The notes beneath the pieces were generated by a model. It was not told the DNA's origin and made no database searches. It saw only the letters and a list, made by a program, of their open reading frames with translations. A stretch of DNA of 36,774 nucleotides, taken from positions 1 to 36,774 of the forward strand of contig CALMKX010000078.1 of assembly GCA_937867335.1 (NCBI GenBank), read 5' to 3'. The stretch's first letter is position 1. Each line of letters opens with the position of its first letter. Source of the stretch: an uncultured Acidobacteriota bacterium (GTDB taxonomy: Bacteria; Acidobacteriota; Thermoanaerobaculia; Multivoradales; SZUA-115). Position numbers and translations under genes: made by a program. This document shows, piece after piece, positions 1-36,774 of this stretch.

Positions 1-1789
1 CGGCCGGCACCGCCACCCAGGCCGGCCGGAGCGTGCTCTGCGGCTCTCGGGCCGCTCCCGCGCCCGGCTTCGGCTCCGGCAGATCGGCGCGAGGCGCCAG
101 TTCCTCCAGCGCCTCCGGCTTGCCGGCGAGGGAACGCCAGAGGTCCTGCCAAAGGTCCCGCATTCGCAGCAGGAATTGCGCCTGGTCGGCCACGCCGTAG
201 GAGATCACGTAGCGGTCCCAGCCGAAGACCAGGAAATCCCAGGTCTCGGTCAGCAGCGAGAACAGCCCCAGCGACGAGCTCGAGGGACGACCATCCGGCG
301 GCGTGGGATCGAAGATCGCCCAGCCTTCTTCGGGCAAGTAGGCTTCCACCCAGGCATGGGCGTTCCTCTGGCGGACGATGTAGAACCCCTCCAGGCGGTT
401 GACGTCGCCGCCCAGGAAGCCGGTCGCGAGGCGAGAAGGAATGCCCTGGGAGCGCAGCATCAAGACCATGGCCGTGGCGAAGTACTCGCAGTGGCCGCTC
501 CGGTACTTGAACAGGAAGTCGTCGATCGGCTTGGCGCCGCCTCGGCCGACGAAGTCGGTGGTGTACTCGAACTCCCGGTAGAAGAAGCTCTGCAGCCGCT
601 CCGCACGCTCGCGAGCCGTGCCGCTGCCCATCACCTGGGCGGCCAGGGCCGCGACCTCTGCGGAGACCGCGCTGGTGTCGAGCGCCGGAGAGTCCTCCGT
701 CAGCGCCGGAGGCCGGGACAGCACCCGCGGCTCCGGCCCCAGCCCCACCCGGTAGCGCACCGCCCTCGGCCCCCCCATAGGCAGGGAGATCGAGCCGCTG
801 TCCGAGAGCCGCAACGGCAGCACCCAGGATTCGAGGGTCACCCTCACAGCCTCTACCGGCAGCGCCATGCGGTTCTCGAGCACAGGCTGGAGGAAGACCT
901 CCGCAGTGTTGGTGGGCGTCCGCTCGGCGAGGATGAAATCGTCCGAGCCCGGAGGATGGCGGAGGTCCCTGCCCGCCGCCGGCATGGTGTGCCAGACACC
1001 GTTGCGGTAGCGCTCGTGAGCCCCGGCCTTGATGCGTAGCTCGGTGCCCGGCGGCGGGCGGTGGGCGAAGCGCAGCCGGAGCACCACCTCGGGGTTGTCG
1101 CGGTTGAGGCCGATCGAGTCCAGGGTGACCTCGCTCGTGAAACCGGGAGCGTCGAAGCCCCGGCCCGCTCCCCCACCCGCGCCGACCAGGTAGGGCGAGC
1201 GCACGCGCGGCAAGATGGCGAACAGCGGCACGGCCAGCAGCACACTGGCAAGGGAAGCCAGGGCGAGGAAGCGAGCGAGTGGCACTCGGGCCGGGGGGCG
1301 ATCGCTCCGTCCGAACGAGGCCAGCAGGTGGAGGTAGGCGAACCGCAGCAGGATCAGGAGCAGCAGCGCGGCGAAGGCCAGGAGATAGATCACCACCGTG
1401 GGGTGGGTGCTAGTGGCCATCGAAGCCAGGAACAGGAAGATGATCGCGATCAGAGCCTGCCATTTGTCCCGCTCGCGGGCCAGGGAAAAGAGCTTCACCA
1501 CCACCGCGAAGAGCAACAAATGGATCACCGGCCCCACCGGCCGGCCGCCCGAGAAGAGGGCGAGGTCGACCACGAAAACAGCCAGGTACAACCCGCCGAG
1601 CAGGTTGACGGCGAGAAGAGGCAGGGAAGGTGCTTCGGGGTTCCTCGCGCGGCGGAGGAAGATCACCACCGCCAGGGCATAGAGAGCGAAAAGGGGCCAG
1701 CCGAGGATCTCGTTGAACGGTAGAGGCAGAGGCGCCGCCAGCGCCACCAGGCCGAGGAGCAGCCGCTTCTCGCGCCGGAAGCTGATCAT
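1..1789 (-). CDS. TgpA-like transmembrane transglutaminase, C-terminus beyond the window
   Basis: This is a membrane-anchored transglutaminase-like protein of the TgpA/DUF3488 kind. It starts at the ATG at 1789 and runs off the left edge after about 596 codons. The first 200 or so residues hold several hydrophobic membrane segments, followed by an exported region. The transglutaminase core is clear: SGHCEYFATAMV with the catalytic Cys at about 434, NAHAWVEAY with His at about 478, and FDPTPP with Asp at about 494. A hydrophobic stretch after the core, expected in the family, is not obvious before the edge. The start codon overlaps the stop of the DUF58 gene as ATGA, so the two are translationally coupled. 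The moxR/DUF58/TgpA set is a recurrent operon; the substrate of such proteins is generally unknown, and a role in envelope or periplasmic protein processing is inferred. Confidence 0.9.
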   Translation of the reverse strand, partial: MISFRREKRLLLGLVALAAPLPLPFNEILGWPLFALYALAVVIFLRRARNPEAPSLPLLAVNLLGGLYLAVFVVDLALFSGGRPVGPVIHLLLFAVVVKLFSLARERDKWQALIAIIFLFLASMATSTHPTVVIYLLAFAALLLLILLRFAYLHLLASFGRSDRPPARVPLARFLALASLASVLLAVPLFAILPRVRSPYLVGAGGGAGRGFDAPGFTSEVTLDSIGLNRDNPEVVLRLRFAHRPPPGTELRIKAGAHERYRNGVWHTMPAAGRDLRHPPGSDDFILAERTPTNTAEVFLQPVLENRMALPVEAVRVTLESWVLPLRLSDSGSISLPMGGPRAVRYRVGLGPEPRVLSRPPALTEDSPALDTSAVSAEVAALAAQVMGSGTARERAERLQSFFYREFEYTTDFVGRGGAKPIDDFLFKYRSGHCEYFATAMVLMLRSQGIPSRLATGFLGGDVNRLEGFYIVRQRNAHAWVEAYLPEEGWAIFDPTPPDGRPSSSSLGLFSLLTETWDFLVFGWDRYVISYGVADQAQFLLRMRDLWQDLWRSLAGKPEALEELAPRADLPEPKPGAGAAREPQSTLRPAWVAVPA

Positions 1790-2793
1790 GCCGCCTCGCG
1801 GGCCTGGGGGCCGAGAGCCACCACCCGGGCCGAGCTGTCCGCGGGCAAGAGCGCACCCGGGCCCGGTGCGGCCGGAGCGATCAGAGCGAGCGCCTCGAGC
1901 ACGGCCCAGCGCTGGCGCGCCCCGGCGGCGAAGGGAAGCCGGCGGTCTCGGCTCACCAGCTCCACCTCCCAGCCCCTCGACAGGTGGTACACGGCCGCCG
2001 TGGCCGCTTCGCTCACCAGGTGCTCGAAGCGGGCGATCTCCGCTTCGTCCCGCAGGGCGCCCACACCGTTGTCGAAGAGGATCGAGAGCCGTCGGCTGTC
2101 TTCCGCTTCCCGCTCCAGAAAGATGGTCTGGCCGGTTCGGGCCGTCTGTTTCCAATGGATGCCGCGGGGATCGTCTCCGGGCTGGAAGTCTCGCAGGAGA
2201 TGGAGATCCGGCCCTCGTCCACGCTCGCGGCGGGACTGCTGGCCGTTCTCCCCGGTGGCTTCTGGCTCCACCGAACTCGCCGGAAAGAGCTCCGGGAACA
2301 CCAGGAGCTCGAGCTCCAGCGGGTAGCGCGCCCCCTTCTTGAAGAGCCCGAACGGGAACAGCGTGCTCACGTGCACCGCCTTCAGAGTCTCGAGCCCCCG
2401 GCGCGGGAAGGAGACCTCGAACTCCCCCTTGCCCACACCGGCGACCGGCAGATGGGGCACCAGCCAGGGGCGACTGGTGCGGGCGAGCGAGACCAACAGG
2501 AACCAGCGGGGCCAGAAGCGGCCGCGGTTGCGCAGGGTGAAGGCCACTCCGGTCGGCTGATTGGCGAAGACCTCCCCGGGTGGAGCGAGCTCCACTTCCA
2601 GGCTACGCAGGTTCTGGCGCGACACCACGCCGGAAACCACCAGCACCGCCAGCATCACGGCCCACACCATGTAGAGGGCGTTGTTGCCGGTGTTGGTGGC
2701 GGCGATCGCCACCAGCACGGTGAACAGCACGTACCAGGAGCCGACCTTGGTGATCCGGATCGCCTCCGGAGCGGCGTGGCGCGACTTCGCCAC
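1786..2793 (-). CDS. DUF58 domain membrane protein
   Basis: This 335-residue protein belongs to the DUF58 family. Two hydrophobic helices lie at about residues 20-36 and 38-56, followed by a soluble domain. The family signature DFQPGDDPRGIHWKQTAR is at about 192-209. The segment after it (LSILFDNG) resembles the start of a von Willebrand A-like fold, as is usual in the family. The gene lies 2 nt downstream of the moxR-type ATPase and overlaps the transglutaminase gene by 4 nt, so the three should be co-transcribed. In known systems the MoxR ATPase is thought to act on VWA-type partners such as this one. Its biochemical role is not established. The start ATG is immediately after the moxR stop. 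Confidence 0.93.
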   Translation of the reverse strand: MAKSRHAAPEAIRITKVGSWYVLFTVLVAIAATNTGNNALYMVWAVMLAVLVVSGVVSRQNLRSLEVELAPPGEVFANQPTGVAFTLRNRGRFWPRWFLLVSLARTSRPWLVPHLPVAGVGKGEFEVSFPRRGLETLKAVHVSTLFPFGLFKKGARYPLELELLVFPELFPASSVEPEATGENGQQSRRERGRGPDLHLLRDFQPGDDPRGIHWKQTARTGQTIFLEREAEDSRRLSILFDNGVGALRDEAEIARFEHLVSEAATAAVYHLSRGWEVELVSRDRRLPFAAGARQRWAVLEALALIAPAAPGPGALLPADSSARVVALGPQAREAA

Positions 2794-2795
2794 CG

Positions 2796-3761
2796 CTACA
2801 CCGGAACCGGCAGCTCCGCGAGCAGCCGCTCGAGCGCGCGCCGGGAGGATCCGAGCTCCGGGTTGCCCCGGCGCAGCATCACGCGGTGAGCAAGAACCGG
2901 CGGAGTGAGGCGGGCGATGTCGTCCGGAATCACGAACTCCCGCCCCTCGGCCAGGGCCAGGGCCTGGGAGGCACGATACAGGCCCTGGAGGCCGCGGGTG
3001 GACACTCCGAGGAGGAACTCTCCCCCACGCCGGGTGGCCTCGGCCAGGTTGAGCAGGTACTCGCCGAGCTTGGGCGAAACCTTCACCCGCTTCACCTCGG
3101 CCTGGAGGGTGAGCAGCTCCTCGCCCGAGACCACCGGCTCGAGGCCCGCGAGCTCGGCGTCCACACCACCGTTGAGCAGCAGTCCAAGCTCCTCCTGGCG
3201 CGGCGGATAGCCCAGAGAAAGAGACATCAAAAAGCGGTCCAGCTGGGATTCCGGCAGGGGAAAAGTGCCCTGGTACTCGAGCGGATTCTGGGTGGCGATC
3301 ACCAGGAAGGGCTGGGGCAGGTTGTAGCGCTTGCGCTCGATCGTCACCTTGGCCTCCCCCATCGCCTCGAGCAGGGCGCTCTGGGTTTTCGGGGTGGCGC
3401 GGTTGATCTCGTCGGCCAGGACCACGTTGGCGAAGAGCGGCCCGGCCACGAACTCGAAGCTCTGACTGCTCTGCTTGTAGACCGAGATGCCGATGATGTC
3501 CGAAGGCAGCAGGTCCGATGTGAACTGGATGCGCTGGAAGCGCAGGCCGAGGGAGCGAGCCATGGCCTGAGCAAGGGTAGTCTTGCCCACGCCCGGAACA
3601 TCTTCGATGAGCAAATGCCCTTCCGCTAGCAGGGCCACCACCGCCAACCGGATCGCTTCCTCTTTGCCACGCAGCACACGGGCGATGTTCGCTTCCAGTC
3701 GCTGCACCGGGTCCAGCTTGAAGCGAAGGGGTGCGGGCTCGATCAGGGTTTGGGTCATCAT
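2796..3761 (-). CDS. MoxR-family AAA+ ATPase
   Basis: This 321-residue MoxR-type AAA+ ATPase is first in a three-gene operon with DUF58 and TgpA-like partners. The Walker A motif VPGVGKTT is at about 55-62 and Walker B VVLADE at about 113-118, followed by INRATPKTQSALLEAM, which is very typical of the family. The second half contains the ATQNP sensor-1 region and PLPESQLDRF. Length is normal. Two ATGs in tandem at 3761 and 3758 could start it; an AAGGA Shine-Dalgarno sits about 6 nt before the first. It is cytoplasmic and likely works as a chaperone-like remodeller for the downstream membrane proteins; this comes from the family, not from the sequence alone. Confidence 0.95.
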   Translation of the reverse strand: MMTQTLIEPAPLRFKLDPVQRLEANIARVLRGKEEAIRLAVVALLAEGHLLIEDVPGVGKTTLAQAMARSLGLRFQRIQFTSDLLPSDIIGISVYKQSSQSFEFVAGPLFANVVLADEINRATPKTQSALLEAMGEAKVTIERKRYNLPQPFLVIATQNPLEYQGTFPLPESQLDRFLMSLSLGYPPRQEELGLLLNGGVDAELAGLEPVVSGEELLTLQAEVKRVKVSPKLGEYLLNLAEATRRGGEFLLGVSTRGLQGLYRASQALALAEGREFVIPDDIARLTPPVLAHRVMLRRGNPELGSSRRALERLLAELPVPV

Positions 3762-3814
3762 CGATCCTTGTTTACGCAGCCGGACGGCGCGCGTTGGTAC
3801 CGGCCGGGCGGACG

Positions 3815-4519
3815 CTAGCTGAACAGGTTGAACTTGAGGATGGCCCAGATCGCCGAGAAGCCGTCCTTCCAGCCGATCTTCTTCCCCTCAGCATAGGTAC
3901 GACCCCGATAGGAGATCGGGACTTCATAGATGCGAGCCCGCGAGCGAGCGAAGCGTGCAGTGAGTTCCGGCTCGATGCCGAAGCGGTTCGAGCGCAGGGT
4001 CACGCCCTCGAGCAGCTCGCGGCGGAAGGCCTTGTAGCAGGTCTCCATGTCCGAGAGATTGAGGTCCGTGAGCATGTTGGAGAGAGTGGTGAGGAAGCGG
4101 TTGCCGAGGTAGTGCCAGAAGAACAGCACCCGATGCGGCCCGCCGAGGAAACGCGAGCCGTACACCACGTCCGCCTCGCCGTCGAGGATGGGCGCCAGCA
4201 GCACCGGGTACTCCCGCGGGTCGTACTCGAGGTCGGCATCCTGCACCAGCAGCACGTCGCCCTTCGCTTCGGCGAAGCCGCGACGCAGGGCCGCCCCCTT
4301 GCCCTGATTCACCGGCTGCTCGAAGTAGCGCAAGGGCAGCTCGGTCTTGGCGGCGAAGTCCTGAAGCAGCTCGCGGGTGCCATCCTTCGAGCCATCGTCC
4401 ACCACCACCATCTCGAGCTCCACCCCCGGCGGAAGCGGAGCCCGAGCCACCCGAGCCAGCAGCTCGAGCACCGTTTGGCGTTCGTTGTACACCGGAATGA
4501 CCACCGACAGCCGGGTCAT
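3815..4519 (-). CDS. GT2 glycosyltransferase, DPM1-like
   Basis: This 234-residue family 2 glycosyltransferase has a GT-A fold. It begins with [12 protein letters not shown], followed by the nucleotide-binding [11 protein letters not shown] at about 38-48 and the metal-binding DAD at 94-96 within QDADLEYDP. It lacks the C-terminal membrane helices found in some relatives, which fits dolichyl- or polyprenyl-phosphate mannose synthase-like enzymes acting on the inner face of the membrane. The donor and acceptor cannot be read from sequence. I chose the ATG at 4519 because family homology begins exactly there; the same frame stays open far upstream, but that stretch lies antisense-frame to other genes and has no domain. 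The gene follows the Uma2-type gene by about 38 nt on the same strand. Confidence 0.92.
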
Positions 4520-4557
4520 GGCGGCGCAGTCTAGCAGGGAGAAGGTTGAGGAACAGG

Positions 4558-5112
4558 TTAAGGCGCGAAGAGCTCGGCCAGCGGCAAGTCGAACCCCGGC
4601 AAGAGGTCCGGCTCGCGCAGGAGATCGCCCTCCGCGAAGCGGCTGGCTTCGGTCGCCGAGCGGTAGGCGAGCACCGAGCGCAGGCGCGGGTCGACCACCC
4701 AGACTCTCGCCACCCCGGCGGCGAAGTACTCGGCCAGCTTCTCGGCCAGCTCGCTCGCGCGGTCGTCCGGGGAGAGGATTTCCACTACCAGCTCCGGCGG
4801 CACGTCGAGGAAACCCGTGCCGCTCCATCCCCGAATCCGCTGGTGGGAGACGAACGCCAGGTCGGCGGCGCGCACGGTGTCGGGGTCGCGGCCGGTGTAG
4901 ATGCCTACCTCGCCGGCGACCACCTGGCCGAGCCGAGCCGAGGAGTTCCAGGCCTGAAGGAGGGCTGCCAGACGTGCTTCCAGAACGCCGTGGACGAAAC
5001 CTGTGGGACTCATGGGCACCACTCTCCCGGCCACCAGCTCGCAGGGCTCGAATTCCGGATGAGCGAGGAGCTCCTCTCCGGTCATCAAGATCTCTGGCGC
5101 TGCGACGGCCAT
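4558..5112 (-). CDS. Uma2-family (DUF820) PD-(D/E)XK nuclease-like protein
   Basis: This 184-residue protein is of the Uma2 family, annotated as putative restriction endonuclease. The opening [22 protein letters not shown] is typical. The PD-(D/E)XK-like core is visible as AADLAFVS (Asp), [11 protein letters not shown] (Glu) and [18 protein letters not shown]. Length is normal for the family. These genes are often single, present in many copies per genome in Cyanobacteria, Planctomycetes and Acidobacteria, and have no proven role. No methyltransferase accompanies it, so a classical restriction system is unlikely. It sits between murB (30 nt upstream) and the GT2 gene on the same strand. Confidence 0.9.
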
Positions 5113-5142
5113 CTCGTTTTGCCCCTTGCCCGTGAGGTGATT

Positions 5143-6135
5143 CTACCCCAGGCCTTCCCGCCAGCCCGCGGCGAGGTCGCCGGCGAGGATCACCTCCGGA
5201 ACCAGCTCCACGCCGAACCGCTCGGCCACCGACCGCCGTGCCTCGAGCATCAGCGCCAGGACCTCGTTCGCCCGAGCGCCGCCGCGGTTGACGATCACGT
5301 TGGCGTGCTTGTCCGAAATCTCGGCGCCACCCGCGCGCCGGCCCTTGAGCCCGCAGGCGTCGATCAGCCGCCCGGCGTGGTCCCCCGGGGGGTTCTTGAA
5401 GATCGAGCCGGCGTTGCCCACGCCGGTGGGCAGGCTCGCCCAGCGCCGCTGGTTGAGTTCGGTGATGCGGGCGAGGCAGGTCTCGGGCAAGTCCGGCCGG
5501 AGACGGAAGCTCGCCCGGGTGAGGATCGAGTCCCCCCGCTGGAGCGCGGTCGAGCGATAGCCAGCACCGAGCTCGGCCACGCCGATCCGCCGGCGAGTGC
5601 CGTCCCGCTCCACCAACCAGGCCGAGATCAACACATCCTTGATCTCCGTGCCGTAGCAACCGGCGTTCATCCACACCGCTCCGCCCACGGTGGAGGGGAA
5701 GCCGCACAGAGGCTCGAGCCCGGCGAGTCCGGCCTTGGCGGTTTCGCGGGCGAGGAGCGGCAGCGCCACACCCGCCCCGGCCTCGGCCCTGGTGCCAGTA
5801 AGCCGAATGCGTTTGAAGCCTTCGCCCAGGCGAGCGACCACGCCCGGCAGGCCGGCGTCGGGAATCAGGATGTTCGAGCCCAGGCCGAGCAGGAGAAAGG
5901 GAAGGCGCTGTCTCGACACCACCGAAAGCAAGGCCGAGAGCCCGGCCTCGCTCGCCACCTCGACGAAGAGCTCCGCCGGGCCGCCGATCTTGAAGGTGGT
6001 GTGGCGGGAGAGCGGCTCGCCCGGGCGCAGCTCGAGGCCCGGCAGGCCCGAGAGCAGCTGGATCGGCGAGGGGGGGGCGGGGGCGGGTTGGAAAGCCATG
6101 AGGCCTGGGCCCGGGGCCGGCCTCGGGCGCCCCAT
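5143..6135 (-). CDS. murB: UDP-N-acetylmuramate dehydrogenase MurB
   Basis: MurB reduces UDP-N-acetylglucosamine enolpyruvate to UDP-N-acetylmuramate with FAD and NADPH, a cytoplasmic step of peptidoglycan synthesis. Recognisable parts are [11 protein letters not shown], the FAD-binding GLGSNIL at about 83-89, [22 protein letters not shown] near 193-195, and the GSIFKNP segment carrying the proton-donating Ser near 244. [14 protein letters not shown] and a late Glu near 314 complete the site. The lack of the long type I insertion suggests a type II enzyme. The first ATG is at 6135; the ATG at 6099, 12 codons in, is an equally good start because neither has a clear Shine-Dalgarno and the N-terminal 24 residues are Pro-rich and not conserved. 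It is isolated from the dcw cluster here. Confidence 0.95.
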
Positions 6136-6174
6136 GCTGCCACAACCCGCCGGCCCCGGGTCAAGGCGCGCTCG

Positions 6175-6603
6175 CTAGTAGGTGCTGCAGTAGCGCACCA
6201 CGCCGTCCGAGCAGCCGAGGAAGGCGATCAGGTGGCCGTCGTCGAGGACCTGGGTGTTGGTGCACTGAGGGCCACCCGGGTTGATGGTGAACTCGTACTT
6301 GCTGCCGATCACCACCCACTGGCGGAGGTCCGGATCCCATACCCGGATGTTCACCGGGTTGGCGAAGGTCACCTTGCGGTTGTCCCAGCCGGTCGAGGTG
6401 GTGGCTTCGTAGTCCTCGATGCCGCGCAGAAGAGTCGGCGCGCCGCTGATCTTGAAGATCGAGAAGCCCGGATCTTTCTCGTTGAAGTGGCCGCCCGTCT
6501 GGTAGTCGCAGCGATACCAGGTGTTGGCGAGAGGCGGCGTCACGGCTCCGGCGACCTGAGCTCCCAGGGTGAGGATCAGGGCAAACAGGACCAGCTTCTT
6601 CAT
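6175..6603 (-). CDS. small secreted protein of unknown function
   Basis: This 142-residue protein has a clear signal peptide (MKKLVLFALILTLGAQVAGA) and a mature part rich in aromatic residues, with four Cys (YRCDYQ, PQCTNT, GCSDG, YCSTY) that could form two disulfides outside the cytoplasm. I chose the ATG at 6603 because AAGGAG lies 8 nt upstream; the frame stays open 15 codons further but without signal. I do not recognise a family. It is downstream of no other minus-strand gene and is followed by murB after a 39-nt gap, so it may be read with it. An AT-rich patch around 6690-6712 is the likely promoter area. Confidence 0.8.
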   Translation of the reverse strand: MKKLVLFALILTLGAQVAGAVTPPLANTWYRCDYQTGGHFNEKDPGFSIFKISGAPTLLRGIEDYEATTSTGWDNRKVTFANPVNIRVWDPDLRQWVVIGSKYEFTINPGGPQCTNTQVLDDGHLIAFLGCSDGVVRYCSTY

Positions 6604-6821
6604 GGCGAATCTCCTTGCCAGCCAGTGGCGTTGTGCGATGGCGAACATCGCGGTTTCGCCAGCTCTTCAAGGCAAGCCGGATGCCACAACAGAAAATATT
6701 TAGAATGAGTGACTTACGCGCTCGCCGCGAACCACACTCGGGAATCGGCCCGGGGGGAGGCCGAGGAAAGTCTCGAAAATGGGAGGAGGCTTCTGCCGCG
6801 CACCGGCCGAGGAGAGCCCCC

Positions 6822-6850
6822 TTGAGAACCTGATCCCCTTGCCCTAGACT
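6822..6850 (+). promoter_or_regulatory. predicted sigma-70 promoter of the toxin-antitoxin operon
   Basis: TTGAGA at 6822-6827 and TAGACT at 6845-6850 are separated by 17 nt. They match the -35 (5 of 6) and -10 (4 of 6) consensus. The -10 element runs into the palindrome at 6847-6870, so a repressor there would block RNA polymerase. Confidence 0.5.
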
Positions 6851-6870
6851 AGCTACGATCCTAGCTAGTC
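6847..6870. promoter_or_regulatory. palindromic operator of the mazEF-like pair
   Basis: Perfect 9-bp arms, GACTAGCTA (6847-6855) and TAGCTAGTC (6862-6870), are separated by 6 nt. Five CTAG tetramers occur between 6844 and 6880. Ribbon-helix-helix antitoxins repress their own operons by binding such palindromes, so autoregulation by the gene starting 23 nt downstream is likely. Confidence 0.6.
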
Positions 6871-6892
6871 TTTTCGCTAGTGGGAGCCCATC

Positions 6893-7123
6893 ATGCGAAC
6901 CGTTCAGATGACTCTCGAAGTCGAGCTCTTGACCCGCGTGGACGAAGCCGTAGCCGCGCTGGGGACGAGCCGTTCCGCGTTCACCCGACAAGCGCTCGAG
7001 CAGGCTCTCGCAAGGCTCCAGGAGGCCGCGCTCGAGGCCAAACACCGAGAGGGCTACGAGCGCCAGCCTGTAGTGGAGGGAGAATTCAGCGACTGGCACG
7101 ACGAACAGGTCTGGCCCGACTGA
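6893..7123 (+). CDS. ribbon-helix-helix antitoxin, MazE/CopG type
   Basis: This 76-residue protein has an N-terminal ribbon-helix-helix DNA-binding fold: a short beta strand (RTVQMTLEVELL) then two helices (RVDEAVAALG, RSAFTRQALEQALARL). An acidic, aromatic C-terminal tail (GEFSDWHDEQVW) is of the kind that wraps and neutralises a MazF toxin. Its stop overlaps the toxin start as TGATG. It should bind the palindrome just upstream as a dimer and repress the pair, with stronger repression in complex with the toxin. Family and role are inferred from fold, size and neighbour; the exact RHH subfamily is uncertain. Confidence 0.85.
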   Translation: MRTVQMTLEVELLTRVDEAVAALGTSRSAFTRQALEQALARLQEAALEAKHREGYERQPVVEGEFSDWHDEQVWPD

Positions 7124-7446
7124 TGCGAAGGGGCGAGGTTCGCTGGTACCGGTTCGCGAAGCCCGACAAGAAGCGCCCGGTCCTCTTGCTCACGCGAGAT
7201 AGCGCTCTGGAGTTTCTGGGCGAAGTCACCGTCGCACCGATCACCACTCGTATTCGCAACATCCCCACGGAGGTCGTGCTGACACCCGCCGACGGCCTGC
7301 CCCGCGAATGCGCCGTCAATCTGGATCACTTGCAGACGGTGTCGAGAGGAGAGGTCGGCCCCCTGATCGCACAGCTCGCTCCGGCCCTTCTGCGAGAGGT
7401 CGAAGCAGCACTGCTTTTCGCCCTCGGCTTTCGACCGCGGGTTTGA
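7123..7446 (+). CDS. MazF/PemK-type mRNA interferase toxin
   Basis: This 107-residue protein is of the MazF/PemK family. It opens with MRRGEVRWYRF, matching the family's RGEVWW start, and continues with KKRPVLLLTRD and VTVAPITTRIRNIPTEVVL, a typical core. LDHLQTVSRGEVG corresponds to the late conserved strand and helix. MazF toxins cut mRNA at short single-stranded sites, arresting growth until the antitoxin is restored. I chose the ATG at 7123 because family homology starts there and it overlaps the antitoxin stop by 1 nt; an in-frame ATG at 6880 would be inside the antitoxin's promoter region. The cleavage site cannot be predicted. Confidence 0.92.
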   Translation: MRRGEVRWYRFAKPDKKRPVLLLTRDSALEFLGEVTVAPITTRIRNIPTEVVLTPADGLPRECAVNLDHLQTVSRGEVGPLIAQLAPALLREVEAALLFALGFRPRV

Positions 7447-7457
7447 TCTGAGCGCCA

Positions 7458-7491
7458 GGGCGTCAAGCGGGCTTCGGCTCCCTTGACGCCC
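7458..7491. terminator. stem-loop after the toxin gene
   Basis: GGGCGTCAAG (7458-7467) and CTTGACGCCC (7482-7491) form a perfect 10-bp stem with a 14-nt loop, 11 nt after the toxin stop and before recA. No U-tract follows, so it may be a weak or Rho-assisted terminator. Confidence 0.45.
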
Positions 7492-7593
7492 GGCCTCGCC
7501 GCCCCTATTCTTCCTGCACCTTCCGGCAAGCTCTCGCAGCCTGGCTCTGCTCGGCTCAGCTCCTCCCCTACCCTGGCCCGGCGGACTTACGGC

Positions 7594-7599
7594 TAGAAT
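7594..7599 (+). promoter_or_regulatory. possible -10 element of recA
   Basis: TAGAAT lies 44 nt before the recA start. I find no good -35 at 16-18 nt and no clear LexA-type palindrome, so this is weak. An AAAGGAG Shine-Dalgarno is present about 11 nt before the ATG. Confidence 0.25.
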
Positions 7600-7642
7600 A
7601 CGCCTCCGCGGGGCAGATCACAGCAAAGGAGCCCAGATCACC

Positions 7643-8686
7643 ATGGCAGAACCGAAAGCCGATCGCTTCAAGGCGATCGAGAACGCTTTGACCCAGATCG
7701 AGCGCCAGTTCGGCAAGGGCTCGATCATGCGCCTCGGGCAGCGCGAGAACCTCGGCATCAGCGCCATCCCCACCGGTTCGCTGGCGGTGGATTTCGCCAT
7801 CGGCTGCGGCGGCTTCCCCCGCGGGCGGGTGGTGGAGGTCTTCGGGCCGGAATCCTCCGGCAAGACCACCCTGGCCCTCTCGGTAGTCGGCCAGGCCCAG
7901 CGCCTGGGCGGCGTGGCGGCCTTCATCGACGCCGAGCACGCCCTCGACGCCGAGTACGCCAAGAAGCTCGGCGTGGACATCGACAACCTCCTGGTCTCCC
8001 AACCGGACAACGGCGAGCAGGCGCTCGAGATCGCCGAGATGCTCGTGCGCTCGGGAGGGGTGGACGTGGTGGTGGTGGACTCGGTGGCCGCCCTGGTGCC
8101 CCGCGCCGAGCTCGAAGGTGAAATGGGGGATTCTCACGTGGGCCTGCAGGCCCGGCTGATGTCCCAGGCCCTGCGCAAGCTCACCGCCATCGTCGCCAAA
8201 TCCAAGACCTGCCTGATTTTCATCAACCAGATCCGCGAGAAGATCGGCGTCATGTTCGGCAGCCCGGAAACCACCACCGGCGGCCGGGCCCTCAAGTTCT
8301 ACGCCTCGGTGCGCATCGACATCCGCCGCATCGCCTCGCTCAAGGAAGGCGAGGAAGTGACCGGCAGCCGGGTGAAGGTGAAGGTGGTGAAGAACAAGGT
8401 GGCCGCGCCCTTCCGCCAGGCGGAATTCGACCTCGACTACGGCGAAGGCATCTCCCGTATGGGCGAGCTGATCGACCTCGGCATCGAGCACAAGCTGGTG
8501 CAGAAGAGCGGCGCCTGGTTCAGCTCGGGCGACGTCCGCCTCGGCCAGGGTCGCGAGGCCGCCAAGCAGTTCCTGCGCGACAACAGCGACCTGGCCAACG
8601 AGATCGAATCCAAGCTGCGCGACAAGATGGGCATGCCGCCCACGCCGAAGTCGATCGTCGAAGACCGCGGCGAGGCGGTGGGCTAG
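7643..8686 (+). CDS. recA: recombinase RecA
   Basis: RecA forms ATP-dependent filaments on single-stranded DNA, drives strand exchange in recombinational repair and activates LexA cleavage. The 347-residue protein has the usual length. Walker A GPESSGKT is at about 68-75, with FIDAEHALD, the [22 protein letters not shown] region, the L2 loop segment [22 protein letters not shown], and an acidic-to-basic C-terminal domain. Nothing is missing. The ATG at 7643 follows AAAGGAG. It is transcribed alone, behind a stem-loop and ahead of a strong hairpin. It is the best phylogenetic marker in this window. Confidence 0.98.
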
Positions 8687-8700
8687 GCCATCCCCGAGCT

Positions 8701-8731
8701 TGCCCCCTCCACCGCCTCGGCGGAGGGGGCA
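8701..8731. terminator. bidirectional terminator between recA and the cytochrome gene
   Basis: TGCCCCCTCC (8701-8710) pairs with GGAGGGGGCA (8722-8731). An inner CCG/CGG pair continues the stem across one mismatch around a CCT loop. It lies in the 67-nt gap between convergent genes and can serve both strands. Confidence 0.7.
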
Positions 8732-8753
8732 CCCGCACTTTCTCCCTGCCTTC

Positions 8754-11700
8754 CTACTGAATCCGCAGTCGCTGCCAGCCGCCGAAGCCGATCGCGCCGT
8801 CGGCGTTGGTCACGATCACGTAGTACCAGTTCCAGCCCAGGGGGTCGAAAGAGCCCACGGGAGGCTTGTCGAGCACCGGGTCCACCATCGGGAAGGTGAA
8901 CGTGGTGTCCAGGTAGGCCGTGGCGACGTTCGGCCCCCAGGGCCCACCGAGGAGAAGGCCGTAGTACTTGGTCGGCTCTACCTCCACCGCCGTCTGCCAC
9001 ACCGGCTGATGGTTCTCCGGGTCGAGGCTGCCGGTGGGATAGAGCGGGAAGGAGAGCAGCCCGACCGGCCCCTGGTCCAGGGGACCTTGAGGGTTGGGCG
9101 GGCCCTGGGTGTTGGTGTTGAGGTAGGCGAGATGCAGCCAGGCGCCGTGGCGAAGGCCCTGGCCGGAGACCTGGAAGCGGCGGGGAGCGTCGTGGCGCAG
9201 CGCCGTACCGAAGCCGAAGCCGTTCTGCGAGGCGGCGTCCTGGATCAACCCCCACTGGTAGAGCCGGGCGGTGTGCACGAAGGGGCTCGCCGCGTTGAGA
9301 TTGTTGAGCGTGGCCCAGGCTCCGGAAAGCTCCGGCACGCGCTGGTAGAAGCTGTCCGCCACCATCGGCATCAGGTGCAGGGAGGAAGGCGCGGCTGCGG
9401 GCGGTAGGTCACTCGCCACACCGCTCGGTGCGGCCAGCCGCCGCTCGCTGCCGAGAGGCACCGCCTGGAACACCAGCCAGTCCCGGGTGGTGGCGATCAA
9501 GCCCACGAGGGCCGCCCGGGTGAGCGCCACACCGGCCGGCTCCTCCCGGTACAGGCTGCTCGTCGGGTCGAACCAGAAGCCGCGGTCCGCAGTGGCCAGG
9601 CGAGCCTGCACCGCGAGGCCGGAGTTGGCCTTGCCGGCCTGCTCTTCCATGCAGCTGAGGCTCGAAGCGAGATCCGTGCAGGCCGCGCTGCAACCTGTAC
9701 CTCCCGCGCCGGGCAGCGCCTGGGCGGCGTTCGCCAGGTTCACCGTCGCCGGGCAGCCGATCAGCGGGCCGGCGCCCCAGTCCACCTCGTGCACGAACTG
9801 GTTGAGCGAGGCGAGGTCGTTGCACCAGGAGATCTGGCCCGGAGTGCCGCAGAGGTTGGCGGAGAACGCCGTCTTGTTGAAGGCGTTGATCGACGCCGTG
9901 AGGTTGAACTCCTGGACCGTGGCCCCGCCGATGAAACCGTCGTGGAACAGCCCCTCGAGGCCAGTCGCGGGCGAGTTGAGCGGATTGCTAAAGCCGTCGA
10001 CGTCGCGCTTGGCCTCGAGCTGCAGAAGGCCCCGCAGCGCTGCGGTCTCGATCGGCTGGCCCACCACCTGACCGCCCACCACACCGGGGTCGGTGAGGCG
10101 GTTGTTGCTGCCCTCCGGCAGCTCGTGGCAGCCGGCGCAGGAGCGCTCGCCCACGGTCTGACGGTCGTGGTAGAACTTCATGCCGCGCAAAGCCAGGGTG
10201 GAACCGTCGTTCGGGAAGACACCGCCGGAGCCGTCGCTCCAGAGGCCCGAGGGCACTCGATTGCGCGGCTGCTGGGGGTTCGGCGGATAGGACACCGTGT
10301 TGATGAACTCCTGGAACTGCAGCATCTGCTCGGGCTCGAGCATCGTGCCGCCCAGGAGGCTGGCGAAGGCGCCGTTGAAGGCGGTGAAATCGGCTCGATC
10401 GCCCCGCCAGTGGTAGGGCGCGTTGGTGGTCCAGAACAGCTCCCCGGGCACCACCTCATAGTTCAGCAGGCCCTGGAGGGACTGCGTGATCAGCTTCCCC
10501 TTGTCGGCTGGGAAGAGAGTGTCGGGAATGCCGTCCGGGAGAAAGCTTGGAATCACCACCGGCCCCAGCGCCGGGGTGCCGAGGTCCCAGGGCAGGCGGT
10601 CGGTGCGGGCATCCACGTGGCAGCTGGCGCAGGAGACCTTGCCGTTGCCCGAGAGCTTGGCGTCGTAGAGGAAGCGCTGGCCGGTCTTGAGGTAGGCCGG
10701 CCGCGGGTCTACCTTCAAGGAGAGATTGCCGCCCGGCACCACGGTCTCGGTGAGGGGGTCGATGGTGGTGATCGAGCCATCGAGGTGATTGAGCACGTAG
10801 ACGCGGGCCCCCGGATCGCCGCTCTGCGCCGGGTTGGCAGGTTTCACCGCGATGCCTCGAGGCCCGGCCAGAGGGTTACCGTTCAGGGGCTTCAGGTTGA
10901 TGCGTGAGATGGCCCACTGCAGCGGGTCTGTGGCCGCTGGATCGGGGCGGATCACCCCCACGCGGTCGTTGCCCATGGCGGTGAAGAACACCTTCGGCAC
11001 GCCGCCGGTCTCGAACACTGCGAGGTCGGTGAGCATCGACAGGCTGGAGCTGAACGGAACCGGGGCGGTGGCCGCAGCGGCCGTGGCCTTGACCGAGAGC
11101 CGCGCGGAGCGCAGCCCGGCCGAGACGGGCACCAGCTCCTCGTTGACGTCCCGGGCGAGGATGCTCTGCCCGGCCTGGCAAGGGTTGGCGATGCGGTAGA
11201 AAGTGCTCTTCACGAAGCCCGTGGGCGCGGCCATCACGTTCGGCTCGTCGGCGAGCCCCATGTTCTGGGCTTCTCCCCCCACCACGTAGAGAGTGCCGGC
11301 GGCGTCGAAGGCCATGTTGAGGCCGGTCGAGCCGAGGCCGGCGATCCTGCCAGGGTTCACGAAGGGCTGGCTCAAATCGTCGCAATAAATGTCGAAGTCG
11401 AAGGCGTTGTTGCCGCCCTTGGTCGCGAGGAGGAAGAGCCGGTTGCTGCGCACCGAGACCGTGCGGGGCTCCTTGAGGGCGAGCTGGATCGTCTGGCCGC
11501 CGATCGAGAAGGGCACCTGGGCTGCCACCATCGCCTTGCCGCTCACCACCGCCAGGGTCAGGGCATCTCGCCAGTCGAAGCCGTCGAGCGCCATGTGGCT
11601 CACGAAGAGCGTGCGCTGATCGCCGTTCTGGAAGAAGGCGAGATCCATCGGCTCGTCGCCCACCCAGGCGGTCTTCTCGAAAGTGGCGGTGAAGGAGGTC

Positions 11701-12044
11701 GGCCCCGTGGGCGCCGAGACCCGGATCACCGAGATCGAATCGCCCAGGAAGTTCGCCGTGTAGAGCCTCGAGAGCACCGGATCGAAGCGCACCGAAACCG
11801 GTTCGAGACCCACCCGCACCCGCGCCAGGCGACGGTTGGCGACGTTTTCCCGGGTATCCCAGATCTCCACCGAGCCATCGCGGGTGTTGGCGGCGGCGAA
11901 GAAGTCGTGGTTGCCGAGGCGGAACACCTCGATCGGATGGACCGGAGGGCTTTCGACATTGAAGTAGTCCGACCGTCCCTGCGCCAGGACCGGCGCAGCC
12001 AGGATCAGCGAGGCTGCAAGTCCGCGAACCAAGGCTCTGAGCAT
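8754..12044 (-). CDS. secreted beta-propeller protein with two c-type haem motifs
   Basis: This 1096-residue exported protein starts with a signal peptide (about residues 1-21, ending VLAQG). The first 430 or so residues carry YncE/YVTN-like propeller repeats, such as DGSVEIWDTRENVANRRLARVRVGLEPVSVRFDP and LYTANFLGDSISVI. Haem-binding CASCH follows at about 472-476 and CAGCH at about 636-640, each in a cytochrome c peroxidase-like context (KLSGNGKVSCASCHVDA; ALRGMKFYHDR before the second). The last 300 residues are of no recognised domain. It is therefore a periplasmic or surface di-haem protein with a sensor- or binding-like propeller; electron donor and acceptor are unknown. It is divergent from the PhzF gene and convergent with recA. 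Upstream Shine-Dalgarno is weak. Confidence 0.88.
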   Translation of the reverse strand: MLRALVRGLAASLILAAPVLAQGRSDYFNVESPPVHPIEVFRLGNHDFFAAANTRDGSVEIWDTRENVANRRLARVRVGLEPVSVRFDPVLSRLYTANFLGDSISVIRVSAPTGPTSFTATFEKTAWVGDEPMDLAFFQNGDQRTLFVSHMALDGFDWRDALTLAVVSGKAMVAAQVPFSIGGQTIQLALKEPRTVSVRSNRLFLLATKGGNNAFDFDIYCDDLSQPFVNPGRIAGLGSTGLNMAFDAAGTLYVVGGEAQNMGLADEPNVMAAPTGFVKSTFYRIANPCQAGQSILARDVNEELVPVSAGLRSARLSVKATAAAATAPVPFSSSLSMLTDLAVFETGGVPKVFFTAMGNDRVGVIRPDPAATDPLQWAISRINLKPLNGNPLAGPRGIAVKPANPAQSGDPGARVYVLNHLDGSITTIDPLTETVVPGGNLSLKVDPRPAYLKTGQRFLYDAKLSGNGKVSCASCHVDARTDRLPWDLGTPALGPVVIPSFLPDGIPDTLFPADKGKLITQSLQGLLNYEVVPGELFWTTNAPYHWRGDRADFTAFNGAFASLLGGTMLEPEQMLQFQEFINTVSYPPNPQQPRNRVPSGLWSDGSGGVFPNDGSTLALRGMKFYHDRQTVGERSCAGCHELPEGSNNRLTDPGVVGGQVVGQPIETAALRGLLQLEAKRDVDGFSNPLNSPATGLEGLFHDGFIGGATVQEFNLTASINAFNKTAFSANLCGTPGQISWCNDLASLNQFVHEVDWGAGPLIGCPATVNLANAAQALPGAGGTGCSAACTDLASSLSCMEEQAGKANSGLAVQARLATADRGFWFDPTSSLYREEPAGVALTRAALVGLIATTRDWLVFQAVPLGSERRLAAPSGVASDLPPAAAPSSLHLMPMVADSFYQRVPELSGAWATLNNLNAASPFVHTARLYQWGLIQDAASQNGFGFGTALRHDAPRRFQVSGQGLRHGAWLHLAYLNTNTQGPPNPQGPLDQGPVGLLSFPLYPTGSLDPENHQPVWQTAVEVEPTKYYGLLLGGPWGPNVATAYLDTTFTFPMVDPVLDKPPVGSFDPLGWNWYYVIVTNADGAIGFGGWQRLRIQ

Positions 12045-12152
12045 GGGGCACCCCCTGTCGGTTGGTTGACCATCGATCTCTCTCTAAGCAAGCGGAAGCC
12101 GGGGGCAAAGGCGATAAGATCAGCCTCTCACCTTGTCCGCGAGAACCCCACC

Positions 12153-12953
12153 ATGCCCCAGATGCTGATCGTCGACGCCTTCACCGCCGAGCCCTTCGCA
12201 GGCAACCCGGCGGCCGTGTGTTTCCTCGACTCTCCCCGCCCGGACGACTGGCTGGCCCGGGTGGCGCGCGAGATGAACCTCTCCGAAACGGCCTTCCTGC
12301 TGTCTGAAGGCGATCACTGGCGGCTGCGCTGGTTCACCCCGGCGGTGGAAGTGGCGCTCTGCGGCCATGCCACCCTGGCGAGCGCCCACGCGCTGTGGCA
12401 AACCGGCCGGCTCGAGCCCGGCCAGAGCGCCGAGTTCGAAACCAAGAGCGGCCGGCTCCGGGCCCTCCCCCAGGGCGAGGAGATCGAACTCGACTTCCCC
12501 TCCACCCCTCCCACCGCCACCGAGCCGCCGAAGGGCCTGGTAGACGCCCTCGGCCTCGAGGCGCCGCCGGTGTGGGTGGGCCGCTATCGAGAGGATTACT
12601 TGCTGGAGCTCGCGAGCGAGGTCGAAGTGCTGCGAGCCCGGCCGGACTTCCACGCTCTCACCACCACCGCCCCCACCACCCGCGGCGTGGCGATCACCGC
12701 CCGCGCCGAGCGCCACGGCGCGGATTTCGTTTCGCGCTTCTTCGCTCCGGGCGCCGGGGTCAACGAGGACCCGGTCACCGGCTCCGCCCACTGTGCGCTC
12801 GCACCCTACTGGGCCGACCGGCTGGGCAAGAACCCGCTCTCGGCCTTCCAGGCGTCCGCGCGGGGAGGCTGGCTCAAGGTGCGGGTGGGCGGCGAGCGGG
12901 TCTACCTCGCCGGCCGCGCGGTGACCGTCGTCTCCGGCGAGCTCCACGCCTGA
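12153..12953 (+). CDS. PhzF-family isomerase/epimerase-like protein
   Basis: This 266-residue protein belongs to the PhzF family (diaminopimelate epimerase-like fold). It opens with VDAFTAEPFAGNPAAVCFLD, carries the catalytic Glu at about 45 in MNLSETAFLL, the CGHATLASAHAL segment, and GVNEDPVTGSAHCALAPYW near the C-terminus, all standard. PhzF proper isomerises DHHA in phenazine synthesis, but no other phenazine gene is present, and most family members have unknown substrates. The ATG at 12153 was chosen because family homology starts there; the same frame is open for a long way upstream across the antisense of the cytochrome gene. A peroxiredoxin gene follows 88 nt downstream. Confidence 0.93.
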   Translation: MPQMLIVDAFTAEPFAGNPAAVCFLDSPRPDDWLARVAREMNLSETAFLLSEGDHWRLRWFTPAVEVALCGHATLASAHALWQTGRLEPGQSAEFETKSGRLRALPQGEEIELDFPSTPPTATEPPKGLVDALGLEAPPVWVGRYREDYLLELASEVEVLRARPDFHALTTTAPTTRGVAITARAERHGADFVSRFFAPGAGVNEDPVTGSAHCALAPYWADRLGKNPLSAFQASARGGWLKVRVGGERVYLAGRAVTVVSGELHA

Positions 12954-12972
12954 GCGAACCTTCCGGCAACCC

Positions 12973-13010
12973 GGCGGCCGAGCCCGAGGGGGCATCGAGG
13001 CCCGGCCGCC
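12973..13010. terminator. weak inverted repeat between phzF-like and peroxiredoxin genes
   Basis: GGCGGCCG (12973-12980) and CGGCCGCC (13003-13010) can pair around a 22-nt loop, followed by TTCCGTTT. It could be an attenuator or terminator between the two genes, or chance in this GC-rich DNA. Confidence 0.25.
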
Positions 13011-13041
13011 TTCCGTTTCCAACCCAACGAAAGGAACTGCC

Positions 13042-13521
13042 ATGATCCAGGTCGGTGATTCGCTTCCGGACGTCACCTTGAAAGCCATTTCTCCGGACGG
13101 CGTCCGCGACGCCTCCACCCGCGACCTTTTCGCCGGCAAGAAGGCCGTGCTCTTCGGCGTGCCCGGGGCTTTCACCCCCACCTGCTCCGACGAGCATCTT
13201 CCCGGCTTCCTGGTGCACTACGACGAACTCAAGGCCAAGGGCGTGGAGCTCATCGTCTGCGTGGCGGTGAACGACCACCACGTGATGAACGCCTGGGGCA
13301 AGGCCCGCAACGTGGGCGACTACCTGCTGCTCCTGGCCGATGGCAACGGCGACTTCGCCCGCGCCACCGGCCTGGACTTCGACCTCAGTCGGGCCGGCAT
13401 GGGCCTGCGCAACCGGCGCTACGCCATGGTGCTCGACGACGGCAGGGTGCGCTACCTTGGCGTCGAGCCCGCCCCCGGCGTCAGCGTCAGCGGCGCCGCG
13501 GCGGTGCTCGAAGCCCTCTAG
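13042..13521 (+). CDS. peroxiredoxin of the Prx5 / AhpE-like thioredoxin fold family
   Basis: This 159-residue peroxiredoxin reduces hydrogen peroxide and organic peroxides through the Cys of PGAFTPTCSDEHLPGF, near residue 50, with the PxxxT/SxxC motif intact. The opening IQVGDSLPDVTL, the VELIVCVAVNDHHVMNAWGK segment and RNRRYAMVLDDG are typical of the Prx5 group. A second Cys lies in LIVCVAV, so it may work as a one-Cys or atypical two-Cys enzyme with a glutathione- or thioredoxin-type reductant. AAAGGAA lies 8 nt before the ATG. It has no signal peptide and so is cytoplasmic. It ends 16 nt before the convergent cytochrome lipoprotein gene. Confidence 0.95.
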   Translation: MIQVGDSLPDVTLKAISPDGVRDASTRDLFAGKKAVLFGVPGAFTPTCSDEHLPGFLVHYDELKAKGVELIVCVAVNDHHVMNAWGKARNVGDYLLLLADGNGDFARATGLDFDLSRAGMGLRNRRYAMVLDDGRVRYLGVEPAPGVSVSGAAAVLEAL

Positions 13522-13537
13522 GCGGCCCTCCCCCCGC

Positions 13538-15004
13538 TCAGCGGTGCGAAGCCAGCGTGCCCACTTGCCCGGGCACGCAGTTGGGCGGCAGCTTCTGGCC
13601 GGGCTGGGCCTTCTCCGGGCAAGCCCGGAAGGGCAAGAAGGTCTGGGCCAGCGCCGCCTTGTTCTTGTTCACCGCCAGCTTGTGGCAATCGATGCAGGCC
13701 TGGGGCAGCTGCGGGTTGCTGGGCAGATAGGCCTCGAGCGCAGTGTTGAGCGTGGGCACCGGCTGCGAGGAGGTGGGGAACTCGATCCAGTTGGTGTCGA
13801 TCTGCATGTAGTACTGCCACACCGTGCCGGCGAGCACCTGCTTCTGCCACCACTGGTTCATGGGCTCGTCGATGAACGCGTCTTGCCCCGGGGCGCGGGT
13901 GATCTGCGCCGGCACGTTGGGGAAGCCCTTGTAGAGCGAAGCCGAGGGGCCGCTCAGGCTCCATTTGTAGTCGTCCGAGGGGATCGGCTTGCCGCTCGGG
14001 TCGGTGGGCGGCACGTTGGTCGGGCAGCCGGTGCAGGCCGGGTTGGCGAGGGTGGGGGTGATCCCGGGCGCGGGCACCACGTTGTCCACCTGCTCGAAGG
14101 TGGACCACAGGCCGTTGTGGCGGATGTGCAAGCCGATCAGCCCGAGCTCGCGCTGGATGCACACCGGCTGGGTGCCGCCGCCCTCCACGTGCTGCGGGTC
14201 GAGGACGATGTTCGCCACGGAGCGGTAGTAGCGGGCCTTCTGGTCTGCCGGCATCTCCGTGGGCAAGATGCGCCAGGCCGCCTTGGCCTCGATCGGCTCT
14301 TCGGGCATCTGGAGGTCGGTGGTGAGCCCGGCGACCGTCTCCTGCTGGTAGAGCTTGTTGGTCACCACCCAGCCCACTTCGGCCTGGTTCATGCGGATCT
14401 CGAAGACCACGAAGTTCAGCGCCTGGTCGATCAGTGGCTGCTCGATGGTGGCCTCGAAGAAGTCGTTCGGGTCGATGTCCGTGAAGTCCACGCTGGACTT
14501 CGCCAGCCGCCCGGTGAAGCGGCGACCGCCGAGGAGGGTCTTGCACTCCGGCGGGGGCGGCTGCGGCCCGGGATTCCAGCTCGGCTTCACTGCCCCGGGC
14601 AGGAACACCGAATCCGGGTCCATCCACAGCTCCCACACCCGATCTCCCGAGCCGCCCACGCTGGCCTTGGGATCCGGCTCGACGATCTGGATCCCTTCCG
14701 GCGCCGGGATGATCTTGCCCGGCCAGGAGAGCGAGACGAACGTCTGCCAGGACCAGAAATCCCGCGAGCACTGCTGGTCAGCGCTGTTGCAGCCCTGGGG
14801 CACCTGGATCTGCGCCCCCGGCAAGGCCGAGCACAGCAGCTGGCCGCTCGGGCAGTAGGGGTTGTTGCCGAAGCCGGTCGCCACCGGCGGCTGCGGCGGA
14901 GGAGCCGTTGGCCCGCCGCAAGCAGCAAGAAGCCCTGCGGCCGCCAGAGCCAATGACCACCCGCGAACGGAATGTCCAGAAGAGCGATTCGAAGCGATCC
15001 TCAT
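13538..15004 (-). CDS. exported lipoprotein with one c-type haem motif
   Basis: This 488-residue protein has a lipoprotein signal peptide with lipobox LAAC (Cys about 29), followed by a Pro-rich linker. The body contains CSRDFWSWQTFVSLSWPGK and VWELWMDP, then WSTFEQVDNVVP and the haem motif CIDCH at about 437-441. A near-motif CTGCP lacks the His. I know this pattern from uncharacterised cytochrome c-like proteins in Proteobacteria and Acidobacteria; no substrate is known. The start at 15004 was chosen because GGAAGG precedes it and the lipoprotein signal begins there; the frame is open 69 codons further upstream without any signal. It should be lipid-anchored in a periplasm-facing membrane leaflet. 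Confidence 0.82.
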   Translation of the reverse strand: MRIASNRSSGHSVRGWSLALAAAGLLAACGGPTAPPPQPPVATGFGNNPYCPSGQLLCSALPGAQIQVPQGCNSADQQCSRDFWSWQTFVSLSWPGKIIPAPEGIQIVEPDPKASVGGSGDRVWELWMDPDSVFLPGAVKPSWNPGPQPPPPECKTLLGGRRFTGRLAKSSVDFTDIDPNDFFEATIEQPLIDQALNFVVFEIRMNQAEVGWVVTNKLYQQETVAGLTTDLQMPEEPIEAKAAWRILPTEMPADQKARYYRSVANIVLDPQHVEGGGTQPVCIQRELGLIGLHIRHNGLWSTFEQVDNVVPAPGITPTLANPACTGCPTNVPPTDPSGKPIPSDDYKWSLSGPSASLYKGFPNVPAQITRAPGQDAFIDEPMNQWWQKQVLAGTVWQYYMQIDTNWIEFPTSSQPVPTLNTALEAYLPSNPQLPQACIDCHKLAVNKNKAALAQTFLPFRACPEKAQPGQKLPPNCVPGQVGTLASHR

Positions 15005-15350
15005 CGTACCTTCCCCCTCGGAGTCCGAGCCCCGATCCAGGGTCGGCGGGGCGAGCGAGGGCTCATCCCTCGCGGCCCTGCCCCCAGCCTGAAAAGTAGG
15101 TGTAAACGAGCCCGAGTGTAGCAACTTCTGTCCATCCGTGAGTTCGGACCCAGCGCTCGACGACAAGCGAAATCCGCCCCTCCTGGTCGCGGCGCTCAGC
15201 GCTCCACCCACAGGGGTGGGGAGGAGAGGGCACCGCCGCGAAGACGGACCCTGCCAATAGACAGTGATTCTCAGGTCGCAATTGAGAGAATCAAGCGGAT
15301 TTCACAACTCGGAGGGACCCACCCACCCTGAGCTAGCTGGAGGCCTGGTC
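15005..15350. other. 346-bp divergent intergenic region
   Basis: This separates the cytochrome lipoprotein (minus) from the IPTL-CTERM gene (plus) and must hold both promoters. The only clear structure is the inverted repeat at 15265-15293. I see no convincing -35/-10 pair on either strand and no gene. Confidence 0.5.
15265..15293. promoter_or_regulatory. inverted repeat upstream of the IPTL-CTERM gene
   Basis: TGATTCTC (15265-15272) and GAGAATCA (15286-15293) are perfect 8-bp arms with centres 21 bp apart, two DNA turns. This fits a dimeric repressor or activator site about 58 nt before the start codon. The binding protein is unknown. Confidence 0.4.
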
Positions 15351-15839
15351 ATGATCGCGAGAACTCACCTGTTTCGCGCCTTGGTGTTGGCCGCCTTGTT
15401 CTCTCTCCTCGGCAGTGCGACCGTCGGGGCTCGGTGCTACTGCCAGTTCGAGTGCATCCCCTTCGGCTTCGGCAACCTGTGCGTCGAGAACGCCACGGAC
15501 TGCGCGCTGGCGGCTACCCTGCTCTGCCGGCTGAGGCCGGTAGCCTTTGCCAACTGCAATAACCGCTGCCCATTCAACGAATTCGGCGAGTACTGCCTCG
15601 GCGGCTGCTCGGACAACACCTCCTTCGCCCTGAAGGCGACCGTGCCCATGAACTGCGCCCAGGACGCCTTCGACCTCTGCCAGCAGCGCCAGGCCGATGT
15701 CTCCAGCCTGAATCTCACCAGCAACACCCTACCCATCCCCACCCTCAACCCCTGGGGACTCGGAGCCCTGGCCCTGGCCCTGGCCGGGGCTGCGTGGGCG
15801 GCGCTGCGGCGGCGCCAGCGGCAAGGCGAGACTGCCTAG
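15351..15839 (+). CDS. Cys-rich secreted protein with IPTLxxWG-CTERM sorting tail
   Basis: This 162-residue protein has a signal peptide ending near VGA-R, then a compact domain with 12 Cys in about 85 residues, beginning RCYCQFEC and including NNRCPF and YCLGGC. A Thr/Pro linker leads to IPTLNPWG at about 129-136, one hydrophobic helix and a closing RRRQR cluster. That tail is the IPTL-CTERM sorting signal, associated in other genomes with exosortase H, which cleaves and attaches proteins to the envelope or exports them. No exosortase gene lies in this window. Start 15351 has GGAGG 7 nt upstream; the frame is open further upstream without a signal. The Cys-rich domain is not one I can name. 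Confidence 0.88.
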   Translation: MIARTHLFRALVLAALFSLLGSATVGARCYCQFECIPFGFGNLCVENATDCALAATLLCRLRPVAFANCNNRCPFNEFGEYCLGGCSDNTSFALKATVPMNCAQDAFDLCQQRQADVSSLNLTSNTLPIPTLNPWGLGALALALAGAAWAALRRRQRQGETA

Positions 15840-16233
15840 AACCCGAGAGCCTGGAGTGGAAAGGCCGCGGTCTCTCCGCCCGGGCTCAGACCCTTGCCGC
15901 CGCGCCATGAGAGCCGGCTGGCCCCTCTTCTCGTCCTCAGGCAAAGGGCCGAGGGTCGCACCTCACCCTCGCTCGCCGGATGTGCTCCCGAGGGGGAAGT
16001 GTCTCTTCAGAGGCGGCGTGGGCAAGTCCCTGCAGGGCACCGGGCCAAGCTGAGGGGACCCCCGACATCGAGAGTCGTATCAGCGCCCCGAAGTCCCCGC
16101 TCATCGAGAGCAAGTCGAGCTGCCGAGCCCGAAAACGGCCGAGCTCGTCCGTCTATCCAGGCAGACAACTCTTGATTCCGGTCTCGGTCTGGCACGAGGG
16201 CTCGGGACTGGGCCTCAGAAAGGGGGCTCTACG
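15840..16233. other. 394-bp region without a supported gene
   Basis: Short frames exist but none has a signal, domain or Shine-Dalgarno worth reporting. It should carry the end of the IPTL-CTERM transcript and the promoter of the 618-residue protein, yet I see no clear promoter or terminator in it. Confidence 0.4.
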
Positions 16234-18090
16234 ATGGATAGCGGGAGGAGAATACGTGCTTGGCTCACGAGGTGGCTGGGAGTTCCCTGCCTCCTGGCTC
16301 TTTTTCTCGCCGGCCCGGCAGGGGCCGCAGAGCTAGGCGCTACCGCCCAGAAGGGCTACGACGCCTTCGCGGGCGCTCTGACGAAGAGCCACAATGAGGC
16401 GGTGGCAGAGCTCAAGAAGCAGGTGGAAGGGCTGTACAAGATCGACAAGCAGGAAGACAAGACCAAGGCGATCCTCGGCTATAAAGGCAAGAAGGCCGAC
16501 GAGTTCCTGAAGCTCACGAAGGACTGGATCGCCGAGCGCGACCAGGCGCTTCTCAAGGCTCTTCAGGCCAAGCTCGAAAAGGACGATGCCGCCAAGGCGC
16601 CGGGCGACCTCCTCGACCTCGAAGCCGACCGCCCCCATCTCAAGGCAGACTTGGCCGCCGAAGTCGCCAAGGCCCGCAAGAAGGCCCTCGACTGTCTCGA
16701 GACTGCAATCAAGGAGCTGGCCGAAGGCGTCAGAGAGAAAGTAACGGAAGGTCTCGGGACGGACCCGAGCATGCCGGATTTCAAGAAGGCAACGGGAGTC
16801 TTCGAAAAGCAGGCTGCCAATCCGCTGGGCACGCTCGCAGACGAGGACCTTCGTAGCGCATGCCTCGACACACGGAAAGAGGAGCTGCTTGTCTTCGCCT
16901 TCGACCGCATCGCCTCCTCGGACGGCGAAGTGCAGGTAGCCGAGGCCCTCAAAAGCGTTGCCACCGAGCAAGCGAAGCAGAAACAGGCCCTGGAGGCCGT
17001 GCTCGAGGACGGCGACCCCAACGGCGACCCGAAGCGGCGAGTGATCTGCGACTGGCCGACCGACCCCACGTCCATGCAGCTCAATTGCCACCCCAAAGGC
17101 CTGCTGGTGGCCGGCGACTTCGTGGCCCAGGTGATCGTGCGTGGCCTACCTCCGGGCGAGAAGGCGAGGATCGAAGCGGCCACCGGCGAAGTGTTCCTGG
17201 CCGACAACATAGACCCGAAGGCATTGGGCTGCTCCAGCGCAGCGGATTGCTTGAGCCGGTGCACCGGCTGCCAGCCTGGCAGCACCCTGAGCCCGGCCGC
17301 GCCTTCCGGCTCGAGCCCGCCCGAGGCTCTCAGAGTGGACCTCGCCCGGGACTGCCTGGCCGGCCTGGACACCTCGGAGAGCCCTCAGCGGATCATCAGC
17401 GTCTTTGTCGACCGAGTTATCTACCCTAAACACCGCGGCTACTACACCGGCAATCCTCTGAAGCTGCGGTCCAAGGCGGTCGCCGCCGAGCTGCTTCGCC
17501 AGGTCAACCGCCAGAATCTCTCGGTGATCAGCCGGGGGGACACCACCGCCCTCGCCGTCTCCGTGCAGGTGGGCGACGAGGTGAAGACCGCCCGGATTCC
17601 ACTTATCTACCGGCGCTGGTCCTTCGAGGCCGGTGGCTTCTTCGCCGTCGCTTCGAAGGTAGATCAGGAACTCACTACCGAGACCGAAGCCGACGGCAAG
17701 GTGAAAGTCACCGCCATTCGCAACGCCGACAACTGGCGCCAAGAAAGCGGTGCTTTCCTCACCTTCTTTCCGGACAACTACCCCATGGTCGGAGTGGGGC
17801 TGGGCTTCAGTACACCGAGCGGTCGCTCCGCGTCGATTTTCCTCGGCCCCACCATACGGCTCTTGGGCCTCGGCAACCAGGCCGTGCTCACCCTCTCGGG
17901 AGGAGTCTCGATCTCCCAGCAGCGGCATTTCCCAGATGTGGTGGTGAGCAAGGACGGGCAAGATCCGGTCACCTACAGCCCGGATTCCGCGGCCTTGAAG
18001 GGGAACCTGAAAACCGAACTGGGCGGGTATTGCCTGCTCTCCCTGGGCTTCCAGTTCGGGCCGGTGCCAGGGCCGAAGGCGAATTCCTGA
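16234..18090 (+). CDS. large secreted protein of unknown family
   Basis: This 618-residue protein has an N-terminal signal peptide (about 1-31, ending AGAAE). Residues 32-270 are Lys/Glu/Ala-rich and helical, likely coiled-coil, such as EAVAELKKQVEGLYKIDKQEDK. A Cys cluster of pattern C-x5-C-x3-C-x2-C follows near 330-345, then a Pro/Ser linker. The last 170 or so residues look like beta strands with alternating hydrophobics (GVGLGFS, SIFLGPTIRLLGLG, VLTLSGGVSIS), resembling a small membrane barrel or lectin-like sheet. A Shine-Dalgarno-like AAAGGGGG lies 8 nt before the ATG at 16234. I do not recognise a family; export is the one safe inference. It is a single-gene unit closed by a strong terminator. 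Confidence 0.8.
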   Translation: MDSGRRIRAWLTRWLGVPCLLALFLAGPAGAAELGATAQKGYDAFAGALTKSHNEAVAELKKQVEGLYKIDKQEDKTKAILGYKGKKADEFLKLTKDWIAERDQALLKALQAKLEKDDAAKAPGDLLDLEADRPHLKADLAAEVAKARKKALDCLETAIKELAEGVREKVTEGLGTDPSMPDFKKATGVFEKQAANPLGTLADEDLRSACLDTRKEELLVFAFDRIASSDGEVQVAEALKSVATEQAKQKQALEAVLEDGDPNGDPKRRVICDWPTDPTSMQLNCHPKGLLVAGDFVAQVIVRGLPPGEKARIEAATGEVFLADNIDPKALGCSSAADCLSRCTGCQPGSTLSPAAPSGSSPPEALRVDLARDCLAGLDTSESPQRIISVFVDRVIYPKHRGYYTGNPLKLRSKAVAAELLRQVNRQNLSVISRGDTTALAVSVQVGDEVKTARIPLIYRRWSFEAGGFFAVASKVDQELTTETEADGKVKVTAIRNADNWRQESGAFLTFFPDNYPMVGVGLGFSTPSGRSASIFLGPTIRLLGLGNQAVLTLSGGVSISQQRHFPDVVVSKDGQDPVTYSPDSAALKGNLKTELGGYCLLSLGFQFGPVPGPKANS

Positions 18091-18102
18091 GCCGGGAGCG
18101 AC

Positions 18103-18135
18103 GGCCGGGCACTCGGGCTTGCCGAGAGCCCGGCC
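18103..18135. terminator. strong hairpin between convergent genes
   Basis: GGCCGGGC and CTCGG (18103-18116) pair with CCGAG and GCCCGGCC (18122-18135) around a 5-nt loop with one A/A mismatch. GGCTCTTTCT follows, a partial U-tract on the plus transcript. It ends the 618-residue gene and may also serve the minus-strand oxidoreductase. Confidence 0.7.
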
Positions 18136-18156
18136 GGCTCTTTCTAGGGTTTCAGC

Positions 18157-19419
18157 TCACCCCGCGCCCGAAGCGGCTAGCAGCGCCGGCGAGGGGGGGC
18201 GTTTGCCTCGCATCGACATCTGGTTGGGCACGGGCAGGGGTTTGCCTGGCAGCAGTGCGTGCCAGTAGAGCCGCTCGAAGGCGAGCTTGCCCCAGTGGTT
18301 GCGGCGGCTTTGCTGGAGCAGGGTGAACGGCCCCAGCCAGGGCAGCGGGTAGCGGCCCGGGAGGGGCTCGGTGTCGTAGTTGAAGTCGATCAGCAGCGCC
18401 TTGCCGTTGCCGGTCTCCACGAAGCAGTTGGCATGGCCGTCGAAGCCCTCGCGAAGGCGCTTGCCGGCGATGGCTCGCAGCAGGTTCTCGGCCAGCACCG
18501 TGCTCTCGAAGTGCGCCACCGAGCCGGCCTTGGAGGTGGCGAGATCCGTGGCGTCTCCTAGGGCGAAGAGCTCGTCGTAGCCCTTGACCTGGAGCGTCCT
18601 GGGCTCGGTGGGGATGAAGCCGAGCTCGTTGCCGAGGCCAGTGCCCTCGAGGAAGGCCGCGCCCTGGTGCGTGGGCACCGTCACCAACAGGTCGTAGGCG
18701 AGCTCGCGGCCGTCGTAGGAGCGCAGCCGCCGAGCTTCCGGGTCCACCTCCGAAGTGCTGAAGTCGGGCACCACCTGGATGCCCTTGTCGGTGAGCAGAG
18801 AGCCCAGCACGGCCGAAGCGACCGGCTTGGTGAAGGCGCCGTCGAGCGGCGTGACAAAGACCAGCTCGGTACGGTGCCGGGCGCCGCGACGGCTGAAGAA
18901 GGCATCGGCGAGGAAGCTGAGCTCGAGCGGCGCCACCGGGCACTTGATCGGCATCTCGACGATGTTCACCACCACCCGGCCTTCCTCGAACTCAGAGAGG
19001 GCCTTCTGCAGCTTCCGCGCTCCCTCGAGGGTGTAGAACTCGTGGATCGTCCGGCCCCACTCGGGGCCGAGCAAGCCGGGGGTCAGCTCCGGGCTGGTCC
19101 TTGTGCCGGTGGCGAAGACCAGAAGGTCGTAGCTCACGCGGTCCCGGCCGTTGAGGCGCACCTCCCGGCGGCGGGTGTCGAGGCCGGTGATCTCCTGCTT
19201 GTACCACTCGACGCCGCGGGCGAACGTACGCTGCCGGGGGCGGGAGAGGCGAGCGCCGTCGCTGCGGCTGAACGGCAGGAACAACAGCCCCGGTTGATAG
19301 AGATGCTGCGGGCTCGGGTCGATCACGATCAAGCGCCAGTCGTGGGGCAAGCCATCCACCACCTGGTTGGCCAAGGTAGTGCCGGCGGTGCCAGCGCCCA
19401 GAATCACCAAGTTCTTCAT
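18157..19419 (-). CDS. sulfide:quinone oxidoreductase-like flavoprotein
   Basis: This 420-residue FAD-dependent disulfide oxidoreductase resembles sulfide:quinone oxidoreductases, which oxidise sulfide to polysulfide or sulfane sulfur and pass electrons to the quinone pool on the membrane. It opens with VILGAGTAGTTLAN (FAD, GxGxxG), and has DLLVFATGTRTSPEL and LFALGDATDL. It contains exactly two Cys, at 160 (EMPIKCPVAPLE) and 332 (ANCFVETG), matching the positions of the redox-active pair in SQR. The C-terminal PLPWLGPF/RNHWGKLAFERLYW region is amphipathic and could be the membrane anchor. Start ATG 19419 has AAGGAG 9 nt upstream. It lies behind a sigma-54 promoter next to its likely activator gene. 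The type within the SQR group is uncertain. Confidence 0.85.
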   Translation of the reverse strand: MKNLVILGAGTAGTTLANQVVDGLPHDWRLIVIDPSPQHLYQPGLLFLPFSRSDGARLSRPRQRTFARGVEWYKQEITGLDTRRREVRLNGRDRVSYDLLVFATGTRTSPELTPGLLGPEWGRTIHEFYTLEGARKLQKALSEFEEGRVVVNIVEMPIKCPVAPLELSFLADAFFSRRGARHRTELVFVTPLDGAFTKPVASAVLGSLLTDKGIQVVPDFSTSEVDPEARRLRSYDGRELAYDLLVTVPTHQGAAFLEGTGLGNELGFIPTEPRTLQVKGYDELFALGDATDLATSKAGSVAHFESTVLAENLLRAIAGKRLREGFDGHANCFVETGNGKALLIDFNYDTEPLPGRYPLPWLGPFTLLQQSRRNHWGKLAFERLYWHALLPGKPLPVPNQMSMRGKRPPSPALLAASGAG

Positions 19420-19467
19420 AGGGGCCGTCTCCTTCCAAAGCTCTTTACCCCATCCACCTTCGGGACT

Positions 19468-19483
19468 AGCAGCTCTAGTGCCA
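19468..19483 (-). promoter_or_regulatory. sigma-54 (-24/-12) promoter of the SQR-like gene
   Basis: Read on the minus strand, TGGCAC (19483-19478), then five bases, then CTGCT (19472-19468) keeps the GG of -24 and the GC of -12 exactly 10 bp apart. Only one of the core bases of the TGGCAC-N5-TTGCW consensus differs. It lies about 49 nt before the ATG, leaving a short leader with the Shine-Dalgarno. Confidence 0.7.
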
Positions 19484-19542
19484 AAGGGAATGGTGTTTGG
19501 AATCAGATACTTACCGAGGAGTAGACCAAACCGGGAACCGAA

Positions 19543-19565
19543 CGTTGCAACGCTCCGTTGCAACA
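19543..19565. promoter_or_regulatory. tandem palindromes, probable enhancer (UAS) for the sigma-54 activator
   Basis: CGTTGCAACG (19543-19552, a perfect palindrome) and CGTTGCAACA (19556-19565) share the 8-bp core GTTGCAAC, 13 bp apart centre to centre. They lie about 60-95 bp upstream of the sigma-54 promoter and just after the activator gene, where bacterial enhancer-binding proteins usually bind. Confidence 0.6.
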
Positions 19566-19589
19566 TCCACCGCGGAGAGCGTGAGGCGG

Positions 19590-20969
19590 CTAGGAACCGA
19601 GGCCGAGCTCCCGCATCTTGCGCCACAGCGTCGTGCGGCTCATGCCGAGGGCCCGGGCGGCCTCTTCCCGCTTCCAGCGATGCTCCGCGAGAACGCTCCT
19701 GAAACGCTCTCGCTCGGCGGACTCGGCCGCCGAACGGGGGCTCGCAGCCGCGATGGGTACCGGCAGCAGCGACTCCGCAGCCGCGCCCTGGAGCTCGAAG
19801 GGCAGATCCGTGGCGTGCAAGGTCTGCCCCGGGCCGACCGCCACGGCGTACTCCAGGGCGTTCTCGAGCTCGCGGACGTTGCCCGGCCAGGAGTAGCTCA
19901 CCAGGCGACGGACGAGCCCCGGGTCCAGCCGTTGGGAGCGACCCTGGCGGGCGTTGATGCGAGCCAGGAGATGGCGAGCCAGGGGCTCGATGTCCTCTCT
20001 TCGCTCCCGCAGGGGCGGCACTTCGAGCGGCACCACCCTCAGGCGGTAGAAGAGATCCTCGCGGAAGCGCCCTTCCGCCACGGCCCGGCGCAGGTCCTGG
20101 TGGGTGGCGGCCACGATCCGCACGTTCGCCTTCCGGCTGCGGCTCTCCCCCACCCGCTCGAAGCTGCGCTCCTGCAGCACACGCAGCAGCTTGACCTGCA
20201 GGGGCAGGGGGAGGTCCCCCACCTCGTCGAGGAACAGGGTGCCGCCCGCCGCGAGCTCGAAGCGCCCGAGGCGATCCCGCACGGCACCCGTGAAGGCTCC
20301 CCGCACGTGGCCGAAAAGCTCGCTCTCCAGCAGCTCGGCCGGCAGCGCGCCGCAGTTCACCGCCACGAAGGGCCCACGGCTCCTGGGAGAGGTGAAGTGC
20401 AGGGCCCGGGCTACCAGTTCCTTGCCGGTGCCGCTCTCGCCGGTGATCAGCACGGTGGCGTCGCTCTCCCTCAGCTGCTCGATCAAGGCGAACAGCCGGA
20501 GCATCACCGCCGAGCGTGCCACCAGTCCGGAGAAAAGCCGAGTGGCCGGGCCGCTCTCGGCCTCTCCTTCCTCGGCCGGTCGCACCACCACGAGGTAGCT
20601 CACCCGCGGGTCGCAACCGGGGACAGCCGCCGAGTCGATCGGTGCCACCGTCACCGAGACGGGCTTGGGCTCCTCGCCGGGGATCCTCAGGGTGGTTCCC
20701 CAGCCCTCACGGCGCTGGCCCTCCTCGAGAGCTCGGAGCAACGGGCCTCCCGGCCCGAAGAGCTCATCCCCGAGCACCTCGGCAACCGGCATTCCTGCCA
20801 CTCGGGCCAGGGCCTCCGGAGAAAGGCGCTGATCGACCCCTTCGGAGGCGTGGAGCACGCGAAGGTTGCCGTCGAGGCAGAGCACTCCCCGGCCCAGCGC
20901 ACGGAAGATGACGCTCACCGCCGCGAGCAGGCCGGAGCTTTCGCCGGCACAGGAATCGGGCTCGTCCAT
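19590..20969 (-). CDS. sigma-54-dependent activator (PAS-like, AAA+, Fis HTH), FisR-like
   Basis: This 459-residue enhancer-binding protein activates sigma-54 RNA polymerase. The first 140 residues look like a PAS-type sensor and hold three Cys (7, 31, 119). The AAA+ domain has Walker A GESGTGKE at about 177-184, the sigma-54-contacting GAFTGA at 224-229, Walker B FLDEVGD at about 246-252, and SWPGNVRELENALEYA. The last 40 residues are a Fis-type helix-turn-helix (EEAARALGMSRTTLWRKMRELG). It ends 25 nt before twin palindromes and a sigma-54 promoter in front of an SQR-like gene. In Cupriavidus, FisR senses sulfane sulfur through Cys and activates sqr; the arrangement here is parallel, but the Cys spacing is not the same as I recall for FisR. 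Confidence 0.9.
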   Translation of the reverse strand: MDEPDSCAGESSGLLAAVSVIFRALGRGVLCLDGNLRVLHASEGVDQRLSPEALARVAGMPVAEVLGDELFGPGGPLLRALEEGQRREGWGTTLRIPGEEPKPVSVTVAPIDSAAVPGCDPRVSYLVVVRPAEEGEAESGPATRLFSGLVARSAVMLRLFALIEQLRESDATVLITGESGTGKELVARALHFTSPRSRGPFVAVNCGALPAELLESELFGHVRGAFTGAVRDRLGRFELAAGGTLFLDEVGDLPLPLQVKLLRVLQERSFERVGESRSRKANVRIVAATHQDLRRAVAEGRFREDLFYRLRVVPLEVPPLRERREDIEPLARHLLARINARQGRSQRLDPGLVRRLVSYSWPGNVRELENALEYAVAVGPGQTLHATDLPFELQGAAAESLLPVPIAAASPRSAAESAERERFRSVLAEHRWKREEAARALGMSRTTLWRKMRELGLGS

Positions 20970-21027
20970 GCGCTCAAGCTAACGCACTTCAGCCGACTCC
21001 GCCCCGCCCGATCGGCCGGGCCTCCCC

Positions 21028-21798
21028 TCAGTTCTCGCCCACGGTGTACCAGAAGTCTTTCTCGTAGGCCTGGAGCAGGCGGGCGGAGCGGCGGATGGCA
21101 CGGGGCTCGGCGCAGCGATCGAGGCCGTCCTGGATCACCGTCAAGGCGTCCGTCTCGAAGCTCGGCGGCAGGTCCGCGAAGTAGTCGAAGAAGGCTGTGT
21201 CCTGGGCGGTGAAGCCATATCGGCTTCTCAGGGCCACGGCCATTCTGCCCACGTTCGCGCCGAAGACGGGGAAGTTGAGCAGATAGGCCGCGGCGATATC
21301 CGACTGGGAGCCGTAGAAGCCCAGCCAGGCTGCGTAGGAAGGGTAGGTCTGAGCGCCGGGGCGCGGCTCGTAGGCTTCGAGATCGGCTTCGGTCATGCCC
21401 AGAGCGTGGGCGAAATCCAGCAGATAGGCCCGGGCCTGGGCCTCGCCCGTGGTGAGGTCGAGGAAGAAGGAGCCGTGAGGCTCGCCGGCGAAGCGGCTCA
21501 CCATCGCAGCGTCGCTACGCTCGTCACTCCTCAGGATGTTGTATTGCTCGCCGGCGAAAGCGCGCAGCAGATCGAGCGAGACCTCGTGGCGCTCGAGGGC
21601 GGCGAGGAAGGGGGCGTTGGCGATCTCGCGGTCCACCGGGGCGAGCTCGGCGCGCAGCGCGGCCACCAGCTGGCGGGCCTGGCGCAGAGGGTCCGGCGCT
21701 CGCTCGGGGCCGAGCTCGGCAGCGCGGGCGGTGGGGCCGAGAGCGGGGAGCAGACAGCAGAGGGCAGTGGCGAGGGCAATGCGGGCCTGGCGGTTCAT
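21028..21798 (-). CDS. TenA/PqqC-like haem-oxygenase-fold protein with a signal peptide
   Basis: This 256-residue protein has a signal peptide (about 1-27, ending TARA-AEL), then an all-helical domain resembling TenA/THI-4 and PqqC-like proteins. Helpful segments are NAPFLAALERHEVSLDLLRAFAGEQYNIL, which matches the family's HPFV...L opening, and SYAAWLGFYGSQSDIAAAYLLNFPVFG further on. TenA proteins are normally cytoplasmic and hydrolyse thiamine-related pyrimidines; relatives are di-iron enzymes. I cannot assign a reaction, and an exported member is unusual. AAAGGAG lies 9 nt before the ATG at 21798. The sigma-54 activator gene follows after 58 nt on the same strand, so they may be co-transcribed. 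Confidence 0.75.
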   Translation of the reverse strand: MNRQARIALATALCCLLPALGPTARAAELGPERAPDPLRQARQLVAALRAELAPVDREIANAPFLAALERHEVSLDLLRAFAGEQYNILRSDERSDAAMVSRFAGEPHGSFFLDLTTGEAQARAYLLDFAHALGMTEADLEAYEPRPGAQTYPSYAAWLGFYGSQSDIAAAYLLNFPVFGANVGRMAVALRSRYGFTAQDTAFFDYFADLPPSFETDALTVIQDGLDRCAEPRAIRRSARLLQAYEKDFWYTVGEN

Positions 21799-21940
21799 CG
21801 CGGCAGCTCCTTTCGGGGGTGTGGGTTGCTCAGGCTAGCCTCGGGGCCCCGTCAGTTCAAGGGCCCCCCGGCTCAAGTGCCCGCCGGAGCACGCGAGGAG
21901 ACGCCCAGCTCTCCTGCCGCCGGGTTGCGAGAGTCGAAAG

Positions 21941-22609
21941 CTAGCGGGTCATGCGCAGGGCGCAACCGCCCTGGCAACTCGGAGCGAGGCAGATCACCGT
22001 GTTCTCGTTCACCCTTCGAGCCTGGCAGGATCCCCCGCGATCCGGCGCAGAGCCCGGCCGGCAGCCGCACTCGAAGGTGGCTCCCGGGCCTTGCGACGAG
22101 CGCAGGCGGAACTGCCCGGGGCCCGTGCTCGAAAGCTGGCCGGCATCGCTCACCACCAGGCCGTCGGCCATGAAGCGAGTGCCGGGAAAGAGGTGGACCC
22201 GAGCGCCGGCCGAGCCGCTTTCGATCAGCCCATGCTGGAAGAGGAGCTGGTGGCCGCCGCCCGGCAGAGCCTGCTCCTCGCTCACCGGATAGCCGAGCGG
22301 GCCCCGCTCGGCGTCGAGCGCTCGCCACTGCCTGAAGACCGTGCCGGCGACCACCCGCGCTCCGGTCTCCGGAGTCCAGTAGACGGCTCCCTGCTCGAAC
22401 TCCTGGAATCGCCCTACGCCGTCGGCCGTGGTCTGCTCCTTGGAGAGCGCCTTGCCCAGGACGACAGCGGTCGAGCTGCTCCGCTCGGCGATCGGGCTGC
22501 GGGCTGCGCTTTCCACCGCGGCGTGAAGCCACCTCGGCAGCAGGAGGCTCAGCAAAGAGAAGAACAACGGAGCGGCGAACGGATAACCCAGATAGCGCGC
22601 GGCCCTCAT
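21941..22609 (-). CDS. secreted LGFP-repeat protein with Cys-rich tail
   Basis: This 222-residue protein has a hydrophobic N-terminus (signal peptide or anchor, about 8-30). The middle, about residues 60-130, contains one and a partial LGFP-type repeat (FEQGAVYWTPETGARVV, then GPLGYPVSEEQ, then LLFQHGLIES). LGFP repeats are thought to aid binding to cell-wall or surface components and are commonest in actinobacteria. The last 45 residues hold six Cys (ECGC, GSC, VICLAPSC, GGC). I chose the ATG at 22609 because AAAGGA lies 9 nt upstream; the frame opens 18 codons earlier without a signal. No partner is evident; it lies between the TenA-like and peptidase genes. Confidence 0.8.
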   Translation of the reverse strand: MRAARYLGYPFAAPLFFSLLSLLLPRWLHAAVESAARSPIAERSSSTAVVLGKALSKEQTTADGVGRFQEFEQGAVYWTPETGARVVAGTVFRQWRALDAERGPLGYPVSEEQALPGGGHQLLFQHGLIESGSAGARVHLFPGTRFMADGLVVSDAGQLSSTGPGQFRLRSSQGPGATFECGCRPGSAPDRGGSCQARRVNENTVICLAPSCQGGCALRMTR

Positions 22610-22720
22610 GCGGCATCGTCCTTTCGAGGGCCGTGGCCGGCCCCGGTGGCAGTACGACTCCACACAGGGCCCGGATGGCGGCGCGGCAGCCGCCCCGCCT
22701 GGCTAGAGCGCCTTCGCCGG

Positions 22721-24769
22721 CTACTTCGTCCAGCGGTCCAGCCAGTCGAGCACGGTGTCGTGCCAGAGCACCGAGTTGTGCGGCTTCAGGATCCAGTGGT
22801 TCTCGTCCGGGAAGTAGAGGAAGCGCGACGGGACTCCCTGCCGCTGGAGGGCCGTGAAGGCGGCCATGCCCTGGGTTTCGGGGATGCGAAAGTCGAGCGC
22901 CCCGTGGATCACCAGCATCGGCGTCTTCCAGCGGTCCACATGAGCGGCCGGGTTGAACTTCTCATGGGCCGCCGGGTTGCTGTAGTAGGTCCCGCCCTGC
23001 TCCCATTCCGGGAACCACAGCTCTTCGGTGGCAAAGTACATCTCCCGCTGGTCGAAGACGCCGGAGTGCGTCACCAGGCAGCGGAAGGGCGGCTTGCCCT
23101 GGGCGTCGAACCAGTTGCCGGCGATCCAGTTGGTCATGAAACCGCCGTAGGAGCCGCCGAGAGCGGCGGCGCGAGAGAGGTCGATCCAGGGGTACTTCTG
23201 CCCCACGGCCGCGAGGCCCTTCTGCAGGTCCTCGAGGGGGGCGCCACCCCAATCCTTGCTGATCGAATCCGTGAACGCCTGGCCGTAGCCGGTCGAACCG
23301 TGGAAGTCCACCATCACCGCCGCGTAGCCGCGGCCGGCGTAGGTCTGCGGATTCCAGCGGTAGTGGAACTCGTTCTTGAACGAGCCCTGCGGGCCGCCGT
23401 GGATCAGATAGGCGAGCGGGTACTTGCGGCCGGGGTCGAAGTCCACCGGCTTGATCAGCCAGGCGTGAACGGTCTCCCCCTTGGCGCCGGTGAAGCTGAA
23501 GGGCTCCGGCTCGCCCATCCGGAGCCCGGCCAGGCGCTCGCCGTTGAACGAGGTCAGAGCGCGAAAGCCCGAACCGTCGGGGCCCAGCCGGTAGATCTCG
23601 TTCGGACCCTTGAGGTGGTCCCGGAGCACCAGCAGGTCCGAGCCCACCCGGGCGAGCTCATGCACGCTGCCGTCGGTGACGAGGCGCTTACTCGTTCCGC
23701 TCGCTACATCGAGGGCGAAGAGGGCGGAGCGGCCGAGGTCGTTGGCGGTGGCGTAGAGCGTCTTGCCGTCGGCCGAGAAGACGAGCTGGTCCGGCGAGCG
23801 ATCCCAGCCGGGTGCCACCTCCCGGGCCGGACCCTGCGGCCAGGGCTGGATCAGGATGCGGAAACGGTCCGCTTCGAAGCCGGGTCGGGACATCGCCAGG
23901 TACACCAGCGAGCGGCCGTCCGGCGTGAACATCGGCCGGGTGTCCCAGGCCGGGTTGCCGGCAGTCAGGTTGCGCGGCGCGGCAGAGCCGTCCACGGGCA
24001 CCGCATAGAGGTCGAAGTTGGTGGACCAGGGCTCGCTCGCTCCGGCCACCCGGGCGCTGAACAGCATCTCCCGGCCGTCGGGCGTGAAGGCCCATTCCTC
24101 CACGCCGCCGAAAGGCATGGAGGGCACGTCGGCGTCGAGGCCCCGGGTGAGGTCGAGCGGCGTGCCGCCGGCCACCGGCAGCACGAAGAGGTGCTGGCGC
24201 CGGCCGTCCTCCCAGCTGTCCCAGTGGCGCAGGAAGAGGCGATCGTAGATCCGCCCGGTCTCCTTCGCGGACTCGGCCTTGCTCAGGCGGTCCTGGGTGC
24301 AGGCGAGGTCGGCGCAGTCGATGAAGACCTCGAGCGAGAAGGCCAGGTACTTGCCGTCCGGAGAGAGCAGCAAATTCGAGACGTCGAGAGGCAGCTTGGT
24401 GATCTGCTCCGCTTCCCCACCGGTGAGCGGTAGCCGCCAGATCTGGCTCGAGCCCGAGCGCCGGGATAGGAAGTACAGGCTCTTGCCGTCCGCAGCCCAG
24501 CGGGGGCTGTCGTCCCCCGCCTCGTGGCGGGTGAGCTGACGGGCCTCTCCGCCGGCGGTGGGCATCAGCCAGACGTCGGTGCGGCCGCGGTTCGCGTCGA
24601 AGTCCGTCTTGCGCACCACGAAGGCCACCCACTGGCCGTCCGGCGAGACCTGCAGATCGGAAAGGCGATCCATCATCACCAGATCGCGGATGTTGAACGG
24701 GTGGGTCTCGGCGGCCGCCAGAGGGGCACCAGCCGCGAGCAGGGCCAGGGGCAGGATGGAAAGGCGCAT
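22721..24769 (-). CDS. S9 prolyl oligopeptidase family peptidase, DPP5-like
   Basis: This 682-residue peptidase of family S9 has an N-terminal signal peptide (ending PLAAAE) and a beta-propeller with repeated SPDG/TPDG strands (LQVSPDGQWVAFVV, LLSPDGKYLAF, MFTPDGRSLVYLA). The C-terminal alpha/beta-hydrolase domain has the catalytic triad Ser540 in GGSYGGFMTNW, Asp626 in HGALDFRIPETQ, and His658 in DENHWIL. Such exported dipeptidyl peptidase 5-like enzymes cut dipeptides from oligopeptides in the periplasm and help to use proteins as food. AGGAGG lies 6 nt before the ATG, inside a possible hairpin. It is divergent from the tetR-like gene, 88 nt apart. Confidence 0.95.
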   Translation of the reverse strand: MRLSILPLALLAAGAPLAAAETHPFNIRDLVMMDRLSDLQVSPDGQWVAFVVRKTDFDANRGRTDVWLMPTAGGEARQLTRHEAGDDSPRWAADGKSLYFLSRRSGSSQIWRLPLTGGEAEQITKLPLDVSNLLLSPDGKYLAFSLEVFIDCADLACTQDRLSKAESAKETGRIYDRLFLRHWDSWEDGRRQHLFVLPVAGGTPLDLTRGLDADVPSMPFGGVEEWAFTPDGREMLFSARVAGASEPWSTNFDLYAVPVDGSAAPRNLTAGNPAWDTRPMFTPDGRSLVYLAMSRPGFEADRFRILIQPWPQGPAREVAPGWDRSPDQLVFSADGKTLYATANDLGRSALFALDVASGTSKRLVTDGSVHELARVGSDLLVLRDHLKGPNEIYRLGPDGSGFRALTSFNGERLAGLRMGEPEPFSFTGAKGETVHAWLIKPVDFDPGRKYPLAYLIHGGPQGSFKNEFHYRWNPQTYAGRGYAAVMVDFHGSTGYGQAFTDSISKDWGGAPLEDLQKGLAAVGQKYPWIDLSRAAALGGSYGGFMTNWIAGNWFDAQGKPPFRCLVTHSGVFDQREMYFATEELWFPEWEQGGTYYSNPAAHEKFNPAAHVDRWKTPMLVIHGALDFRIPETQGMAAFTALQRQGVPSRFLYFPDENHWILKPHNSVLWHDTVLDWLDRWTK

Positions 24770-24778
24770 GGATCTCCT

Positions 24779-24807
24779 CCTCGGATGTGAGCTGATGATA
24801 TCCGAGG
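24779..24807 (-). promoter_or_regulatory. leader hairpin overlapping the peptidase Shine-Dalgarno
   Basis: In the minus-strand leader, CCTCGGAT (24807-24800) can pair with ATCCGAGG (24786-24779), a perfect 8-bp stem around a 13-nt loop. The right arm overlaps the start of the AGGAGG ribosome-binding site. It could limit translation, or the same arms could be a protein site. Confidence 0.4.
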
Positions 24808-24826
24808 CCAGGAACCCGGGCTTGAT

Positions 24827-24848
24827 TTGAGACGACCGGTCATGTTAA
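24827..24848. promoter_or_regulatory. predicted TetR operator in front of tetR
   Basis: GACCGGTC (24834-24841) is the core, with flanks TTGAGA on the left and TGTTAA on the right, a 22-bp imperfect palindrome (4 of 6 flank positions pair). It overlaps a possible -35 (TTGATT, 24822-24827) and -10 (GTTAAT, 24844-24849) of tetR, so autorepression is likely. Confidence 0.6.
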
Positions 24849-24857
24849 TTTCCCCTC

Positions 24858-25457
24858 ATGCCTCGGGGCAAGCATCGCGACAAGCTTCTGGATCAGGGAT
24901 TGCGCTTGCTTTCCGAGCGCGGCTTCGGGGCGACCGGCGTCGCCGAAGTCACCGAAGCCGGCGGCGTGCCGAAGGGCTCCTTCTACAACTACTTTCCGTC
25001 GAAAGAGGACTTCGCCATCGAGGTCCTCTCTCGTTACCAGGACCAGGCCTGTACCCAGATGAGTGCGGTGCTCTGCAACCCGGAGCTCGCCCCCTTGGAG
25101 CGCCTCCGGCGTCTCTTCGAGAGTCTGATCGAGAAGCTCGCAGCTTCGGGCTTCACGGCGGGCTGCCTCGCCGGCCGCCTGGCTCAGGAGGTGGCCGGAG
25201 AGAATCCGACCTTCCGCAAGCCGCTCGAAGACGCTTTCGCCTCGATGCGTAACCTGGTGGCCGTCTGCCTCGAGCAGGCGCGCCAGGCCGGCGAGATTCC
25301 GGCCGAAGAGAGCCCGGAGCGGCTGGCCGAGTTCCTGCTCTTCTCCTGGCAGGGGGCGATGTTGCGCGCCAAGGCCGCCGGCAACGACGGGCCCCTGCAA
25401 GCCTTCCTGGATATTGCCTTCAACCGCCTTCTGAAGCCGTCTCAGTCCGTCATCTAG
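24858..25457 (+). CDS. TetR/AcrR regulator, NemR-like
   Basis: This 199-residue TetR-family repressor has an N-terminal helix-turn-helix (RDKLLDQGLRLLSERGFGATGVAEV then GGVPKGSFYNYFPSKEDFAIEVL). The ligand domain resembles E. coli NemR: GFTAGCLAGRLAQEVAGENPTFRKPLEDAF matches the region with the electrophile-sensing Cys, here Cys103. This predicts de-repression by reactive electrophiles or oxidants, inferred from the family. The palindrome GACCGGTC occurs just upstream of it and again before the next gene, so both are likely targets. The start at 24858 has a weak ribosome-binding site. Confidence 0.9.
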   Translation: MPRGKHRDKLLDQGLRLLSERGFGATGVAEVTEAGGVPKGSFYNYFPSKEDFAIEVLSRYQDQACTQMSAVLCNPELAPLERLRRLFESLIEKLAASGFTAGCLAGRLAQEVAGENPTFRKPLEDAFASMRNLVAVCLEQARQAGEIPAEESPERLAEFLLFSWQGAMLRAKAAGNDGPLQAFLDIAFNRLLKPSQSVI

Positions 25458-25503
25458 CGACCCGAGCAGGTCGTACTCCCCGCCGACATGGACATGCAAA
25501 GAG

Positions 25504-25525
25504 ATAAGACGACCGGTCATCTTAT
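25504..25525. promoter_or_regulatory. predicted TetR operator in front of the barrel gene
   Basis: ATAAGA (25504-25509) and TCTTAT (25520-25525) flank GACCGGTC (25511-25518), a 22-bp palindrome broken only at one symmetric pair. It ends 4 nt before the ATG and shares the core and flank form of the site at 24827-24848. Confidence 0.65.
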
Positions 25526-25529
25526 TATC

Positions 25530-26297
25530 ATGAGAACGCTATTTCCCACCCTCTTTCTTCTCGTTTTCTCGGCTTCGCTCCACGCGACGGAGATCACCCT
25601 CACCACCGCCAACGACCCCATCTCGGGCAACGCCCATGCCGACGACCTCTACACCGCAGCGCTCGGCCTCGGCCTGGGCCTCGAGCACTCCGAGCTCGCA
25701 CTGGGCGAGCGCATGTTCACGGATCGAGAGGCCGGATTCCGCTTCGACGAAACCTACGCCGAACTTGGCCGAGCCCTGCCTGAGGTCGCAGGCTGGCAGC
25801 CGCGCCTCGCGGTGGGAGCCCTGCACGTGGGCAAGGGTCTCTTCGGCCAGAGCACCCAGAACTGGGTGCATCAGGTGGTGGGCGCTGAGCCGGTGCATCT
25901 CGCCTACATCGAGGACCAGCACTGGTACGGCACAGCGCGCCTGGACGCGGCCCGGGCTCTGGGCGGCGGCAAGCGCCATCTCTGGACCGCTCGAGCCGAG
26001 CTCGCGACGGCTCCGGGTTTCCGCTCCTGGCTGCGCGGCGAGGTAGCGCTCGATGTCGAGCTGCCGGCAGACTTCGCCATCCGAGCAGCCGCCGGCCTAC
26101 GCCTCGATCGCGTGGACTTCCGCCGGCTCGACCGGCGGGTGCCGTCGAGCGGCACCACCTGGGAGCTCGCCTTCGGCTGGCGCCACCTCTACCTGAGCCT
26201 GGCTTCGAACGACCTCGGCACGGCCACGCGCCACATCACCCTCGGCCTGACGGCCAGGACTCGCTCGGGCGGCCGAAACGAGGCTTCCGGGCGCTAG
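25530..26297 (+). CDS. putative outer-membrane beta-barrel, LpxR-like N-terminus
   Basis: This 255-residue protein has a signal peptide (MRTLFPTLFLLVFSASLHA). The mature start EITLTTANDPISGNAHADDLYTAALGLGL recalls LpxR-type lipid A 3-O-deacylases, with an Asn-Asp pair and then D..YT, followed by strands of alternating hydrophobic residues and a closing LGLTARTRS. LpxR relationship is only suggested by this start, and no deacylase site can be asserted. I chose the ATG at 25530 because the signal peptide begins there; an in-frame ATG lies 14 codons upstream, which would put the operator inside the coding sequence. Its operator predicts co-regulation with the TetR gene. Its stop overlaps the convergent TPR gene by 4 nt. 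Confidence 0.7.
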   Translation: MRTLFPTLFLLVFSASLHATEITLTTANDPISGNAHADDLYTAALGLGLGLEHSELALGERMFTDREAGFRFDETYAELGRALPEVAGWQPRLAVGALHVGKGLFGQSTQNWVHQVVGAEPVHLAYIEDQHWYGTARLDAARALGGGKRHLWTARAELATAPGFRSWLRGEVALDVELPADFAIRAAAGLRLDRVDFRRLDRRVPSSGTTWELAFGWRHLYLSLASNDLGTATRHITLGLTARTRSGGRNEASGR

Positions 26298-27604
26298 GCG
26301 CTGGCCGCCGCGAAGGGCGCTCGGCTGAGGGCGCGAAGCGTCTCATGCACCACGGCCGTGGTGAGCACTTCGCGCCGCGCGGCGTCTTCGTAGACCAAGA
26401 CCGCCGCCAGGGCCTCGCGGCGGATGTCCTGGGCCAGGAAGGCAGGCACGATCTCGGCGGCCAGCTTGCGGGCCTCGACCATGCGGCCCTGCTCCACCTG
26501 CAGCAGCGAGAGCTCGAGGCCCGCCAGGGCGGCCTGGAAGGCCTGGCCGCCCGCGGCGAACATCGATTGCACCTGCAAGTAGAGCTTCTCGGCTTCGGCC
26601 GGGCGGCCCAGGCCGCGGGCCACCTTGGCTTCCACCCAATGGCGGCGCGCCTGGGTCCAGACGTCCGGGAAGCGATCGTAGAGCTCCGCGTGGGCCCTCA
26701 GGCGCTCCGCCGCGGCGGCGCAATCTCCCAGCTCCACGAGGTAGTCCACGCCGTTGTGCACGGCCATCAGTCGCAGCTTGGGATCTTCCTCGCCGTCGAT
26801 CAAGGGCAGGGCTTCGTCGAGCGCCTCGGAGGCGGCGGCCACCTCGCCGGCGTCGAACAGCACCACACCCTTCTTGACCAAGGTGCGGGCCAGCAGGCGC
26901 CGCTCCTGGCAGCGCTCGTAGATCTCCTGAGCTCGAGCGAGCTCTCGCGCGGCTTCGGCGAAGCGCCGCTGGTCCGAGCGCAAGGAAACGAAGAGGTACG
27001 CCAGCTCGGCCTCGACCAGAGGATCGCTGTTGCCCTCTTCTTCGAACATCTGGCGGGCGAAACTCAGCACTTCGTCCGCCTTGCGGATCTCGCCCTGGGC
27101 GCGGAGCGAGTTGCCCCGCAACATATGGCTCTGGGCGAGCAAGGTCATGGCGAGCTCCCGCCCCACCTCGGACTCCGACAAGCGCAAGGCCACATCCCGG
27201 GCGGTCTCGGCCAGTTGCAGCGCGCTTTCCGGATCCTCGGTCACGCGCCTGCGGTTCTCTTCGAGCAGCAGCTCCACCAGGGCCGGGTTCCTGAAGCGCG
27301 TGAAGGCCCGCTCGATCCGCTTGCGGCGGCGAGCCGGCGGCAGCTCGAGGAGCTCGGCCAGCTCGGCGCGGGCCACGGCCTGCCAACGAATCATCTGGAG
27401 TCGCCGCTCCTCGCCTCGGCAGAGGGCTCGTTCCACCAGCGGATGGGTGCCAGCGGCCGGGGTCGAGCGCAGGTCCGAGGCCAGCTCTCCGCACTCGGGA
27501 CAGGCTTCGAAGAGGTGATCCAGCAGGTCTCGAAGCTCTTCTCTCGAGACCTGCTCTCTCAACAACAGTCCTTGCAGCTTCTCCCGACTGAGGTGACGAC
27601 CCAT
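26294..27604 (-). CDS. TPR protein with N-terminal zinc-finger-like motif
   Basis: This 436-residue protein begins with HLSREKLQGLLLREQ, then H-x4-C-x2-C (His30, Cys35, Cys38 in HLFEACPECGE), resembling the zinc-binding start of anti-sigma-like proteins. The rest, from about 110, is helical with TPR-like repeats (ALQLAETARDVALRLSE, ADEVLSFARQMFEEEG, AAELARAQEIYERC, ALPLIDGEEDPKLR). No membrane helix is seen, so it is cytoplasmic. TPRs serve protein binding; the partner is unknown. GGGAGG lies a few nt before the ATG at 27604. The small secreted gene lies 227 nt upstream on the same strand. Confidence 0.85.
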   Translation of the reverse strand: MGRHLSREKLQGLLLREQVSREELRDLLDHLFEACPECGELASDLRSTPAAGTHPLVERALCRGEERRLQMIRWQAVARAELAELLELPPARRRKRIERAFTRFRNPALVELLLEENRRRVTEDPESALQLAETARDVALRLSESEVGRELAMTLLAQSHMLRGNSLRAQGEIRKADEVLSFARQMFEEEGNSDPLVEAELAYLFVSLRSDQRRFAEAARELARAQEIYERCQERRLLARTLVKKGVVLFDAGEVAAASEALDEALPLIDGEEDPKLRLMAVHNGVDYLVELGDCAAAAERLRAHAELYDRFPDVWTQARRHWVEAKVARGLGRPAEAEKLYLQVQSMFAAGGQAFQAALAGLELSLLQVEQGRMVEARKLAAEIVPAFLAQDIRREALAAVLVYEDAARREVLTTAVVHETLRALSRAPFAAASA

Positions 27605-27831
27605 CTTCCTCCCCCGGCTCCTGGGTAGTTCTTACAGAGTCTAGTAGAGGACAGGGCATTTTGGGAGTCGAACATGAGTTCAGGGAGTGGGTCAGGCTGC
27701 CCGGGCCGGGCAAGCTCCGAGTACCCGGCTCTCCGACCTTGACGATGCAGCCTCTTCCGACCCGCTGCATCCTTGGCAAGCTGACCCACGACTTGACCTC
27801 GAAGACCTCCGACCCCAGCCGGTAGCGGCCT

Positions 27832-28152
27832 TCACCCTCCTGAGCCGGAGCCCCCCGCCGCTCCACCACCGCTACTGCTGCCACTGTCGCCACCCGTGCC
27901 GCCGGTGGTGGTGGTCGTGGTGGTGCCGCCACCGTTCGGGGTACCACTGGGATCCATCTGGCTGCCGGACTTGTCCAACAGCGCAACCAGCTCTCGCCAG
28001 TAGCTTCCCAGCCGGGCGGCGAGATCCGGGAGCTCCCAGCCGCTCAGGGGAACAGACCAGGCGGCTTCGGGATCGGCCGGAGCGGCCAAGGTCGCCGTGC
28101 TCGGCAAAGACAACGAGAGAACCAGGCCCAAGCTCATCCAATAACGGCGCAC
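27832..28152 (-). CDS. small secreted Gly/Ser/Thr-rich protein
   Basis: This 106-residue protein has a signal peptide (RRYWMSLGLVLSLSLPSTATLAAP), a short segment WELPDLAARLGSYWRELVALLDKSG, and a low-complexity tail of Gly, Thr and Ser. The GTG at 28152 is the best start: AGGAG lies 6 nt upstream and it gives a normal signal peptide; the open frame runs 19 codons further without a signal. I do not recognise it. A 10-bp hairpin precedes the Shine-Dalgarno. It is upstream of the TPR gene on the same strand. Small exported proteins with Gly/Thr tails are common near TPR genes in such genomes, but I cannot show that they interact. Confidence 0.65.
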   Translation of the reverse strand: MRRYWMSLGLVLSLSLPSTATLAAPADPEAAWSVPLSGWELPDLAARLGSYWRELVALLDKSGSQMDPSGTPNGGGTTTTTTTGGTGGDSGSSSGGGAAGGSGSGG

Positions 28153-28522
28153 GATCGTCTCCTCTCGGGAGAGACAGCTCCGGCTCCGTGCCGGAGCTGC
28201 TGCTCGCAATCCAGGCAGATCTTAAGAAGAATTTCCTGAATCCGAGCCTCAAACCCTGTAGACGGAATCGCGAGATCGTTCTCGGCAATAATCCTCTCGC
28301 CTTCGGGGACCTGGTATGTCTAGGTATTGCTATGACGAAAAACTAAACAAGGCGGTTCGGTGGAAGCACTCCAACCATCTCGCCCAACCCGAGATGAAGC
28401 AAACGCTCAGCGGTTCGGGAGAGTCGAGCCAGCACCGGCGCCGGCAGGAAGCCGGCCCGGAGTCGCCTGGTCGGGAGGGTGGGCGCCCGGCGGGCGCCCG
28501 GCAGGGCTTGTCGGTGGGAGGC
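28153..28522. other. 370-bp region without a supported gene
   Basis: It contains the 5' leader and hairpin of the small secreted gene, then an AT-richer stretch around 28210-28350. I see no convincing promoter, RNA gene or terminator for the TerC gene that ends at 28523. Confidence 0.4.
28175..28199 (-). promoter_or_regulatory. leader hairpin of the small secreted gene
   Basis: CAGCTCCGGC and GCCGGAGCTG form a perfect 10-bp stem around a 5-nt loop in the minus-strand leader, about 15 nt before the AGGAG ribosome-binding site. No U-tract follows, so it is more likely a leader structure than a terminator. Confidence 0.45.
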
Positions 28523-29263
28523 CTAGGTCTCTTCGCTTCGGCTGCGGCGGAGGTTCGCGCGGTAGCGCATGTTGAGCAGCTCGATCAACAGCGCGAAGAA
28601 CATCCCGAAGTAGACGTAGCCCTTCTCCAGGTGCCGGCCCGTGCCTTCCGCCACCAACAGCACACCGATCATCACCAGGAAGGAAAGGGCGAGCACCTTG
28701 ATCGAGGGATGGCGGTCGACGAAATCCCCCACCGGACCGGCGAAGATCAGCATCACGATCACCGCCAGGATCACCGCGGCAGCCATGATCACCAGCTCGT
28801 TGGCCATGCCGACCGCGGTGATCACCGAGTCGAGCGAGAAGACCACATCGAGCAGCATGATCTGGATCAGCACCGAGATCAGCTTGCCCGGGCGGGCTCT
28901 ACGGGCCGACTCCTCCACCGGATGGGCCGCCTCGACCCGGTCGTAGATCTCGAAAGTCGCCTTGGCGATCAAGAACAGGCCACCGCCGAGCAGGATCAGA
29001 TCCCGCCCGGAGACACCGTGCCCCACCAGGGAGAAGAGGGGCGCGGTGAGCTTCGCCGCCCACGAAAGGGTGGCGAGCAGAGCCAGCCTGGAAACCAGCG
29101 CCACCGCCAACCCCAGCCGGCGGGCCAGCAGCTGCTGCTCCTTCGGTAGCTTGCCGGCGAGGATGGTGATGAAGACGATGTTGTCGATCCCCAGAACGAT
29201 CTCGAGACCGGCCAGGGTGATGAGCGAGATCCAGGTATCGGGCGAGGAGAAAAGCTCGAGCAT
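28523..29263 (-). CDS. TerC-family integral membrane protein
   Basis: This 246-residue protein is of the TerC/Alx family, linked to tellurite resistance and manganese or metal export. Its opening PDTWISLITLAGLEIVLGIDNIVFITILAGKLP and later MLLDVVFSLDSVITAVGMA are the paired, Asp-containing membrane motifs of the family; about seven to nine hydrophobic helices follow. The ATG at 29263 gives the usual family start; an open frame continues 53 codons upstream but has no homology. Length fits TerC without CBS domains. Upstream Shine-Dalgarno is poor. It stands between the kinase and the secreted gene, all minus. Confidence 0.9.
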   Translation of the reverse strand: MLELFSSPDTWISLITLAGLEIVLGIDNIVFITILAGKLPKEQQLLARRLGLAVALVSRLALLATLSWAAKLTAPLFSLVGHGVSGRDLILLGGGLFLIAKATFEIYDRVEAAHPVEESARRARPGKLISVLIQIMLLDVVFSLDSVITAVGMANELVIMAAAVILAVIVMLIFAGPVGDFVDRHPSIKVLALSFLVMIGVLLVAEGTGRHLEKGYVYFGMFFALLIELLNMRYRANLRRSRSEET

Positions 29264-29443
29264 GGCGCGAGACGGTATCGCTGTCGCGCCGGCCGAGCAA
29301 GATGCCCTGGGGCTTCGGAGCCGACGGTTGCCGAAGTCAGGGGCTGTCTGGCGGCAGACCTTCGGGCGAGGGCCCGGCGGCGCACCCACGAGACCGAGGC
29401 GAGCGGGCCGAGGGCGCAGCACGCTGCGCCCTCTTGCTTCTTC

Positions 29444-31933
29444 TCAGCCCCCGCAGCCTGCGAGCAGCTTCCTGGCCTCTGGCGCCTGGCGGTCCTTGGC
29501 CGGGAGCAGCCGGATCGCCCTCTCGAGCAAGGGCCTGGCCCCGGCGCAGTCGCCGCGCGCCACCAGCAGCGCCGCCAGCCGGCCGAGCGGCACGCCGATC
29601 AGCGGATAGTCGGGCGAGAGGGCCTGTTCGTAGATCTCGATCGCTCGCCGGAACATCGGCTCGGCCCGGCCAGGCTCGCCGGCCGCTACCCAGGCGGCAG
29701 CCAGCTCCTGAAGTCCCTCGGCCACTTCTGGGTGGTTTGGGCCCAGCCGTTCCTGGCGCCGGGCCAGCGCCCGCTGCAGCATCGGCAGAGCCTCGTTCTG
29801 CCGGCCTTGCTCGCGGAGCGCCATCCCCAGATGGCAGAGGCTGCGAGCCACGTCGCGGTGCTCTTCGCCGAACAGTCGCTCGCGCGCCGCCAAGCATCGC
29901 CGGAGGAGAGCCTCCGCTTCCGCGAGGCGACCGCGGGCAAGCACCGTCATCCCCAGGTAGTCGAGCGTGTTGGCCGCCTCCTCGCTGTCCGGTCCGAAGG
30001 CCTTTTCGTTGAACGCCAGCACCCGGCGGAAGATCCTCTCGGCCTCGTCGAACTCGCCCTGGTCGTGGAGCAGCAACGCCAGATTGCCGTCGAACCAGGC
30101 GGCCATCGGGTGGTCCTCGCCGTAGAGCTTGCGTTCCACGGCGATCGACTTGAGGTAGAGCTCGCGGGCCTCGGCATAGAGCCCACGATCGTGCAGGCAG
30201 AGCCCGAGGTTGTTGAGGCTGGTCGCCACCTTGGGATGCTCCTCGCCGTAGAGCCTCTGGCGCAGCTCGAGGGCCTGGCGGAAATGTTCCTCCGAGCTCT
30301 TGAAGTCCCCGGCCTCGGCGTTGATCCGCCCCAGGGCGGCGAGCAGATCCCCCTCCTCGGCGCTGCCGTCGCCGCCGCTCGCGCGGCGCACCGAGAGCGC
30401 TTGCTCGACGCTCGACCGAGCGCGGTCGTAGAGGCCCAGCTTCTCGTAGAGATCCCCCAGGGTGGCCAGCAGCGAAGCCTGGGTGTCCGGCTGCTCGCGA
30501 AGCTGGCCGGAGATCCGCTCGGCACCCTGGTCCAGCAGCTCCTGGGCGGTGATCGTGCGGCCGCGATCCGGCGAGGGCTCGGCGATCGAGAACAGGTCCT
30601 GGAGCAGGCCCGCTACCCGGGTGGCCCGGTCCCGCTCGGCACGGGTCCTCGCCAGGAGGAGGTTCGCCGCCACCAGGAAGCCCAGCACCAGCGCCACCGA
30701 GGTGGTGGCCGCCCCCACGCCCCAGGGGTGGCGGCGGAGGAACTTGCTCGCCCGGTAGCGGAAGGTGTCCGGCCGAGCGGCGATCGGCAGCCCGCGCAGA
30801 TAGCGGTCGAGGTCCGCCGCCAGCTCGCCGGCCGAGCCATAGCGGCGCTCGGCTCGGCGGGCCAGGGCCTTGGCGAGAATGGTATCGAGGTCCCCGCGCA
30901 GCTGGCGGGCCAGAAGCGGCGGCGAAGTGCCCCGCAGCGCGGCTAGCTCCTCGGCGTCGGTGCCCTCCCCCGCACGCAGGGCGGCCACGCTCGCCCGCTC
31001 CACGCCTTCGTCGCGTGTCGCCTGGGCCAGGGCCTGGGCCACGGTGTCCCGGCCGGCGAAGGGCTTGCGACCGGTTGCGAGCTCGAAGAGCAGCACGCCC
31101 AGGGAGTAGACGTCCGAAGCCGGTGTCACCGGCTCGCCGAGGATCTGCTCCGGACTCGCGTAGCTCGGGGTCATCAGCCGCAAGAGCGTCGCCGTGCGCT
31201 CGGCGAGGCCTTCCCCGGGCTCCGCCGCGAGCAGCTTGGCGATGCCGAAGTCCAGCAGCTTGGGCTCCCCTTCGGCCGTCACCAGCACGTTGCCAGGCTT
31301 GAGATCGCGGTGCACCACCAGGTTGCGATGGGCCCACTGCACTCCGGCACAGACCTTGAGGAACAAGACCACTCGCTCGCGCACGGGCAATCTCCGCTCG
31401 TCGCAGTAGTGGTCGATCGGCTGACCTTCGATCCTCTCCATCACGAAGTAGGGCAGTCCTGCCTCGGTGGAGCCGCCGTCCAGAAAGCGAGCGATGTTGG
31501 GGTGCTCGAGGTTGGCAAGGATGCGCCGCTCGGCGCGGAACCGGCTCAGCAGCTCCTGGGTGTCGAGCCCACGGCGCAGCACTTTCACCGCCGCCGCGGC
31601 CGGCTGGCCGGCCACTTGGCCCGGCTCGGCCGGCTCCGCAAGGTACACGGTGCCCATTCCACCCTGGCCGAGCACGCTGGCAAGGCGCCACTCCCCCACC
31701 TTCTGGCCCAGCAGCTCCACCTCTTCGTCTCGAGCCAGGGCGAGGGCTCCCCGCTCGATCGCGCGTTCGATGAAGGGGCCGGCCGAAGCGTCCGCAGCGA
31801 GCAGCCGCTCGACTTCGCTTCGCAGATCCGGGTCGGTGGTGGCGCGGTCGAGGAAGCTCGGTCGTTCCGGCGGAGGCAAGGTCACCGCCTGGGCGAACAG
31901 CTCCTCCACCTGGAGCCAGAGCTCATCCGGCAA
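29444..31933 (-). CDS. transmembrane Ser/Thr protein kinase with TPR domain
   Basis: This 829-residue protein has an acidobacterial-type opening (LWLQVEELFAQAVTLPPPERPSFLD), a kinase domain at about 82-385 and a membrane helix at about 404-428. The Gly loop LGQGGMGTVY is at 88-97, Lys117 in VKVLR, HRDLKPGN at 208-215, DFG at 228-230, SPE at 260-262. Residues 450-829 carry TPR repeats (LNNLGLCLHDRGLYAEARELYLKSI, LCHLGMALREQGRQNEALPML). The TPR part should be outside the cytoplasm. The start is a TTG at 31933 with GGAAGG 8 nt upstream, and it overlaps the ECF sigma stop by 11 nt; no ATG in frame is near. Pairing with an ECF sigma factor suggests one signalling unit. Confidence 0.92.
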   Translation of the reverse strand: MPDELWLQVEELFAQAVTLPPPERPSFLDRATTDPDLRSEVERLLAADASAGPFIERAIERGALALARDEEVELLGQKVGEWRLASVLGQGGMGTVYLAEPAEPGQVAGQPAAAAVKVLRRGLDTQELLSRFRAERRILANLEHPNIARFLDGGSTEAGLPYFVMERIEGQPIDHYCDERRLPVRERVVLFLKVCAGVQWAHRNLVVHRDLKPGNVLVTAEGEPKLLDFGIAKLLAAEPGEGLAERTATLLRLMTPSYASPEQILGEPVTPASDVYSLGVLLFELATGRKPFAGRDTVAQALAQATRDEGVERASVAALRAGEGTDAEELAALRGTSPPLLARQLRGDLDTILAKALARRAERRYGSAGELAADLDRYLRGLPIAARPDTFRYRASKFLRRHPWGVGAATTSVALVLGFLVAANLLLARTRAERDRATRVAGLLQDLFSIAEPSPDRGRTITAQELLDQGAERISGQLREQPDTQASLLATLGDLYEKLGLYDRARSSVEQALSVRRASGGDGSAEEGDLLAALGRINAEAGDFKSSEEHFRQALELRQRLYGEEHPKVATSLNNLGLCLHDRGLYAEARELYLKSIAVERKLYGEDHPMAAWFDGNLALLLHDQGEFDEAERIFRRVLAFNEKAFGPDSEEAANTLDYLGMTVLARGRLAEAEALLRRCLAARERLFGEEHRDVARSLCHLGMALREQGRQNEALPMLQRALARRQERLGPNHPEVAEGLQELAAAWVAAGEPGRAEPMFRRAIEIYEQALSPDYPLIGVPLGRLAALLVARGDCAGARPLLERAIRLLPAKDRQAPEARKLLAGCGG

Positions 31934-32528
31934 CGTCCGTGCCTTCCTTCATGGCCAGTCGGGAGAACATCCAGGCCCGCGCCAGCCGAGTGTCGAGGAT
32001 CACCGTGGGCACCGAGACTCCGAGCGTCTCGGCCACCTGCTGCACCGAAAGGCCGCCGAAGAAGCGCAGCTCCACCACCCGGGCCTTGCGGGGATCTCGG
32101 CGAGCGAGCTCGGTGAGCGCTTCGTCGAGGGCCAGGATGTCGAGGGGACAGGCTTCCACTCCGGGCGGCTCGACGTCCTCGAGCGAGAGCTTGAGCCCGC
32201 CCTTGCCTCGCCGCACCGCGCGCAGGCTGCGCGCGTGGTCCACCAGGATGCGCCGCATCATGCGGGCGGCCACGGCGAAGAAGTGCACCCGGTCGGCGAA
32301 GGCGGGGGCTCGGCCGGCCGAGAGCCTGAGGTAGGCCTCGTGCACCAGGGCGGTGGGCTCCAGGGTGTGGTCCGCCCGCTCGCCCGCCAACGCCCGCGCC
32401 GCCAGCCGGCGCAGCTCGCCGTAGACCAGAGGCACCAGGCGATCCGGCACCCCGCCCTCCCCCTGATGCCAACGGGAGAGAAGATCGGTGATTTCGCCGC
32501 GGTCCGAGTGCAGTTCCGCCTGGTTCAT
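31923..32528 (-). CDS. ECF-type RNA polymerase sigma factor (TIGR02999-like)
   Basis: This 201-residue sigma-70 family protein of the ECF-like type common in Acidobacteria and Planctomycetes starts LLSRWHQGEGGVPDRLVPLVYGELRRLAARAL, with region 2 HTLEPTALVHEAYLRLS and ARMMRRILVDHAR, and region 4 LRFFGGLSVQQVAETLGVSVPTVILDTRLARAW. GGGAGG lies 6 nt before the ATG at 32528. Genes of this type are usually next to a Ser/Thr kinase, as here, where the kinase start overlaps its stop. No anti-sigma factor is present; phosphorylation by the kinase is a plausible control, by inference. Confidence 0.93.
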   Translation of the reverse strand: MNQAELHSDRGEITDLLSRWHQGEGGVPDRLVPLVYGELRRLAARALAGERADHTLEPTALVHEAYLRLSAGRAPAFADRVHFFAVAARMMRRILVDHARSLRAVRRGKGGLKLSLEDVEPPGVEACPLDILALDEALTELARRDPRKARVVELRFFGGLSVQQVAETLGVSVPTVILDTRLARAWMFSRLAMKEGTDVAG

Positions 32529-32630
32529 GGCAGCCTCCCGGGGCGGCCGCGCAAGGGTCGCTCGGCCGTATTCACCGCCTTCTTTATGCCGGCCGAGCCC
32601 CCAGGCGGGACTGGGCGGGGCTGCCGAGGC

Positions 32631-33491
32631 TCAGGGCTCGAGCCGCACCCGCTCCGGCACGCTGTAGAGGTTCACGCGGTCGTCGCGCAGGAAGCTCGCC
32701 AGGCCGAGCCCGAGCTCTTGGGCCAGGAGCACCGCCAGGCTGCTCGGCGCGGAGATCGAGGCCACCAGGGACACGCCGGCCGCGAGGCTCTTCTGCACGA
32801 TCTCGAAGCTCGCCCGGCCGCTGACCAGCACGCCGTAGGAGGAGAGCGGCCAGCCGCCTGCCCGGAAGGCCCTGCCGAGCAGCTTGTCGAGGGCGTTGTG
32901 GCGACCCACGTCCTCGGCGACGTCCAGCAGCTCCCCTGTGGCCGAAAACAGCCCCGCGGCGTGGAGCCCACCGGTACGAGCGAAGACGCCCTGGCGCTCC
33001 TTGAGGGCCGCGGGCAGCCGGTAGAGCGCGGAAACGGCGATCTCGAAGCCCGGCTCGGGCGGTGCCAGGCCGCCGAGACGGAGGTTCTCGATGCCCGCCC
33101 GCCCGCACACCCCGCAGGCGCTCGAAGCGAAGAAGTGGCGCTCGAGCCGCGCCAGCTCCGGCAGCCCGGCCGCCGTGAGCTCCACCACCACCACGTTGCG
33201 GCCGTCGCCCGGGGCGGCCCAGGCGTCCTCCGGCAGGAACACCCGGGCGATCTCCTCGGGCGCCTTGACCACCCCCTCGGTGGCGAGGAAGCCCACGGCG
33301 AGCTCGAAGTCCGCCCCCGGCGTGCGCATGGTGAGCGCCAGGCTGCGCTCCTCACCGCCCGCCCGCAGGCGGATTTCCAGCGGCTCTTCGCCGGCGAGCC
33401 GGTCCTCGTCCGGGCGAGCCTCGCTTCCCCTCACCCGCAGCAGCTCGACCGGGCTCTCGCCAGGCGGGCCCCACGCCTTCGGGCCGCTCAC
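32631..33491 (-). CDS. fdhD: formate dehydrogenase accessory sulfurtransferase FdhD
   Basis: FdhD moves sulfur from IscS to the molybdenum cofactor of formate dehydrogenases. This 286-residue form has EEPLEIRLRAGG, LTMRTPGADFELAVGFLATEGVV, the CxxC at about 126-129 in FASSACGVCGRAGIENL, VAEDVGRHNALDKLLG and the late VSGRASFEIVQKSLAAGVSLVASISAPSSLAV, all diagnostic. I chose the GTG at 33491: it overlaps the stop of the EamA gene by 4 nt and GGAGG is upstream; the frame is open further upstream without homology. No formate dehydrogenase gene is in the window, so its target is elsewhere in the genome. Confidence 0.93.
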   Translation of the reverse strand: MSGPKAWGPPGESPVELLRVRGSEARPDEDRLAGEEPLEIRLRAGGEERSLALTMRTPGADFELAVGFLATEGVVKAPEEIARVFLPEDAWAAPGDGRNVVVVELTAAGLPELARLERHFFASSACGVCGRAGIENLRLGGLAPPEPGFEIAVSALYRLPAALKERQGVFARTGGLHAAGLFSATGELLDVAEDVGRHNALDKLLGRAFRAGGWPLSSYGVLVSGRASFEIVQKSLAAGVSLVASISAPSSLAVLLAQELGLGLASFLRDDRVNLYSVPERVRLEP

Positions 33492-34408
33492 ACTCCGGGT
33501 ACCTCCGCCACGCGATCTCGCCGGCTCAGCCGTGCCTCGAAGAAGGCCTTGGACAGGGTGCCAGCCAGGATCAACGCCGCACCCAGCAGCGAGTAGGGGG
33601 AGAGCCGCTCGTGGTGCACCGCCCAGGAGAGCAGCATCGAGGCCACCGGCTCGAGCAGCAGAAGGAGCGAGGCCTCGAAGGCCGAAACGCCCTTCATGCC
33701 GGCGGTCAAGAAGAAGTACGCCAGGGCGATCTGCACCGCCCCCAGGTAGACCAGCACCGCCAGGTCCTGGCCGCTCGCCGCGGGCAGGGGCAGGGCGAAG
33801 GGCAGGGAGGCGAGGCAAGCGAGGAGGTTGCCGGCGAGCACGGCGCCGAGGCCGGCATCCGCCCGGCCATGGCGGCTCAGCCAGCGCAGGCCGAGGATGG
33901 TGAACGCCCAGGTGACGCCGGCGCTCCCAGCCAGGAGATTGCCGCGGGCCGGGTCTGGAGCGGTGGCACCGGCCGGGTCCTGGGCCACGGCGAAGAGCAT
34001 CAGGCCGCCGAGCATCAGGGCCATGGTGAGGCCGTCGTGCCGGCGGATCGGCTCGCGCAGCAGCCAGGGGCCCAACAGCAGCACGTAGAGCGGCGCCGTG
34101 GACTGCAGGAAGATGGCGCTCGCCGCCGTGGTGTGCTTGTTGGCGGTGACGAACAGCACCAGGGTGGCGGCGTAGGTGATGCCCACCAGCCAGGTGCCGG
34201 CCGAGAGCCGGGGCAAGCGGCGGTAGAAGAGCGCGCTGCCCAGGAGCGTGGCCACCACTGCCACGCCCGAGCGGGCGCTCGCCACCTGCCAGCCGGAGAG
34301 CGAGCAGAGCTTGATCGCCGTGCCGCCGGTGGAAAAGAGCAGCGCCGCCGCCAGCACTTCGAGGCGGGCGAGCCCGCGCTTCGGCTCTTCGTTCAGGGCG
34401 GCGGGCAT
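33488..34408 (-). CDS. EamA/DMT-family exporter-like protein
   Basis: This 306-residue protein of the EamA (drug/metabolite transporter) family has about ten membrane helices in two repeated halves, beginning with LAAALLFSTGGTAIKL and the second half near AGSAGVTWAFTILGLRWL. The late LLLLEPVASMLLSWAVHHERLSPYSLLGAALILAG is the typical EamA end. Substrate cannot be told; relatives export amino acids or other small metabolites. It overlaps the FdhD start by 4 nt, so the two are read together, although a functional link to FdhD is not obvious. Confidence 0.9.
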   Translation of the reverse strand: MPAALNEEPKRGLARLEVLAAALLFSTGGTAIKLCSLSGWQVASARSGVAVVATLLGSALFYRRLPRLSAGTWLVGITYAATLVLFVTANKHTTAASAIFLQSTAPLYVLLLGPWLLREPIRRHDGLTMALMLGGLMLFAVAQDPAGATAPDPARGNLLAGSAGVTWAFTILGLRWLSRHGRADAGLGAVLAGNLLACLASLPFALPLPAASGQDLAVLVYLGAVQIALAYFFLTAGMKGVSAFEASLLLLLEPVASMLLSWAVHHERLSPYSLLGAALILAGTLSKAFFEARLSRRDRVAEVPGV

Positions 34409-34464
34409 GGCCTCGCCACGATCTCAGATCCCGGCCCCGCTTGCCAAGCCGGGCCGGCCGGCAG

Positions 34465-35295
34465 CTAGCCCGAGGTCTTTTCGGCGCCGGCGGCCGGGCC
34501 CACCCAGCGCCGCTCGCCGAGAATCCGCCGCGGTCGTAGCGGCTTGAGCGGCACGTGGAAGCGCCGGGTTACGCGATCAAGGATGGCGCTCATCGCCTCG
34601 TCCGGCGAATCGGTGAGCAGCAGCCGGTCCACGTCCGCGGGGCTGATGGTGCCCTCGCGAACCAGGGTGTTGCGGAAGAAATCGAGCAGAGGCGTCCAGT
34701 AGGAGACGCCCATCATCACCAGGGGAAAATCCGCCACCTTGCCGGTCTGCATCAAGGTGAGGGTCTCGAAGATCTCGTCCAGCGTGCCGTAGCCGCCCGG
34801 CATCACCACGAAGGCGTGGGAGTACTTCACCAGCATCACCTTGCGGACGAAGAAGTAGCGGAACTCGAGGAAATGATCCAGGTAGGGGTTGGGCTGCTGC
34901 TCGTGGGGCAGGCGGATGTTGCAGCCGATGCTCGGGCCTTCCACATCCCGCGCGCCGCGGTTGGCGGCCTCCATGATGCCCGGGCCGCCGCCGGTCATCA
35001 CCGTGAATCCGGCGCTCGCCAGCCTACGACCCATCTCCCGGGCCTGCTGGTAGTAAGGATGGCTTTCCGCGAAGCGGGCCGAGCCGAACACCGTGACGCA
35101 GGGACCCACGAAGTGGAGGGCGCGGAAGCCGCGTAGAAACTCCCAGGAGATGCGCCCGAGCCGCAGGAGCTCGTTCGTGCGCGAGCGCGGCCCGGCGAGG
35201 AAAGGCCCCTCCTCCACCGACTGCCGCCGCCGGCCCCAGTGCGAAACCGGCTCCTCGGCCCCGCCCGACCCGCCGCGATGCTCCCGCTCGCTCAC
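34465..35295 (-). CDS. LOG-family (TIGR00730) Rossmann-fold protein
   Basis: This protein of about 276 residues carries the LOG family motifs: a Rossmann start CVTVFGSARFAE, then GGGPGIMEAANRGA and PGGYGTLDE. Family members hydrolyse cytokinin or nucleoside 5'-monophosphates to the base and ribose 5-phosphate; bacterial ones are often called lysine decarboxylase-like, which is a misnomer. The start is uncertain. I took the GTG at 35295 because an ATG at 35376 would overlap the preceding gene by about 50 nt and adds no homology. It follows the small gene at 35327 on the same strand. Confidence 0.9.
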   Translation of the reverse strand: MSEREHRGGSGGAEEPVSHWGRRRQSVEEGPFLAGPRSRTNELLRLGRISWEFLRGFRALHFVGPCVTVFGSARFAESHPYYQQAREMGRRLASAGFTVMTGGGPGIMEAANRGARDVEGPSIGCNIRLPHEQQPNPYLDHFLEFRYFFVRKVMLVKYSHAFVVMPGGYGTLDEIFETLTLMQTGKVADFPLVMMGVSYWTPLLDFFRNTLVREGTISPADVDRLLLTDSPDEAMSAILDRVTRRFHVPLKPLRPRRILGERRWVGPAAGAEKTSG

Positions 35296-35326
35296 ATCGA
35301 AAAGTGTAGCTCGAAAGTACGGGGAT

Positions 35327-35557
35327 TCAGGCAGGCTCCGAGCCGAGCGCCGCAATCGCCCCGGGCAAGCTCGCAAGGAAAGCCTCGAGCGCCTCGTCCT
35401 CGGCCGGCAGGGTGATCTCGAGCTTGCCCCGAGCGAGCCGGCGCACCGAGCCCGGCCCGCTCATCTCGAGCGGCACCGTGATCGCCTCGCGGGAGATCTC
35501 GAGCTCGTCCACCACGTCGAGCACTCGGTTCATCACATCCTGGGTGAGGATTCGCAT
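35327..35557 (-). CDS. small hypothetical protein
   Basis: This 76-residue protein (start ATG 35557, GGGAGG about 9 nt upstream) has a Val-rich N-terminal half with helix-like MNRVLDVVDELEIS, then GSVRRLARGKLEITLPAEDEALEAFLASLPGAI. It has no Cys, signal or membrane segment. I do not know the family. Its good ribosome-binding site and place directly before the LOG gene suggest that it is real and co-transcribed with it. The frame opens 12 codons earlier, without support. Confidence 0.6.
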   Translation of the reverse strand: MRILTQDVMNRVLDVVDELEISREAITVPLEMSGPGSVRRLARGKLEITLPAEDEALEAFLASLPGAIAALGSEPA

Positions 35558-35616
35558 CGGCGGGCCTCCCTCATAGGCGGCAACGTGCGGCAATCCTAGC
35601 CTGGCGATGGAGATCC

Positions 35617-35685
35617 GGGCGCGGAAACCGCGCCCCTACCACCACCAGCCGACCCTCTTGCTGTAGGGGCGGGGTCTCCCCGCCC
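35617..35685. repeat. REP/BIME unit 1
   Basis: Two facing hairpins in 69 bp: GGGCGCGG-AAA-CCGCGCCC followed by CTAC (35617-35639), a 23-nt spacer, then GTAG before GGGCGGGG-TCT-CCCCGCCC (35663-35685). GTAG at the foot of a hairpin is typical of REP elements recognised by REP-associated tyrosine transposases. The region is free of genes. Confidence 0.8.
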
Positions 35686-35744
35686 TCTCCCGACCGAGCA
35701 CCACGCACGGACCCACGCCCTGGGCCCGGCGTCAATCCGCCACC

Positions 35745-35813
35745 CGGCGCGGAAACTGCGCCCCTACCACCACCAGCCGACTCTCTTGCTGTAGGGGCGG
35801 GGTCTCCCCGCCC
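35745..35813. repeat. REP/BIME unit 2
   Basis: Same 69-bp pair of facing hairpins as unit 1. The left stem differs at two positions (outer C, and an internal T giving a G-T pair), while the right hairpin and its GTAG are unchanged. It begins 128 bp after unit 1. Confidence 0.8.
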
Positions 35814-35866
35814 TCTCCCGACCGAAGACCACGCACGGGCCCGGGGCCCACAGTCAATCCGGACCC

Positions 35867-35935
35867 GGGCGCGGAAACCGCGCCCCTACGCCCGCTGGCC
35901 GGCCGTCTCGCTGTAGGGGCGGGGTCTCCCCGCCC
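35867..35935. repeat. REP/BIME unit 3
   Basis: Same 69-bp arrangement; both hairpins are exact, and only the spacer between them differs from units 1 and 2. It begins 122 bp after unit 2 and lies about 130 bp before the transposase. Confidence 0.8.
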
Positions 35936-36066
35936 TCTTTGGCGCCAGTCAGCCGCGACTGGCTCAACTTGCAGCCTCTTCCGGTAGCCTTCCGCCTGCA
36001 AAGGAGAGCCCTGCCACCCGAGCTCATGGTCGGCGACAGGCTCACCGAAGGAGTGGAGCGCAACCC

Positions 36067-36690
36067 TTGAAAAGAAAGCCAGATCTCCACCATCGACGTT
36101 CCCTCCGCCTGCCCGGCCACAACTACGCGGAGGCCGGAGTGTACTTCGTCACCTTGTGCACACTGCACCGGCAGTGCTACCTCGGAGAAGTGACGGGCGG
36201 AGTGTCAAGCCTTTCCGCCGCGGGGCGTCTCGCCCTGGGCGCATGGCAGGCCATCCCAGTTCGTTTCCCTCACGTCCGCTTGGACTCCTTCGTGATCATG
36301 CCCAATCACCTTCACGGGATTCTCGTGATCGGCGACGCTACAGCCGCCTGGCCCGGCACAGCCTCGGACTTGGAAAGCGCGCAGCCACCAACAACAACCT
36401 TGGGATCCGCCCTGGCAGTAGGATCCTCGCGGCACCCAACCTCGGTGCGCAGCCGGCCAACATTGGGCCAAGTAGTGGCCTATTTCAAATACCAGTCCTC
36501 GAAGCTGATCAACAATCTGCGGGTCACGCCGGGTGTGCCGGTCTGGCAACGGAACTACTTCGAGCACATCGTTCGGCACCAACAATCTCTCGAGCGGATC
36601 CGCGACTACATCGAGAACAACCCTCTGCGCTGGCACCTTGATCGGGAGAATCCAGCTATCTCCGGCCCGGAGGACCCATGGCCCATGTAA
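36067..36690 (+). CDS. REP-associated tyrosine transposase (RAYT, Y1 transposase)
   Basis: This 207-residue protein of the Y1/IS200-like superfamily cuts and joins single-stranded DNA through a tyrosine. The opening LRLPGHNYAEAGVYFVTLCT, the HUH motif in MPNHLHGIL (His81, His83), and VVAYFKYQSSKLIN with Tyr139 and Tyr142, then VWQRNYFEHIVR, are diagnostic of REP-associated members. A variable Ala/Pro/Thr-rich insert lies at about 90-130. The start is a TTG at 36067 with GGAG 8 nt upstream. It has no terminal inverted repeats of its own, but three REP units lie before it and one after it, as is usual for these non-classical, chromosomally fixed transposases. Confidence 0.93.
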   Translation: MKRKPDLHHRRSLRLPGHNYAEAGVYFVTLCTLHRQCYLGEVTGGVSSLSAAGRLALGAWQAIPVRFPHVRLDSFVIMPNHLHGILVIGDATAAWPGTASDLESAQPPTTTLGSALAVGSSRHPTSVRSRPTLGQVVAYFKYQSSKLINNLRVTPGVPVWQRNYFEHIVRHQQSLERIRDYIENNPLRWHLDRENPAISGPEDPWPM

Positions 36691-36721
36691 GCAGGTACAT
36701 GGAGCGAGCCAATTCGGGCCC

Positions 36722-36774
36722 GGGCGCGGAAACCGCGCCCCTACCACCACCAGCCGACCCTCTTGCTGTAGGGG
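36722..36774. repeat. REP/BIME unit 4, cut by the window end
   Basis: The left hairpin GGGCGCGG-AAA-CCGCGCCC plus CTAC is complete at 36722-36744; the spacer equals that of unit 1, and the second GTAG begins at 36768, after which the window stops. The transposase gene is thus flanked on both sides by the same repeat. Confidence 0.8.

Follow-up and report, generated by a model that had tools for sequence, protein, structure and literature searches.

Paired REPs (BIMEs, REPINs, and HH and TT dimers), their RAYTs and the cleavage chemistry involved have already been published. TnpA-REP proteins bind the folded single-stranded REP but not the inverse strand, and the enzymes studied make their cut at a CT or CA dinucleotide adjacent to the REP, with GTAG acting in recognition and as a guide (PMC8266576). 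TT (tail-tail) dimer is a term used for REP pairs by Di Nocera et al. (PMC3733652). In RAYT subclass 2.4, equivalent to RAYT group 4, the gene can carry an in-frame REP, a feature unique to the subclass and predominant in it, not universal (PMC6006769). How REPs multiply is still unsettled, and the identity of the replicative unit matters for that question.

Here we describe a REPtron with an array of TT heterodimers, a REP/RAYT locus of known type from a lineage that has received little study. Contig C78 (36,774 bp) makes up the entire window and comes from a genome of 5.56 Mb in 391 contigs (G000; G+C ~68%). We read 1.13 Mb of this genome (64 contigs) directly and reached the remainder by pattern searches; all 29 exact hairpins of family A, the REP family of the array pairs, fall within the contigs read directly. 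With high probability, the locus comprises a group 4 (subclass 2.4) RAYT with cognate GTAG REPs, the HH pair being most plausibly the mobile unit and the 69-bp pairs of the array mainly tandem products.

The RAYT gene and its relatives

A sequence-only reading had proposed a RAYT locus with paired REP units, and this was borne out: three pairs are followed by a RAYT open reading frame (Table 1). Judged from its sequence, the protein is a RAYT (HUH, class 2). It carries the HUH motif as NHLH at residues 80–83, WQ upstream at 160–161 and a single tyrosine in Y---NP, read as YIENNP from residue 181, while GTAG-footed REPs adjoin the gene and recur as intergenic copies. The match to NCBIfam REP_Tyr_transpos (E 2.8e-15) scores 56.5 bits, under the cut-off of 80, and that to Pfam Y1_Tnp is weak (20.6 bits, under the cut-off of 23). 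A phmmer search against the PDB gave no match to TnpA-REP entries (e.g. 4ER8) at E 0.1. Using the contig C78 protein as query, we found no second subclass-2.4 RAYT in the genome, and the gene is single-copy. Three other genes in the genome were found by Pfam Y1_Tnp, with no GTAGGGG REPs beside them.

Relatives of the protein are spread over Cyanobacteria, Bacteroidetes, Chloroflexi, Planctomycetes and other phyla, matching the published spread of subclass 2.4. Among the 72 relatives with both anchors (HUH and WQ), 47 hold an in-frame GTAG hairpin REP between them, whereas codon-shuffling those segments gives an expectation of ~0.3. These internal REPs (RAYT genes L058–L137) are often translated as VGA... 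and often form a double-foot palindrome or match the flanking REPs. As internal REPs are published for subclass 2.4 (PMC6006769), we dropped them as a new finding. In the contig C78 gene, no internal REP was detectable between HUH and WQ; the variable segment spans 74 codons, against 37–43 in the shortest relatives. The protein probably belongs to group 4 (subclass 2.4), an assignment made from motifs, relatives and this insert.

Table 1 Coordinates of the RAYT locus, dispersed family-B pairs and putative IS ends in genome G000
Feature	Contig	Position	Strand	Remarks
REP pair, unit 1	C78	35617..35685	.	69 bp, TT heterodimer with feet inside
Unit 1 GCGCGG-type hairpin	C78	35617-35639	-	23-nt spacer follows
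Unit 1 GGGG-type hairpin	C78	35663-35685	+	
REP pair, unit 2	C78	35745..35813	.	69 bp, TT; degenerate left hairpin with 2 mismatches
REP pair, unit 3	C78	35867..35935	.	69 bp, TT; diverged spacer
REP pair, unit 4	C78	36722..36774	.	53/69 bases, rest cut by contig end
Tandem array, ~125-bp repeats (period 128, 122)	C78	35615..35964	.	holds units 1-3; direct repeats, self-match
RAYT (TnpA-REP) gene	C78	36067..36687	+	TTG start, 207 aa; stop codon 36688-36690
Variable segment between HUH and WQ	C78	36319..36540	+	74 codons
Family-B 72-bp HH pair	C41	14161-14232		
Family-B 72-bp HH pair	C55	54758-54829		
Family-B 72-bp HH pair	C77	8469-8540		
Family-B 72-bp HH pair	C85	3102-3173		
Family-B 72-bp HH pair	C103	3855-3926		
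Family-B 72-bp HH pair	C161	488-559		
Family-B 72-bp HH pairs, two	C179	at 13161 and 22650		
Family-B 72-bp HH pair	C202	2146-2217		
Family-B 72-bp HH pair	C237	2709-2780		
Family-B 72-bp HH pair	C256	5044-5115		
TGTACAACCTCGGGACA end	C11	39		
TGTACAACCTCGGGACA end	C95	9868		
TGTACAACCTCGGGACA end	C177	9646		
TGTACAACCTCGGGACA end	C236	54		

Tandem array beside the RAYT gene

In each of units 1–3, two hairpins point their GTAG/CTAC feet at one another over a 23-nt spacer, confirming the facing arrangement described from the sequence alone. The left hairpin of a pair is GTAGGGGCGCGGTTTCCGCGCCC on the minus strand and the right hairpin is GTAGGGGCGGGGTCTCCCCGCCC on the plus strand. The two always differ in type, one being GCGCGG..CCGCGC and the other GGGG..CCCC. 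As single-stranded DNA, units 1, 2 and 3 fold better than shuffled sequences, with z-scores of -4.4, -3.2 and -3.2, respectively. No hairpin of the array is followed by a terminator-like T-tract, and we rejected Rho-independent terminators as a reading of the array.

The sequence-only reading had counted three constant 69-bp units before the transposase and one after it, and took the constant size as a sign that the pair is the unit being copied. The count and size stand for the three complete units, which share pairwise identities of 0.84–0.96; the fourth shows only 53 of 69 bases, all identical to unit 1. The array matches itself over 202 bp at 86%, and the likeness continues past the pairs into the inter-unit DNA with periods of 128 and 122 bp. 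Because the similarity extends beyond the pair, units 1–3 are tandem duplicates. For the same reason, constant size is uninformative about the copied unit inside the array, and we ruled it out as proof of such a unit.

REP pairs across the genome

To locate the hairpins relative to genes, a simple and crude codon-usage gene caller was applied to the 64 contigs (1.13 Mb), giving a coding fraction of 0.885. None of the 29 exact family-A hairpins and none of the 18 exact family-B hairpins fell inside called genes, compared with 88.5% of random 23-mers. All 47 exact hairpins checked are intergenic, a contrast that is large despite the crude caller.

Across the whole genome, exact matches to the feet-inside spacing number eight, three of them in the array (units 1–3). 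One of the eight, on C278, is of a third REP family. Apart from the array and C95, only C88, C217 and C55 carry the TT pair of family A. C95 carries a diverged fifth unit at the contig end, where an IS end breaks into the left hairpin, and shares ~110 bp of array flank; joining it to the end of contig C78 was ruled out, as the spacers differ at two bases. The pairs on C88 and C217 share a 1.1-kb paralogous stretch that is 72% identical. Downstream of the REP pair, both contigs (L225 and L249, respectively) hold long repeat arrays with a period of ~75 bp, 72% alike between the contigs. The C55 pair measures 66 bp and has an unrelated spacer.

With near-exact hairpins included, ~10 family-A loci have an inverted partner and ~12 do not. 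Lone hairpins thus equal pairs in frequency in this family, the outcome that the sequence-only reading had itself named as refuting its proposal. This tells against the 69-bp pair as the unit being copied, as do its tandem arrangement in the array, its rarity elsewhere and the location of two copies within the shared 1.1-kb stretch. The GGGG-type hairpin is always accompanied by a GCGCGG-type partner (9/9: seven feet-inside and two feet-outside), counting as C95's partner the hairpin that the IS end truncates. This point favours the sequence-only reading, although the nominal hypergeometric probability, 0.006, overstates it, since three of the nine are array copies.

Family B, defined by GTAGGGGCGCAGCATGCTGCGCCC, comprises 44 hairpins at up to two mismatches in the whole genome, against 0 for the reversed control. 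Eighteen HH pairs account for 36 of the 44, and 8 hairpins have no family-B partner. Eleven dispersed HH pairs span exactly 72 bp (Table 1). When aligned, these copies are 88% identical inside, while the 60-bp flanks on each side are 27–33% identical, the chance level; the three bases ahead of the first foot are GNY in 11/11. Because identity is high inside the pair and at chance in the flanks, the alignment identifies the family-B pair, bounded by GTAG and CTAC, as the copied unit, in agreement with the REPIN model. The idea of a pair as the copied unit, which is not supported for the 69-bp TT pair, thus holds in principle for the 72-bp HH pair.

A Chloroflexi RAYT gene (L123:4370–4397) has an internal REP whose stem is the same as that of family B (GTAGGGGCGCAGCATGCTGCGCCCC), which hints at what kind of enzyme may mobilise family B.

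The end sequence TGTACAACCTCGGGACA occurs at four places in the genome, each time directly beside a truncated REP hairpin. Three of these hairpins are family-B members broken at one common position in the palindrome; the other belongs to family A. This pattern suggests an IS with TGT..ACA ends for which REP palindromes are the target. We saw no transposase at the TGTACAACCTCGGGACA ends, three of which lie at contig edges, and the C177 copy looks like a remnant. Adjoining this remnant in a REP, C177 (L240:9853–13199) holds an ORF with a TIR-like N-terminus and then an ORF with many tetratricopeptide-like repeats.

We also searched 59 genomes, including the contig C78 genome itself. RAYT matches were present in 9/59 and TT pairs with GTAGGGGC feet, the one foot sequence covered by the pattern, in 7/59. 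The overlap of 2 is about that expected by chance for this foot sequence, and we dropped the idea that TT pairs accompany this RAYT among relatives. Neither of the other two genomes of the same family contained feet-inside pairs with GTAGGGGC feet. In G021, from the same order, five places (L293–L297) share a hairpin and the spacer AACAGAGCTCACGGTGGTAGCTCTAACC up to the GTAGGGGC foot; the right-hand hairpin varies between copies, and the similarity extends leftward into another hairpin. These five near-identical TT cores were set aside as support for pair copying, as their similarity stops at the differing right-hand hairpin. The repeats look like an element ending at REP feet.

Mobile unit and comparison with described systems

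We propose that a REP strand would fold during replication, allowing the HUH/Tyr nuclease to read the GTAG foot together with the hairpin and then cut at a nearby CT or CA. By analogy with the enzymes studied, cutting is expected at these dinucleotides near the hairpin rather than at GTAG. Joining of the cut strand at another site would then seed REPs into intergenic DNA. The unit mobile in this genome would most plausibly be the feet-outside (HH) pair, as the sequences of the 72-bp family B show for that family. The 69-bp feet-inside pairs would stem mainly from tandem duplication of a ~125-bp repeat, as in BIME/REPIN clusters; because they would be mainly products of such duplication, their constant size would be inherited from the tandem unit. 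Within this scheme we infer the catalysis, the cognate pairing and the cause of the duplication.

It is unlikely that the 69-bp feet-inside heterodimer was itself transposed, with the array and the copies on C55, C88, C95 and C217 all arising by pair insertion. Such transposition would account for the size of 66–69 bp at places outside contig C78 and for the GCGCGG-type partner found with every GGGG-type hairpin. It has to contend with the tandem duplication of the array copies, the 1.1 kb common to C88 and C217, and the array flank present on C95. This leaves C55 as the sole clearly independent copy, at 66 bp and with an unrelated spacer. We give slightly less credence still to the heterodimer of GCGCGG and GGGG hairpins (66–69 bp) as a mobile unit in its own right. 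If true, a group-4 RAYT would move pairs of opposite polarity to REPINs, with two different hairpins as the left and right ends.

The strictly intergenic position and the strength of the hairpins, together with the roles reported for REPs in the literature, could also reflect selection for RNA or DNA functions (transcription end points, mRNA 3'-end protection, or gyrase/IHF sites), their spread being unrelated to the RAYT. We regard this as quite improbable: the array has no T-tract terminator, the GTAG foot stays clear of the stem, as one would expect if a nuclease recognised it, and the clean 72-bp boundaries at GTAG/CTAC point to a copying mechanism. The hairpins may nevertheless have a later host role. 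That the RAYT gene and its flanking REPs move jointly as one IS200-like element is suggested by the REP units on both sides of the gene, but the single copy of that gene in the genome makes it exceedingly improbable. We favour copying of the HH pair combined with tandem duplication of the TT pairs. The genome offers a clean contrast between a 72-bp HH pair with sharp boundaries and a TT pair that is unit-like merely through its tandem array. It also extends the picture to a little-studied lineage and to RAYT group 4, a group beyond the systems examined biochemically in the cited work.

Compared with the REPtrons of subclass 2.4 (RAYT group 4; PMC6006769), the locus shares the NHxH, WQ and YIxNNP motifs, long GTAG-footed REPs with three G–C pairs at the stem base and a scatter over many phyla, with the internal REP present in close relatives. 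Unlike the typical subclass 2.4 gene, the contig C78 gene has a long variable segment without a detectable internal REP. The hydrophobic residue of the HUH motif is L in this protein and many relatives, whereas the published subclass 2.4 motif is NH[IFV]H.

The array resembles the GTAG TT heterodimers of PMC3733652 in having two inverted REPs with GTAG inside, differing stem sequences and a spacer within 20–100 bp, and in forming clusters tandemly repeated along with flanking DNA. This comparison covers layout; that paper lists 24 families in its figure. With REPINs (Bertels and Rainey 2011, PMC3116915) and BIMEs, the locus shares the inverted REP doublet in extragenic DNA and tandem clusters that take in flanking sequence. 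Unlike REPINs, the 69-bp pair has its feet inside rather than outside, and it is a candidate for a unit copied on its own. The 72-bp HH pair of family B fits the REPIN idea directly (PMC3116915).
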